64,000 nt of DNA, from NCBI GenBank assembly GCA_024274785.1, contig JAJSAM010000004.1, positions 1-64,000 of the forward strand, in the 5' to 3' direction. The position numbers and the translations under genes are program-made. Below are positions 1 through 64,000 of this stretch, piece after piece. Position 1 is the stretch's first letter; the number at the start of each line of letters is the position of its first letter. The DNA is from Planctomycetota bacterium (GTDB lineage: Bacteria; Planctomycetota; JAJSAM01). Under the pieces are notes generated by a model. That model was not told the DNA's origin and did no database searches. It was given only the letters and a program-made list of their open reading frames with translations.

Positions 1-11
1 ATGCACCGGGA

Positions 12-103
12 GGACCCCACCAGCCCGACGAAGGAGAGGCTGGTGGGGTCCGACCCGGCGGGACGCGCCAGCGTCCCGCCGGCCCGAAGGTCGCAAAGCG
101 ACC
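12..103. repeat. Palindromic repeat, copy A: three consecutive hairpins just downstream of tRNA-Leu
   Basis: Perfect inverted repeats: GGACCCCACCAGCC (12-25)/GGCTGGTGGGGTCC (38-51); CCGGCGGGACGC (55-66)/GCGTCCCGCCGG (71-82); GGTCGC (89-94)/GCGACC (98-103). Shares an ordered core with 46490-46550. Confidence 0.75.
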
Positions 104-109
104 GAAGGG

Positions 110-195
110 TGGTGCCGAGGGAGGGATTCGAACCCTCATGCCCTTAAGGGCGGGGGATTTTGAATCCCCTGCGTCTGCCATTCCGCCACCCCGGC
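110..195 (-). tRNA. tRNA-Leu(CAA), CCA encoded
   Basis: Minus strand GCCGGGGTGGCGGAATGGCAGACGC...GGGGATTCAAAATCCCC...long variable arm...GGTTCGAATCC...CCTCGGCACCA; anticodon loop TTCAAAA. Confidence 0.95.
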
Positions 196-238
196 ACAGG
201 TGCTTCATCCGCGTTCCGGTGGGGAGCGCGGGATCGTT

Positions 239-1555
239 TTACCCCAGCGGGCCATCCGAACCAACCGATTCGGGACTGGCGTCCGCTCCGAGAAAACCCT
301 TCAGGGCTATCCACTCGAGGCGTTCCGCGGCGGGCTGGTCACCCTCCTCCCGCAGCACCGCGGCCAGAAGATGCGCGGAGTGGCGATTCGGAGCGCTCAC
401 CTCGTCGTGTTTCTCGATGCAGTTGCGAGCCCGCCGCAGGTCGCCGGTACGCAGGTATTGTTCCGCCAGAACGAGCAGCAGCCCCGCCCGGGGGAACTGC
501 TCCACCAGGAACTCCAGATCGCCGTGGCCGCCCAGTCCACCCTTCCCCAACAACGCGCGGATGCGTTGCAGGGCTGGAAGCGACGGGGTCCGGGCCCACT
601 CCACGACCGCTCCGCGCTGGTCACCATTTTCGAGCGCGAGGTCGCCGGCGATGAGGTTCGGGACGACCAGCGTGGAATCGAGGCTCCGGCTCCTCGAGAT
701 CTCGGCCATCGTCTCCTCGATTTGCCCGGCCTGTTGAAGGAGAAGTGCGTTTCGGGCATGCAGGGCGGCCAGGCGCGTGCGTTCCTTTCGCCGTTCGTTG
801 CGGCCCACGACCTTGAGGAGCCGTCGCTGCGCGGCGATGGCCTCGGGCAGTGCCCCCATTCGTTCGGACCGGTCGCGTCGAAGGCGGAGCAGGCGGCGAT
901 TGCCGGCGTCCCGGTCGAGAGCATTGGCGATCTCCCGGTCGACCGTCTCTTCCATGAGTTCGCTCGACATCGCATACACGAACGCCTTGGCTTCTGCATG
1001 GTCGCGCTTGCGGGCCGGGGAGAGGTCCCTGACTTTCAGGAGCTCGAGCGATTTCATGGCGCGCTCGACATCTCCGAGTTCCTGGTAGCAGAGCGCGAGC
1101 TTGATTCGCGCATCAACCAGGATATCGGGGTAGACCGGCACGGCGTCCCGGAGATCCACCCATCGACCCACTCGGACGACCCCTTCGAACGCGCGGGCCG
1201 CGCGACGGTGGCGGCCGGACGAGAGGTGCAGAAGACCGGACAGGAACCGATCGAGCGCCCAGGAGCCGAGGAGACGCCGGCCTCGCGCGCGAAAGTGCCG
1301 GTAGACAATCCAGAGAGTCAGCAGCAGCAGCGCGTAGACGAAGAGGAAACGGCCCACGGGGCTGTCGAGGATGGGCAGCAGGACAACCGTCCACACGCCC
1401 TTGATCGTCTCCAGGACGAGTTTGACCCACGGCCCGAGGACCATCAGGATCAGCAGGAAGACTCCGAGCAGAATCCAGAACTTGAGCCGCCGCACCGATC
1501 CCGGCAGGTTTCTCATTCGATGCGCGGCTCCGGAGAACAGGTCGGTGAATCTCAC
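239..1555 (-). CDS. Membrane-anchored TPR protein, GTG start overlapping the upstream stop (GTGA)
   Basis: N-terminal TM (RRLKFWILLGVFLLILMVLG) and second hydrophobic stretch, then TPR-like helices; ORF trimmed to GTG at 1555. Confidence 0.75.
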   Translation of the reverse strand: MRFTDLFSGAAHRMRNLPGSVRRLKFWILLGVFLLILMVLGPWVKLVLETIKGVWTVVLLPILDSPVGRFLFVYALLLLTLWIVYRHFRARGRRLLGSWALDRFLSGLLHLSSGRHRRAARAFEGVVRVGRWVDLRDAVPVYPDILVDARIKLALCYQELGDVERAMKSLELLKVRDLSPARKRDHAEAKAFVYAMSSELMEETVDREIANALDRDAGNRRLLRLRRDRSERMGALPEAIAAQRRLLKVVGRNERRKERTRLAALHARNALLLQQAGQIEETMAEISRSRSLDSTLVVPNLIAGDLALENGDQRGAVVEWARTPSLPALQRIRALLGKGGLGGHGDLEFLVEQFPRAGLLLVLAEQYLRTGDLRRARNCIEKHDEVSAPNRHSAHLLAAVLREEGDQPAAERLEWIALKGFLGADASPESVGSDGPLG

Positions 1556-3951
1556 GGATCTCCTCCCCCCTGCTCCAGACGGTCCAGGATGCCGTGAAGT
1601 CTCCTCCGGAGATCGGCATCGCTTTCCCGGGCGACCAGTCGCTTGAGGGTCTGGATCGCCTCGTAGGTGCCGATTTGTCCGAGAGCCCGGGCCAGGGACA
1701 CCTTCCGGTGCAGCTGCCGACGCCGATTCAGTCCGACCTTCCGGAGCAGGCCGCCTCTCCCGTACGCGCGTTCCAGAGCCGGGACCGCCCGGTTGCCGAA
1801 GGCCTTGAGGATACGGAGCACCTCCCCCTCCGATTCCGGATCCCCTTCCGCGAGCCGCTCGGTGAAGCGCTCGATTTCGCCGCCGCCTTGATCGCGGAGG
1901 AGCAGGAGCGCAGCCTCCTTCACCTCCTCCGTGATCCCCGCGGTCATGCAGGTGTTCACGAGGTGGTCCGACGCCTGCCGCCCATACGATCGCAGGATAT
2001 CCGAGACGGTCGTCCGCACCCGATCCTCGCACCAACGGGCCTCGAGAGCATCGTAGGCATCCGAGGAGAATCCGCGCTCAATCAGGACCCGGCGGACCTT
2101 GCCCCGGTCGTCGCTCATGCCGAGGGCCCCCACCAGGGCACGGTCGCCCCGGAAGGTTCGGTCCACCAGAACCTGGCAAGCGATGAACCCGTCCGCGGGA
2201 GCCGCTCGGATGAAACTGATCAGTTCTTCCGGAGGGCAGCCGTTCAGACGGTCCAGGAGTTCCTTCTGCGAGATCCCCGGGCGAAGCTCCTCCACCCGCT
2301 TCGCGCATCCGAGCCGAATCAGGACATCGATCGCGATCACGCGACCGCCGCGACCGCCTTCCAGCATGAGATCGTCCAGTGCCGCGACCACGTCGGGCCC
2401 CATCCCGCTGAGGACTCTTACGATCAATCCGTCGAGCGATTTGAATGCTCTCATCCGCTCCCGGACGAGTTTCTTCGTGCTGAAGGCGCTGGCGCGTTGC
2501 CAGGCGGCGAGGATCGCCGGCGCCGCCGCGGGACCCATCCTGGAGAGGATCTGGATCAGCGCCGAGTTGTCCGGAACACGGAGCAGTTCGCGAAAGATAG
2601 CCTTGACGGCCCGGCCCCCCGCCAGACGGAGCTTCTCCGACGCCACCGGATCGCCCGTGGCGGCGCGTTGCACGAGGGACCGCAGGAAGGCGCGATTCTC
2701 CTGGATCTCGTCGAATGCGTCCTTCATTCCCGGTACACCGCCAAGAGGTGCCTCGTCCGTGGCGGCAAGGCTGCCGAAACTGCCGCAATCCGGGCAGGAC
2801 TCGGAGAACAGCAACTCCACCAGGCCACATTCGCGACAGGAGTAGGCGGCCTCCCGCGGAAGGAGAGCGCCGACGAATCGCCCCGCTTCGATCGCCACCG
2901 GGGCATCCGGGATCTGGTCGGTCCTGGCAGCCGGGGCAGCGCCTCGGGATGGCGCCAGGCCCGTTTGTCCCGGAGGCGCGCCCGAGGAACCGACCATCTC
3001 GACGGAGCGACCCGGCACCGGTGCCGCCGTCTCCCCGGGAGCCGGGAGTGCCCGACGGCCGGCGACTTCGGGCAAAGCCGGAACTGCCTCGGGTGCCGGG
3101 AGCGCGGCCGGTTCTTCCGCAACCTGCTCGGGTTCGACCACCGGCAGCGGCAGCGATGGCTCGAAGACGACTCCTTCCTCGGCCAGTCGAGACATGTCCC
3201 GGAGCTGGGACATCAGCTCTTTTTCGGCGGACCGGGCGCTGCCGTGAACGTAGGTGGCGCGCACGATCTCGAGGCGGGGCGACACCATGCATTCGTTCAG
3301 CCGGACCGCACTTCTCAGCAGTTGGACCCCATCCTTGTGGTGTCCCTGCTCCACGAGTTCGTGCCCGGCGTGTGCGCAGACTCTCGCGTGCAGGCGACGG
3401 TAGCGGGCGGCCTCGCTTTCGGTGAGCGACGTTTCCGTCAGTTGCCGCGCGAGCGCCACCGCATCTCCCAGGCGGCCGGCGGAGATACTCGCCTTGAGCA
3501 ACAGATCGGCCGCCGCCCGATCGCCAGGGTCCGCTTCGACCACCTTCTCCAGGTGCTCGATCGCGGCCTCCGGCTTTCCCATCAGGAGCAGGTCGGTGCC
3601 GAGGGACAGGCGATTGCGGGGCAGGTCCTGCCCGAAGACGCGGGCCACCTGGTAGTGGTGCTTGTGGGCCTCGGCGATATCTCCGAGTTCGCGGCAGGCG
3701 TCACCGAGCAGGATTCTCGCCTCACTGTTCTCCGGATCGCGCTCGATGACCCTGGCGAGCGCCTCCCGGGCCATCTCGAACTCTCCCTTGAAGAACAGGT
3801 CGACACCGGTGACGAACTCCGTGAGCGCCCTTCTCCGCGAAATGCGGGAAGCCACTCCACGGAGCCCCCGAATCGCGAAATACAGGAGGATCGTCAGGAT
3901 CAGCGCGATGAGCGCCTCGACGGCCAGCGGTTCCTTGAGAAGTTCGGTCAT
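1552..3951 (-). CDS. LapB-like protein: N-terminal TM, TPR repeats, zinc ribbon, then C-terminal HEAT repeats
   Basis: MTELLKEPLAVEALIALILTILLYF TM; TPRs (FKGEFEMAREALARVIERDPENSEARILLGDACRELGD); CRECG..SCPDCGSFGSL; HEAT-like repeats (GPAAAPAILAAWQ, GPDVVAALDDLM). Confidence 0.75.
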   Translation of the reverse strand: MTELLKEPLAVEALIALILTILLYFAIRGLRGVASRISRRRALTEFVTGVDLFFKGEFEMAREALARVIERDPENSEARILLGDACRELGDIAEAHKHHYQVARVFGQDLPRNRLSLGTDLLLMGKPEAAIEHLEKVVEADPGDRAAADLLLKASISAGRLGDAVALARQLTETSLTESEAARYRRLHARVCAHAGHELVEQGHHKDGVQLLRSAVRLNECMVSPRLEIVRATYVHGSARSAEKELMSQLRDMSRLAEEGVVFEPSLPLPVVEPEQVAEEPAALPAPEAVPALPEVAGRRALPAPGETAAPVPGRSVEMVGSSGAPPGQTGLAPSRGAAPAARTDQIPDAPVAIEAGRFVGALLPREAAYSCRECGLVELLFSESCPDCGSFGSLAATDEAPLGGVPGMKDAFDEIQENRAFLRSLVQRAATGDPVASEKLRLAGGRAVKAIFRELLRVPDNSALIQILSRMGPAAAPAILAAWQRASAFSTKKLVRERMRAFKSLDGLIVRVLSGMGPDVVAALDDLMLEGGRGGRVIAIDVLIRLGCAKRVEELRPGISQKELLDRLNGCPPEELISFIRAAPADGFIACQVLVDRTFRGDRALVGALGMSDDRGKVRRVLIERGFSSDAYDALEARWCEDRVRTTVSDILRSYGRQASDHLVNTCMTAGITEEVKEAALLLLRDQGGGEIERFTERLAEGDPESEGEVLRILKAFGNRAVPALERAYGRGGLLRKVGLNRRRQLHRKVSLARALGQIGTYEAIQTLKRLVARESDADLRRRLHGILDRLEQGGGDP

Positions 3952-4057
3952 CGAAGGGGGGTTCCGGTCCACCAAGCGAGCAATTCACTCTACCCCAAGG
4001 CCTGAAGGCAGACGAGCCTTCGCGTATGCGCGATTTCCGACTTTCCCGGTTCGAAAC

Positions 4058-4086
4058 TTGACAATCGCTTTGTGGCGGGCTAAACG
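4058..4086 (+). promoter_or_regulatory. Candidate sigma70 promoter TTGACA-N17-TAAACG with no plus-strand CDS downstream
   Basis: TTGACA 4058-4063, 17-nt spacer, TAAACG 4081-4086. Confidence 0.35.
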
Positions 4087-4228
4087 TGGGGCCTGAAAGT
4101 CAAGGTTGCCCAACAGGCGTAAAACTTTCCATTTCACTCCACATTTTCCCCTTTTCTCCGAAAGTTCCCTTGGCTTTCACACCGGCCCCCGCCGCTCCCG
4201 CCTGTTCCAGACCACCGAACTCAAGCCG

Positions 4229-5533
4229 TTACGAGAGCTCGACTTCCATCATCAGGCCCGGGCAGGCGAATCCGTCGAAGTCCACCATCGCGAGATCGGT
4301 ACTCAGCAGGTCCGAGAAGAACGCGCCGTTCAACGTGCTGGTCACCCGGCCCTTCGCCGAACCGTCCTCGTAGAGAACCCCCTGCGGCGCCAGCACGCTG
4401 TATTCGCCGCGGACCGCATCCTGGGTGTGCATGCCGAGAACCGAGTGCACCAGAACGCATCGTTCCGACCCGGAGAGCGCCTCCTCACGACTCATTCGGC
4501 GCCCCAGGCCGAATGCATACCCACCGATCGAACCGGGGACGGGCGTGGCGTCCATCTCAAGGCGACGGGCGTACTTCAGGCCGAGCAGCGGAGTCATCAG
4601 TTTTCCGTCCCGGATCAGCTCCACCTCGCGGGCCACCAGCCCCTCGTCGGTGAAGCGGAAAGACCCGACTCCGAGGGGTGTGAACGGCCTGGTCCGGAGC
4701 GAGAAGTCATCGCGAAAGGCGATGCGGCCGGAGTGGAAGTCATCGAGCGTGAATCGGGAGCGCCCGTTGGCCACCGCGGCGCCGGAGAGTGCCCCGAACA
4801 GAAAGGTGCGCAAGAAGCTCTCCGCGGTGCGGGGGTGGAGAACGACTCTGGTACGACCCCGTGGCCCCTCACCGAGTTCGCGGGAGAGGGCGGTGAAGTC
4901 GTCGGCGGTCCGCTCGGCCCTTCGACGAACATCTCCCACCGCGAACGGCACTCGCGATTCGAAGCCGTCACAGGCCAGGCTGTCGAGACCGATCCAGAAG
5001 GCCATCGTCGTCGAGTCGCTGTCGCCCCGGAAGCCACCCGAGGTGATCACCCGGCGACGCACGGCGACGGCCCTCGCCGAGGCATCGAGCAGTTTCGCAC
5101 CGCAACCTTCGCGCACGCCTTCGAGGATCTCGAGGATTTCCGGCAACGCCCGCGCGTCGGATCCGGTCGCGATCGCCTCCGTCCCGGCGGAATGCAAGTC
5201 GATATCAGGAATGTCGGATCGTCCCGGGAAATCCACGACGTCCGGGTCGTCATAGCGCCCCTCGAACGCCGACTGGAGCACGTCCTCGAGCGCAGCCTGC
5301 GGCGCCCGGGTCAGGGAACCGCGCGACACCATCCCGTCGCTCCAGCGGATCAGCATACTGCCGCCGGACACTTCCGACACGGTCAGGGGTTCATAGGGGC
5401 TGCCGCGCCGGTTCGACCCGACCCCCAACGCGGACTGCACGGTCTCGGCCATGGCGACGCGGTAGTCCGCGGCCCGGATACCTTCGCACAAGAATCCGGT
5501 AACCGCCGCCTCCACTGCATCGAAGAAGCTCAT
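4229..5533 (-). CDS. pmbA: TldD/PmbA family metalloprotease-like protein (PmbA/TldE-type)
   Basis: PmbA/TldE-like protein directly downstream of tldD with ATGA overlap; start MSFFDAVEAAV. Confidence 0.75.
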   Translation of the reverse strand: MSFFDAVEAAVTGFLCEGIRAADYRVAMAETVQSALGVGSNRRGSPYEPLTVSEVSGGSMLIRWSDGMVSRGSLTRAPQAALEDVLQSAFEGRYDDPDVVDFPGRSDIPDIDLHSAGTEAIATGSDARALPEILEILEGVREGCGAKLLDASARAVAVRRRVITSGGFRGDSDSTTMAFWIGLDSLACDGFESRVPFAVGDVRRRAERTADDFTALSRELGEGPRGRTRVVLHPRTAESFLRTFLFGALSGAAVANGRSRFTLDDFHSGRIAFRDDFSLRTRPFTPLGVGSFRFTDEGLVAREVELIRDGKLMTPLLGLKYARRLEMDATPVPGSIGGYAFGLGRRMSREEALSGSERCVLVHSVLGMHTQDAVRGEYSVLAPQGVLYEDGSAKGRVTSTLNGAFFSDLLSTDLAMVDFDGFACPGLMMEVELS

Positions 5534-7035
5534 GACCGTCCTCCGATCCGCACCTGCGGGTTCTCGTCGATCAGCAGGAAATGGTGGGAGCCGCCGGAAG
5601 ATGGCACGGACTGCCCCGCCTTGCCGCATGTGCCCGCGGCATCGAGTCGCAAGGGTCCGTATCCACGGGCGATCGAGTGCAGCACGGCCTCGATCCGACC
5701 GCTGAAAATGCCGGGCTTGAACAGCTTCACATCGCCGGTGGTGAGTTCGTAGATCGCGGTGCAGTTGAAGACAAAGTCACCGAGCGCGGGGTTCACCTGA
5801 CCGCCTCGATATCCGGAGAGGAAGATGATCTTCTTACCTTCCGGGAGATCCCCGGCCTCGATCAGCAGGTCCCGGACTTCTTCCGGTTCCCAGTCGTAGA
5901 AGTCTTTCCCCTGCGGGATCGGGACGGGATCCGCCACCTCGACCCGGATATTCGACATTCGCGGGATCGGTGGGCTCGCGAAGCCGGAAAGGCGGCTCGC
6001 GCCGGTGACCGGAGTCTTCGCCCGGTGCGCGGTATGCACGTCGGCGAGCGATTCCTTCAAGACGCCGTCTCGAAGGATGGTGACCGCCCGGCGTGGGACG
6101 CCGTTTCCACTGTATGGCTGAAAGGCGTTGTCCCCTTCGATCGACTCATCGATGATCGTGACCTTCTCGCTGCCGAAACGTTCCCCTGTCCTGAACCGTC
6201 CATTCCTGCCGAGAATGGAGGAATCAAGCCCGTCAGATTCCGCAGCATGGCCGAACGCCTCGTGCGCGAGCCCCTTGGCGAGGGCGAAGTCGATCAGGAG
6301 GCGATAGGAACCCGCCAGGTAGAGTTCCGCGGTGAGAAGCTCACGGGCGAGGTCGGCGGCCTTCGCGATCCGTCTTGCGAGGCCGTCACGCGCTTCCCGG
6401 TCGAGCAGCAGTTCATAGGAGTTGCCGGTGATCGACGCGGAGGTCCGCACCGCCTCCCCGTTCTCCCGAGCGGTGACGAGCGCATGCAGCATCGAACGCG
6501 GGACCTCGAAATGCACGTCGGTGCCGTCGGTCCGCGCGATCCGCCAGGAGTCGATCGAGATGCCGAAGCTCGTGCGGACGGTCAACCCGCCGGCGGCGGC
6601 GGCGAATTCCCCCGCGACCACGACGGCATGCTCCCGCATCTCCCCCACCGTCAGGCCCGAGAACGCGTAGCTCGTCGCGGGAAAGACCTGCCCGGTCTCG
6701 GGAGGGATTTCGAGAATCGCCGGGTTCGCATCGAGACCCGCCGCCTCGGCCGCTTTCGCCGCGGCAACCGCCCGGTCGAGGGCGCGCACGGCACGATCGG
6801 TCTCCGGATCGTCGATGGAACTGAAACCGCAGTGGCCGGACGTGGTGAAGGCCTGGACCCCGAGCCCGCCGCTGAACGAGGACTCCACCGCCTCCACCCG
6901 TACCCCTTCGATGCCGATACTGCGCGACCGCTGCTCTTCGAAGCGGAACACGGCATAAACGCCGGCCTCCCGGGCACGTTCGGTGAGTTCGGCGATCAGT
7001 TCAGTACGAAGGAGGAGGGGTCGATTGTCGCTCAT
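5530..7035 (-). CDS. tldD: TldD family metalloprotease
   Basis: TldD-type motif LLIDFALAKGLAHEAFGHAAESDGLDSSILGRNGRF; GGAG ribosome-binding site 5 nt before ATG at 7035. Confidence 0.85.
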   Translation of the reverse strand: MSDNRPLLLRTELIAELTERAREAGVYAVFRFEEQRSRSIGIEGVRVEAVESSFSGGLGVQAFTTSGHCGFSSIDDPETDRAVRALDRAVAAAKAAEAAGLDANPAILEIPPETGQVFPATSYAFSGLTVGEMREHAVVVAGEFAAAAGGLTVRTSFGISIDSWRIARTDGTDVHFEVPRSMLHALVTARENGEAVRTSASITGNSYELLLDREARDGLARRIAKAADLARELLTAELYLAGSYRLLIDFALAKGLAHEAFGHAAESDGLDSSILGRNGRFRTGERFGSEKVTIIDESIEGDNAFQPYSGNGVPRRAVTILRDGVLKESLADVHTAHRAKTPVTGASRLSGFASPPIPRMSNIRVEVADPVPIPQGKDFYDWEPEEVRDLLIEAGDLPEGKKIIFLSGYRGGQVNPALGDFVFNCTAIYELTTGDVKLFKPGIFSGRIEAVLHSIARGYGPLRLDAAGTCGKAGQSVPSSGGSHHFLLIDENPQVRIGGRS

Positions 7036-7232
7036 GTACACTCCTTGCCAGGCGGAGCCTGGTGTCCGCAGATCAGCTCAGTGAACCGTGAAACGGGAAA
7101 GCAGTAAAGCTGGAAAACAGTGGAGCGGCAACGGGCATCAACGGAATGGAGGCCGCATTTCGGATGCCCGGGCCCGAAGCGGGGGCATGCCCGACCGCGG
7201 CAGGATTCCAGGCCATCGTTCCAGGCGGGCCC

Positions 7233-9284
7233 TCAGTCCCGCAGGTACACCCCGAGGCTTCGGAGTTCCTCCAACGTGCGCCAGTTCTCGATGGGCTCGC
7301 TGAGGGCGGCGGCGGTCGGGGAGATTCGCGCGACCATCACATCGCGAATGCGGTCGATGGCCAGGATACGATCGAGCACATCTTCGCTGTCCACGGTGAG
7401 GAGCACCACTTCCTGCTGCGCTCCGAACCGGATCTTCTCGCCCCAGTCCCGGATCGAGTACTCCACGTTCTGCGGGATGGGGGTGCGGCTCTGCTCGGCG
7501 AGGAAGGAGAGGATATCATCGACTCCCATACCCTTCACCACCGCGCGCTCCACGCCGTCCTTGAGGATCCGGTAGTGGCTCACCGCCTCCGATTTGGTTC
7601 TGACGGCGAAGCGGTCGAGGGTGTGCACGATCTCGAGAACGTCACCCTCCGGGAAGACCAGCACTTCGAAGTCCGGGTTGACCACGAGAGGCGCCAGACC
7701 GTTCCCCTCATTCTCCTCGACCTCGACGCCGAGCCCTTTCAGGCCGAGTTCGGTCAGTTTGAGGGCGACCGGCTCGTCGTTCACCATCGCCACGTCGACC
7801 AGGCCGAGAATGAACAGACGCTTGAGGATCCACTCCCGAAGTTCCAGGGCGAGACCGGGAACGCTTACCTTGGGCGGGTCGTAGGTGTACTGGAAGCGGT
7901 TCTTGTAGCGTTCCCTGATGCCGTCATCTTCGAGGGACGACAGGTACTCGTTCCGGGCCACGAAGGGGAGTTCGAGAAAGAACCTCCACCCGTTGCCACC
8001 CACTCTGCGCAGCCGTTGAGCCAGGAGCCGCCGGGTCTTTCTCAGGTGGAAGTCCCGGCCCTCCGGCACCCGCTCCTCCAGTAGCTGATCGAAAATCCTC
8101 TGCACCTGTTCGGCGAGGTCGAGCCCCTCCCAGGCCTCCCCCTCGGGCGTGATCTTCAGGATCCGGTCCTCACCGACTTCCACGAGCTTCAGGCCGGTCA
8201 CGAGATCCCAGATCAGGTGCAACACCTCGTCCCGATCCGCCAGGATGGTGTCCTTGAACACCATCCCTTCCCGGACCTTGGTGTGGGCCGCCTTGAACAG
8301 CGCCCTGGCCTGGGTCACCCGCACCGGGTTGCGGGCGGCATAGCGGAGCAGGTAAGCGAGGTCCGTCAGGAGGTCGATCTGCGCGGAGAGGACGATGTCG
8401 AAGCTCTCCGGATCCGGCAGCGCGCGGGTAAAGTAGTCCTCCACGAAGTCCTTGAACACCACGACGGATTCGCCTTCGAGCCGGATACCGTAGGGCTCGA
8501 GTGAGATGTTCGACATCGTGCCGAGTCCGGCCCCCTCCACGAACTTCTGCCAGCGCTTGCGCTCCCACTTCACCGGGGCATCGAGTTCCTTCTCGTAGCG
8601 GACGCGTGAGATGACGCCGCCGTAATCCTCGATCAGACGGGTGATCATGTTCCGGAGCCGCGTCTGGGAGATCGAGTCGAGCAGTTCGAGGGTGCCCTTC
8701 TCCTTGATCAGGAAGCTCTCGACCTGCTCCTGCCCCGGAGCCCCGTTCCCGTTCTTCTCATATCCAAGACGCTTCAGCATGCCCTTCAGCTTCTGCGCGG
8801 AAAGGCCGCCGAGGTGACCCGGAAGGCTGAAGACTTCGCGCGGACCGCGGCGTTCCTCGGAGAGCAGCAGGCTCACCATGTCACCGAGTTCCCGCGGGAT
8901 CGCGTAGACCTCCTTACCGTAGTTGATCCAGCTCTTGTCACGGCTGATTTCGATGAAACCACGGCGGGAGAGGGCGCGCGCTGCCGCTTCCACTTCGTAG
9001 TACTCGAGCTGAATACCGTGATCGTTGTAGAAGACGCTCTGGATGTCCGCCCGGTAGTCGTCCGACCGAATGAGGATGAGGAGCAGGTGCGTGGGAGTGC
9101 TCGAGAGGACCCGCAGCTTCTTGCCGAGGGTCTCCTCGTCGTGCATCAGCTTGAAGAGGGATGACTTGAGGTCGGCCTTGCGAGAAGGCGTACCGGCGCC
9201 ATTGCCCCAGAAACTGTGAAACTCCTGCAGTTCCGAAACCCGCTTGGATTCGAGGTAGTCCGCTAATGTGATCATGGCGTTCAT
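7233..9284 (-). CDS. XPB/Ssl2 N-terminal-like helicase-associated protein (Helicase_C_3-like)
   Basis: 683 aa (ITLADYLESKRVSELQEF..., C-term EDVLDRILAIDRIRDVMVARISPTAAAL); start overlaps the XPB-like reading frame stop (ATGA, 9281-9284). Confidence 0.65.
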   Translation of the reverse strand: MNAMITLADYLESKRVSELQEFHSFWGNGAGTPSRKADLKSSLFKLMHDEETLGKKLRVLSSTPTHLLLILIRSDDYRADIQSVFYNDHGIQLEYYEVEAAARALSRRGFIEISRDKSWINYGKEVYAIPRELGDMVSLLLSEERRGPREVFSLPGHLGGLSAQKLKGMLKRLGYEKNGNGAPGQEQVESFLIKEKGTLELLDSISQTRLRNMITRLIEDYGGVISRVRYEKELDAPVKWERKRWQKFVEGAGLGTMSNISLEPYGIRLEGESVVVFKDFVEDYFTRALPDPESFDIVLSAQIDLLTDLAYLLRYAARNPVRVTQARALFKAAHTKVREGMVFKDTILADRDEVLHLIWDLVTGLKLVEVGEDRILKITPEGEAWEGLDLAEQVQRIFDQLLEERVPEGRDFHLRKTRRLLAQRLRRVGGNGWRFFLELPFVARNEYLSSLEDDGIRERYKNRFQYTYDPPKVSVPGLALELREWILKRLFILGLVDVAMVNDEPVALKLTELGLKGLGVEVEENEGNGLAPLVVNPDFEVLVFPEGDVLEIVHTLDRFAVRTKSEAVSHYRILKDGVERAVVKGMGVDDILSFLAEQSRTPIPQNVEYSIRDWGEKIRFGAQQEVVLLTVDSEDVLDRILAIDRIRDVMVARISPTAAALSEPIENWRTLEELRSLGVYLRD

Positions 9285-10951
9285 GCGTTGAGTTGTGCCT
9301 CGTCAATGATTTCGTAGGCGTAGCCCTGCTCGGTGAGGAATCGCTGGCGTTTTTCGGCGAACTCCTGGTCCCGCGTATCACGGGTGACCAGGGAGTAGAA
9401 GTGGGCGATGGCCCCGTTCTCCTTCGGACGCAGGATCCTTCACAGACGCTGGGCCTCCTCCTGCCGTGATCCGAAGGTCCCGCTGATCTGGATCAGCACG
9501 TTGGCCTCCGGCAGATCGACGGCGAAGTTGCCCACCTTGGAGACGAGGAGCAGGCTCAATTCCCCGGTGCGGAAGGCGTCGTAGAGCATCTGGCGCTCGT
9601 CGTTTCGCGTCTTGCCGGTGATGAGCGGTGCCTTCAGGGCGTCGCGGACCTTCTTCAACTGATCGAGGTACTGCCCGATCACGAGCACCCGCTTGCCGGC
9701 GTGCTTCTTGAGCAGCTGGTGAATGACCGGGGTCTTCTGCGGGTTTTCCGATCCGATCCTGAACTTCCGGCGCTGATCCGCGATGGCGTAGTCCATGCGA
9801 TGGTCCTCAGCCATGGCGATCCGCACCTCGGTACAGTTCGCCTGAGCGATCCAGCCCTGCTTCTCGAGCACCTTCCACGGCACGTCGAATTTCTTCGGCC
9901 CGATCAGGGAGAAGACCTCGTCCTCGCGTTCATCCTCCCGGATCAGGGTGGCGGTCAGGCCCAGGCGGCGGGTGGCCTGCAACTCCGCGGTCATGCGGAA
10001 CACGGGCGCGGGCAGAAGGTGCACCTCGTCGTAGACGATCAGGCCCCAGTCTTGTTCCTTGAAGATCCCGAAGTGCAGGAAAGCGTCCACCTTGGCACGG
10101 CGATAGGTGAGAATCTGGTAGGTCGACAGAGTGATCGGGCGGATGTTCTTCACCTCGCCCGAATACTCCCCGATGTCGTCCGGATCGATCTCGGTCTTGT
10201 CGATCAGCTCCTGCCGCCACTGCCGCACCGCCACCAGGCTGGTCGTGAGGACGAGAGTCTTGCGCTTCACCGCCGCCATGACGCCCATGCCCACGACCGT
10301 CTTGCCCGCACCACAGGGCAGGACGATCACGCCGCTGCCGCCCCGTGCGGAGCCTCCGGCGTGGAAGACGTCGACCGACTCCTGCTGGTACGGCCGCAGC
10401 ATGAACGGCTTGCCGTTGCGCATTTCCCGGGCCAGTTCGATCCGAAAGTGCTCACCCTTCGCATACCCGGCGAGGTCCTCCACCGGGTAGCCGATCTTGA
10501 TCATCGCCTGCTTGACGTGTCCCCGGCAGGCCGGGTCGAAAGCCAATGATCCATCGGGCAACCGCTCGAGGAGGTACTGCCTCGTCAAAGGGTTATGCTC
10601 GATCTCCACGAGGATCACGGGATCATCCGAGGCGAGGACCATCCCGTCGCCCCGACCCACAAGTCGAACCAGTCCATAACGCCGGACGTAATCCTCGATG
10701 TCCTTCTGGACGTTGCGAGGAAGGTCGTAACGGCAGAACTCCCGAAGCGACTCGACCATCTCCTCCGCGGACATCCCGGCCGAGGCCGCGTTCCAGATGG
10801 AGAGCGGCGTGATTCGATAGAAGTGTATGTGCTCCGGCGACTTCTCGAGCTCGGCGAAGCGTGAAATCCGGTCGCGGGCGTCGTGGTAGGAGGGGTTATC
10901 GACCTCGAGGAGGACCGACCGATCGCTCTGAACGATCAGGGGCTTCTCCAC
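9281..10951 (-). CDS. XPB/RAD25-like SF2 helicase, interrupted by in-frame TGA at 9440-9442 inside motif VI
   Basis: Walker A LPCGAGKTVVG, DEAH-type VYDEVHLL, GLTATLIRED, GSRQEEAQRL-TGA-RILRPKENGAIAHFYSLVTRDTRDQEFAEKRQRFLTEQGYAYEIIDEAQLNA-TGA. GTG start at 10951 with GGAGGT upstream. Confidence 0.85.
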
Positions 10952-11147
10952 TGAAGTGCGACCTCCGTCTCTCTGGTATCGATCGAATCGGGTCGTCCGC
11001 GTTTTTCAGGCCGGAAGATCCCGGAAACCACCAAATCTATGGGCGCGTACCGGCACCGGCCAGATTTTTCCGGGAACCGGGGGCGTCCGAGCGTGCAGAT
11101 GGGTGGTCCCTTACTGATCGGCCCATCGCATTCCGGAAGTGAAGCTT

Positions 11148-11933
11148 TCAGAGCACACGAAGAGGATGCAGGTTGTCCCGGATCGCCTCGTGCAGCAGGC
11201 CGTTGCTCGCCACGACGTGACCGCAGTCGAGGTAACGGTCGCCGCCATGAAAGTCGGTGATCCGCCCTCCGGCCGCGAGCAGGATCGCCGCTCCTCCGGC
11301 CACGTCCCACGGCGCCAGGTGCAGTTCCCAGAAACCATCGATCCGGCCCGCCGCGACGAAGGCCAGATCGAGCGCGGCGGCCCCGGCCCGGCGGATGCTC
11401 CGCGCCAGGAAGATCAGCTTCGAAAAGTTATCGACGTTGTGGTCCGGGTGCTCGTTGCGAACGTACGCAAATCCCGTAGCAAGCATCGCTTCGATCAGCT
11501 CATCGGTTTCGGATACCCGGATCGGGGCACCATTCATGGTGGCGCCGCGGCCGATCTCGCCGGAGAACGTCTCGTCGAGGACCGGAGCGTGCACGACCCC
11601 CAGCCGCGGAACGCCGTCCACCACGAGGCCGATCGACACCGCGAAGAAGGGATGGCCGTGGGCGAAATTGATCGTGCCATCCAGCGGATCGACGACCCAG
11701 ACGTGGCGGCCGTCCCCGGCCACGCCCCCCCTCTCCTCACCGTTGATACCGTGGTTTGGAAAGCGCTCACGGAGGGCCGCGACAATCAGATCCTCCGACG
11801 CTCGATCCGCCGCGGTCACCAGGTTCCGCACCTGGACCTTCCGATCGACGATCACGGCCCGCCCAAGGGGCAGGAAGTGTGAGAGCAGGGTCTCCCCGGC
11901 CCGGCGAGCGAGACTTTCGGCAAACTCAAGCAT
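11148..11933 (-). CDS. suhB: Inositol-1-monophosphatase family protein
   Basis: INGEERGG...WVVDPLDGTINFAHG and WDVAGGAAILLAAGG motifs. Confidence 0.9.
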   Translation of the reverse strand: MLEFAESLARRAGETLLSHFLPLGRAVIVDRKVQVRNLVTAADRASEDLIVAALRERFPNHGINGEERGGVAGDGRHVWVVDPLDGTINFAHGHPFFAVSIGLVVDGVPRLGVVHAPVLDETFSGEIGRGATMNGAPIRVSETDELIEAMLATGFAYVRNEHPDHNVDNFSKLIFLARSIRRAGAAALDLAFVAAGRIDGFWELHLAPWDVAGGAAILLAAGGRITDFHGGDRYLDCGHVVASNGLLHEAIRDNLHPLRVL

Positions 11934-12252
11934 CGTCGTTTCTCCGCTCCCGGCCCTCCCGGCGCAGCTTTTCCCACCAGGTCATCCGATTTCCGATTTC
12001 ACGCTCGAAGCCGGCGTTGCCAGGACCGTAGTACACCGTGCCGGCGATACCGTCCGGCAGGTATTCCTGCGAAACCGCCTGGTCGATGTAGTCATGCGGA
12101 TACTCATCCCCCTCGATCAGGCGGCGCAAGGGCAGCCCCTCCCCGGCGAGTTCTACCTGTCCGTGGAACCCGTCGAAGGAGAGCGGCCGCACCCGCTCCG
12201 CGGGCGGTGAATGCTTGCCCCGCTCCTCGCCCGTGTTTCCGAGCAGGTCCAC
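11926..12252 (-). CDS. Conserved-looking hypothetical protein, GTG start
   Basis: 108 aa between dacB and suhB: TAGTG overlap with dacB stop, 8-nt overlap with suhB start. Confidence 0.5.
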   Translation of the reverse strand: MDLLGNTGEERGKHSPPAERVRPLSFDGFHGQVELAGEGLPLRRLIEGDEYPHDYIDQAVSQEYLPDGIAGTVYYGPGNAGFEREIGNRMTWWEKLRREGRERRNDDA

Positions 12253-13703
12253 TACCGCTCCCGGCGCAGGATCCGGCAGACCCCGTCCTGGAGGGCTCTG
12301 GCTTTCGACGTCGGCAGGCGCGGATCGTTCACCAGTACCGCGAAGGCGAAGACGCGGCCGCTCTCCGCGCGCACGTAGCCCGCCAGGGCGGACACGCCCC
12401 GGATGGTGCCGGTCTTCGCCCGGACATCGCTGCCGAGGTCCGCCAGGCGCCTGCGCAGGCTGCCGTTCTGCGCGCCGCCGGAGGGGAGCGTTGCCAGGAA
12501 AGGCGTCGGATCCCCGGTACTCAGAATGTGGGTCAGCCACGTCGTCATCGCTCGCGGAGAGACCAGGTTCTTGCGGGAGAGGCCGGATCCGTCCTCCTGG
12601 TGGAACTCTGCCGGGGGGATCCCGAGTCCTGCCGCGAGCGCGCCCGTCACCGCAGCGCCGGCCGCGAAGGAACCCTCGCCGGCCTCCACCACTCCGAGGG
12701 TCTTCAGCAGGCACTCGGCGAAGAGATTCTGGCTGCGGCGGTTGGTGATCCCGAGGACCTCGAGCAAGGGCGTCTCCACCACGGCCAGAAGCACGGGTTC
12801 CGAAAGCGCGGCTGCCGCGCCCCGACGGGCGACCACTTTCCCGCGAACGGACACCCCGGCACGGACCAGGGCGCGGTGCAGAACGTGGCCGAAGAAGATC
12901 GTCGGATCCGGCACCGTCACTTCCGCGTCATATCCGGCGGACTTGATCCAGACCCTGCCCCGGACCCTGACGATGCTCCGGTCCGCCTTCACATCGACGA
13001 TGATCACCTGCTCGGACTTTTTCGAGGTCGTGGTGATCCGGTTCTCCAGCCGGTATGCACCGGACGCGGGCCGGAGGGAAACGACCGCCGGCGCGCCGGA
13101 CGCGGCCCCGGGCTTTACCGCGACCGTCAGGCAACTCCTCGCCACCGTGAGCGCGGAGACCCCGGCGCAATACCACTTGTGGAGCTGATTTGCCGGCCAG
13201 CTCGGATGACGCAGCATCCGGTCGAACCGGGAGTCATCGACCACCAGGTTCCCGGCGATGCGTTTCACACCGCTTCTGGCGATCCGTGTCGCCAGTTCGT
13301 CAACCAGCGCCCGCTCGCCGTCGTCCCCGCCCTTGACGCCGAGGGTCGGATCGCCGCCGCCGTGAATCACCAGGTCACCGGCCAGGACTCCGTCCCCGCC
13401 CGGAGCGGCAGAGGCCACGGCCCTGGTTTCGAACCGGTACTCCCGGCCGAGCAGCAGCCAGGCGGCACCGGTCGTGAAGAGCTTCATCGTGGATGCGGGC
13501 ATCCGCGGTTTCTTCTCCGCCGCCGCGAAGACGCTCCGGCCGGTGCCGGCGTCCTCCACATGGATCCCGAAAGTCCCAGGCGCCGGCGCATTTTTCAGGA
13601 GCAACCGCCGCAGCGCATCCGTGATCTGCGCGTCGCTCTCGTCGGCCCGGGCCAGGGGCAGGATGAGCAGCAGGAAAAACAGGAACAGCGCGAAACGGCG
13701 CAC
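12252..13703 (-). CDS. dacB: D-alanyl-D-alanine carboxypeptidase/endopeptidase (PBP4 family)
   Basis: Signal peptide; SxxK (ASTMKL), SxN-like (GLSRKN) and KTG (AKTGTIRG) motifs. Confidence 0.9.
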   Translation of the reverse strand: MRRFALFLFFLLLILPLARADESDAQITDALRRLLLKNAPAPGTFGIHVEDAGTGRSVFAAAEKKPRMPASTMKLFTTGAAWLLLGREYRFETRAVASAAPGGDGVLAGDLVIHGGGDPTLGVKGGDDGERALVDELATRIARSGVKRIAGNLVVDDSRFDRMLRHPSWPANQLHKWYCAGVSALTVARSCLTVAVKPGAASGAPAVVSLRPASGAYRLENRITTTSKKSEQVIIVDVKADRSIVRVRGRVWIKSAGYDAEVTVPDPTIFFGHVLHRALVRAGVSVRGKVVARRGAAAALSEPVLLAVVETPLLEVLGITNRRSQNLFAECLLKTLGVVEAGEGSFAAGAAVTGALAAGLGIPPAEFHQEDGSGLSRKNLVSPRAMTTWLTHILSTGDPTPFLATLPSGGAQNGSLRRRLADLGSDVRAKTGTIRGVSALAGYVRAESGRVFAFAVLVNDPRLPTSKARALQDGVCRILRRER

Positions 13704-13705
13704 GT

Positions 13706-14575
13706 TCAGAGTCCCCTCAGGTACTCGGGCTTCAGGGAGATCCGGCCGTCGAGGGCCGCGTCGATCGTCTCGAGCAGGCGCTCCCGGTCGCCGGGAAACC
13801 GGCCTTTCAGGGGCAGGTAGTTGCTGGCGTGGTTCGCACGGAAGATGCTGCCCGCGAGTTCGAGGTGCAAGACGATCTCCCGCAGCTCCCGTAGCGACTC
13901 CTCCGGGGTGATCAGTTCGAACCGGCCTTCGTCGAGCTCCTCGTGAAGCACGGTGCCCTCGACCGGCGTGACGGTCAGGAATGCGGCGAAGCGGGGTTGC
14001 ATGCGGTTCAGGGCGGCCGCGGTGGCGCGCGCGTGGCGAAGCGAATGCTCCCGCCCGCCCATGCCGAGGAGCGACATCACCGACATCCTGATCCCCGCCG
14101 CCTGGGCCCGTCGGACAGCTTCGACCATCTCATCGACGCTGGCGCCCTTCCTGATCCTCGTCACCGTCTCCGGATCGCCGCTCTCCAGGCCGAGGTACCC
14201 TATCGTCAGGCCGGCGTCGGCGATATCGCGCAGCTCGTCATCCGTCTTCGCAGCCACGTTCGCGGCATTGATGTACGCCCCGACCCGCTGCAGGCCCGGA
14301 AAGGTCTCACGAACGGCCGCGAGGATCCGCAGCAGCTTTCGTGCGGAGAGGACGAAGGCGTCGCCATCGAGCAGGAACACCCGCCGCACGTCTCCGAGCG
14401 TCGCCTTCGCCATCGCCAGATCCTCGAGCACCTCCTTCTCCGGCCGGACACGGAACCTCTTGGCCAGATACATCGCGCAGTAGGTACAGTCGTTGTGGCT
14501 GCAGCCGGTGGTGACCGGGAGCAGGTAGCTGTTCGCTTCGCTCGGCGGACGGAAGACGGGTTCCACATACCTCAT
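13706..14575 (-). CDS. Radical SAM protein
   Basis: CSHNDCTYCAMY cluster motif (CX4CX2C), LDGDAF, GLESGDPETVTRIRKG. Confidence 0.85.
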   Translation of the reverse strand: MRYVEPVFRPPSEANSYLLPVTTGCSHNDCTYCAMYLAKRFRVRPEKEVLEDLAMAKATLGDVRRVFLLDGDAFVLSARKLLRILAAVRETFPGLQRVGAYINAANVAAKTDDELRDIADAGLTIGYLGLESGDPETVTRIRKGASVDEMVEAVRRAQAAGIRMSVMSLLGMGGREHSLRHARATAAALNRMQPRFAAFLTVTPVEGTVLHEELDEGRFELITPEESLRELREIVLHLELAGSIFRANHASNYLPLKGRFPGDRERLLETIDAALDGRISLKPEYLRGL

Positions 14576-14672
14576 CTCCGGAGTTTAACCCGCGTGGGGG
14601 GGATCAACGCAACTCAGGCCGACTGTCGGAGAGGCGGGGAGGCCGTTTCCGACCCGGGCGCGACCAGCTCCG

Positions 14673-15143
14673 TCAGCGCTCCATCATCCGCATGCGGTCG
14701 TTGCGGATCATCAGGAGGATCAGGTTCTCGAACCAGCTCCCGATCCCCCTCACCTGCTGCGCCAGAGAGACGTTCCCGTTCGCCTGGATCAGTACCTCGG
14801 GATCGTCGCCCGGCGGCACCAGCGTCACCGTCAGGATCTTGCAGTGGATAACCAGGGACCGCACCTGGAGCACGCAATCGCCCGATCCCTCCCAGGTGCT
14901 CTTTCCGTCCGCCGCGATCCAGCCGGAACTCAGCCCCTCGAGATGAAGTTCATCGGCGTAGAAATCAGGCAGGATGACCGTGACCTCATCCCCGACGATC
15001 TCGGTGGGGTTCTCGATGGCATGCTGGTACTTCTCGAGCTTCGGCCCCTCCTCCGGAGCCGGCCTGCGCTCGGGGGTCGAATTCGGCTTCGACTGGCAGG
15101 ACGCCGACACGGCGAGCAGGAGGAGAAGAGCGGCGCATCTCAT
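14673..15143 (-). CDS. Putative lipoprotein
   Basis: Signal sequence with lipobox AVSASC; ATGA overlap with galE stop. Confidence 0.65.
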   Translation of the reverse strand: MRCAALLLLLAVSASCQSKPNSTPERRPAPEEGPKLEKYQHAIENPTEIVGDEVTVILPDFYADELHLEGLSSGWIAADGKSTWEGSGDCVLQVRSLVIHCKILTVTLVPPGDDPEVLIQANGNVSLAQQVRGIGSWFENLILLMIRNDRMRMMER

Positions 15144-16132
15144 CCTCCGTACCCCCCCCGGTGGGCCACCCGCCAGGTCCAGGCGGTTTCGACAATTTCG
15201 GTGAGGGAGGAGTGTTCCGGCGCCCAGCCGAGCACCTCCCGCGCCCGGCCCGGTCGCGCCACCAGGCTCGCCGGGTCACCGGGGCGCCGGTCGCCGAAAT
15301 CATGCGGGACGTCGTTCCCCGAGAGCCCGGCCACCTCGGCGATGACCTCCAACACCGAACAGCCCGTTCCCGTCCCGAGGTTCAGGGCCATGGACTCGCC
15401 GCCGTCGAGCAGGTGGCCGATACCGCGCACGTGAGCATCGGCCAGGTCGGTCACGTGGATGTAGTCGCGAACGCACGTGCCGTCCGGCGTGTCGTAGTCC
15501 GTTCCAAAGACCGTCACGGCGCGGGCGGGGCCGAGCGCGGCGTCGATGACGAGCGGGAGCAGGTGCGTCTCCGGATCGTGATCCTCGCCGAGTTCGCCGT
15601 CGGGGTCCGCACCGGCGGCGTTGAAATAGCGCAGTGCCATGTATTCGATCTCGCCCGCTCCCCGCAGATCATCGAGCGCCCACTCCATCACCGCCTTCGT
15701 ACGGCCGTACGGATTGATCGGAGCGAAGGGGCGTTGCTCGATGAGCGGTTCCCCTGCTGGATCACCGTAGACCGCGCAGGAGGATGAGAACAGGATGGGG
15801 CGCACGCGATGCGCGACGAGTGCGTCGAGCAGGGACAGAGTACCCACGACGTTGTTGTCGTAGTATGCGCGGGGCTGGCCGACCGAGACCCCGACGTAGC
15901 AGTGTGCGGCGAAGTGGATGACCGCGTCGATGCCCCCGCCCGAAAGGGCCGCATCCAGCACCGCCCGATCGTGAATCCGGCCGACGACGATTTCGACCTC
16001 CTCCGGAACCGCCAAACGATGCCCCTCCGAGAAGTCGTCGAGGACCACCGGTTCATGTCCCGCCGCGAGCAGCGCCTTGACGGTGTGACTCCCGATGTAC
16101 CCGGCGCCGCCCGTGACCAGGATTCGACTCAT
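15140..16132 (-). CDS. galE: UDP-glucose 4-epimerase
   Basis: MSRILVTGGAGYIGSH, FSSSCAVYG, NPYGRTK, ALRYFNAAGAD; start MSR at 16132. Confidence 0.92.
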   Translation of the reverse strand: MSRILVTGGAGYIGSHTVKALLAAGHEPVVLDDFSEGHRLAVPEEVEIVVGRIHDRAVLDAALSGGGIDAVIHFAAHCYVGVSVGQPRAYYDNNVVGTLSLLDALVAHRVRPILFSSSCAVYGDPAGEPLIEQRPFAPINPYGRTKAVMEWALDDLRGAGEIEYMALRYFNAAGADPDGELGEDHDPETHLLPLVIDAALGPARAVTVFGTDYDTPDGTCVRDYIHVTDLADAHVRGIGHLLDGGESMALNLGTGTGCSVLEVIAEVAGLSGNDVPHDFGDRRPGDPASLVARPGRAREVLGWAPEHSSLTEIVETAWTWRVAHRGGYGG

Positions 16133-16857
16133 CAGTTCACCACTCCGCCGGCAAGGATCCGCGCCGGCGTCTCCGTAACCATGGCCGTCGCCCGTTCCGG
16201 CCCCACGATCTTCGCGGCCGCCTTCACCGCTTCCGCGAGCCCCGGCGGGCGCCGCACCGGATTGTGCGCGTCCGAGGCGATGATGTCCACCACCCCCCAC
16301 TTCAGGAGTTTACGGCAGACCTTCTCGGTCTTACGGCCGAACTTACCGAGGATCGACTGCGCGGTGAGTTGCATGAGCACGCCACGATCCCGCAGTTCGA
16401 GAACGATCTTCGGATTCGCGACGACTTCGAAATTCCGTTCCGGGTGGGCGAGCACGGGGAAATGGCCGGCCATCTGGATGGAGAAGATGACCTCCTTGAT
16501 GTTGCCGGGAATGGTCGTCACCGGGAGTTCGAACAGGAAGTAGCGGCCATCCTCGGAATACGGCAGCAACGTCCCATCCTCGATACCCTCGGGGATATCC
16601 TCCGAAAAGTGAATCTCCGCCGCCAGCGAAAGGTCGATACGGATGTTCTCCCGGGCGGTCGCGGCCTCCACTTCCGCGAGCCGTTCGCGAGCCAGGGCGG
16701 GCTCGACGTGGTAGCCCGCCGGGTGCCGCTGATGCGGTGTGGCGACCATACGGGTGACCCCGTCGGCTGCCGCTGTGTGGAGCATCTCGATGGTGTCCTC
16801 GATCGTGCGCGCGCCGTCGTCCACATCGAAGAGGAAGTGACTGTGCAGGTCGATCAA
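16132..16857 (-). CDS. PHP-type CpsB/CapC/Wzb-like tyrosine-protein phosphatase, TTG start
   Basis: IDLHSHFLFDVDDGARTIEDTIEML, VATPH, LAHPERN, IASDAHNP; TTGA overlap with glyS stop. Confidence 0.8.
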   Translation of the reverse strand: MIDLHSHFLFDVDDGARTIEDTIEMLHTAAADGVTRMVATPHQRHPAGYHVEPALARERLAEVEAATARENIRIDLSLAAEIHFSEDIPEGIEDGTLLPYSEDGRYFLFELPVTTIPGNIKEVIFSIQMAGHFPVLAHPERNFEVVANPKIVLELRDRGVLMQLTAQSILGKFGRKTEKVCRKLLKWGVVDIIASDAHNPVRRPPGLAEAVKAAAKIVGPERATAMVTETPARILAGGVVN

Positions 16858-18962
16858 GAAGCGCTCTTCCCGGCTCTCTTCGCAACCTTCGAGAGATCCG
16901 CCACCGGCCCGCCGAAGAGGCCGTTCACTTCGCGAAGCAGAGCCAGACGGTTCGCGCGAAGTGCCGGGTCTTCCACGTTGACGAATACCTTCTCGAAGAA
17001 CGCGTGCACCGGGCCCCCGAAGGCCTCGGCGAAACGCCGTCCGAGCGTCACGTAGTCCTCCGCCAGAAGCAGCGCGTCCAGTTCCTCGCGAACCTGCGCC
17101 AGCACCAGGCCCACCGTCTGTTCCTCTTCCTCGACCAGGAGTTCGGGGTCGAGCGGCACACCCTTGCCCATGTCCCGCGTGATATTCGCAGTGCGCTCCA
17201 CCACGACCATCAGCGGATCGAAAAACGGTTCGTCGGCCATCTTCATCAGTGCTTCGGTCCGACGCCGGCAGGACCGGGCGTCGAACGGGACGGCACTCGC
17301 ACCCATCGCCGCCCGGACGAGGTCGTAGCGCAGGCCCGCATCGACCGACCACTGGTAGAACCGTTCCCTGACGAACCCTAGCACCTGCTCCGTCAACTCG
17401 CCGCGGCGCGCCGCATCCAGACCGGGCAGTGTCCCCGCCGCCGCGAAAAGTGCCGCCTCGAGGTCCAGTGACACTTCCTTCTCGCAGGTCACACGGATGA
17501 TGCCGAGCGCCTGGCGGCGCAGCCCGAACGGATCGGACGATCCGCTCGGCAAGCCCGCCACACTCACGAAGGAGACCAGGTTGTCGAGCTTCTCCGAGAG
17601 CGCCACCACCAGAGACACCGGACCGCGCGGCAGGTCGTCGCGCGGCCCGCGCGGGCGGTAGTGATCCTCGATGGCCAGGGCTACCGCTTCATCTTCGCCG
17701 TCCCGTCCCGCGTAGATCCGGCCCACCGTGCCCTGCAGTTCGGGGAATTCGCCGACCATCTCCGTCAACAGGTCGGCCTTGCAGAGCAGAGCCGCCCGCC
17801 GGACCTTTGCGACCGGCGCATCGAGACCGGTCGCATCGACCAGGAAGTCCCCCGCCAGGGACTCCATTCGCCTCACTTTGTCGCCGTAGCTCCCGAGCTC
17901 ACGGTGTACCGACTTGTCGTCGAGATCGGGAACGAGGTCGGAAAGGCGCGTCTTCCGATCCTCGCCGTTGAAGAACCGCGCGTCGGCGAGGCGCGAGCAC
18001 AGGACCCGCTCCATGCCCTCCCGCACCAGGTCGGCCGCCTCCTTCCGCCGGTCCATGACCGCCAGGAAGCGGGGCTCCATACCACCATCCGGCGTGACGA
18101 CCGGGAAGAAGCGCAGGTGCACCCGCATGGCCGTTTCGAGCACCTCCACCGGCAATTCCAGGTACTCGTCCTCGATCGTGCCGGTGAGGATGTTCGGCCA
18201 CTCCGCCATGCCGATGACCTCGGAGAGCAGGCCCGGGTGGACCGCGGCGGCGGCGGCGTCACCGGCCGCCGCCGCAATCCCGGCGAGGATGTGCAGGCGC
18301 CGCTCTTTCGGATCGACCATCACAAAATGCTCCCCGAGCACCTCGCGGTACCGTTCGAGGTTCGCCGATTCGAGAGGGATGGCTTCGGGCGCGAGGAACG
18401 CGTGCCCCCGCGTCTCCCGCGAGGCGGTCAGCCCGGCCGCGGCAAGAGGCAGCGCTTCTTCGCCGAGGATCGCGGTCAGATAGCGGATCGGTCGGGCGAA
18501 GGTCGTGTCGCTGCCCGTCCATCGCATGCTCTTCGGGAAGGGGGTCGAACGCAGTGCATTCGGCAGCACCCTCCCGAGGACTGCCGCCGCGCTTTCGCCG
18601 GCCACGGTGACCGCCGCGCTCACGTAAGAGCCCTTCTTCGTCTCCACGAGCTTCAGCTCCGAAGGGTCCACGCCCTGCCCCCGGGCGAAACCGAGCGCTG
18701 CCTTCGTCGGATTGCCGTCGGCATCGAAGGCCGCCCTCGCCGGAGGTCCCCGCCGATCTTCCGTAACGCTCTCTCCGGTCGCGGAAACGTCGGTCAGGTG
18801 AATCACCATTCTCCGGTGCGTGTGAAGAAGCGTCAGCACACCGGTCTTCAAGCGAGCGCCGGACAGCCCCTTCCGGAGAGCATCCCCGATCGATTCGACC
18901 GCGGCGGGAATGTAGGAGGAGGGAATCTCCTCCGTCCCGATCTCGATGAGCAGGTCAGGCAT
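16854..18962 (-). CDS. glyS: Glycine--tRNA ligase beta subunit
   Basis: MPDLLIEIGTEEIPSSYIPAA...RRGPPARAAFDADGNPTKAALGFARG. Confidence 0.92.
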   Translation of the reverse strand: MPDLLIEIGTEEIPSSYIPAAVESIGDALRKGLSGARLKTGVLTLLHTHRRMVIHLTDVSATGESVTEDRRGPPARAAFDADGNPTKAALGFARGQGVDPSELKLVETKKGSYVSAAVTVAGESAAAVLGRVLPNALRSTPFPKSMRWTGSDTTFARPIRYLTAILGEEALPLAAAGLTASRETRGHAFLAPEAIPLESANLERYREVLGEHFVMVDPKERRLHILAGIAAAAGDAAAAAVHPGLLSEVIGMAEWPNILTGTIEDEYLELPVEVLETAMRVHLRFFPVVTPDGGMEPRFLAVMDRRKEAADLVREGMERVLCSRLADARFFNGEDRKTRLSDLVPDLDDKSVHRELGSYGDKVRRMESLAGDFLVDATGLDAPVAKVRRAALLCKADLLTEMVGEFPELQGTVGRIYAGRDGEDEAVALAIEDHYRPRGPRDDLPRGPVSLVVALSEKLDNLVSFVSVAGLPSGSSDPFGLRRQALGIIRVTCEKEVSLDLEAALFAAAGTLPGLDAARRGELTEQVLGFVRERFYQWSVDAGLRYDLVRAAMGASAVPFDARSCRRRTEALMKMADEPFFDPLMVVVERTANITRDMGKGVPLDPELLVEEEEQTVGLVLAQVREELDALLLAEDYVTLGRRFAEAFGGPVHAFFEKVFVNVEDPALRANRLALLREVNGLFGGPVADLSKVAKRAGKSAS

Positions 18963-18976
18963 GGCGACTCCTCAGC

Positions 18977-20608
18977 TCAGCGCTGGCTCCGGTCCTCGGG
19001 AAGCTTCGGGGCTTCGCGCTTCTTCCGGTCCTGCAGCACCTTCAGGCCTTCCCGGGCCAACCGGGCGCGTCCCTCTTCGGAATCGAGGTCCGCGGCCGTG
19101 CCGATCTGGACGGCGGTGATGATGAAGAAGGCGTTCCGGGCCTTCTCCGCCACCATCTTCTCCCCGTCGGCCAGCAGCGGAACGAGGTATTCCGCAAAGC
19201 GCTTGAACTTGAGATGCTCCATGGCTTCGATGGCCTTCAGCTTCATGGCGAACGATCGCCGTCCCTGCCACCAGCCTCGCCACTGCTTCGTCAGCGTATC
19301 GCGCAGATCTTCGGGGATCGGCGTTTCCGGATCGTCGAGAAAGTAGAGCCCGGAGTAGCTGCGCAGGGATTCGACGGCCACGCGGAACACGTAGAGACTC
19401 TCGTCGTCGAGCGTCTGAAGCAATACCGGAACCGCCGCCTCGGTCTTGATCGTCCCGAGGGCGGCCGCCGCGGCGGCCCGGACCTTCTCGTCCGGATCGC
19501 CGTCGGTCGGATGGTGAATGATCACCTGGAGCAGGCTCACCGAGTTGGCTCCGCCGACCACGCCGAGGTTGTTCACCGCCAACACCCGGATCAGGGCATC
19601 CTTCTCGTACTTGATGCTCACCTTTTCCACCAACTTGCGTGGTGGGGGGTGGACTTTCAGTTCCACCAGGAGTTTGACGGCCTCCCGGCGCTCCGTGAGG
19701 TCCTTGCTGTCGAGCAGCTCGATCAGCCCCTCGATCGTCACCTGTTTGCGACCGCTGCCGCCCTGCTTGATCCGCTCCATCTCCTGGTCCGCCTCGCCGC
19801 GGAGAGGGCTGCCCTCCGGAGTGTGCTTCTTCATTCGTTCGAGGGTCTCGACCGCCTTCCGGGTCATCCCCTTCTCGAGGTACAGGCTCTTCAGGAAGAC
19901 GTAGCTTTCGAGGTCCTTCGGCTCGACTTCCAGGTACTTCTCGAATGCCTGGATGGCCTGGTCGATCTTGCGGTCGAAGCCGAGCGCGAGGGCGTAGCCC
20001 TTCAGCGCCGCGGAGTCCCGCGGATAGCGCTCCAGCACGGTGCGGAACTCCGTGATCGCCCGATCGAATCGCTTCTGCCGAAGATGCAGGTGGCCCAGCA
20101 GCGTACGCACCTCCCGGTTGCCCGGCTCCTTGTTCAGGACGATCTTGAATTCCCTCTCCGCGCCGGCCAGATCACGGATGCTGACCAACAGCTTTCCAAG
20201 CTGGGAGTGGGCGCGCATGAGCCCGGGGTCGAGCTTGAGTGAGAGATGGAAGTGGCGCTCCGCCTCCTCCATGTTGTTCTTCATCATGAAGTAGACGCCG
20301 AGTCCGTAGTACGGGTAGGGGAATGCCGGGTTCTTCTCGATGGACCAGTCGAACTGCTCCCGCGCTTTCTCCAACTCACCCACCAGCCCGTAGGCTCGGC
20401 CGAGCAGGTAGTGCGCCGCCGCGGACTTCGTCAGCTCGACCTCGGATTTCGCCCTGGCGACGACTTCGGCGCGCTGGTTCCGGTCCATCAGCTCGTCCTG
20501 GCGCCGCATCACGTCCTCGATGCGCACGTCCTCGGCCAGAATCGGCCCGCTCGAGAGGATTAGCAACGCCAGCAAGGCCAGGGGGACCAGTATCGGTAGC
20601 CTACGCAT
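18977..20608 (-). CDS. Secreted TPR + HEAT-repeat protein between glyQ and glyS
   Basis: Signal peptide ([25 protein letters not shown]), TPRs, then HEAT-like repeats ([25 protein letters not shown]); overlaps glyQ end by 8 nt. Confidence 0.8.
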
Positions 20609-21473
20609 CGGATTCCGCCTCCTCGGCAGAGAGCCCCTCGAGGTACTGCCTGACGCACGCCCGGGCGAGGGCCCGCACGCGGCCGATGTACTCGGCCCGC
20701 TGGTTCACGCCGATCGCGCCCCGGGCGTCCAGGAGATTGAACTGGTGCGAGCACTTGAGGGTCAGGTCGTATGCCGGAAGGACGAGTTCGGCCCTCAGCA
20801 GCCGACGGCACTCCGCTTCGTAGTCGTCGAAGTGCCGGACGGCCAGTCCGGCGTCCGACTCCTCGAAGTTGAAACGGGAGTACTCCACCTCGTTGCGGAG
20901 GTACACGTCCCCGTAGGAGACGCCGTCGACCCAGGTCAGGTCGTACACGGAGTCCACCTTCTGGAGGTACATGGCCAGACGTTCCAGACCGTACGTCAGC
21001 TCCAGGGAGACAGGGTCGAGGTCGAATCCGCCCATCTTCTGGAAGTATGTGTACTGGGTCACTTCCATGCCGTCGAGCCACACCTCCCAGCCGAGACCGG
21101 AGGCGCCGAGCGTCGGGCTTTCCCAGTCGTCCTCCACGAAACGGACATCGTGCCGGGTCAGGTCGAGCCCGAGCGCGGCGAGAGAGCGCAGGTACAGCTC
21201 CTGGGCGTCTGCCGGGGCCGGCTTGACGATGACCTGGTACTGGTAGTAATGCTGCAGCCTGAACGGGTTTTCTCCGTACCGGCCGTCGGTCGGTCGCCGG
21301 CAGGGTTGCACGTAGGCGGCGCGCCACGGCGCTTTGCCCAGACAGCGAAGCACAGTGGCGGGACAAAACGTCCCCGCCCCCACCTCGGTGTCGTAGGGCT
21401 GGAGCAGAATGGCGCCCTCTCCGGCCCAGTACTCGGAGAGGCGAAGAATCATTTGCTGGAAGTTCAAGGCCAT
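20601..21473 (-). CDS. glyQ: Glycine--tRNA ligase alpha subunit
   Basis: [46 protein letters not shown]. Confidence 0.93.
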
Positions 21474-21547
21474 ATCGCGGCGAAGTGTAGCAAGGGGCAC
21501 GGGGGCCCATAAGCAAAAGCCATCAAGGCCGCACCGACCGCCGCCCC

Positions 21548-21576
21548 TTGCAATTCACGCGTCCGGAAGGTACTTC
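21548..21576 (+). promoter_or_regulatory. Candidate promoter TTGCAA-N17-TACTTC
   Basis: Upstream of lipoprotein gene at 21603, divergent from glyQ. Confidence 0.4.
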
Positions 21577-21602
21577 CTCGGGGTCGATTCCCCGGAGGTT
21601 CC

Positions 21603-22736
21603 ATGAAGCTCAATGCGCTTGCCCTCTCCCTGATCCTCACGCCCTTCCTGCTGCCCGCCTGCACGGAGAAGGAATACTCCGCAACCGCCATCGTGGCTGT
21701 ACAGTCCTCGATGCCCGGTCCCGCGGGCCGGGACGCCCCGGTCCCGGAACACGAGATCCGAAAGCAGGCCGCCCTCCTCACCTCTCTCTCTACGATCCGG
21801 AAGACGGTTGAGGGAAAGCGTTTCCAGCACTGGTCGGCCTACCAGGGAAACACGGTGGAGCAGGTGGCGAGACAACTCCTGCCGCGGCTCCGCGCGCGCA
21901 TTCTGCCGCGGACGAACCTGATCGAACTCAGTTGCAGCCATCCCGACCCGGACCTCGCCCACCGGATCGTGAATTCCATCATCGACGTCGTCATTGAACA
22001 GCAGACCGACGATGCCCGCCAGGCCCTGCTGGGGCCGATGGCGAACTGGCAACAGGAGAGGAGCATCATTCGGAGCCGGATCGAAGATCTGGGCAACGAG
22101 TTCCTCCGGGAGCACCCCGGTTTCTCCACCCCGAGGGAGATGGTGCTCGAATTCGATCGTCTGCGGCAGAGCCTCCTGACCTACTCCGGCAAGCTCGACG
22201 AATTGACCCTCTCACTCTCCGCCGCTGAGCCCCTGGCGGATGCGATCCGCCGCGCCCTCGCCGAGGGAGGCGCCGGGCTGTCCGCGCTCTACGATCACCC
22301 CGGGTTGACGCGCCGGCCGGAGGACCGCGACCTCTCCGTCAATTCCAACACCGCCGCCGCGGAACTCGAGTCCCTCCAGGAGTATCTCGCACCGCAGCAC
22401 CCCCAGGTGCAGGCCGCCATGACCCGTGTCCGGGACCTCGAGGCCCGTCTCCGGAATTTCCGGGACACCTGGCTCCTCGGAAAACTCGCCGACTACGACG
22501 CTCTCACCACCCAGCGGGAACGGGTCCGGGAGTTGCAAAGCGATGTGGCCGGCGAAACCCACCGGCTGGCGGTGGTCATGACCGCATACGATGACGCTGA
22601 AAAACAGAAAATCGCAGACGAACAACGCCTGGCGATCATCGACGCCAGAATCGACGAAATCCTGAGCCAATGGAAAGTGGTTCGCGCCGGAATTGCCTTG
22701 ATCGAGCCCGCGGCACGGCCCCGCAGCCACGACTGA
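21603..22736 (+). CDS. Lipoprotein resembling the periplasmic/coiled-coil part of Wzz/GumC polysaccharide co-polymerases, without TM helices
   Basis: Lipobox LLPAC; YSATAIVAVQ, TNLIELSCSHPDPDLAHRIVNSIIDVVIEQQ, coiled coil, C-term LIEPAARP. Confidence 0.55.
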   Translation: MKLNALALSLILTPFLLPACTEKEYSATAIVAVQSSMPGPAGRDAPVPEHEIRKQAALLTSLSTIRKTVEGKRFQHWSAYQGNTVEQVARQLLPRLRARILPRTNLIELSCSHPDPDLAHRIVNSIIDVVIEQQTDDARQALLGPMANWQQERSIIRSRIEDLGNEFLREHPGFSTPREMVLEFDRLRQSLLTYSGKLDELTLSLSAAEPLADAIRRALAEGGAGLSALYDHPGLTRRPEDRDLSVNSNTAAAELESLQEYLAPQHPQVQAAMTRVRDLEARLRNFRDTWLLGKLADYDALTTQRERVRELQSDVAGETHRLAVVMTAYDDAEKQKIADEQRLAIIDARIDEILSQWKVVRAGIALIEPAARPRSHD

Positions 22737-22809
22737 TCCCCCACTCCCGGACTTGGCTACGCAATCCCCGGGGACGATGGTAGAAACACCGTCTCCAAAG
22801 GAGGGATTC

Positions 22810-23712
22810 ATGGCCGGTACAGTCGTCACGACGGATCTCACGGGAATCGACCTGGTGAAGCGCGGCAAGGTCCGCGATGTCTACGAGGTGCCGGAGGGCC
22901 TGCTCATCGTGGCCACCGACCGCCTCTCCGCTTTCGATGTCGTCTTCGCGGAGGGCATCCCCGGCAAGGGGCAGATCCTGACGGCCCTCACGGAATTCTG
23001 GTTCCGGGAATTCCCGGGGGTCGTCGAAAACCACCTCATCACCGCCGACATCGACGAGATGCCCGATGCGGTGAGGGCGCACGCCGACGTGCTCGCCGGC
23101 CGGACGATGCTGGTCCGGAAGACCGAAGTCCTCCCGGTGGAATGTATCGCCCGCGGCTACCTGGCCGGCTCCGGCTACAAGTCCTACCTGAAAGATCGCA
23201 CGGTGTGCGGCATCGAACTCCCCGAAGGACTGCAACTTTCCTCGAAGCTGCCGCAGAACATCTTCACCCCTTCGACCAAGGCCGAGGAAGGCCATGACGA
23301 GAACATCAGCTTCGCAGAGACCGTCGAGATCATCGGTCAGAAGACCGCCGACCGGCTCGACGAGATGACGATGGCGCTCTTCAACGCCGGGTCGGACCTC
23401 CTCGCGGAGAGAGGCATCATCCTCTGCGACACGAAGTTCGAATTCGGACGCACCCCGGACGGCGAGATCATCCTGATCGACGAGGCTCTCACGCCCGACT
23501 CCTCGCGCTTCTGGGACGAGAAGACCTACACCGAGGGCGTCGCGCAGGACTCCTTCGACAAGCAGATCGTGCGCGATTACCTGGAGACCCTCTCCTGGGA
23601 CAAGGCTCCTCCCCCGCCCGCCCTGCCGGCCGAGGTGGTGGAGAAGACGGCGGCACGCTACCGCGAAATCGCGGAGCGCATCATTGGCGAAAAGCTGGAG
23701 ATCTACGGATGA
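22810..23712 (+). CDS. purC: Phosphoribosylaminoimidazole-succinocarboxamide synthase
   Basis: KRGKVRDVYEVPEGLLIVATDRLSAFDVVF...DTKFEFG...LIDEALTPDSSRFW; start at 22810 after AGGAGGG. Confidence 0.93.
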   Translation: MAGTVVTTDLTGIDLVKRGKVRDVYEVPEGLLIVATDRLSAFDVVFAEGIPGKGQILTALTEFWFREFPGVVENHLITADIDEMPDAVRAHADVLAGRTMLVRKTEVLPVECIARGYLAGSGYKSYLKDRTVCGIELPEGLQLSSKLPQNIFTPSTKAEEGHDENISFAETVEIIGQKTADRLDEMTMALFNAGSDLLAERGIILCDTKFEFGRTPDGEIILIDEALTPDSSRFWDEKTYTEGVAQDSFDKQIVRDYLETLSWDKAPPPPALPAEVVEKTAARYREIAERIIGEKLEIYG

Positions 23713-24215
23713 GCACCCCTCTCGTCGGAGTCGTCATGGGCAGCGCCAGCGACCTCCCGGTCATGGAGAAGGCCCCGGAGATGCTCGACAGGCTCGGCAT
23801 CCCCTGCGAAGTGAAGGTTCTCTCGGCCCACCGCACGCCGGATGACACCCGCAAATACGCCCGCGCCGCTCGCGGCCGCGGAATCCAGGTCCTGATCGCC
23901 GGAGCCGGTGGCTCCGCCGCGCTCGCCGGCACCCTCGCCGCGCAGACCGAATTGCCGGTGATCGGCGTTCCGATCGACGCCACGTCCCTCGGCGGAGTCG
24001 ATGCCCTCTACGCCACGGTCCAGATGCCCCCGGGATTCCCGGTCGCGGGTGTGGCCATCGGCAATTGGGGCGCGATCAACGGCGCGCTGCTCGCCGCCCG
24101 GATCATCGCCGTCCACGACAGCGACCTGGCGGAACGCCTGGCGGAGATGCGCAAGGAGATGACGCTGAAGACCCGCAAGTCCTGCAAGGAAGTCGAGAAG
24201 CGGTTCCGGCAGTGA
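23709..24215 (+). CDS. purE: PurE: N5-carboxyaminoimidazole ribonucleotide mutase-like
   Basis: GSASDLPVMEKA, SAHRTPDD, GVDALYATVQMPPGFPVAGVAIG; ATGA overlap with purC. Confidence 0.88.
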   Translation: MSTPLVGVVMGSASDLPVMEKAPEMLDRLGIPCEVKVLSAHRTPDDTRKYARAARGRGIQVLIAGAGGSAALAGTLAAQTELPVIGVPIDATSLGGVDALYATVQMPPGFPVAGVAIGNWGAINGALLAARIIAVHDSDLAERLAEMRKEMTLKTRKSCKEVEKRFRQ

Positions 24216-25273
24216 CGGGCCGGCCCGGCTATCCCCCTGAGCCGATGCGTTGGGAAGGCCAGGCTGACGGCCGCCTGCTCATCATCGAACAGACCCTGCT
24301 TCCCGCCGAGGAGCGCGAGATCGAGCTCTCTTCGGTTCAGGACGTCGCCGATGCCATCTACCGGCTGGCGGTGCGCGGCGCCCCGGCGATCGGGATCACC
24401 GCCGCCTACGGGCTCGTTCTTGCGGCCCGGGCGATCGCCGGCAATCAGACTCCCGATGAGACGGTTTCGGCGCTTGAGCGGGATGCCGCGTTTCTCGCCC
24501 GGACCCGCCCCACCGCGGTCAATCTCACCTGGGCGCTGCGGCGGATGGCCAGGCTCTTTGAGCCTCCCGCAGGCCCCGTGGAGATGCAGCAGCGGCTCCT
24601 CGACGAGGCGCTCTCGATCCACGAGGAGGACCGGCAGGCCTGCCTGGCGATGGCCCGGTGGGCCGCACCGTTTCTCCGCGAAGGTGGCAGCTACCTCACC
24701 CACTGCAACGCCGGATCCCTCGCCACCGGCGGGATCGGGACGGCGCTCGGGGTCTTTCATCTCGCTGCGAGAGAGGGCAAGGCGATCACCGTGTACGTCG
24801 ACGAAACCAGGCCGCTGCTGCAGGGCGCGCGCCTGACCTCGTGGGAGCTCCAGCGTTCCGGGATCGAAGTCAAGCTGATCTGTGACTCCGCGGCGGCCAC
24901 TTTCCTCACCCGGGGACCGGTTCAGGCCGTCTTCGTCGGGGCGGACCGCATCGCCGGGAACGGCGATGCTGCGAACAAGCTCGGCACCCTCTCCGTGGCC
25001 CTTGCGGCCCGGCACGCCGGGATACCCTTTTACGTGGTGGCGCCCTCCTCGACCTTCGATCTCACGCTGGCGGATGGTGGGGAGATCCCGATCGAGGAGC
25101 GTCCGCCCGAGGAAGTCACGGACGGCTTTGGCCGCCGCACCGCGCCCGAAGGCATCGGCATCTGCAATCCGGCCTTCGATGTCACCCCGGCCGACCTCAT
25201 CACCGCGCTGATCACCGAACGAGGCGTGATCGAAGCACCAACTACCGAGCGAATTCGCACCGTCCTCGCCTGA
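24212..25273 (+). CDS. mtnA: S-methyl-5-thioribose-1-phosphate isomerase, GTG start
   Basis: RGAPAIGITAAYG, THCNAGSLATGGIGTALG, YVDETRPLLQGARLTSWEL, GADRIAGNGDAANKLGT. Confidence 0.92.
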   Translation: MTGRPGYPPEPMRWEGQADGRLLIIEQTLLPAEEREIELSSVQDVADAIYRLAVRGAPAIGITAAYGLVLAARAIAGNQTPDETVSALERDAAFLARTRPTAVNLTWALRRMARLFEPPAGPVEMQQRLLDEALSIHEEDRQACLAMARWAAPFLREGGSYLTHCNAGSLATGGIGTALGVFHLAAREGKAITVYVDETRPLLQGARLTSWELQRSGIEVKLICDSAAATFLTRGPVQAVFVGADRIAGNGDAANKLGTLSVALAARHAGIPFYVVAPSSTFDLTLADGGEIPIEERPPEEVTDGFGRRTAPEGIGICNPAFDVTPADLITALITERGVIEAPTTERIRTVLA

Positions 25274-25419
25274 CTCTCAATCTGGTAGAGGCATTCCCGG
25301 AATCGCGAGAATCTCCTTCGGTGCCGCACACGCTATTCCGATGAAAGGTCCGTTACCCAGTTCCGGAACGGGCCTGGCAGGGATTGTCCTTGCCCCGGGC
25401 CGAAAGCCGCGGAGAGGAA

Positions 25420-28400
25420 ATGGCGCTCACTGGTGACCTGAGAAACATCGGGCTGTCGGACCTATTCCAGACCCTCCATCAGAACCGGGCCACCGGTGTT
25501 CTGGAGGTCGTCAGTGGATCGTCTCGGAAGAGCCTGCTCTTTACCTCGGCCGGAGTCACCCTCAAGTCCCGGCGCGCTCTGTCCGGCGCTCGCATGGGAA
25601 AGCGCCTGATCGGCCTGAGGAAGGTCACCGCGGAGGACATCCAGGATGCCCTGGCCGAGCAGGAGGAGGACGGCGGGCTGATCGGCGAGCTGCTGGTGTC
25701 CAGGGGCTGCTGCACCGAGGACGATATCCAGGAGGTCATCCGGTATCACATCGAGGAAGACCTCTTCGAACTCTTCTCGTGGACCCAGGGCACGTTCTCC
25801 TTCCATGAAGGCAGCGAGCCGAGTCAGGAGGAACTCTCCGGACCATACGCAGCGGTTTCGATCGACCCCGCGCAAGCCATCTTTGATGCGGCACGGAGGA
25901 TCGACGAGTGCCAGCGGGCGTGGGATCAGCTCCCCCACCGCTCTCAGATTCTCACCCGCACGAACAGTGCGCTCGATTCCCTCGACCAGAGCGAGTGGAA
26001 CAGCAACGCCTGCGAAATCTACGCCCGACTCGACGACTCGCGAACCATCGACGAGATCCTGGACGACCTTTTCATCGCGGAATACGAAGCAATCCCCACG
26101 CTCGTCGAGTTGCAGAATCACGGCCTGGCTCGCAAGCGGACCGTGAGTGAGCTGGCATCAAGCGCCTCCGTCCTGTCCGTTCGCGAGGAGTACTCCCGCG
26201 CCCTGTTGTGCCTGAAGGCAGCTCTCATCGATCGGCCGGACGATCTGGAACTTCTGGACAGTCTTTGCGCCATCTACGAAAGCATGGGCGACACGTCCGA
26301 GGCAGCCGGCGTGCTGAAGCACATGGCTCAACTGAGCTACGGCGCGAGAGATTTCGAAGCGGCTGCCGATCTCCTGACCCGGGCCTCCAGGTACTCTCCG
26401 GGTTCCGCAGATATCCATGAACAACTCGCCATGGTTCTCTCCCAGGGGGGTGATCCGGCCGGAGCGATGGCCGCCTACATCTCCGCCAGCGAGATCATGA
26501 TCGGGCAGAAGGACTTCAGGGCGGCCATCGACATCTGCACACTCGGCCTCCAACTGGATCCGAACAACATCCGCCTGCGGTACAACCTGGCGAATTCCTG
26601 CATCGGTGCCGGCGACACCCAGGCTGCCGTCGAGCAGCTCATTGAACTCGTTCCCGCCGTCGAAGCCGAAGGTTCCCGCCGGCGGATCGAGGACATCTAC
26701 CGCCGCATCCTCCAACTCGACTCCTCGAGGCGGGAGTACCTGGCCCGCCTGGAACGAGTCACGCTGGAGGGCATCCGCAAGAGAAAGCGGATCAAGGTCA
26801 TGGCCGTACTCGGATCCTCCATCCTGGTCCTCGCCGCGCTGGCCGTAGTGGCCATGCCAGGCGGCCCCGACTGCAACGATCTGGTGGAGCAGGCCAACGC
26901 CATGTTGGATGCCGGAGACCTGCGGGGCGCGGACCGGCTCGCCAACCAGGTCATCGATGAGGATCCGGAATCGGACGCAGCGATACTGGCCCGGAACATC
27001 CTCGAGATGGCGGCCCGCAGAAAACAGTCCGCCAGCGGCCCGGAAAAGACGGCGAAGCTCGAACTGGATGGAACGTTGAAGCTTCTCTTCGACACCGCCG
27101 AGTTGCGCTTTGCCGACGGAATCTACGACCAGGGAGTGGGCAAACTCGTCGAGGCGGTCAGCTTCCTCCAGACAGAGGACACCAGGCGCAACCTCGAGCT
27201 CATCGGAAAGCGTGACTCCAAGGCCATACTGTCCGCCTACCGGAAGCAGACCACCGACATGCTGGCAACCTACGTCGAAGGTCTGAAGCAATTGACCCAC
27301 AAGGCCGAGGGGGAGTTCTCCGAGCTCAAGGACGAAAAGCTCGCCACCGGAGAGATCTCCGAGGTGGAGATTGCACTGGAGAAAGCGGAACGTCTGCTCA
27401 ACGAGACGGATCCGACCATGCACGAGCGCATCGTAGGCCAGGCCGAGATGGCCGAATCCGCCATCAGCAATGGGAAGGCGGAGGAGAGCAAGGCTCTGCA
27501 GGACGTAATAGACAGGCTTCGGCGCCTCAATGCGGAGATCACGGGACGCTATCACACTCTCCGGGCCAGCGTCCTCAGGCACAACCTCTATGAGTCATTC
27601 GCGCTCGTCACCCAGACGGCCAACGACCTGAAGAACCAGGGGCGGCTGAAGGAGGCCAGAGAAGTCTGTGCCCACTACCTGGCGGAGTGTGACAACCTCC
27701 GCCGCGAGAGGCCGGCCGGATACTACGCACCGGTGGCCGAACTGCTTCTTGGTGACAGCGGCCGAAACCTCGACGGCAAGATGGCCGCCGAGATGGAACG
27801 TATCGACCGGGTCCTCGGAGACATCGAGCTGGCCGAGCGCTCCATCCGTGAGGGAAGACACGCCCAGGCAAACGCCCTGCTGCGATCGCTCATTCGCGAC
27901 AACTTCCGAATCGACTTCAGAAGGCTCATTCGGCTCGCCCTCTGGGTCCGCACCAGCCCCACCGGCGCCGAGGTCACGATGTCGTGGGACGGACGGCAGG
28001 ACGTTTCGCTCGGCAGGACGACCGAGGAGGGGATTCTCGTCCGCTATCCTCCTCACGGTACAACCGTCATCACCATACAGAAGGAGACCTTCAAGCCGGT
28101 CACGCTCACCATCAGGGACTTCGAAGACGATCAGGCCGCCGCCCCGATCATTCGCCTGGAGAAGGACTTCTTCTGGAAAGCAGAAGGCGTCGGCCCCCAG
28201 CAGGCCCGCCCGCTGCTCCTCGAGAATTCAGTTCTCCTCGCCGGACGAGATGGACACGTCCGGACCCTGGATCTCCAGACCGGCAAGCCGGGAATGGACC
28301 ACGATCACGGCCTTCTCAGCGGATTTGCCGCAGCCCCGCTCCGGCTCGGTGACGTCGTCTGGCTCCCTTGTCTCGACCAACGGATTCTCGCGTTCGACCT

Positions 28401-29124
28401 GAGGACCAGGCGGGTCCTTCACAACTTCGAGTTCGGCGCAAGACTCCGGACCTCGCCGATCAAGTCCGCTGGAAACGTCGTCGTGGTCGATGAACTCGGG
28501 ATGATGCGAGCCTTCGAGGGCGCCAGCGAATCCTGGAGCCGCCAGTTGAATGGGCGGGTTCTGTCGGATCCCGTCGCCTCCGACCAGGCCATCTATGTAG
28601 CCACGACCAGCGGAAAGATCTACGCGCTCACCCCGCAGTCGGGAGCCATTTCATGGTCCACGAACATCGGTATGCCCGTTCACTCCCCGGTCATCCTCGA
28701 TCCGACCGGCCGCCCCATCGTGGCCACCGATTCCGGGACCGTTCACCTTCTTGATCCAGGCAGCGGGAAGGAACTCTGGTCCACCCGGCTCGACAACGCC
28801 GCCCGTGGCAGGCCTGCGATCTTCGACGGTCATGTCTGGGTCTGCACTCTCTCCGGCGGGATCTATGCGCTTGCGCTCGGCGACGGCGCCATCACCAGGC
28901 GACTCTCCTCCCGGCACGGCATTTCGATCGAGCGGGGACCGGTGTTCGATGAAGACCGGTTCTACATCGTCGATTCCCACGGAAAACTGGCCAGCCTGGA
29001 CCTGGACGGAACACTGTTCTGGCGTGTCGACCTCGAAACCGCGTCGGCCACCCCTCCCGTGATCCGTGGAAACCGGGTGTTCGTCGCCACTTCGGAGGGT
29101 GCGGTCTACTGCTTCGAGCGATAG
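25420..29124 (+). CDS. Multidomain single-pass membrane protein: DUF4388 (PatA N-terminal-like) - TPR - TM - coiled coil - PEGA - PQQ-like beta-propeller
   Basis: N-term LTGDLRNIGLSDLFQTLHQNRATGVLEV; TPRs; TM IKVMAVLGSSILVLAALAVVAM; PEGA-like VRTSPTGAEVTMSWDG; repeated PQQ-like blades. GGAGAGGA before ATG at 25420. Confidence 0.8.
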   Translation: MALTGDLRNIGLSDLFQTLHQNRATGVLEVVSGSSRKSLLFTSAGVTLKSRRALSGARMGKRLIGLRKVTAEDIQDALAEQEEDGGLIGELLVSRGCCTEDDIQEVIRYHIEEDLFELFSWTQGTFSFHEGSEPSQEELSGPYAAVSIDPAQAIFDAARRIDECQRAWDQLPHRSQILTRTNSALDSLDQSEWNSNACEIYARLDDSRTIDEILDDLFIAEYEAIPTLVELQNHGLARKRTVSELASSASVLSVREEYSRALLCLKAALIDRPDDLELLDSLCAIYESMGDTSEAAGVLKHMAQLSYGARDFEAAADLLTRASRYSPGSADIHEQLAMVLSQGGDPAGAMAAYISASEIMIGQKDFRAAIDICTLGLQLDPNNIRLRYNLANSCIGAGDTQAAVEQLIELVPAVEAEGSRRRIEDIYRRILQLDSSRREYLARLERVTLEGIRKRKRIKVMAVLGSSILVLAALAVVAMPGGPDCNDLVEQANAMLDAGDLRGADRLANQVIDEDPESDAAILARNILEMAARRKQSASGPEKTAKLELDGTLKLLFDTAELRFADGIYDQGVGKLVEAVSFLQTEDTRRNLELIGKRDSKAILSAYRKQTTDMLATYVEGLKQLTHKAEGEFSELKDEKLATGEISEVEIALEKAERLLNETDPTMHERIVGQAEMAESAISNGKAEESKALQDVIDRLRRLNAEITGRYHTLRASVLRHNLYESFALVTQTANDLKNQGRLKEAREVCAHYLAECDNLRRERPAGYYAPVAELLLGDSGRNLDGKMAAEMERIDRVLGDIELAERSIREGRHAQANALLRSLIRDNFRIDFRRLIRLALWVRTSPTGAEVTMSWDGRQDVSLGRTTEEGILVRYPPHGTTVITIQKETFKPVTLTIRDFEDDQAAAPIIRLEKDFFWKAEGVGPQQARPLLLENSVLLAGRDGHVRTLDLQTGKPGMDHDHGLLSGFAAAPLRLGDVVWLPCLDQRILAFDLRTRRVLHNFEFGARLRTSPIKSAGNVVVVDELGMMRAFEGASESWSRQLNGRVLSDPVASDQAIYVATTSGKIYALTPQSGAISWSTNIGMPVHSPVILDPTGRPIVATDSGTVHLLDPGSGKELWSTRLDNAARGRPAIFDGHVWVCTLSGGIYALALGDGAITRRLSSRHGISIERGPVFDEDRFYIVDSHGKLASLDLDGTLFWRVDLETASATPPVIRGNRVFVATSEGAVYCFER

Positions 29125-29762
29125 CGTCCGGCGTATCGAAAAACCGCCAGGAGACCGCTGAACAGCAGAAAGAGAGGCGCAGACTCCGGGATCGGCACCA
29201 CCACCGCACGCAGATTCGCAAGGCCGGGAGACGGACTCGCGTCCACGAAGAAATCCCTCTCGTTCCAATCCGTGTCGACGCCCGCAAACCTTCTCGCCAG
29301 GCTGGAGCCGGCCGGAGCATCGGCGGCCGGCATCCCCTCCCCCGCAAACACCTGAAAACCCTCGAAAACCCCATACCCCAGTGCATCGATCACCGTCTCC
29401 CCGAGCATGAGACGAATGGAGTCCGGACCGTTCTGGAAGTCGAGATTCTCGAACCCGAAGTCCGCATTGAGCACGCTCGTGAACCCCGAAGAATCGAGAT
29501 CGGCCAGCACCAGGTACCCATCCATCGGGAAGGCGATGCCGTCGAGCAACAGGGAGTGGGTGATACTCCCGCCGGTACCGTTCACTCCCTCGAGCGAGTA
29601 ACCCGCGAGGGACATGTTCCCCGGCCCGGTCAACTCGACGAAGACCCTCCCCTGATCCGTCCCTCTTGCATCGTAGAAGACCTCCGAGATGAGCAACGGG
29701 CCTCCGAAGACTTCTTCGGCGACGAAGCCAACAAACAGAAACAGAACATAGATGCGAACCAT
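29106..29762 (-). CDS. Secreted protein with lamin-tail-like domain and PEP-CTERM-like C-terminal anchor
   Basis: LLISEVFYDARGTDQGRVFVELTGPG (LTD-like); C-term VPIPESAPLFLLFSGLLAVFRYAGRYRSKQ. Confidence 0.65.
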   Translation of the reverse strand: MVRIYVLFLFVGFVAEEVFGGPLLISEVFYDARGTDQGRVFVELTGPGNMSLAGYSLEGVNGTGGSITHSLLLDGIAFPMDGYLVLADLDSSGFTSVLNADFGFENLDFQNGPDSIRLMLGETVIDALGYGVFEGFQVFAGEGMPAADAPAGSSLARRFAGVDTDWNERDFFVDASPSPGLANLRAVVVPIPESAPLFLLFSGLLAVFRYAGRYRSKQ

Positions 29763-29830
29763 GGCAACCTCCTCGGGGACCAGCCCCGGAGAGAAGTCGC
29801 ACTGGAGAGGGCCCGGGCGCGGAATTCCGG

Positions 29831-29852
29831 AAAAACCTCGCTGAGGAGGTTT
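29831..29852 (-). terminator. Intrinsic terminator downstream of pcm
   Basis: Minus strand AACCTC-CTCAGC-GAGGTTTTT. Confidence 0.6.
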
Positions 29853-29898
29853 CCTCGGGGCCTCCCCCGGGCCCCGGAAGCAGCGGCCACGAAAGCAG

Positions 29899-30636
29899 TC
29901 AGTCCCGGTCGCGGATCATCGGTCCGAATCGGACCGGCTTCACCGTCTCGGAGCTGACGGTCCCGTCCCCGCTCTTGCGGATCAACGTGAGGTCCTGATT
30001 GGCGGGCCACTTTCCGAGCGGGACCAGCATCCGGCCCCCGGGCGCCAATTGGCGAATGAGTTCCTCCGGCGGTTCAGGGGGCGCCGCGCTGAGGATGATC
30101 GCATCGTACGGAGCATGCTCCGGCCAACCGAGGTATCCGTTGCCGCACCGCACCCAGACGTTTCCGCAACAGAGTTCGAGAAGTCGCCTCCGCGCCGCGT
30201 CGGCGAGGGGCTCGAGAATCTCGATCGTGTAGACCTCTCTCGCTATCTTCGAAAGGACCGCGGCGTGGTATCCGGAACCGGTGCCGATCTCAAGGACGCG
30301 CTCGTCCCCCTTCAGTTCCAGCAATTCGGACATGACCGCAACCAGGTAGGGGTCGGTGATGTTCTGGCCTGATCCGATCGGCAGCGCCTTCAGCTCGTAC
30401 GCGGCGTAGGTCGAAAGGCGGGGTACGAAACGGTGCCTCTCCACCGCCCCGAGCGCGGCCAGCACCGCCTCGTCCCGCACGCCTCTGGCGCGGACCTGCG
30501 ATACCATCTCCCGCCGCCGGGCCGCATAGTCGACTGCGGGCACCGTCAGGCCGTTCTTCCCCGGGTCGTCTTCCCGACACGCGGGGATCGGAAGCACCGC
30601 CAATAGGAGCAGCGCTGCCACCGCGGCCCACCTCAA
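29899..30636 (-). CDS. pcm: Protein-L-isoaspartate O-methyltransferase-like, with predicted lipoprotein signal
   Basis: VLEIGTGSGYHAAVLSKIAREVYTIEI, GGRMLVPLG; N-term LLLLAVLPIPAC lipobox; TTG start overlapping dtd stop. Confidence 0.82.
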   Translation of the reverse strand: MRWAAVAALLLLAVLPIPACREDDPGKNGLTVPAVDYAARRREMVSQVRARGVRDEAVLAALGAVERHRFVPRLSTYAAYELKALPIGSGQNITDPYLVAVMSELLELKGDERVLEIGTGSGYHAAVLSKIAREVYTIEILEPLADAARRRLLELCCGNVWVRCGNGYLGWPEHAPYDAIILSAAPPEPPEELIRQLAPGGRMLVPLGKWPANQDLTLIRKSGDGTVSSETVKPVRFGPMIRDRD

Positions 30637-31088
30637 ATCACATCCTCCCGGCCAGTCGAGAGCAGCACGGTCACCGGCCCGTCGTTCGTACTGACCACCT
30701 GCATGGTAGCGCCGAATTCGCCGGTCTCAACCGGGATCCCTCGATCCCGGAGCGCGGCGACGAACTCGAGATAGCGCGGTTTTGCCGTTTCCGGCGGCGC
30801 GGCCCGGGCCAGAGACGGCCTCCTCCCCTTGCGTGCATCGGCCAGCAAAGTGAACTGCGAGACGACCAGCACGGCCCCCCCCACCTCGGTAACCGACCGG
30901 TCAAGCGGACGATGATCGTCGCGAAAAACCCGCAGCCCGGCGACTTTCCGCGCCAGGAGGTCGACCTCGGCCGGACCGTCTTCGGTCGCAACGCCGAGCA
31001 GGACGAGCAGCCCCCTGTCGATCTCGCCAATGGTCCGACCTCCGACCTGAACGGCGGCGCCGCTGACTCTCATGACCACCGCCCGCAC
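30633..31088 (-). CDS. dtd: D-aminoacyl-tRNA deacylase, GTG start
   Basis: MRAVVMRVSGAAV, VVSQFTLLADARKGRRPS, NDGPVTVLL. Confidence 0.9.
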   Translation of the reverse strand: MRAVVMRVSGAAVQVGGRTIGEIDRGLLVLLGVATEDGPAEVDLLARKVAGLRVFRDDHRPLDRSVTEVGGAVLVVSQFTLLADARKGRRPSLARAAPPETAKPRYLEFVAALRDRGIPVETGEFGATMQVVSTNDGPVTVLLSTGREDVI

Positions 31089-31513
31089 TAGGGAAAAGCC
31101 CCACCCAGAGCGTCCCGCGCCGCCCGGAGATTCGCAACCGCCAGAGAAAGACTATCCTCGCAAAGCCCGGGCAGGAACAGGCGAAGCCCCAGGTTCAGGT
31201 AAACCTCTCCGTCACCGAGTTGTTCGTCCCGAGCCATGGACACGCAGGCATCATATCGGGCTGTCACGGCCAGAACCTCCTCGATGTGTTCGCGAAAAAA
31301 CTCATCGTCCACCACCAGCACGAGGGAGAGAGAGACATATCCCCCACCGGTGGGAGCCACCACGAGGAAGACGGACTCACCGTCCTGCGGCGACGACATC
31401 ACGGCCTGAAATCCGCCCTCACGCCCGGACTCCCTGACTTCGAACCCGAGTTCGGCCCCGAGATGCCGGACCTGTGCTCGCGCGGATGCATTCTCGAGAT
31501 CTTCAATGGACAT
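31088..31513 (-). CDS. Hypothetical protein, possibly YbjN/secretion-chaperone-like
   Basis: MSIEDLENASARAQVRHLGAELGFEV...; TAGTG overlap with dtd; family guess tentative. Confidence 0.5.
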   Translation of the reverse strand: MSIEDLENASARAQVRHLGAELGFEVRESGREGGFQAVMSSPQDGESVFLVVAPTGGGYVSLSLVLVVDDEFFREHIEEVLAVTARYDACVSMARDEQLGDGEVYLNLGLRLFLPGLCEDSLSLAVANLRAARDALGGAFP

Positions 31514-31640
31514 CCCCGGCAGTATAGCAGCGGGATCGCCGACGGGGGGGGAAGAGAGCGGGCCTGGCAGCCGCGCTCCCGCCACGCGGCCGGCGGACAA
31601 CCTTGACCCCATCCGGTCCGCAGGTACCTTGGTGCGTGCC

Positions 31641-32027
31641 ATGAAATGGGATCCACACATCCACGCCCCCGGAGTCGACTCCTTCGAGTTCGCCGCGATG
31701 ACGCCGATCTACGAGCAGGCCCTGATCCGCGATCCCGACGACATCGGCACCATCTCCTGGCTCGCTCACGCCTATACCCGAATCGGACGGATCAGCGACG
31801 GCCTCGAACTCGACATCCGGCTGACCACCCTCCTGCCCGACGACCCCACGGTCAGGTACAACCTCGGATGCAGCTACGCCATGCTCGGACGGATCGAGGA
31901 CGCCCTCGCCGCGCTCGAGGAGGCGATCGACCTCGGCTACCGGGACGCCGGGCTCATGCGCGAGGACGAGGATCTCGCGAGTTTGCGATCGGACTCGCGC
32001 TTCCGGATGCTGCTTGAACGTATCTAG
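31641..32027 (+). CDS. Small TPR protein
   Basis: TPR-like VRYNLGCSYAMLGRIEDALAALEEAIDLGYRD. Confidence 0.7.
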   Translation: MKWDPHIHAPGVDSFEFAAMTPIYEQALIRDPDDIGTISWLAHAYTRIGRISDGLELDIRLTTLLPDDPTVRYNLGCSYAMLGRIEDALAALEEAIDLGYRDAGLMREDEDLASLRSDSRFRMLLERI

Positions 32028-32251
32028 GGACCGTCGGGAGAACGCGTCCCCCGCAAACCATCCCGTCCGCCCGATGGCCTGCCAGGGGCCCGCGCAAGAA
32101 GAACTTCGGAATCGGGGGCTGCTGCATCCCGCGGCGCCTTATTGCCCGTCGGCTGAATCCGGCAGGGTGCACATGCACACTCCCCGCACCTTGCTGGATC
32201 GGACCAGGCGATGCTCTCGGTGCACCGGTCGCACTTGTCTTCCGACGAGCC

Positions 32252-32830
32252 CTAACGATCGTCGTGCGAGACTCGATCCGCCCAGGCTTCCCACTTCAAC
32301 GCCGCTTTGCGCCGCAGCTCCGGGGGATCGTCGTGCCGGTACCCGAAATTGAGCCCGGTCAGGAGCGACAGGGCCTCATGGGCCTTGTAGCGGTTCTTGA
32401 TGTCCGTGTCGGAGAGTCCGGCCACCAGCACAAGGTAGCCTTCCCGGTCCCCCATGTTCCCGAGAGCCGTGGCCGCTTCGTAGCGGACCACATCCCGCTC
32501 GTCCTCCAGCGCGTTCCTCAGTGCGGGAATCGTCCTCCGGTCGCCCATCAGGCCGAGGATATAGGCACTGGAACCCCGCACGCGCACGTGCTCGCTCTCG
32601 AGGCCTTCGAGCAGGAACGGAACCGCGGGCTCACCGACATAAGCCAGCCGGATCATGTTCTGATAGAGCTGGCTTTCCGTCTGATACGCCAGCGCCGCCA
32701 TGCGGTCTTCGATCTCCTGCCTGAGGAAGGTCGTCGGCTCCGGATACTCGCTGACGTCCACCGAGTTCTTATCGTTCTGGCAGCCGGCGAAAACCAGCAG
32801 GACAAGACTGGCGAACAGGGCACGATTCAT
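32252..32830 (-). CDS. HEAT-repeat lipoprotein
   Basis: Lipobox LVFAGC; HEAT repeats (VRVRGSSAYILGLMGDRRTIPALRNALEDERDVVRYEAATALGNMGD). Confidence 0.75.
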   Translation of the reverse strand: MNRALFASLVLLVFAGCQNDKNSVDVSEYPEPTTFLRQEIEDRMAALAYQTESQLYQNMIRLAYVGEPAVPFLLEGLESEHVRVRGSSAYILGLMGDRRTIPALRNALEDERDVVRYEAATALGNMGDREGYLVLVAGLSDTDIKNRYKAHEALSLLTGLNFGYRHDDPPELRRKAALKWEAWADRVSHDDR

Positions 32831-32860
32831 GATGACACTCCCGGGTTGGTTCCGAGCTAT

Positions 32861-35275
32861 TCATCGGCGCGCGACCCGTCCGCGCTTGAATCGCCCCCCG
32901 CCTCCGGTAACCAGCAGCAGCCGATCCAGGACGAGCAGCAGCAGGCCCACGGCCCCGACGTACGGACCGAGCAGGACAATTCCGCTCCGCACCGGAGCCT
33001 CGGGTGAAAGCGACGCCAGACGGGCCACACCCCGGGGATCCGGCCCGGTCTCCCCGAACTCCGACGCAAACGGAATCGAGACGCCACACACCCCGGACCT
33101 GCCCGCCAGGTCGATCTACAGCATCGCCGCCCCCGGCGCGACACCGTACTCCAAACGCGCGGACAACCGGCCGGCGCCAACGGGCCGGAAACGCAAAGTG
33201 CGCCGCGTCCCGTCGGGTAGATCGAGCACGCCCTCCGCCGCGGATATCGAACCGGTCAGAAAGAGATCGATGGATGCCCCCGCCGCGTCCGTCTCGATCG
33301 AGACGCGCACCGCACCGAGGTCCGCCGGACGCCGGACCCCGGCGGCGAGATCGGCCAATACCGCCTCGACCGGCCACCCCGGCGCCCACGAACGGAGCGG
33401 ATCCGTGGTGATCACCGCTGCCCGGCCGAGTCCATATCTCCCTCGGACCACCACCGGATAGCCTTCGACGGTTTCCAGCAGAACCTCGGCCTGGTCACGC
33501 TTCCAGGTCCTCACCAGACCTCGAAGAGGCGTAAGCGGCAGCCGGTCGAAGCGACCGGCGGCGGCTCCCCGCCGAACCTCGAATTTCCCGGTGAGCAACC
33601 GTCCTTCGCCCTCGAGCGAAAGGAGTGCGGCCAGAAACGACGATTCGAAACCGCCGCTGCTCCGCACGACCCGAACCTCGCCACTCGCCCCGACCACGCG
33701 GGAAAGCAGGGCGACATTCGCATTTCGTCCCACTGCCAGCGCATGCACCCGGGCCCCCGCACGGGCCAGTTCGAGTGCGGAGCCGACCACCGCATCCTCC
33801 GATTCTCCGGTGAGCAGGCCGTCCGTCACCAGGAGGACCAGCCACTTCCGATCGGGCAGATCCGGAGCAAACCACGACGCCGCCGACAGCGGTGGTGTCA
33901 GCGCCGTGCTTCCGGTGGCCCGCACGACCCGCTCCACCGCCAGCAGGGCGTCGGCTCGCGTTCCCCGGCTCAGCAGAAATCGCTTCGGCAGGCCATCGAT
34001 TTTCTCCGCGAAGGGGATCAGCGAAAAACCGGTCCCGTCTGGCAGGGACGCGATCAGACGGCGCACCGCCCGGCGTGCCGCCCGGAGTTTCATCCCGCCC
34101 CCCTCCTCCGAGAAACTCTCCGCCATCGTCCCGGACCGGTCGAGCAGAACGGTCACCTCCAGCCCCTCTCCTTCCGGGGCCGATCGCACCGGAAGGCACT
34201 CCGACAGCGGGCGCCCGGCGTAGCCACCGGGTCCGAAGGAAGACGGGCCGCCGATAACGATCAATCCCCCCCCGGCCTCGACGAACGACCGCAATCGCAG
34301 GCCGGCGTCGCCCAGTTCGGGAAGCGACACATCCCGGAGAACGCAAAGGTCGTCCAGACCGTTACCGGCCTCCTCGGGCCGCCCGGAGCGGGCACGGTAA
34401 CCGGCCGCCCCCAGGACTTCGACCAGTTCGGGGGCGTTGACCACCAGGGCCGAGCGACCGCCGTCGACCACAAGTCCGGCGCTGCGGCGATCGTTTCGCG
34501 GCTGGGGATCGCCCGTATTCTCCCGCAGTAGAGCCGTGACCTCCCGGAATCCGACAGCCGGTGGCGGGAGACGCAGTCTCAATCGACTCCGGCCCGTTGG
34601 TCCGAGCGTAACCGGCCGAGCGGCCGCGATCTCCCCGTCAACCCTCAACTCGATCCGGCACTTCGCCCCGGCGGGACCGCTCACCGCAACGTCCACCAGG
34701 CATTCCGTACCGGCTCCGACCCGCGATGGCAGCCGTAACGCCTCGATCCGGAAGTCCGTTTCGACCCGTGCCCCGATCAGGACGAACTCGATGGCGATCC
34801 CTTCCCGTTCGAGCCGGTGGACCACACTCACGATGGTGCGCGGATCCACGCGTCCGTCAGTGGCGACCACGATGCGGCCACCCGCGGGGAGATCATCCAC
34901 CACCCGGTTCAAGGCGGCAGACAGCCGCGTCCCGCCGGACCCGGCGCGCCTCTTCAGGTCCGCGCCGATGATCGGCCACCCCGCTCTCCCGGAGTCCACC
35001 GGGACCACGCCTTCGCCGAAGACGAAGAGCTTCGTGCGGCCCCGCGAAAGCCCGGAGCGCTCCGCGATGGCGCGGAGATCGGGAGCCGCAAGACCCGTGG
35101 ACCAGGAGACGTCGCAGAGCAGCACGGCCGCGGTCGAGTCGCAACCGCGCACGAAGACGCCGCTCGCGCCAGTGAGGAGCAGCAATGCGGCACCGAGTAT
35201 TAGCGGTCTTCGCGTCCGCCATTCGCGATCCGCCCGAACTCCGCGGCGCGACCGTTTGCCTTGCATGATCCGCAT
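32861..35275 (-). CDS. Membrane protein with two VWA-like regions and GATase1-like segment (Bat-type), interrupted by in-frame TAG at 33116-33118
   Basis: VLLCDVSWSTGL, GLIVIGGPSSFGPGGY, VTVLLDRSGTMAES, LVTDGLLTG; after TAG the same frame continues IDLAGRSGVCGVSIPFASEF...YVGAVGLLLLVLDRLLLVTGG...RVARR-TGA. Confidence 0.7.
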
Positions 35276-35383
35276 CTTTGAATTCTCGCACGAAGCGCCG
35301 GAGAGGGCCCTCCGAAAGCGCTGGTGCGACCAGACCTTTCAACGCACGAAAGCCGCCTAAATCAAGGGCTTGGCCAATTATGT

Positions 35384-35412
35384 TTGACCGTTTCAGGGGC
35401 CTGTGCTAGCTT
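35384..35412 (+). promoter_or_regulatory. Sigma70-like promoter for HU gene
   Basis: TTGACC (35384-35389)-N17-TAGCTT (35407-35412), extended -10 TGC. Confidence 0.55.
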
Positions 35413-35478
35413 TCGCGAGTTGTCGCATTCCTGACCACTTTAGGGCACCCAAAGGGCGTACAAGGAGGAAGTGTTCCC

Positions 35479-35748
35479 ATGAACAGGGCTGAACTCTGCG
35501 AAGCCGTTGCAAAGGACATGAAGGGGACCAAGGCCGAGGCCGACCGCTTCCTGTCGTCGTTGCTGAAGTGTCTCACCAAGGGCTTGAAGAAGGACAAGGC
35601 CGTCCAGCTCGTTGGCTTCGGGACGTTCAGTGTGAAGAAGCGCGCCGCACGGAAGGGTCGCAACCCGCAGACCGGCGAGACCATCAAGATCAAGGCATCC
35701 AGGTCGGTCGGCTTCCGGGCCGGCAAGACTCTGAAGGAGTCGATCTGA
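35479..35748 (+). CDS. hup: HU-family DNA-binding protein
   Basis: VQLVGFGTFSVKKRAARKGRNPQTGETIKIKASRSVGFRAGKTLKESI. Confidence 0.92.
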   Translation: MNRAELCEAVAKDMKGTKAEADRFLSSLLKCLTKGLKKDKAVQLVGFGTFSVKKRAARKGRNPQTGETIKIKASRSVGFRAGKTLKESI

Positions 35749-35804
35749 AAGAGTTGCCGGTTCTCGGGCAGGCGGCCACATCGCCGGCCCCTGACCCGCG
35801 GCTG

Positions 35805-35843
35805 AAAGCGCGAGGGTGTGTTCACGCACCCTCGCGCTTTTTT
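35805..35843. terminator. Bidirectional intrinsic terminator between HU gene and mnmA
   Basis: AAAGCGCGAGGGTGTG-TTCA-CGCACCCTCGCGCTTTTTT. Confidence 0.85.
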
Positions 35844-36916
35844 GTTTGGCGGTTCTCGATCCACCCTCCCCCCAGCACCACGTCGCCATCGTAGGCGACC
35901 GCAGCCTGCCCGGGTGTCACCGCCTCCTGCGGCTCGTCGAAGCATATTTCCACCCGCCCGTCACCGAGCCCGGTCACCGTTGCCGGCGCCTCATCGTGGC
36001 GATAGCGGATCTGGACTTCCGCCCGGAACTCCTCGCCCGGAACAGGCGCTTCCCGGCCCCCCGGCACCCAGCCCGCCGCGGTGAATCCGATTTCTCCGAG
36101 GTCATCCTTCGTGCCGAGAACCACTGCCGACTGCTCGGGCCGGATCGAAACGACATAGCGAGGCTCGCCAAAGGCCCGGCCAAGGCCTCGCCGCTGCCCG
36201 ATCGTGAAAAACTCGAAACCGGGATGCTCGCCGATGACCTTCCCGTCCGGATCGAGGAACGGTCCCGGCGTCCCCACCCCGCGAGCCGCGAGCAGTCCGC
36301 GGTAATCGCCATCCGGGACGAAACAGATTTCCTGGCTCTCTTCCTTCTCCGCCACCGGAAGCCCCGCGGATCGGGCCACCTCACGCACCTCGCTCTTCTC
36401 GAGTTCTCCCACCGGGAGGATCGTCTTCGCGAGTTCAGGCTGTCCCAGGGGAAAGAGGACATAGGACTGGTCCTTCCCCGCATCCCTGCCCCGAGCCACC
36501 GCCCGCCGTTCGTCCCGCAAGACCACACGCGCGTAGTGGCCCGTGGCGACGTGATCCGCGCCGGCCGCCGCGGCGTACTCGAAGAGCTTGCCGAACTTCA
36601 GGTCGCGATTGCAAAGAATGCAGGGATTTGGCGTGCGCCCGATCCGGTAGGCGCCGACGAAGTCCTCGATGATGGCCAGGAACTCTCTCTCGAAATCCAG
36701 TGCATAGAAGGGGACGCCGATCAAGTCCGCCACCGCCCGGGCGTCGTGCCCGTCCTCGAGGCTGCAGCAGGTCTTTTTCGCCGGGCCGCTATGTGCCCCG
36801 GTGCGCATGAACAGCCCGGTCACTTCATGCCCCTGCTCGGCGAGGAGCAGGGCGGCCACGGAGGAATCGACTCCTCCGCTCATGGCCACGACGACCTTCT
36901 TCTTCCGGCCGTTCAT
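35822..36916 (-). CDS. mnmA: tRNA-specific 2-thiouridylase
   Basis: VAMSGGVDSSVAALLL, GRTPNPCILCNRDLKFG, ATGHYAR, ESQEICFVPDGDYR. Confidence 0.93.
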   Translation of the reverse strand: MNGRKKKVVVAMSGGVDSSVAALLLAEQGHEVTGLFMRTGAHSGPAKKTCCSLEDGHDARAVADLIGVPFYALDFEREFLAIIEDFVGAYRIGRTPNPCILCNRDLKFGKLFEYAAAAGADHVATGHYARVVLRDERRAVARGRDAGKDQSYVLFPLGQPELAKTILPVGELEKSEVREVARSAGLPVAEKEESQEICFVPDGDYRGLLAARGVGTPGPFLDPDGKVIGEHPGFEFFTIGQRRGLGRAFGEPRYVVSIRPEQSAVVLGTKDDLGEIGFTAAGWVPGGREAPVPGEEFRAEVQIRYRHDEAPATVTGLGDGRVEICFDEPQEAVTPGQAAVAYDGDVVLGGGWIENRQTKKREGA

Positions 36917-37020
36917 CTCAAACTCCGGTCAGATCGATTTCGCTGGAATGGAAAACCTTTGGGCCTATCCCCCGGCCCTCTAAACTGCGAGTTTCCCCCG
37001 GTCATTGCCGGAGTAAAGTC

Positions 37021-37341
37021 ATGTATTGGATTCTCGCGGCCGACGCGCCGGCGCAGGGTAGCCAGTTTACGAGCATGTTGATGATCATGGTCCCCATGAT
37101 CGTGCTGTTCTACTTTCTGCTGATCCGCCCGCAGCGGAAGCAGGAGGCGCAGCGTCGTGCCATGATCGACTCCCTGAAGAAGAATGATCGCGTTCTGACG
37201 AACGGCGGCCTTTTTGGTACCGTCGCCAATGTCATGGATGAGGAAATCTCCATCCGCGTCGACGACAACCGTGACGTCAAGGTCCGTGTCGCCAGAAACG
37301 CCATCTCCGCCGTCGTCAACAGGAAAGAGGACGGAGAATAG
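37021..37341 (+). CDS. yajC: Preprotein translocase subunit YajC
   Basis: MIVLFYFLLIRPQRKQEAQRRAMIDSLKKNDRVLTNGGLFGTV. Confidence 0.9.
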   Translation: MYWILAADAPAQGSQFTSMLMIMVPMIVLFYFLLIRPQRKQEAQRRAMIDSLKKNDRVLTNGGLFGTVANVMDEEISIRVDDNRDVKVRVARNAISAVVNRKEDGE

Positions 37342-37401
37342 CCGGGGGACACCTTCCGTCCCAGATTCCACAGTCTCCTCCTACACATCCACTGGTGATT
37401 C

Positions 37402-40400
37402 ATGGGCCCCACACATAAGAGCAGCGCGCCCCTCGCGAAGCTGATCGGCACCATCCTTCTGATCGGGCTGGTCTGGCTGGTTTTCGCGGACATCCTTCTT
37501 CCCACGCTTGGCGGACTCCTCGGCTTCGAGAGTCCGCTGATGGTCTTCGACCTGTTCGGCTGGATGACCCCGGTCATCCTCGCCGTACTCGTGATCGCCA
37601 TCCCTATCTCGATGGGCTTCGGCTGGCGGGCCGCCACGACGTACCTCATCGTCTGCCTGACGGCGTGGTTCTGGAGCCACGACGGCGTGGACCGTGGTCT
37701 CGACCTGAAGGGTGGAGCGTCGCTGACCTACAGCCTCGAGATGTCTGAGATTCCGTATGCGGAGCATGAGGAAACGCTCCGAAACACGGTCCGGGTCATC
37801 GAAGAGCGGGTCAACAACCTCGGCCTGAAGGACCTCAAGGTGGATGCGCTGCCCCCGAACCAGTTCGAGGTGCAGTTCCCGGGCAAGGAGACGAGCGAGG
37901 TGGAGCGGATCAAGTCGATCCTCACCCAACTCGGGCAGCTCGAATTCAGAATGATCGCCATGCCTCCCGAGGACGCCCGCACCCAGGCCAGGATGGAGGA
38001 GACCGAGCGCAAGCGGAAAGCGGAACTGGAGGACGCCTACCAGACTCCGATGGGGTACCGGTGGATCAAGCCCCGCATCGTCCGTGACGCGGAAGGAAAC
38101 GTCATCCCCGGAGGGCCCGAGCGACTGGTCGAGATCCCCGAAGCGCACATCGAAGCGGAGCTGGAGCGGCGCAAGGCCAGGAAACTCGAGCCGGAGATCG
38201 CCGGCAACGCGGAGAAGCTCGCGGAACTCGACCGGCAGATCGCCAAGCTCGAGGAAGAACTCGCTGACGCGATCAAGAAGGACTATTTCACTGGCGCCGA
38301 CCTCGATCCCTCCGGACTGATGATCCGTCAGGGGCAGTTCGGCACGAGCTGGGTCGTGGCCTTCGCTCTCCGGGCGTCCCGCCAGGAGGACTTCCGCCAG
38401 TTCACATCGAAGAACGTAAAGCGCCAGATGGGCATCATCATCGACGGACACATCGAGTCCGCTCCGGTGATCCAGGAGCCACTCCCGGGCCGGGGGCAGA
38501 TTTCCGGGGGGGGGCTGAAGGGATTTTCCCGGGATGATGCCCAGAACCTGGTGACGGTGCTGCGGTCCGGCAGCCTCGAGGCGGAGATCACTCTGCAGAG
38601 TGAATTCGCTATCGGTCCTTCGCTTGGTGAAGCGGCGATTCGGCGCGGAGTCATCGCCACCTCCCTCGGACTGCTCTCGGTCGTACTGTTCATGGCCGCG
38701 ACGTACCTGTTCCCAGGCCTTATCGCCGTGTTCGCCCTGATGTTGAACCTGCTGATCATCATGGGCTCACTCGCCTTCGCGGGTGCTCAGCTCTCCCTGC
38801 CGGGCATCGCCGGCGTCATCCTCACCGTCGGTATGGCCGTCGACGCCAACATCCTGGTCTTCGAGCGGATCCGGGAAGAACGCAAGCTGGGAAAGAGCCT
38901 GGCGGCGGCGGTGAAGGCCGGTTATGACCGCGCCTTTATCACCATCATCGATGCGAACGTAACGACTCTCTTCACCGCGGTCGTCCTGATCTGGTTCACC
39001 ACCGGTCAGGTGAAGGGTTTCGCGATCACACTGAGTTGCGGGATCCTGGCCTCGATGTTCACGGCCTTGTTCGTCACCAGGTCCATCTTCACCTGGATGA
39101 TCGATCGTGGCCTCGTGACCCGGATGAAAATGCCGGACCTGTTCGGTGTTCCGAAGATCTCCTACATGAAGATCCGGGCGCCGCTGATCCTGATCTCCTT
39201 CGCCCTCATCGTGGCCGGGACCATCGGCTTTGCGACGAGCGGTGAGGACAAGTACGACATCGAGTTCTCCGGAGGCCAGCGAGTCGTGGTGGCCTTCGAT
39301 CATCCGGTTGCGATCAAGAGCGTAAAGGATCGCGTGCGGTCCAGGTACACGGACGCCACGGTCATCTCGATCAAGTCCGGGAAGCCCAACGCCGAAGCAT
39401 TGGACCTCGCGCTCGAATCCGATGCTTTCCAGATCACGATCGCGGGCGCCAACAGCGAGGCGATGCGGACCGAGGTCCTTGCGTTCCTGAATGAGAACTT
39501 CAAGGCCGAGCTGGCCCCCCAGGGGATCATCTCGATGCCCGCAGAGGCGGATGGAGCGAAGCTCCCACTCGAGTTGAACTTCAACCGCGAGATCACCCGG
39601 ACGGAGCTCCAGAAACTCCTCGACGCAACAGGGGGCGTGAAAGAAGCGACCATCACGTCCCTCGAGGGCAACAGCGCACGGGTCGAGCTAACGCTCGAAT
39701 CGGACGAGAACGTGTTCCGCGAGGAACTGGCTCATCAGCTTTCCACGAGCGACCTGGCCCTGTCCGAGCCGTTCCCGGCCCAGAGCTTCGTCGACCCGAC
39801 GACGGCCGCGAAGCACAAGGACGACGCGATCGCCGCGGTCTTCGTCTCCCTGATCTTCCAGATCATCTACATCTACTTCAGGTTCCATGGCGCAGCATTT
39901 GGTTTCGCCGCCGTCCTGGCCCTGGTGCATGACGTGCTGATCACCCTCGGAGCGATCGCCTTCTTCGGGTCCACCGGCCTCGTGAATGTGAAGATCAACC
40001 TGCCGATCATCGCCGCCGTCCTGACGCTGATCGGTTATTCGATGAACGACAGCATCGTCGTGTTCGACCGGATTCGAGAGAACCTCGCCAAGGGGAAGAA
40101 GAACCTGTCCGAAGTGATCGACCTCTCGGTCAACCAGACGATGAGTCGAAGTTTGCGGACCTCCGCCACGACCTTCCTCGTGGTCCTGATCCTCTTCGTC
40201 GTCAACTACGGCGCCGCATCCTCCATCCTGGAGGGCTTCGCCTTCGTGCTGATGGTCGGAGTGATCACCGGAACCTACTCCTCGATCTTCGTCGCGAGCC
40301 CCATGCTTCTCTTCCTGCCATGGCACTACCTGCGCGGTCGCAAGGGGATCTTCTGGATCAGCCTTTCGGTGATGCTCCTCGGAATGGTCGGGAGCCTCTT

Positions 40401-40557
40401 CACGGAGATGGCGCCGGCCTGGTTCACCTACCTGACACTCGGTGCGATCGCGTTCTATCCGGCCTACTTCCTGGTCGACCTGGTCCGGTGGCTGTTCATC
40501 CCGGACCCGGACCGCGCCCTGAATCGCGTCCTGCGCAGCCACGTCGCGAAGATCTGA
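37402..40557 (+). CDS. secDF: Fused SecD-SecF protein-export membrane protein
   Basis: DRGLDLKGGASLTYSLEM, AVDANILVFERIREE, later SecF part IGYSMNDSIVVFDRIRENL; 1051 aa. Confidence 0.93.
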   Translation: MGPTHKSSAPLAKLIGTILLIGLVWLVFADILLPTLGGLLGFESPLMVFDLFGWMTPVILAVLVIAIPISMGFGWRAATTYLIVCLTAWFWSHDGVDRGLDLKGGASLTYSLEMSEIPYAEHEETLRNTVRVIEERVNNLGLKDLKVDALPPNQFEVQFPGKETSEVERIKSILTQLGQLEFRMIAMPPEDARTQARMEETERKRKAELEDAYQTPMGYRWIKPRIVRDAEGNVIPGGPERLVEIPEAHIEAELERRKARKLEPEIAGNAEKLAELDRQIAKLEEELADAIKKDYFTGADLDPSGLMIRQGQFGTSWVVAFALRASRQEDFRQFTSKNVKRQMGIIIDGHIESAPVIQEPLPGRGQISGGGLKGFSRDDAQNLVTVLRSGSLEAEITLQSEFAIGPSLGEAAIRRGVIATSLGLLSVVLFMAATYLFPGLIAVFALMLNLLIIMGSLAFAGAQLSLPGIAGVILTVGMAVDANILVFERIREERKLGKSLAAAVKAGYDRAFITIIDANVTTLFTAVVLIWFTTGQVKGFAITLSCGILASMFTALFVTRSIFTWMIDRGLVTRMKMPDLFGVPKISYMKIRAPLILISFALIVAGTIGFATSGEDKYDIEFSGGQRVVVAFDHPVAIKSVKDRVRSRYTDATVISIKSGKPNAEALDLALESDAFQITIAGANSEAMRTEVLAFLNENFKAELAPQGIISMPAEADGAKLPLELNFNREITRTELQKLLDATGGVKEATITSLEGNSARVELTLESDENVFREELAHQLSTSDLALSEPFPAQSFVDPTTAAKHKDDAIAAVFVSLIFQIIYIYFRFHGAAFGFAAVLALVHDVLITLGAIAFFGSTGLVNVKINLPIIAAVLTLIGYSMNDSIVVFDRIRENLAKGKKNLSEVIDLSVNQTMSRSLRTSATTFLVVLILFVVNYGAASSILEGFAFVLMVGVITGTYSSIFVASPMLLFLPWHYLRGRKGIFWISLSVMLLGMVGSLFTEMAPAWFTYLTLGAIAFYPAYFLVDLVRWLFIPDPDRALNRVLRSHVAKI

Positions 40558-40568
40558 ATGGAAGCACA

Positions 40569-40605
40569 CGGCCCCGCGAGCGATCTTGCTCGCGGGGCCG
40601 TTTTT
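40569..40605 (+). terminator. Intrinsic terminator after secDF
   Basis: CGGCCCCGCGAGC-GATCTT-GCTCGCGGGGCCGTTTTT. Confidence 0.88.
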
Positions 40606-40663
40606 CGCCCACATGCCACCGTGGATGCGCCCGGACATCCGGTATACGATCGGCAAAATGACG

Positions 40664-40679
40664 CCACATCTGGTATAAA
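40664..40679 (+). promoter_or_regulatory. Candidate promoter -10 region with CCACATCTGGTAT motif
   Basis: CCACATCTGGTATAAAG ending ~7 nt before GTG at 40686; same 13-mer at 54361-54373 (minus). Confidence 0.4.
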
Positions 40680-40685
40680 GAGGGT

Positions 40686-41132
40686 GTGGCTACACGACGC
40701 GGGGCAAACATTGGTCTGATCATAGCGCTCACCATCATCGTGGGCGGCGCCCTCGTCTGGGATCGCATCTACCGCATCCCGGTCGTTTTGCGTAATCCGC
40801 TGCCTCCCGAGGGATCCCTGCTGGTCATCGAGCACGGTGGCGTACCGCCTCGAACTCGGGTGGAACCGGAACTCGGGAGATCCGAGCCGGTTCGTCGTCG
40901 CGAACCGCCAATCCTGGGAACGAAGCGCGAGCCCGCACGGCGGCCCCCCCCCGTCGAAGTGAGGACCCACATCGTGGCGGACGGAGAGAGCCTCTCCAGC
41001 ATCGCTTTGAAGTTCTATCGCCGCTCATCCCGCTGGCCGGAGATCGCGCGAGCCAACGGACTTTCGGATCCCTTCGTGATCCGTACCGGGCAGACGCTGC
41101 AAATCCCCGGATCCGCGGACGCCAGACGCTGA
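40686..41132 (+). CDS. LysM-domain protein with N-terminal TM, GTG start
   Basis: THIVADGESLSSIALKFYRRSSRWPEIARANGLSDPFVIRTGQTLQIP. Confidence 0.82.
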   Translation: MATRRGANIGLIIALTIIVGGALVWDRIYRIPVVLRNPLPPEGSLLVIEHGGVPPRTRVEPELGRSEPVRRREPPILGTKREPARRPPPVEVRTHIVADGESLSSIALKFYRRSSRWPEIARANGLSDPFVIRTGQTLQIPGSADARR

Positions 41133-41180
41133 CCACCCCTCATCCGCGCTGACCACCCCTTTTCCACACCGGGCAGACGC

Positions 41181-42467
41181 TCACAGCCCGTTGATCCGAG
41201 CCCCCTTCCGGGCCAGGGCCGCGGCGTATCGCCGGGGCAGGCGCACCCGCACGCGCACCTCGTCCCCGGAGTTGTATTCCCGCGACTCCACCTCGCCCTT
41301 CTCGGCCACGAAGGCCAGCAGCTTCCCGTTGCCGGAGTGCGTGGTGAATTCGACCTCGACCAGCGCAGCGCTGATCTCATCCTGCACCGCGGCATCGAGT
41401 TTCGCCAGGCCATCGCCGGTCGCGGCGGAGATCGCGACGGAGCGGGTGGCCTTCGGGCGAACCAGTTCGAGGTCCATCCGGTCCTTCAGGCGATCGATCT
41501 TGTTCAGAATGGTGATCGTTCCGACCTCGCCGGCTCCCACCTCGCGAAGGACATCCTTCACCGTCTCCATCTGGTTCATCGCATCCGGGTTGCTGGCATC
41601 GACCACGTGCAGGAGCAGGTCGGCGTCCCGCGCCTCCTCGAGGGTCGCATGGAACGAGGCAACGAGATTGTGTGGCAGCCCCCGGATGAACCCGACGGTA
41701 TCCGAGAGGAAGACGCGCTTGCCGCTCTTGAGTTCCCAGGCTCTCGTCGTGGTATCGAGTGTTGCGAAGAGGCGGTCTTCAACAAACGCGTCGTCGCCGG
41801 TGAGCGCATTGAGCAGCGTGGACTTGCCGGCGTTGGTGTATCCCACCAGGGAGACCGTGAAGAAGTCGCCCCGGGAAGCGGCGCGTGTATGGTGCTGCCG
41901 TTTCACGTCTTCGAGTTCGGCCTTCAACGCACCGATGCGGCGATGCACGATCCGGCGGTCGAGCTCGATCTGCTTTTCGCCGGGCCCCCGCATTCCGATT
42001 CCACCCTCGATGCGCGACAGGTGGGTCCACATGCGGCGCAGACGCGGGCGCATGTACTGGAGCTGCGCAAGTTCCACTTGAACACGGGCCTGCCTGGTGC
42101 GGGCGCGCGCGGCGAAGATGTCGAGGATGACTTCAGATCGATCGATCACCTTGCACTCGATGACCTTCTCGAGGTTCCGCTGTTGAGCCGGCGTCAAATC
42201 GCGATCGAAGATGACCACGTCCGCATCGAAGGCGGCCGCGATCTCCGCAACTTCCTTCACCTTTCCCTTCCCGATCATGGTGCCCGGGTGCGGATTGCTC
42301 CGCTTCTGCACGATCCGCTCCACCACTTCGACGCCAGCGGTGTCCGCCAGGCGCCCAAGTTCGGCGAGCGGCGGTTCGAAGAGTTCGGGGTCGCCCGGCA
42401 CCGTCAGGCCGACCAGCACCCCACGCTCACGATGGAGATGCCGGCGATTCGAAACATCGATACTCAC
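41181..42467 (-). CDS. hflX: GTPase HflX, GTG start
   Basis: GIGMRGPGEKQIELDRR, GYTNAGKSTLLNAL, SDTVGFIRGLPHNLVASFHATLEEA. Confidence 0.92.
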   Translation of the reverse strand: MSIDVSNRRHLHRERGVLVGLTVPGDPELFEPPLAELGRLADTAGVEVVERIVQKRSNPHPGTMIGKGKVKEVAEIAAAFDADVVIFDRDLTPAQQRNLEKVIECKVIDRSEVILDIFAARARTRQARVQVELAQLQYMRPRLRRMWTHLSRIEGGIGMRGPGEKQIELDRRIVHRRIGALKAELEDVKRQHHTRAASRGDFFTVSLVGYTNAGKSTLLNALTGDDAFVEDRLFATLDTTTRAWELKSGKRVFLSDTVGFIRGLPHNLVASFHATLEEARDADLLLHVVDASNPDAMNQMETVKDVLREVGAGEVGTITILNKIDRLKDRMDLELVRPKATRSVAISAATGDGLAKLDAAVQDEISAALVEVEFTTHSGNGKLLAFVAEKGEVESREYNSGDEVRVRVRLPRRYAAALARKGARINGL

Positions 42468-44104
42468 GCTTGCTCCCTCAGGGGTTGGTAAACCGGCTCG
42501 GCGCCGCATCGGAACTCCAGGTGGCCACGCCAGTGCTCGTCGTCGCGATCCGGATAGTCGGTCCGGGCGTGTGCGCCCCGGGACTCCTCCCGCAGGAGCG
42601 CCGCCTCCGCCATGAGTCGCCCGAGCGTCATCAGGTTCTGAAGCTCCCATCCCGCGGGTCCGTCCAGGCGCCGGGCGAGCGTGTAGCCGCACCATTGATC
42701 CAGCGTATCCTTGAGGGTGCCGAGGGTGGGGCCATCTCTCAGAATGCCGGCGCTGCGACCGACGATGGCCTTCAGGGAGTTCAGCATGTCGGTCAGGTCG
42801 AGGAGTTCCGTGGCGGGCGGCGGTCCCGACTCGCGCATCCGCGGAACCTGCCTCGTGCGGCCATTCATCGCCGCCGCGGTCCTTCCCGCATCTTCTCCCG
42901 CTCGCGCACCGTGAACGAGGCCTTCCAGGAGGGAGTTCGAGCCCAGTCGGTTGGCGCCGTGCAAGCCGGAGGCGGTGACTTCCCCGCAAGCATAGAGCCT
43001 CGGAATATCGGTTCGCCCCAGGCGATCCACCACCACTCCGCCCATCAGGTAATGTGCCGCCGGGCGAACGGGTATGGGTTGGGAGGTTGGATCGAGCGCG
43101 AAAGACCGGCAGGTTTCCATCAATCCGGGAAACCGCCGGGCGAGCCGGTCCGCGCCGACCGCGCTGAGGTCGAGGAGAACGTGCGTGTCGCCGGTGCGGA
43201 GCATCTCTCTCACGATGCCGCGCGAGACGATGTCCCGTGGCGCCAGGTACCCCTGCGGATGAATTGCCGGCATGAACCGTTCATTCGAGAGATTTCTGAG
43301 TACGCCGCCTTCGCCGCGAACCGCCTCGGAGATGAGCTTCCGTGATGCTCCAGCCAGATAGAGTACCGTCGGGTGAAACTGCACGAATTCAAGATCGCGG
43401 ACCGTGGCGCCGGCCCGGTAGGCCGCGGAGATGCCGTCCCCCGTCGCCACGGAGGGGTTGGTGGATTCCCGGAAGATCTGGCACCCTCCGCCCGCGGAGA
43501 GGATCGTGCATCCGGCCCACACGATGCGGCGCTCGCCGCCCTGCGCCTGAACGATGGCGCCCACGCATTCGCCGTCCTGCGTGAGAAAGTCGATGAGGAA
43601 GGACCGTTCCCAGATATCGACTCCGGCTTCGTGGACCAGCCGCACAAAGAGGTTCATCAACTCGTGCCCGGTGGCGTCCCCGCCCGCATGCGCAACGCGG
43701 GCGCGGGAGTGTCCTCCCTCCCGAGTCAGGTGAACGTCGGCCCCCCGACGGTCGAAGTTGCCGCCCCAGTCCAGAAGTTCCCGGAGCCGGGCCGGGCCCT
43801 CCTCCACAATCTCGCGGACGGCATCCTCGTGGCAGAGACCGGCCCCGGCATTGAGGGTATCCTTGACGTGCTCCGCGGTGGAGTCGGTGGTCGAGAGCAC
43901 CGCGGCAATACCACCCTGGGCGTACTCGGTGTTCGATTCCCGAATGTTCGACTTCGTGATGAGGATGACCGTCCCGTGCTGCCGCGCCTCCAGGGCCGCA
44001 CGCAGACCGGCCACACCGGAGCCGACGATCAAGGTATGGGTGAAGACCTGGGGGGTCGTAGACGCATCGACATCCACGAGATAGCGAGGCGGGTGATGAA
44101 TCAA
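42464..44104 (-). CDS. nadB: L-aspartate oxidase, TTG start
   Basis: TLIVGSGVAGLRAALEA, AQGGIAAVL, EFVQFHPTVLY, HYLMGGVVVDRLGRTDIPRLYACGEVTASGLHGANRLGSNSLLE. Confidence 0.92.
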   Translation of the reverse strand: MIHHPPRYLVDVDASTTPQVFTHTLIVGSGVAGLRAALEARQHGTVILITKSNIRESNTEYAQGGIAAVLSTTDSTAEHVKDTLNAGAGLCHEDAVREIVEEGPARLRELLDWGGNFDRRGADVHLTREGGHSRARVAHAGGDATGHELMNLFVRLVHEAGVDIWERSFLIDFLTQDGECVGAIVQAQGGERRIVWAGCTILSAGGGCQIFRESTNPSVATGDGISAAYRAGATVRDLEFVQFHPTVLYLAGASRKLISEAVRGEGGVLRNLSNERFMPAIHPQGYLAPRDIVSRGIVREMLRTGDTHVLLDLSAVGADRLARRFPGLMETCRSFALDPTSQPIPVRPAAHYLMGGVVVDRLGRTDIPRLYACGEVTASGLHGANRLGSNSLLEGLVHGARAGEDAGRTAAAMNGRTRQVPRMRESGPPPATELLDLTDMLNSLKAIVGRSAGILRDGPTLGTLKDTLDQWCGYTLARRLDGPAGWELQNLMTLGRLMAEAALLREESRGAHARTDYPDRDDEHWRGHLEFRCGAEPVYQPLREQA

Positions 44105-44646
44105 CGGCGTCGCGGCTCCTCGGTCGTCGGAACGGAGCGCTTCACCGGCACAAGCGCCTTCCCGTCGTACGGGCAAAATCGCCAGGTCTCCTTGTACCAG
44201 ATGTGAGCACTCGGACAACGCTGTCCGAGCGACTGGTCGTATTTTTGCCTTCGGCTGAACTCGATCGACTTCACCTCAGCCAGGCGGATGCGAAAGTTCC
44301 CGAACTCGGTGAGCCCTCCATAGACGGATTCGAATTCCGGCCGGTCCAGTTGAACCTGCAATCCACGCCCGGTCGTCAAGACCAACCCCACGTCCATCCG
44401 GCTGTCGACAATGCGGCCCGTCCGGAGTACGGCGATCCGCTCGAAGGGGACCTCCACCTTGCTGTCGCCCCGGTACGCGCTGAGCGAACCACCGCCGAAC
44501 GCCTTGCTGAAGTCGGTGGCGTAGGTCACAACGCCTTTCGAATCCTCTACCCTCACCGTCTCAGTCTCATCTTCGCCGCTCTGGCCGGCAGCCCCCGCCG
44601 CCACCATCAGCCCCAGGAAAAAAACAATTCCGGCAATCCGCCACAT
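44101..44646 (-). CDS. Secreted hypothetical protein with C-terminal Cys-pair segment
   Basis: Signal peptide MWRIAGIVFFLGLMVAAGAAG; C-term CPSAHIWYKETWRFCPYDGKAL; TTGA overlap with nadB. Confidence 0.6.
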   Translation of the reverse strand: MWRIAGIVFFLGLMVAAGAAGQSGEDETETVRVEDSKGVVTYATDFSKAFGGGSLSAYRGDSKVEVPFERIAVLRTGRIVDSRMDVGLVLTTGRGLQVQLDRPEFESVYGGLTEFGNFRIRLAEVKSIEFSRRQKYDQSLGQRCPSAHIWYKETWRFCPYDGKALVPVKRSVPTTEEPRRR

Positions 44647-44807
44647 GGCAGCCTCCCTGTCAGTCCCCGGCAAGGTACACACCGCAGTATAGACTCGTTG
44701 GTCACCTGAAAGGCGGATCATGTGCGTGGTTGCGCGTCGGCAATCCACCCCATCAACTGGATCCTCTTGCTTTTCCGTCCACAAATCTCAATCATGGCTT
44801 CAGGCGA

Positions 44808-45032
44808 ATGGACGAGGAGTCGGACATGCACGTAAGAATCCAGACGAAGGGGCGGATCGTCGGCGGGGTGCTCGATCCCGCCATCGACCAGTCGTACTAC
44901 ACCCTCATTCCGTGCGTCGAGCACGGCGAGGAGGCCAGGCTCGTGGACCATCGAGCCTGCACGAACTTCGGCGGGCTGCACCTGGACGCCGATACCGGCG
45001 CCTACTTCGTCCACTGCTGCCGGCAGGACTGA
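44808..45032 (+). CDS. Small Cys-rich hypothetical protein
   Basis: MDEESDMHVRIQTKGRIVGGVLDPAIDQSYYTLIPCVEHGEEARLVDHRACTNFGGLHLDADTGAYFVHCCRQD; start could be 44826. Confidence 0.5.
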   Translation: MDEESDMHVRIQTKGRIVGGVLDPAIDQSYYTLIPCVEHGEEARLVDHRACTNFGGLHLDADTGAYFVHCCRQD

Positions 45033-45045
45033 CCCGGGACTCTGC

Positions 45046-46305
45046 TCAGTCGCCGAGCATTTTCGCAAGCACCGGGGCTAACGTCTCTGCGACCAGGCGG
45101 TGCCCCGCCGGCGACCAGTGCCCGTTTTCCACGAGGTAGAGGGATTCCGGATCAGGATGCTTGAGAAAGACCGGGGTGGGGTCAACGAATGTGATGTCGA
45201 GCCGCCCCGAGATCTCGACGAGTTTCTCCACCACCCGACCGGACTGAAGGCCGAATTCCCGGGCTTCTCGTTCTGTCAGCCGGGCACAGTAGCGGAGAAT
45301 CTCAGGAAAGACCTCTTCCCGCGACGTGTTGTTCAGCAGGATCAGCCGGGCCCCCGACGCTGTAGCGATATCCCGGATTCTCCCGAGAAGCGCCTCGAAC
45401 AGTCTCCAGCCACGCTCGCAACGTTCGGACGGGGGACCGAACAGGTCGACGATGGTGATATCACGGATATCCTGCTCCCGCTGACCCGGCGATGAAGGCG
45501 CCTGCTGCTGTTTCCGAGGTTCACCGGATGCCCGGTCGAACCGCTCATCCTTCCGGTTTTTCCGATTCTCATACTCCTCGAGCCTGCGCCGGGCCGAAGC
45601 CCTGGCCTTGTACGTCTCGGTGGCGTACTCGATGAAATTGAAGAGCCTGCTGTTATGGCGCAGCCATTGGACCGTGGGAGACTTCCACGGCTTCTTCACC
45701 GGCCGGTTGAGAATCCGCACGGCCCCATCTTCATCGAGCGAGGCAATCGGTCGCCCCATTCGCTTGTGATCCGCGTTGCTGGCAACATCGTTCCAGGTAA
45801 ACGCCACAATGACGACATCAGGAGAGTAGAGAAGCCCCTCGGTCTCCAGTCGAACGAGTTCCTGAACGGTGCTGTATCCATTCGCCCCGAGATTCACGGT
45901 TTCGATGCCCGGCACGAGTTCCTGGAGCAGGTGCGCGAGGAACTCATCGTCCTCGACCCCATATCCCCACATGAAGCTGTCGCCGAGAATACAAACCCGC
46001 TTCACTCCATCCGGCTTTTGAAGCGCGATCGCCCCATCTCGCAAGCCCCGCTCATTCGTGGTCACCCGGACATCGAAACTCCCGGGTTGCACGTACCTCG
46101 CATCGAGCTCAGGCACGCATTTCCACCCCGCTTCCCGATCAAAGCTATGAAGGGTCCCACGACTCAGGGTGGCCGTCCCGAGTCCGGCGAAGCGAACCAC
46201 GATTTCCGCCAGCCCGAACCCGATGAACAGAGCCACGACAACCACCATCAGCCGAATCAGCCACCGCCGTCCGGAACTCCTTTTCCTGCTTTGAACCACG
46301 TTCAT
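45046..46305 (-). CDS. Membrane-anchored SGNH/GDSL hydrolase-like protein
   Basis: TM WLIRLMVVVVALFIGFGLAEI; GDSFMWGYGV, WNDVASN, NGHWSPAGHRLVAETL. Confidence 0.75.
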   Translation of the reverse strand: MNVVQSRKRSSGRRWLIRLMVVVVALFIGFGLAEIVVRFAGLGTATLSRGTLHSFDREAGWKCVPELDARYVQPGSFDVRVTTNERGLRDGAIALQKPDGVKRVCILGDSFMWGYGVEDDEFLAHLLQELVPGIETVNLGANGYSTVQELVRLETEGLLYSPDVVIVAFTWNDVASNADHKRMGRPIASLDEDGAVRILNRPVKKPWKSPTVQWLRHNSRLFNFIEYATETYKARASARRRLEEYENRKNRKDERFDRASGEPRKQQQAPSSPGQREQDIRDITIVDLFGPPSERCERGWRLFEALLGRIRDIATASGARLILLNNTSREEVFPEILRYCARLTEREAREFGLQSGRVVEKLVEISGRLDITFVDPTPVFLKHPDPESLYLVENGHWSPAGHRLVAETLAPVLAKMLGD

Positions 46306-46489
46306 TCCTCGAGAGATACCATCCCCCTCCCCCATCATCTCAATTCTGCAGCAAGCATACGCCCCACCCGCATCCCAATCGAGCCGAGATTCGAGGCAAG
46401 CGAGACTCGAGCCGTCCCATCCCGTCCGCACCCCGCCTCAGCCCGTGGGCAGGCGAGCACGAACCGGGGGACACGGCCCCTGGAAGAGA

Positions 46490-46550
46490 TGCACCGCCAG
46501 AACCCCACCAACCCGACGAAGGGGACCAGGTGGGGTCCGCCCCGGGGAAC
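46490..46550. repeat. Palindromic repeat, copy B, downstream of tRNA-Ala
   Basis: ATGCACCGCCAGAACCCCACCAACCCGACGAAGGGGACCAGGTGGGGTCCGCCCCGGGG versus copy A ATGCACCGGGAGGACCCCACCAGCCCGACGAAGGAGAGGCTGGTGGGGTCCGACCCGGCG. Confidence 0.7.
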
Positions 46551-46680
46551 GCCGGAGCAAAGCGAGGGAGCACGGCGCCGCCGAACGCGGCTTGCGCTAT
46601 TCACCCAGGCCAGCAGCAGAGCATTCGACCAGATCACGACCGCAATCTGATCAAGAGGGAGCGATGCAACGGATGGAGGC

Positions 46681-46755
46681 TGGTGGAGGTGGCGGGAATT
46701 GAACCCGCGGCCTACTGGTTGCAAACCAGTCGCTCTCCCCCTGAGCTACACCCCC
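46681..46755 (-). tRNA. tRNA-Ala(TGC), CCA encoded
   Basis: GGGGGTGTAGCTCAGGGGGAGAGCGACTGGTTTGCAACCAGTAGG...GGTTCAATTCCCGCCACCTCCACCA. Confidence 0.96.
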
Positions 46756-46777
46756 ACAGAGAACCGGCAGGTTGTCG

Positions 46778-46854
46778 TGGTGGGCCGGAGTGGATTCGAA
46801 CCACCGACCTCGCGCTTATCAGGCGCGTGCTCTAGCCAACTGAGCTACCGGCCC
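46778..46854 (-). tRNA. tRNA-Ile(GAT), CCA encoded
   Basis: GGGCCGGTAGCTCAGTTGGCTAGAGCACGCGCCTGATAAGCGCGAGGTCGGTGGTTCGAATCCACTCCGGCCCACCA. Confidence 0.96.
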
Positions 46855-46931
46855 ACGTGCGTTTCGTACTATAGCCTTGCCGTTGCCTGCGACCAATGAA
46901 AACCGATAGCAGGGCAAAGCGTTCGGAATCG

Positions 46932-46958
46932 GAAGGGCCGGCATGATGCCGGCCCTTC
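46932..46958. other. Strong hairpin between 5S rRNA and tRNA-Ile
   Basis: GAAGGGCCGGCAT-G-ATGCCGGCCCTTC; T-tract lies on the plus-strand side only. Confidence 0.7.
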
Positions 46959-46967
46959 GATTTTAAA

Positions 46968-47080
46968 CCTGGCAGTGACCTACTCTCCCGGGCCATGCGA
47001 CCCAGTACCATCGGCGTAGCGGGCTTTACTTCCGAGTTCGGAAAGGGATCGGGTGTTTCCCCGCTGCTATGCCCACCAGG
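46968..47080 (-). rRNA. rrf: 5S rRNA
   Basis: Minus strand CCTGGTGGGCATAGCAGCGGGG...CCGAACTCGGAAGT...ATGGTACTGGGTCGC...GAGAGTAGGTCACTGCCAGG. Confidence 0.93.
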
Positions 47081-47185
47081 AATTTCATAGAGGCAAGTTG
47101 AGATCGCGTTGCTACTGCGTCATTATCACTCTCAACCTCCTCCCTTCCTCTGCTCCTCACCGAGGGGAGGAGCTGAAGAAGAGAG

Positions 47186-50187
<3,002 letters not shown>

Positions 50188-50304
50188 CCCAATCCCTTCA
50201 AATTTCAAAGGAGATGGGCTGGAGTGAGCAGTTTAAACGCTCTCTCGAGAAACGAAGGTGGTTCTTATACAAACGAACCGCCTTAGCTTTACTTGCCTCT
50301 ATTC

Positions 50305-50318
50305 AGTTTTCAAAGATC
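50305..50318 (-). promoter_or_regulatory. BoxA-like antitermination element in the 16S-23S spacer
   Basis: Minus strand GATCTTTGAAAACT. Confidence 0.55.
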
Positions 50319-50433
50319 GCCCCTCCTGGAAGAAGAGGGGGAATAAGATAGGAGCCTGGTCATCATTTGAGGACGGTGGTTCGATGAAAATCAGCCTTTG
50401 GTTTCCCTCGGGCCGTTTCTGGTAATCCCCAGA

Positions 50434-51997
<1,564 letters not shown>

Positions 51998-52099
51998 TTA
52001 TTCCTGACGAATGCCTTCTACTTTCGATGAAGACAGTCGCAAATCTTGTGGGATCCGCACCGAAGTGCGGCCCACCGCTCAAAGACTTCCAGGCTCCCG

Positions 52100-52113
52100 A
52101 TTTGTCAAAGATC
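52100..52113 (-). promoter_or_regulatory. BoxA-like element in rRNA leader
   Basis: Minus strand GATCTTTGACAAAT ~100 nt before 16S. Confidence 0.5.
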
Positions 52114-52173
52114 CGGACGAGGACCTGACCCTTGGTCAGACGTTTTTGGGTCGCCTCGTTGAAGCAAGACCTG

Positions 52174-52202
52174 AATTTAGCAGCGGCCGTTTCCAGCCAC
52201 AA
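52174..52202 (-). promoter_or_regulatory. Candidate rRNA operon promoter
   Basis: Minus strand TTGTGG-N17-TAAATT with extended -10 TGC and AT-rich upstream CCGAATTTTTC. Confidence 0.5.
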
Positions 52203-52385
52203 GAAAAATTCGGAAGCTCTTTTCAGAGCACCATTGAGAGCATTGATCCCATAAGCTGGTCCCAGCGCGTTCCTCAATGGAAGGGCAGGATGATACTGAT
52301 GCGTGCGCGGATGGGCAAACAAAAAGGCGCGACAACTTCAAAACCAGTGAAACCCTTGACCCACAAGGGATCCAGGGCATCAGGC

Positions 52386-52420
52386 GGCCGGCTCGCCGGC
52401 CACCTTTTTGGCTTTTTTCG
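52386..52420 (+). terminator. Intrinsic terminator-like hairpin with two T-tracts
   Basis: GGCCGGC-TC-GCCGGCC-ACCTTTTTGGCTTTTTT; no plus-strand gene upstream. Confidence 0.55.
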
Positions 52421-52461
52421 AGCCTGAACGAGTGTTCGAATCTGGAATCCGAGGACGTAAC

Positions 52462-53133
52462 ATGGCGATCTTGATGAGAAAACAGGTTCGAAGCCTCGAC
52501 CGCATCGCCGTCGAGCGCTTCAAAATCCCCTCGATCGTGCTCATGGAAAACGCCGGAAGGGGGGCGACGGATTCGCTGCTCTCGAGGATTCCGGAGATGA
52601 AATCGGCCCCGCCCGTCGCTATCGTTGCCGGTCGCGGGAACAACGGCGGGGATGGGTTCGTGGTCGCCCGGCACCTCTCCCTGCGCGGATTCGATGTCCA
52701 GGTTCTCCTGCTCGGCGACGTGCCGGCATTCCGTAGCCCGGGAGATGCGGGCACCAATTTCGCGATCGTCGAGCGCCTGGGTCTGCCCGTTCACGCGGTA
52801 TCCGGTCCCACGGACTTCGAAAGGCGCATCGACTCGGCAGTGGTCGTCGTGGACGCCATGCTGGGCACAGGGCTCGCTGGCGAGGTGCGAGGGCTGATCG
52901 CCGACTGCATCGACTCCCTGAACGCCTCGACGCCGCATCGGCGTGTCCTGTTCGCCCTCGACATTCCGAGCGGGCTCGACTGCGACACCGGCGAACCGCT
53001 GGGACGTGCGGTCAGGGCCACGGCGACAGCGACCTTCGCAGCCATGAAGCCAGGCCTGGCGGATGGTCGCGCATTTCCGTACACCGGGCCGGTGGACGTC
53101 GTGGATATCGGGGCGCCGCTCGTCTGGGAGTAA
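52462..53133 (+). CDS. nnrE: NAD(P)H-hydrate epimerase (YjeF N-terminal domain)
   Basis: VLMENAGRGATDSLL, IVAGRGNNGGDGFVVARHL, VVDAMLGTGLAGEVRG, ALDIPSGLDCDTG. Confidence 0.9.
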   Translation: MAILMRKQVRSLDRIAVERFKIPSIVLMENAGRGATDSLLSRIPEMKSAPPVAIVAGRGNNGGDGFVVARHLSLRGFDVQVLLLGDVPAFRSPGDAGTNFAIVERLGLPVHAVSGPTDFERRIDSAVVVVDAMLGTGLAGEVRGLIADCIDSLNASTPHRRVLFALDIPSGLDCDTGEPLGRAVRATATATFAAMKPGLADGRAFPYTGPVDVVDIGAPLVWE

Positions 53134-53327
53134 TCCCGGTGGAAGAGCGCTCCCCCACCGGATCTTCGCCACCGCGGTACCGGAAAAGCGGCGCAGGCCC
53201 GCTCCACGCACGACGGGCGAGGATCACCGCCATCCGGACCTTCGTGGCCGCCGCACGCGGGACCCTCCGAGGACGGAGCCCAATCCCGGGTGCGGTCCCG
53301 GCGAACAAAGCTGCCCGGGAGAGGAGC

Positions 53328-54314
53328 CTACCTGCGAATCGTCACCTTCGTGCCTCGCGGGATCCAGCCGAACAGCTCTTCCACATCGCGGTTCCGCATG
53401 CGGACGCAGCCCTGCGAGACCGACGTGCCTACCGTGTCCGGTTCATCGGTGCCGTGGATGCCGTAGCCCGCCGCCCGCCGGGTGTTGGCGAAGCCCAGCC
53501 AACGCGTACCCAGAGGGTTCTCAGAACTTCCATACGGGATCCTGCGGCCATCGAAGTACCAGTCGGGCTTCTCGATCTTCGTCTCGACCTCGAACACACC
53601 TTCCGGGGTCTTGTCGTTCAGGCCAAGCCCAACGGGGAACTCCCTGAGATAAACACCGCCCAGCAAAACCCAGAGCTTGTGGCGGCGCTTGGAGACGAGC
53701 AGGGAGAGTTCCTCGAGCGGCACCTTGAAGATCTGCCCCTCACGAATCCGCCGCGCGTCCGCGACACCGTTCAGCCACAGCAGGAAGCCCGGCTCCACCT
53801 TGACTCGATACTGCTTCGGAAAGACCTTGTTGCAGAGGGTCCAGAGCCGATCGTTGGCCTTGAAGGAGTAGATCGCGGTCTTCCCCGGCAAGACCTCCTC
53901 CGAGTCCAGCAGGAGATCGTTCAACTCGTCCAGGCGGACTCGAAGCGCGTCACCCTTTCCCTCGATCGCAAGGCGCAGGTACGCGTCCGAAAACGCTCGC
54001 CGCGCCGCATCGAGTTCCACGTTGGCCTTCGCCCGGGTGGTCGCCTTTTTCGATCGCACCAGGGCGGCCTCGGCATCCGCGACCAGCTTCTCGAGGGAAA
54101 CCACGTCCGGTGCAGCCTGACCCCCCGCAGGCCCACCCGCTCCGCGCGTCCCGGCGGGATCCCCCCCACTCTCCGCAGCAACCGGCTGAGGGGCTTCACC
54201 GTTGGCGGAAAGCAATGTCGAATCAACAGCTCCGGGGTCGTCGTCGCCGCCGAACACGGAAATCGCACCATAAACGATTCCGATCAGGATCAAGAGGTAC
54301 AGGAGGTACCGCAT
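53328..54314 (-). CDS. LysM + L,D-transpeptidase (YkuD) protein
   Basis: YSFKANDRLWTLCNKVF LysM-like; YkuD GIHGTDEPDTVGTSVSQGCVRMRNRDVEELF. Confidence 0.85.
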   Translation of the reverse strand: MRYLLYLLILIGIVYGAISVFGGDDDPGAVDSTLLSANGEAPQPVAAESGGDPAGTRGAGGPAGGQAAPDVVSLEKLVADAEAALVRSKKATTRAKANVELDAARRAFSDAYLRLAIEGKGDALRVRLDELNDLLLDSEEVLPGKTAIYSFKANDRLWTLCNKVFPKQYRVKVEPGFLLWLNGVADARRIREGQIFKVPLEELSLLVSKRRHKLWVLLGGVYLREFPVGLGLNDKTPEGVFEVETKIEKPDWYFDGRRIPYGSSENPLGTRWLGFANTRRAAGYGIHGTDEPDTVGTSVSQGCVRMRNRDVEELFGWIPRGTKVTIRR

Positions 54315-54584
54315 ACCAGCCTCCGATGGAACCTACACATTGGGGGAGAATACTCCCACAATACCAGATGTGGTGGATCCGGCAACCTGGAATGTGCGGA
54401 GGAGATGGGCGGTCCCGGAGAGGGATGCTCGTCGAGAGGTGAAGTGTGCGGGGCGGCCTATCGGATGGCGGGCTCCCCGGCCCGACGCCGCACCGTCAGA
54501 GGCCCACCCGATCCGGCCCATCGTGGCGCGGCAGACGCGGCGCCCTCCGAGCCGCCGCGAAAAGCCGGGGTCTCTTCGGCAGAC

Positions 54585-54620
54585 AATAAAATTAACCGGC
54601 GCCCCCAGGGGAGCGCCGGT
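54585..54620 (-). terminator. Intrinsic terminator of the ncRNA candidate
   Basis: ACCGGCGC...GCGCCGGT followed by TAATTTTATT on the minus strand. Confidence 0.7.
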
Positions 54621-54757
54621 CTGATTTCGAGCCCTCCACCGCAATGCCGTGCGGCGGGGGAGTGAATGAACCCTCTTGCGAGGTGGGCGCCAATGCCGGC
54701 TGGAAGTCATCCTCTCGAGGAGGCTCGACACCCTTCCGACAAGTCCGGCTCCCCTGT
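54585..54757 (-). ncRNA. Candidate structured small RNA with intrinsic terminator (family unknown; 6S-like is one possibility)
   Basis: Long-range pairings GGGGAGC/GCTCCCC and TCGAGCCTCC/GGAGGGCTCGA enclose hairpins incl. CCTC-GCAA-GAGG; ends ACCGGCGCTCCCCTGGGGGCGCCGGTTAATTTTATT. No convincing ORF. Confidence 0.45.
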
Positions 54758-54831
54758 TCATATGTTATCGGTTCACCAAACTCCTGCCGCCATCACGAAC
54801 ATGGCAGAGATCTCAGAAACCAATCTAACAC

Positions 54832-54864
54832 AGCCCCCCCGGTCGGGCAAGCGACCGAGGGGGC
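54832..54864 (-). terminator. Terminator-like hairpin after rplT
   Basis: AGCCCCCTCGGTCG-CTTGCC-CGACCGGGGGGGCT on the minus strand. Confidence 0.65.
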
Positions 54865-54899
54865 TGCGAAAGAATCGTCCGCGCGGCTCCGGACCGGGA

Positions 54900-55262
54900 T
54901 CAGGCGCTGGCGGAGAGAGCTTCCCGGGAGACCTCCACCAGGCGGTCAAACGCGCCCGGGTCGGTGACGGCCAGATCGGCCAGGGCACGGCGATCGACCT
55001 CCACGCCGGCCTTGATCAGTCCACCAATGAAGACGCTGTAGGTGACACCACGCATGCGGGCGGCGGCATTGATCCGCTCGATCCACAGACGGCGGAAGTC
55101 CCGCTTCCGTTCCTTGCGGCCAATATAGGCATAGCGCATGGAACGAGCGATGGTCTCCTTCGCGGTCCGCAGCAGCTTCGACCTGCCGCCGACACCACCC
55201 TTCGCCGCCTTGCGGATACGGCGCTTCTTCTTCGCCCTTGGGACGTTGGTCTTGACTCTCAT
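54900..55262 (-). CDS. rplT: Ribosomal protein bL20
   Basis: MRVKTNVPRAKKKRRIRKAAKG...LWIERINAAARMRGVTYSVFI. Confidence 0.95.
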   Translation of the reverse strand: MRVKTNVPRAKKKRRIRKAAKGGVGGRSKLLRTAKETIARSMRYAYIGRKERKRDFRRLWIERINAAARMRGVTYSVFIGGLIKAGVEVDRRALADLAVTDPGAFDRLVEVSREALSASA

Positions 55263-55314
55263 CGCGCCACTCTCGTTCTCAGGCCCACAGGAGCAGCCAG
55301 GCCCGAAGTTGCAC

Positions 55315-55512
55315 CTAGGCCTTGCCCAGGAGTCTCTTCACGGTTCGCGCCTGGGCACCCTCTACGAGTCCCGGCTTCCTCAGGTTTCGTTTGCGTTTGG
55401 CGCTCTTGCCGGAAAGAAGGTGCTGGGAGTACGCCTTGTTGCGGCGCACCTTTCCCTTCTTGGTGAGCTTGAAGCGCTTCTTCGCCGACTTGTTCGTCTT
55501 CAGCTTCGGCAC
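55315..55512 (-). CDS. rpmI: Ribosomal protein bL35
   Basis: MPKLKTNKSAKKRFKLTKKGKVRRNKAYSQHLLSGKSAKRKRNLRKP. Confidence 0.95.
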   Translation of the reverse strand: MPKLKTNKSAKKRFKLTKKGKVRRNKAYSQHLLSGKSAKRKRNLRKPGLVEGAQARTVKRLLGKA

Positions 55513-55603
55513 GGCATACCTCTCACGTCCCGGGCAAAATAACGGTGAAAAGGCCGGATCTTAGTGACCGGGCCACAACACGTCCAGGAATTCCCCGCGG
55601 GCT

Positions 55604-56122
55604 CTACTGGATACGATTCAGGAGCAGGGTCATCCGCCGACCTTCCATCTTCGGCATCCGCTCCACCGAGGAAAGATCCTCGAGTTCCTGGGCAAACCGG
55701 ATCAGGAGATTACGGCCGAGATCGATGTGGGCCATCTCGCGCCCCCGGAACAGCAAGGTGACCTGCACCTTGTTACCCTGTTCGAGGAATCTCCGCGCCC
55801 GCGCCAGCTTCACATTGAAGTCGTGCTCGTCCGTCTTCGGACGCAACCGGATCCCCTTGATGCGGATCCGGTGCTGCTTCTCGCGGGCCTTTTGCTGCTT
55901 CTTGCGGTGCTCGTACTTGTACTTGCCGAAGTCCATCATGCGACAGACCGGCGGACGAGCCTCCGCAGCAACCTCCACCAGGTCCAGGCCGGCCAGACGC
56001 GCTCGCTCCCGCGCGTCATCCGTGGGGACCACACCAATCTGTTCGCCGTCCTCGCCGACCAGCCTGACTTCTGGAACCCGGATTTTCTCGTTCATCCGGG
56101 GCTCCTGATAACCTTTGGACAT
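55604..56122 (-). CDS. infC: Translation initiation factor IF-3
   Basis: NEKIRVPEVRLVGEDGEQIGVVPTDDAR...PPVCRMMDFGKYKYE...FRGREMAH. Start could alternatively be 56095. Confidence 0.93.
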   Translation of the reverse strand: MSKGYQEPRMNEKIRVPEVRLVGEDGEQIGVVPTDDARERARLAGLDLVEVAAEARPPVCRMMDFGKYKYEHRKKQQKAREKQHRIRIKGIRLRPKTDEHDFNVKLARARRFLEQGNKVQVTLLFRGREMAHIDLGRNLLIRFAQELEDLSSVERMPKMEGRRMTLLLNRIQ

Positions 56123-56182
56123 GCACCTCCCTTTCCTTCGATCGAGGGTCACCGATTTCAGGCCACAGGCCACCTGCGGCAC

Positions 56183-58099
56183 CTACCGGCGCTCACTTAT
56201 CTCCTGAGTAACGCGGGCCGTGAACTCCGCGACCGAGGAGGACCCCAGGTCCCCGTCGGTTCGCTCCCGGACCGAAACGGTCCCGTCCTCCACCTCACGA
56301 TCACCGAGTACAAGCATGTACGGGATCTTCTCGAGGGTGGCCTCGCGAATCTTCTTTCCTATTTTCTCGTTTCTCACATCCAGCCGACAACGCAGCCCCG
56401 CCGAAACGAGCTGTTCCTTCACGCTTCCGGCGGCCTCGGCCTGGGCGTCCGTGATGTTCATCACCACGACCTGCACGGGCGAAAGCCATACCGGCAGCTT
56501 CCCGGCATGGTGCTCGAGCAATACCGCAATGAAACGCTCCAGAGACCCGAACACCGCGCGATGCACCATCACCGGCCGGTGACGGTCTCCGTCCGCGCCC
56601 ACATACTCGAGATCGAACCGTTCCGGCATTGCGAAGTCTACCTGAATCGTACCGCACTGCCACCGGCGGTTCAGGGAGTCCTTCAGATGAAAGTCGATCT
56701 TGGGGCCGTAGAAAGCACCGTCTCCAGGGTTGATACGATACTCGCCCCCCCGGCGTTCGAGCGCCTCTTTCAGCGCGTCAGTCGCGTTCTCCCACATCTC
56801 GTCCGATCCGATCGAACCGGTGAGGGGGCGCGTCGAGAGTTCTACCTCGTACTCCGGAAACGCGAAGTCCCGATAGGTCTTCAGCACGAAGTCCATGACC
56901 CCGACGATCTCGTCGCAGAGTTGCCCCGGGGTGCAGTAGATGTGCGCGTCATCGATGGCGAAACTGCGCACCCTGGTCAGGCCGCTGACAACCCCGGACA
57001 TTTCGTTCCGGTGCACCTGCCCCGGTTCGGTCAGCCGCAGCGGAAGATCCCGGTACGACCGGACCCCGCTTCGGTAGATCAGGTTGTGCCCGGGACAGTT
57101 CATGGGTTTCAAGGCCCAGCGTCCCTCGTCGGTATCGACGAAGAACATGCTGTCCTTGTAGTGGTCGTAGTGCCCTGACCTCTTCCACAACTCTTCCGAC
57201 ATCACGATGGGGGTACGGACGATCTGGTACCCCCGCTCCTCGTGCCCCGCCCGGAAGTAATCGAGCAGATCCTGGTACAGAAGCGCCCCCTTCGCGTGCC
57301 AGAACACCATTCCCGGCGCCTCGGGCTGAAAGGAGAAGAGGTCGAGTTCGGCGCCGAGCCGCCGGTGATCGCGCTTCTTCCGCTCGGCGAGCAGGGTCAG
57401 GTGCTTCTTCAGGTCCTTCTTGTCGAAGAAGGCGGTCCCGTACACGCGGTTCAGCACCGGATTCGAGGCGTCACCCTTCCAGTAGGCCGAGGAGGTTTTC
57501 AGGAGCTTGAACGCCTTGATCTCACCGCTGCTCTTGACGTGGGGGCCCTCGCAGAGGTCCTGAAAATCGCCGATGCGGTAGAAGGAGACGCTGTCTCCGG
57601 GAATATCTTCAAGGTGCTGGACCTTCAGCACCTCCCCCATCCCGGAGAGAATGTCCCGGGCCTCGTCCCTGGTCGCTTCGTAGCGTTCAAAAGGGAGGTC
57701 GGCCCTGACGATGCGCATCATCTCTTCTTCGATCGCCGCGAAGTCATCTTCCCGGAACACCTCTTCCAGGTCGAAGTCGTAGTAGAAGCCGTCCTCCACC
57801 GACGGGCCGAATGCGAGCTTCACGCCGGGGCGAAGCCGCTGAACCGCCATCGCCATCAGGTGCGCCGCGGAGTGCCTGAGGACATCGAGCGCTTCAAAAT
57901 CCCGTTTCGTGATGATAACCACGTCACACGCCTCGGCCAGAGCGTATCGCTGGTCGACGATCTCGCCGTTGACCTTACCGGCAACCACCGCCCGGCCGAG
58001 GCCGGGACCGATCATCGACGCAATTTCGGCGATGCTGCTTCCCGCTTTGATTTCCCGTATGGAATCATCCGGGAGACGGATCTTGATCAACTCTGCCAT
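56183..58099 (-). CDS. thrS: Threonine--tRNA ligase
   Basis: MAELIKIRLPDDSIREIKAG (TGS), HSAAHLMAMAV, KPMNCPGHNLIY, GDGAFYGPKIDFHLKDSLNRRWQCGTIQVDF. Confidence 0.94.
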   Translation of the reverse strand: MAELIKIRLPDDSIREIKAGSSIAEIASMIGPGLGRAVVAGKVNGEIVDQRYALAEACDVVIITKRDFEALDVLRHSAAHLMAMAVQRLRPGVKLAFGPSVEDGFYYDFDLEEVFREDDFAAIEEEMMRIVRADLPFERYEATRDEARDILSGMGEVLKVQHLEDIPGDSVSFYRIGDFQDLCEGPHVKSSGEIKAFKLLKTSSAYWKGDASNPVLNRVYGTAFFDKKDLKKHLTLLAERKKRDHRRLGAELDLFSFQPEAPGMVFWHAKGALLYQDLLDYFRAGHEERGYQIVRTPIVMSEELWKRSGHYDHYKDSMFFVDTDEGRWALKPMNCPGHNLIYRSGVRSYRDLPLRLTEPGQVHRNEMSGVVSGLTRVRSFAIDDAHIYCTPGQLCDEIVGVMDFVLKTYRDFAFPEYEVELSTRPLTGSIGSDEMWENATDALKEALERRGGEYRINPGDGAFYGPKIDFHLKDSLNRRWQCGTIQVDFAMPERFDLEYVGADGDRHRPVMVHRAVFGSLERFIAVLLEHHAGKLPVWLSPVQVVVMNITDAQAEAAGSVKEQLVSAGLRCRLDVRNEKIGKKIREATLEKIPYMLVLGDREVEDGTVSVRERTDGDLGSSSVAEFTARVTQEISERR

Positions 58100-58199
58100 G
58101 CTGATTCTCGGCTCTCCATGGGCGACACCTCCCGCAGGAGGAAGCCGCCATACTACCAGCGGTTCAGGAATCTCAAACAAGCGCACAGGCCAAAAGGAG

Positions 58200-58233
58200 G
58201 GGGCCGCCAACCGTCTTCGGCTGGCGGCCCCGC
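58200..58233 (-). terminator. Intrinsic terminator after large lipoprotein gene
   Basis: Minus strand GGGGCCGCCAGCC-GAAGAC-GGTTGGCGGCCCCCTCCTTTT. Confidence 0.75.
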
Positions 58234-58279
58234 TTGGTTCCATCAGGCGAATTCCCGGTACGGGTTTCCGCCCCGTCGA

Positions 58280-60271
58280 CTAGTTTACCGTGAAGAAGAT
58301 GAACGGGATGACCATTTCATCGATCGTCGGAATCTGCTTGGTCTGGCCGTTGCCCTTGAACACCGCCAGGAACCGGACGAACTGGTACCCGGAAACATCC
58401 TCGAGTTTTGCCTCCCAGTCCGATGAATTGCCCACATCCGGCTTCCCACCGCTCAAGGGGAGTTCCGGCGCTCCCTGGAAGGTCAGGGTCGTCTGCGTAC
58501 CGGAAGGCTGCGCACTCAGCGCGGGGAAGAGGACCACCTCGAGGTACTGTGGAGTGGTCAGGCCCGAGTCATACCAGAGCGAACGCGCTTCCGACTGGTC
58601 GATCAGGTACGCAAACCGGATGTCGTAGGCGAAGTTCGCCGTGCGAACCGGGCCGTAGGTCGCGCCCAGGGCCACGGTATGCGCAGTCCGGGTGGCGCCA
58701 CCGCCGTTGTTTTCGAGCCACTCCGCATAGCCGCGGATCGCGGTCCCGCCGGTAAACCCACCGCCGCTCGAACCCGTGTGCACGATCTCCAGGATCAGGT
58801 TGGAGGTTCCGTCGTAGGCGAAGTTCGTGGTGAACTTGGGTCCGGCCTGGAATGTGAACGTTCCGAGCGGGATCTGATAGGTCACGCCATTGACGCAGCG
58901 CGTCGGTGTGCTCGAATAGTTGGCGGAGAAATTGGTCCCCAGGCTTCCGCTCGTGGTGTGCCCCAGGTAGATCGAAGTGTTCTGGCAGGTCGTCGCGAAC
59001 CGGGTCGCGTACTTCATCCAGTCAAAGCCAGTGATTGTCCGGGAACTGCCGCCGACCTCCGTGGAGAAGTAGAGAGCCTGGAACTGTGCCGCCACGTTGC
59101 CCACCGCCCACGGCTCGAGCGTGACGAAACCGTTGTTGGTGACCGGAACCACGCTGCCGGAGGTGAACGTTCCGGCGAGCAGGCCGGGAGCGCCACTGTC
59201 ATTCCAGAGTGCCGGGGCCGACTTCGCGACGAAAGACGAGTCCTGGAAGAGTTGGTTGGTGAACTCCTCCTTGATGCTGCCGAAGTCGGGCTGCGTCGGG
59301 TCGTACCTCGTGCGAAACTTGAACTTGATCTCCCGCGGGGTCGGGTTTCCGGAGAGGTTCTCGACCTCCCGGCTCACCGTGACCTGGATCTCGTATCCGT
59401 CCTGCTGCGGATCCAGCGGATCGGTGCCGCCATTGGTGGAGTCGACGCCCTTTCCGTAACCGAAGACCGGGCGGAAGATGACGCGCGTGAGGTCGGTGCT
59501 GTACCGCAGGGTGCCGAGCGGTACCGAACCGTCGAAGGTGTTCTGCACGATGAAAGTATCACCGAGAACAAACGTGTCACGCTTCATCGGCTGGTCGAAG
59601 GCCACGACGATGTCCGCTTTCGCGTCCACCTGCACGGCGTTAGGCAGCGGCGAGGAGAGGTACTCCTGCCACCGGGGCTGGATTCCCGTGTCCACGTAGT
59701 CCGCGCCGGTCTCGAAGCTCGCAGTGTACTCGGTGACGATGCCGTCGCCGACGAGGTTCCGGACATAGTTGTTGGCGGTGAGGACCGAGGGGATGAGCAC
59801 CTGGTAGACCGCCAGACGGTCGAGGCCCTCCGGGTTGTCCGCAACCGTTCCGGCCACAGTGTAGGTCGGGTTGAAGATCACCTGATTGTAAACCTGGGTG
59901 CCATTGTCGGGGTCGATCGGATGATAGTAGATCCCCTGGGCCTTCTCGAACAACCCGCCACCGGTCGGGATGCCGACCCGGATCGTCCGATCGTTGACGG
60001 AATCGATGTCAACCATCGTGTTGAAAGTGAACAGGAGACGGGCATCGCGGAGCACGTTGGTGCTGTCCGGTCCGCCAATCGGCACCAGTACCCCGTTCGG
60101 GCGCTCCTCCACGATCAGGAAGGTCAGGACCGCAAGATCCTGATCGATGATGCTGCCGCCCCGGCCACCGGAACCACCACCGCCTGCGCCCCCGCAGCCG
60201 ACAAACCCGACGCCCAACGCCAGCACAATCGCGAGTCCGACGAAACCTCGCAGGTTGGACACTCGCCTCAT
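58280..60271 (-). CDS. Large Gly-rich-linker lipoprotein with repeated Ig-like (Big_5-like) segments
   Basis: Lipobox VGFVGCGGAGGGGSGG; ARLLFTFNTMVDIDSVNDRTIRV and KADIVVAFDQPMKRDTF repeats. Confidence 0.7.
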   Translation of the reverse strand: MRRVSNLRGFVGLAIVLALGVGFVGCGGAGGGGSGGRGGSIIDQDLAVLTFLIVEERPNGVLVPIGGPDSTNVLRDARLLFTFNTMVDIDSVNDRTIRVGIPTGGGLFEKAQGIYYHPIDPDNGTQVYNQVIFNPTYTVAGTVADNPEGLDRLAVYQVLIPSVLTANNYVRNLVGDGIVTEYTASFETGADYVDTGIQPRWQEYLSSPLPNAVQVDAKADIVVAFDQPMKRDTFVLGDTFIVQNTFDGSVPLGTLRYSTDLTRVIFRPVFGYGKGVDSTNGGTDPLDPQQDGYEIQVTVSREVENLSGNPTPREIKFKFRTRYDPTQPDFGSIKEEFTNQLFQDSSFVAKSAPALWNDSGAPGLLAGTFTSGSVVPVTNNGFVTLEPWAVGNVAAQFQALYFSTEVGGSSRTITGFDWMKYATRFATTCQNTSIYLGHTTSGSLGTNFSANYSSTPTRCVNGVTYQIPLGTFTFQAGPKFTTNFAYDGTSNLILEIVHTGSSGGGFTGGTAIRGYAEWLENNGGGATRTAHTVALGATYGPVRTANFAYDIRFAYLIDQSEARSLWYDSGLTTPQYLEVVLFPALSAQPSGTQTTLTFQGAPELPLSGGKPDVGNSSDWEAKLEDVSGYQFVRFLAVFKGNGQTKQIPTIDEMVIPFIFFTVN

Positions 60272-60349
60272 TTCGTCCTCCCAAGACAGCTTGACGATCG
60301 GTACAACCCGACCCCGCCTGCGCGGAGCCCAAAATGCCCGATCAGGAAG

Positions 60350-60377
60350 TCTATAAACATTCACCTGCACCTGTCAA
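60350..60377 (-). promoter_or_regulatory. Strong sigma70-like promoter for the large lipoprotein
   Basis: Minus strand TTGACA-N16-TATAGA. Confidence 0.65.
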
Positions 60378-60568
60378 TGCAATCGGCAGCACTGCTCCAC
60401 CTCCGCAGGCGGCCGTTTGCGGCTCACGGAGGCTGCTTTCGTCATTCCGCAAACTTCATACCAACTTCAGCACCCCGGCCGGATCCCCATTCTTACGGCT
60501 CCCGCACCCCTGCTCCTGAGATTCCGGGCACCCAGAGCGTGCGAAAGCGCTCGATCGTCGTGCGGAAG

Positions 60569-62335
60569 TCACCGAACGGGTCGAATGCCGAGATCCCCGA
60601 GCTGGTCCTCCGAAACAGGTGCCGGAGCACCGGTCAGGGGGCAGGCCGCCGAGGTGGTCTTCGGGAACGCGATCACCTCCCGCAGCGAGGTAACCCCGGC
60701 CAGTTGGGCCACCAACCGGTCGAGCCCGACAGCGAATCCGCCGTGAGGCGGAGCACCATACTTCAGGGCCTGAAGCAGAAATCCGAATTTGGCGTCGGCG
60801 TCCTCCTCGCTGATCGCGAGGGCATCGAACACGCGTCGCTGGGTCTTTTCCTGGTGGATCCGGATCGAGCCGCCGCCGAGTTCCACTCCGTTGACCACCA
60901 GGTCGTAGGCGCGGGCCCGTACCGCGGCTGGATCGGTTTCGAGCATGTCCAGGTCCTCCGCCATCGGAGAAGTGAAGGGATGGTGAAGCGCGTCGAAGCG
61001 CTGCTCGTCCTCATTCCACTCGAAGAGAGGCCAGTCCACCACGAAGAGCGGACACCAGGCCTCCCGGTCGATCAGATCGAGCACCCGCCCCACCTCGAGA
61101 CGCACCGCACCGAGGGCCTGCGCGACGACGCGCTCCTGGTCGGCGGCGGCCAGCAGGAGGTCCCCCGCCTGTGCACCCAGCCTCCCCTTCAGTGCCTCGT
61201 TTTCCGGCTCACCGAGGAACTTGGCGGCGGGCCCGCCAAGAGCGAGGTCATCCCCCACCTTCAACCAGACGAGTCCCTTGCCGCCGTTCTCCCGGGCCAC
61301 GTCTTCGAGTCCGGAGAGCTGCTTCCGGGAGAGGGTGGCGCCACCGGGCACCCGCAACGCCCGGATCCTCCCGCCCGCCTGCGCCGTTGCGCTGAACGCC
61401 CGGAAGCCGGAGTCGGCGAGGCTCTCGGTCAGGTCGCTGATCTCGAGCCCGAAACGGAGGTCGGGCCGGTCGGTGCCGTACGTGGCCATGGCTTCGGCGT
61501 AGGACATCCGCAAAAACGGCGTGGCCGCCTCGTGGTCACGGAACTCACGGAGCAGGAGAACGGTCAGGTCCTCGAGGATCTGCAGGACGTCTTCCTCGGT
61601 GACGAAGGCCATCTCGAGGTCGAGCTGCGTGAACTCCGGCTGGCGGTCCGCGCGCAGGTCCTCGTCCCTGAAACACCGGGCAATCTGGTAATAGCGATCG
61701 ATCCCGGCGACCATCAGCAGCTGCTTGAACAGCTGAGGCGACTGCGGCAGCGCGTAGTACGCCCCCTTCCGCTCGCGGCTCGGCACCAGGTAGTCCCGGG
61801 CGCCCTCCGGCGTCGACTTCGTGAGAATCGGCGTTTCAACGTCGAGGAAGCCCTGCTCATCCAGCCAGTGCCGGATGCGCGAGGTCACCTGGTGCCGGAG
61901 CACCATCAGCGCGGTCATCTTCTTCCGCCGCAGGTCCAGGTAGCGGTACCGCATGCGCAACTCGTCGGAGAGTTCGCCATCGGCCTCCAACTCGAAAGGC
62001 GGCGTCTCCGCGGTGCCGAGCACCTCGAGTTCGTCCACCAGGAGCTCGACGTCTCCGGTGGGCATCTTCCTGTTCCGCAGGCCCTCCGGGCGCGCGCTGA
62101 CCTCGCCGGACACCCGGATGCAGGTCTCGAGCGGTAGTTCCGAGCCGCGCTCCATCACCAGCGCATCCTCGCCTTCGCCGCGCCGGAGGACGCACTGCAT
62201 GAGGCCGTAGCGGTCACGCAGGTCGACGAAGATCGTCCCCTTGTGGTCGCGGCGGGAGGCGACCCAGCCGCACAGGAAGGCCCGCTCCCCGACGTTTTCG
62301 AACCGCAACTCACCGGCGGTATGTGTTCTCAGCAT
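60569..62335 (-). CDS. aspS: Aspartate--tRNA ligase (bacterial type with GAD insertion)
   Basis: [86 protein letters not shown]. Confidence 0.95.
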
Positions 62336-62469
62336 TTTTCACCTGCCAGATACCCGTCGTCCCCTCCCCCACATGGCATACCGCACCGATCCGCAATAGT
62401 TCAGCAAGTTCCCGCGGCAGGCCGCCGGGACCTGTTGGGGACCGCAGGAGCCGGTGCTATCCTGCCCGC

Positions 62470-62999
62470 ATGAAGGCCAGAGCAACGACTATCCTGACCG
62501 TGCGCCGCGATGACCAGGTGGCCATGGCCGGGGACGGACAGGTCACCCTCGGCGACGTCGTCATGAAGCACGGCGCACGAAAGATCCGGCGGCTCGACGA
62601 AGGGCGCGTGCTCGCGGGTTTCGCGGGTGCCGCGGCGGACGCGTTCGCCCTGATCGAGCGTTTCGAGGGGAAACTCAAGGAGCACTCCGGGGACCTGGCC
62701 CGGGCGGCGGTGGAACTGGCCCGGGACTGGCGCACCGATCGCGTGCTCCGGCGACTCGAGGCGATCATCGTCGTAGCCGACGCGAAGCGCAGCCTGCTGG
62801 TATCCGGCTCCGGCGACGTGATCGAGCCGGATGACGGCGTCCTCGGCATCGGCTCCGGAGGCTCGTACGCCACCGCTGCGGCCCGGGCTCTCATGGGCCA
62901 CACCGAGCTTCCCGCAAGCGAGATCGCGAGAACCGCCCTCGAAATCGCCGCCGACATCTGCATCCACACCAACCGCGAGATCCACGTGGAGACCCTGCC

Positions 63000-63003
<4 letters not shown>
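62470..63003 (+). CDS. hslV: ATP-dependent protease subunit HslV
   Basis: [53 protein letters not shown]. Confidence 0.93.

Positions 63004-64000
<997 letters not shown>

Follow-up and report, generated by a model that had tools for sequence, protein, structure and literature searches.

The minus-strand interval between rplT and an L,D-transpeptidase gene in the analysed window (the whole stretch of 64,000 nucleotides, from a Planctomycetota bacterium) almost certainly holds a real, conserved structured RNA, identified here as 6S RNA (ssrS) and encoded by an ordinary gene that is present as a single copy in this planctomycete genome. 6S RNA is already known and no new mechanism is involved; such mild surprise as there is concerns taxonomy only. 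The boundaries of the RNA and of its two neighbours are given below.

54627-54815, minus strand: 6S RNA (ssrS), from the RF00013 match at 54813-54629 together with the R1 match.
54900-55262, minus strand: rplT (ribosomal protein L20), the upstream neighbour (PF00453, 133.8 bits).
53328-54314, minus strand: L,D-transpeptidase gene (YkuD domain), the downstream neighbour (PF03734, 86.3 bits).

The 64 kb window was searched with Rfam covariance models, a scan that the sequence-only reading had itself proposed along with a check for compensatory changes in homologues. RF00013 (6S / SsrS RNA) matched at 54813-54629 on the minus strand with 66.1 bits (E 7.7e-11) against a curated gathering score of 46.4, and the match ran end to end over model positions 1-187 of 187, as is expected of a member of the family. 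The phylum-built model R1 gave 124 bits at 54815-54627 on the same strand, the window sequence itself being among those from which R1 was built. The 6S RNA body would be about 185-190 nt long, with its 5′ end near 54815. The sequence-only reading had correctly placed its candidate between rplT and the L,D-transpeptidase gene and had rightly taken it for structured RNA, and the interval that it drew (54585-54757) has a fold more stable than expected by chance (−85.2 kcal/mol, z −3.58); its 5′ boundary was wrong, the first ~58 nt having been missed, and at the other end the downstream terminator was included.

The minimum free energy fold of the full RNA (54820-54622) is one closed rod of −87.7 kcal/mol (z −3.1), consisting in order of a closing stem, a central bubble with a small hairpin in its 3′ strand, an upper stem and an apical hairpin. 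When the Rfam structure was mapped onto the sequence, 44 of the 47 drawable Rfam pairs were standard pairs. The closing stem, large central bubble and terminal stem-loop that characterize 6S RNA were thus found as a single rod in both the fold and the Rfam pairs, with the following parts.

54795-54812, minus strand: 5′ arm of the closing stem, from the mapped Rfam structure and pairing in homologues.
54631-54650, minus strand: 3′ arm of the closing stem, on the same basis.
54672-54683, minus strand: CCUC-GCAA-GAGG hairpin in the 3′ strand of the central bubble, by alignment the counterpart of the E. coli 6S CCUUGAACCAAGG hairpin.
54710-54721, minus strand: apical hairpin UCCU-CGAG-AGGA, from the minimum free energy fold and aligned helix 7.

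The two tetraloop hairpins in this list had been picked out from the sequence alone and are genuine parts of the 6S structure. A third local hairpin proposed with them, CGCCGCA/TGCGGTG, is absent from the full fold; it forms in the shorter interval only because the 5′ arm is missing there, both segments being paired with the 5′ arm in the full fold.

Covariation was assessed in a plain MAFFT alignment of 28 members from the phylum. The 6S structure had 75.2% of cells paired (68.0% in shuffles), 130 cells with changes on both sides (71.8, sd 7.5, in shuffles) and a covariation score of 0.256 (0.158 in shuffles); none of 500 shuffles reached these values, and all control versions in which the structure was slid scored lower. 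Changes on both sides were seen in 29 pairs of the structure, including all four pairs of helix 7, the apical hairpin, and closing-stem helices 1 and 2 were 88% and 94% paired with compensatory changes present, as expected where a 6S structure is preserved among homologues. The pair counts lean towards the 6S structure because the homologues were gathered using 6S models. Support is weaker in the upper half, where helices 4 and 5 have 52-56% of their cells paired; looseness of the MAFFT alignment in this region accounts for part of the weakness. RNAalifold, run on the same loose alignment of 28 rows, recovered mainly the closing stem, and the Rfam structure was therefore mapped instead. When the 63 phylum members, among them the window, were folded singly, 62 formed at least eight closing-stem pairs, and the mean z was −3.5.

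A different architecture had been proposed in the sequence-only reading, in which a long-range pairing GGGGAGC/GCUCCCC and a nested inner pairing, UCGAGCCUCC/GGAGGGCUCGA, enclose the local hairpins, so that the RNA would be either a stand-alone species with a 6S-like closing stem or a terminator/antiterminator switch. The first option holds insofar as the end-to-end Rfam match makes the RNA 6S; its closing stem is 54812-54795/54650-54631 and not GGGGAGC with the terminator arm. Under the second, the L,D-transpeptidase gene would have a leader that acts as a switch, with the 5′ GGGGAGC competing for the terminator arm GCUCCCC. All quoted bases and complementary words are present in the sequence, and a leader of this kind would suit the co-oriented transpeptidase gene that lies a comparably short way downstream of the RNA in several families. 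Against this, a fold made to contain GGGGAGC/GCUCCCC is worse by 9.6 kcal/mol for the interval and by 18.3 kcal/mol for the full transcript (20.3 kcal/mol there when the inner pairing is forced as well), the probabilities of this pairing in the full fold are 0, and by the Rfam alignment GGGGAGC belongs to the 6S upper stem. The inner helix, which of the two long-range pairings is the one open to testing in the alignment, does not covary in the homologues beyond shuffles, unlike the 6S structure: 51.6% of its cells are paired compared with 52.2% in shuffles, of which 359 of 500 reach the observed value. In some relatives, moreover, it is rarA and not the transpeptidase gene that adjoins the RNA. 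A switch calls for conserved helices that exclude each other and are similar in energy, a terminator being one of them; no such set was found among these pairings, and we consider a switch extremely improbable. The words in question had been matched to the terminator arm and to a 3′ arm left unpaired because the 5′ part, with which the 3′ end forms the closing stem, was missing from the interval.

The signals flanking the 6S gene are consistent with an independent transcript.

54845-54850, minus strand: −35 element TTGCCC, inside the post-rplT hairpin.
54822-54827, minus strand: −10 element TAGATT with TG one base upstream (extended −10); 8/12 hexamer matches, spacer 17.
54831-54866, minus strand: hairpin resembling a terminator, downstream of rplT and overlapping the 6S promoter (read from the sequence).
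54594-54621, minus strand: intrinsic terminator for the 6S transcript, separate from the 6S structure; 12-pair stem followed by the T-rich tail AATTTTATTG.

The promoter-like site is of the sigma70 type (TTGCCC, 17 nt, TAGATT) and ends 6 nt ahead of the model start. A score of at least 8/12 was found at the equivalent place in 38% of 63 genomes, compared with 2.5% of 1201 control positions; a generic promoter scan did not report the site because its cut-off was 9/12. As the −35 element sits within the post-rplT hairpin, rplT termination and 6S initiation share DNA. An Rfam P37 match over the rplT terminator was rejected, being below the cut-off and merely a hairpin. The classic intrinsic terminator noted in the earlier reading is real, and in the fold of the transcript that includes it the 6S rod and the terminator hairpin form separately; similar hairpins occupy the corresponding position in the family's two other genomes (G001 and G002). 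The closing stem runs straight into a U-tract in 25 of 63 phylum members, as though this stem served as the terminator; others, the window among them, have a separate hairpin. From these signals the 6S gene is probably transcribed as a stable RNA, for which about 180-200 nt is expected in this family of RNAs and which would start from its own sigma70-type promoter (54850-54822) and end at the dedicated terminator (54621-54594).

The 5′ edge of the central bubble carries a candidate start site for product RNA (pRNA).

54767-54774, minus strand: GAACCGAU, predicted pRNA start with template U at 54767, by alignment with E. coli GAGCCGAU.

When the RNA was aligned with E. coli ssrS, GAACCGAUA lay opposite E. 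coli GAGCCGAUA, and the start motif expected at the bubble edge of a 6S RNA is therefore in place as a motif; among the relatives, CCNAY was found in 55 of 63 and CCGAU in 32 of 63. The E. coli pRNA start, which we take to lie within the aligned motif, gives a predicted pRNA start of AUCGGUUCACC here. The predicted pRNA (5′ AUCGG) has GG at positions 4/5, and pRNA with GG at these positions has been described (PMC8414754). The 6S RNAs of E. coli and B. subtilis resemble an open promoter, tie up the sigma70-type holoenzyme and come free when polymerase copies them into pRNA (PMC8414754, PMC10406553). By analogy with these species, the central bubble would imitate an open promoter and the RNA would bind the housekeeping-sigma holoenzyme as growth slows, keeping polymerase off promoters; for release, polymerase would copy the bubble into a short pRNA beginning opposite U54767. 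Polymerase binding, pRNA synthesis and growth-phase control are all inferred from that likeness. RpoD, the expected partner of 6S RNA, is encoded in the genome (TIGR02393, 371 bits), as are three more sigma-like proteins. The latter would leave room for a 6S-like RNA that binds another form of the polymerase, either with another sigma or as the core enzyme, as does Ms1 of Actinobacteria, which is related in structure to 6S and yet binds core polymerase (PMC9130861). The window RNA, unlike Ms1, is a full-length RF00013 match above threshold and retains both the bubble and the pRNA start motif seen in the E. coli RNA, so that binding to another polymerase form is judged very unlikely.

Compared with E. 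coli K-12 ssrS, the 6S RNA of the window is alike in length, in the end sequences of the closing stem, in the apical stem, in GA-CCGAUA at the bubble edge and in CACCU, hairpin, GGGUUC on the opposite strand, whereas the upper stem differs in sequence. The surroundings also differ: in E. coli, fau (5-formyltetrahydrofolate cyclo-ligase) lies 75 nt downstream of ssrS, whereas the gene described here has a separate terminator and is flanked by rplT and the L,D-transpeptidase gene. 6S is found beside rarA in lactic acid bacteria and B. subtilis (PMC8414754). The same arrangement, with rarA (MgsA) directly downstream of 6S, occurs in six other families of Planctomycetota (L091, L121, L124, L088, L109, L098), but the window's family has the L,D-transpeptidase gene in that position instead.

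For the gene neighbourhoods, one representative of each neighbour cluster was named by Pfam and the rest were assigned by BLAST clustering. In eight families of the phylum (L111, L112, L115 and L122 among the loci) pheT lies directly upstream of 6S, preceded by pheS and, where the stretch reaches, rplT; 6S thus follows an rplT-pheS-pheT run. In the window's family pheST is missing at the 6S locus, with pheS on another contig (G000:C17), so that rplT adjoins 6S. Downstream, an L,D-transpeptidase gene on the same strand lies within ~320 nt of 6S in fifteen genomes from seven families, and a convergent YjeF_N gene often comes next after it. This order may reflect coupling, in which read-through or processing of 6S helps to set transpeptidase expression on entry into stationary phase, an idea that we hold to be improbable; if true, it would tie polymerase control to cell-wall remodelling.

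Among the rplT-bearing contigs scanned (20, mostly from other phyla), a 6S match was found in L031 and L057 only. L031, a Planctomycetota bacterium, has an rplT 68% identical to that of the window and a 6S match of 120.8 bits, the score also obtained for the same-family genome G002. In L057 (Candidatus Eisenbacteria, outside the phylum) a match of 58.5 bits lies at 2095-2280, ~0.8 kb downstream of rplT.

In the window's order, every one of the nine genomes (G000 to G008) carries 6S, with one copy each. The Rfam search of 149 relatives found 6S in 64 genomes, and more than half of the genomes searched gave no match either in this search or with the phylum-built model. For Thermogutta, 6S was concluded to be probably absent (PMC5673643), and the same paper cites its reported absence in two related species, Pirellula staleyi and Rhodopirellula baltica. 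Limited sensitivity may account for some of the reported absences, since certain members, such as G001 of the window's own family, escape the Rfam search but are picked up by the phylum-built model. With the model built from 28 sequences, 6S RNA was found in 68 of the 149 relatives, a result that does not bear on the named species with reported absence, and on this count 6S RNA is widespread in Planctomycetota.
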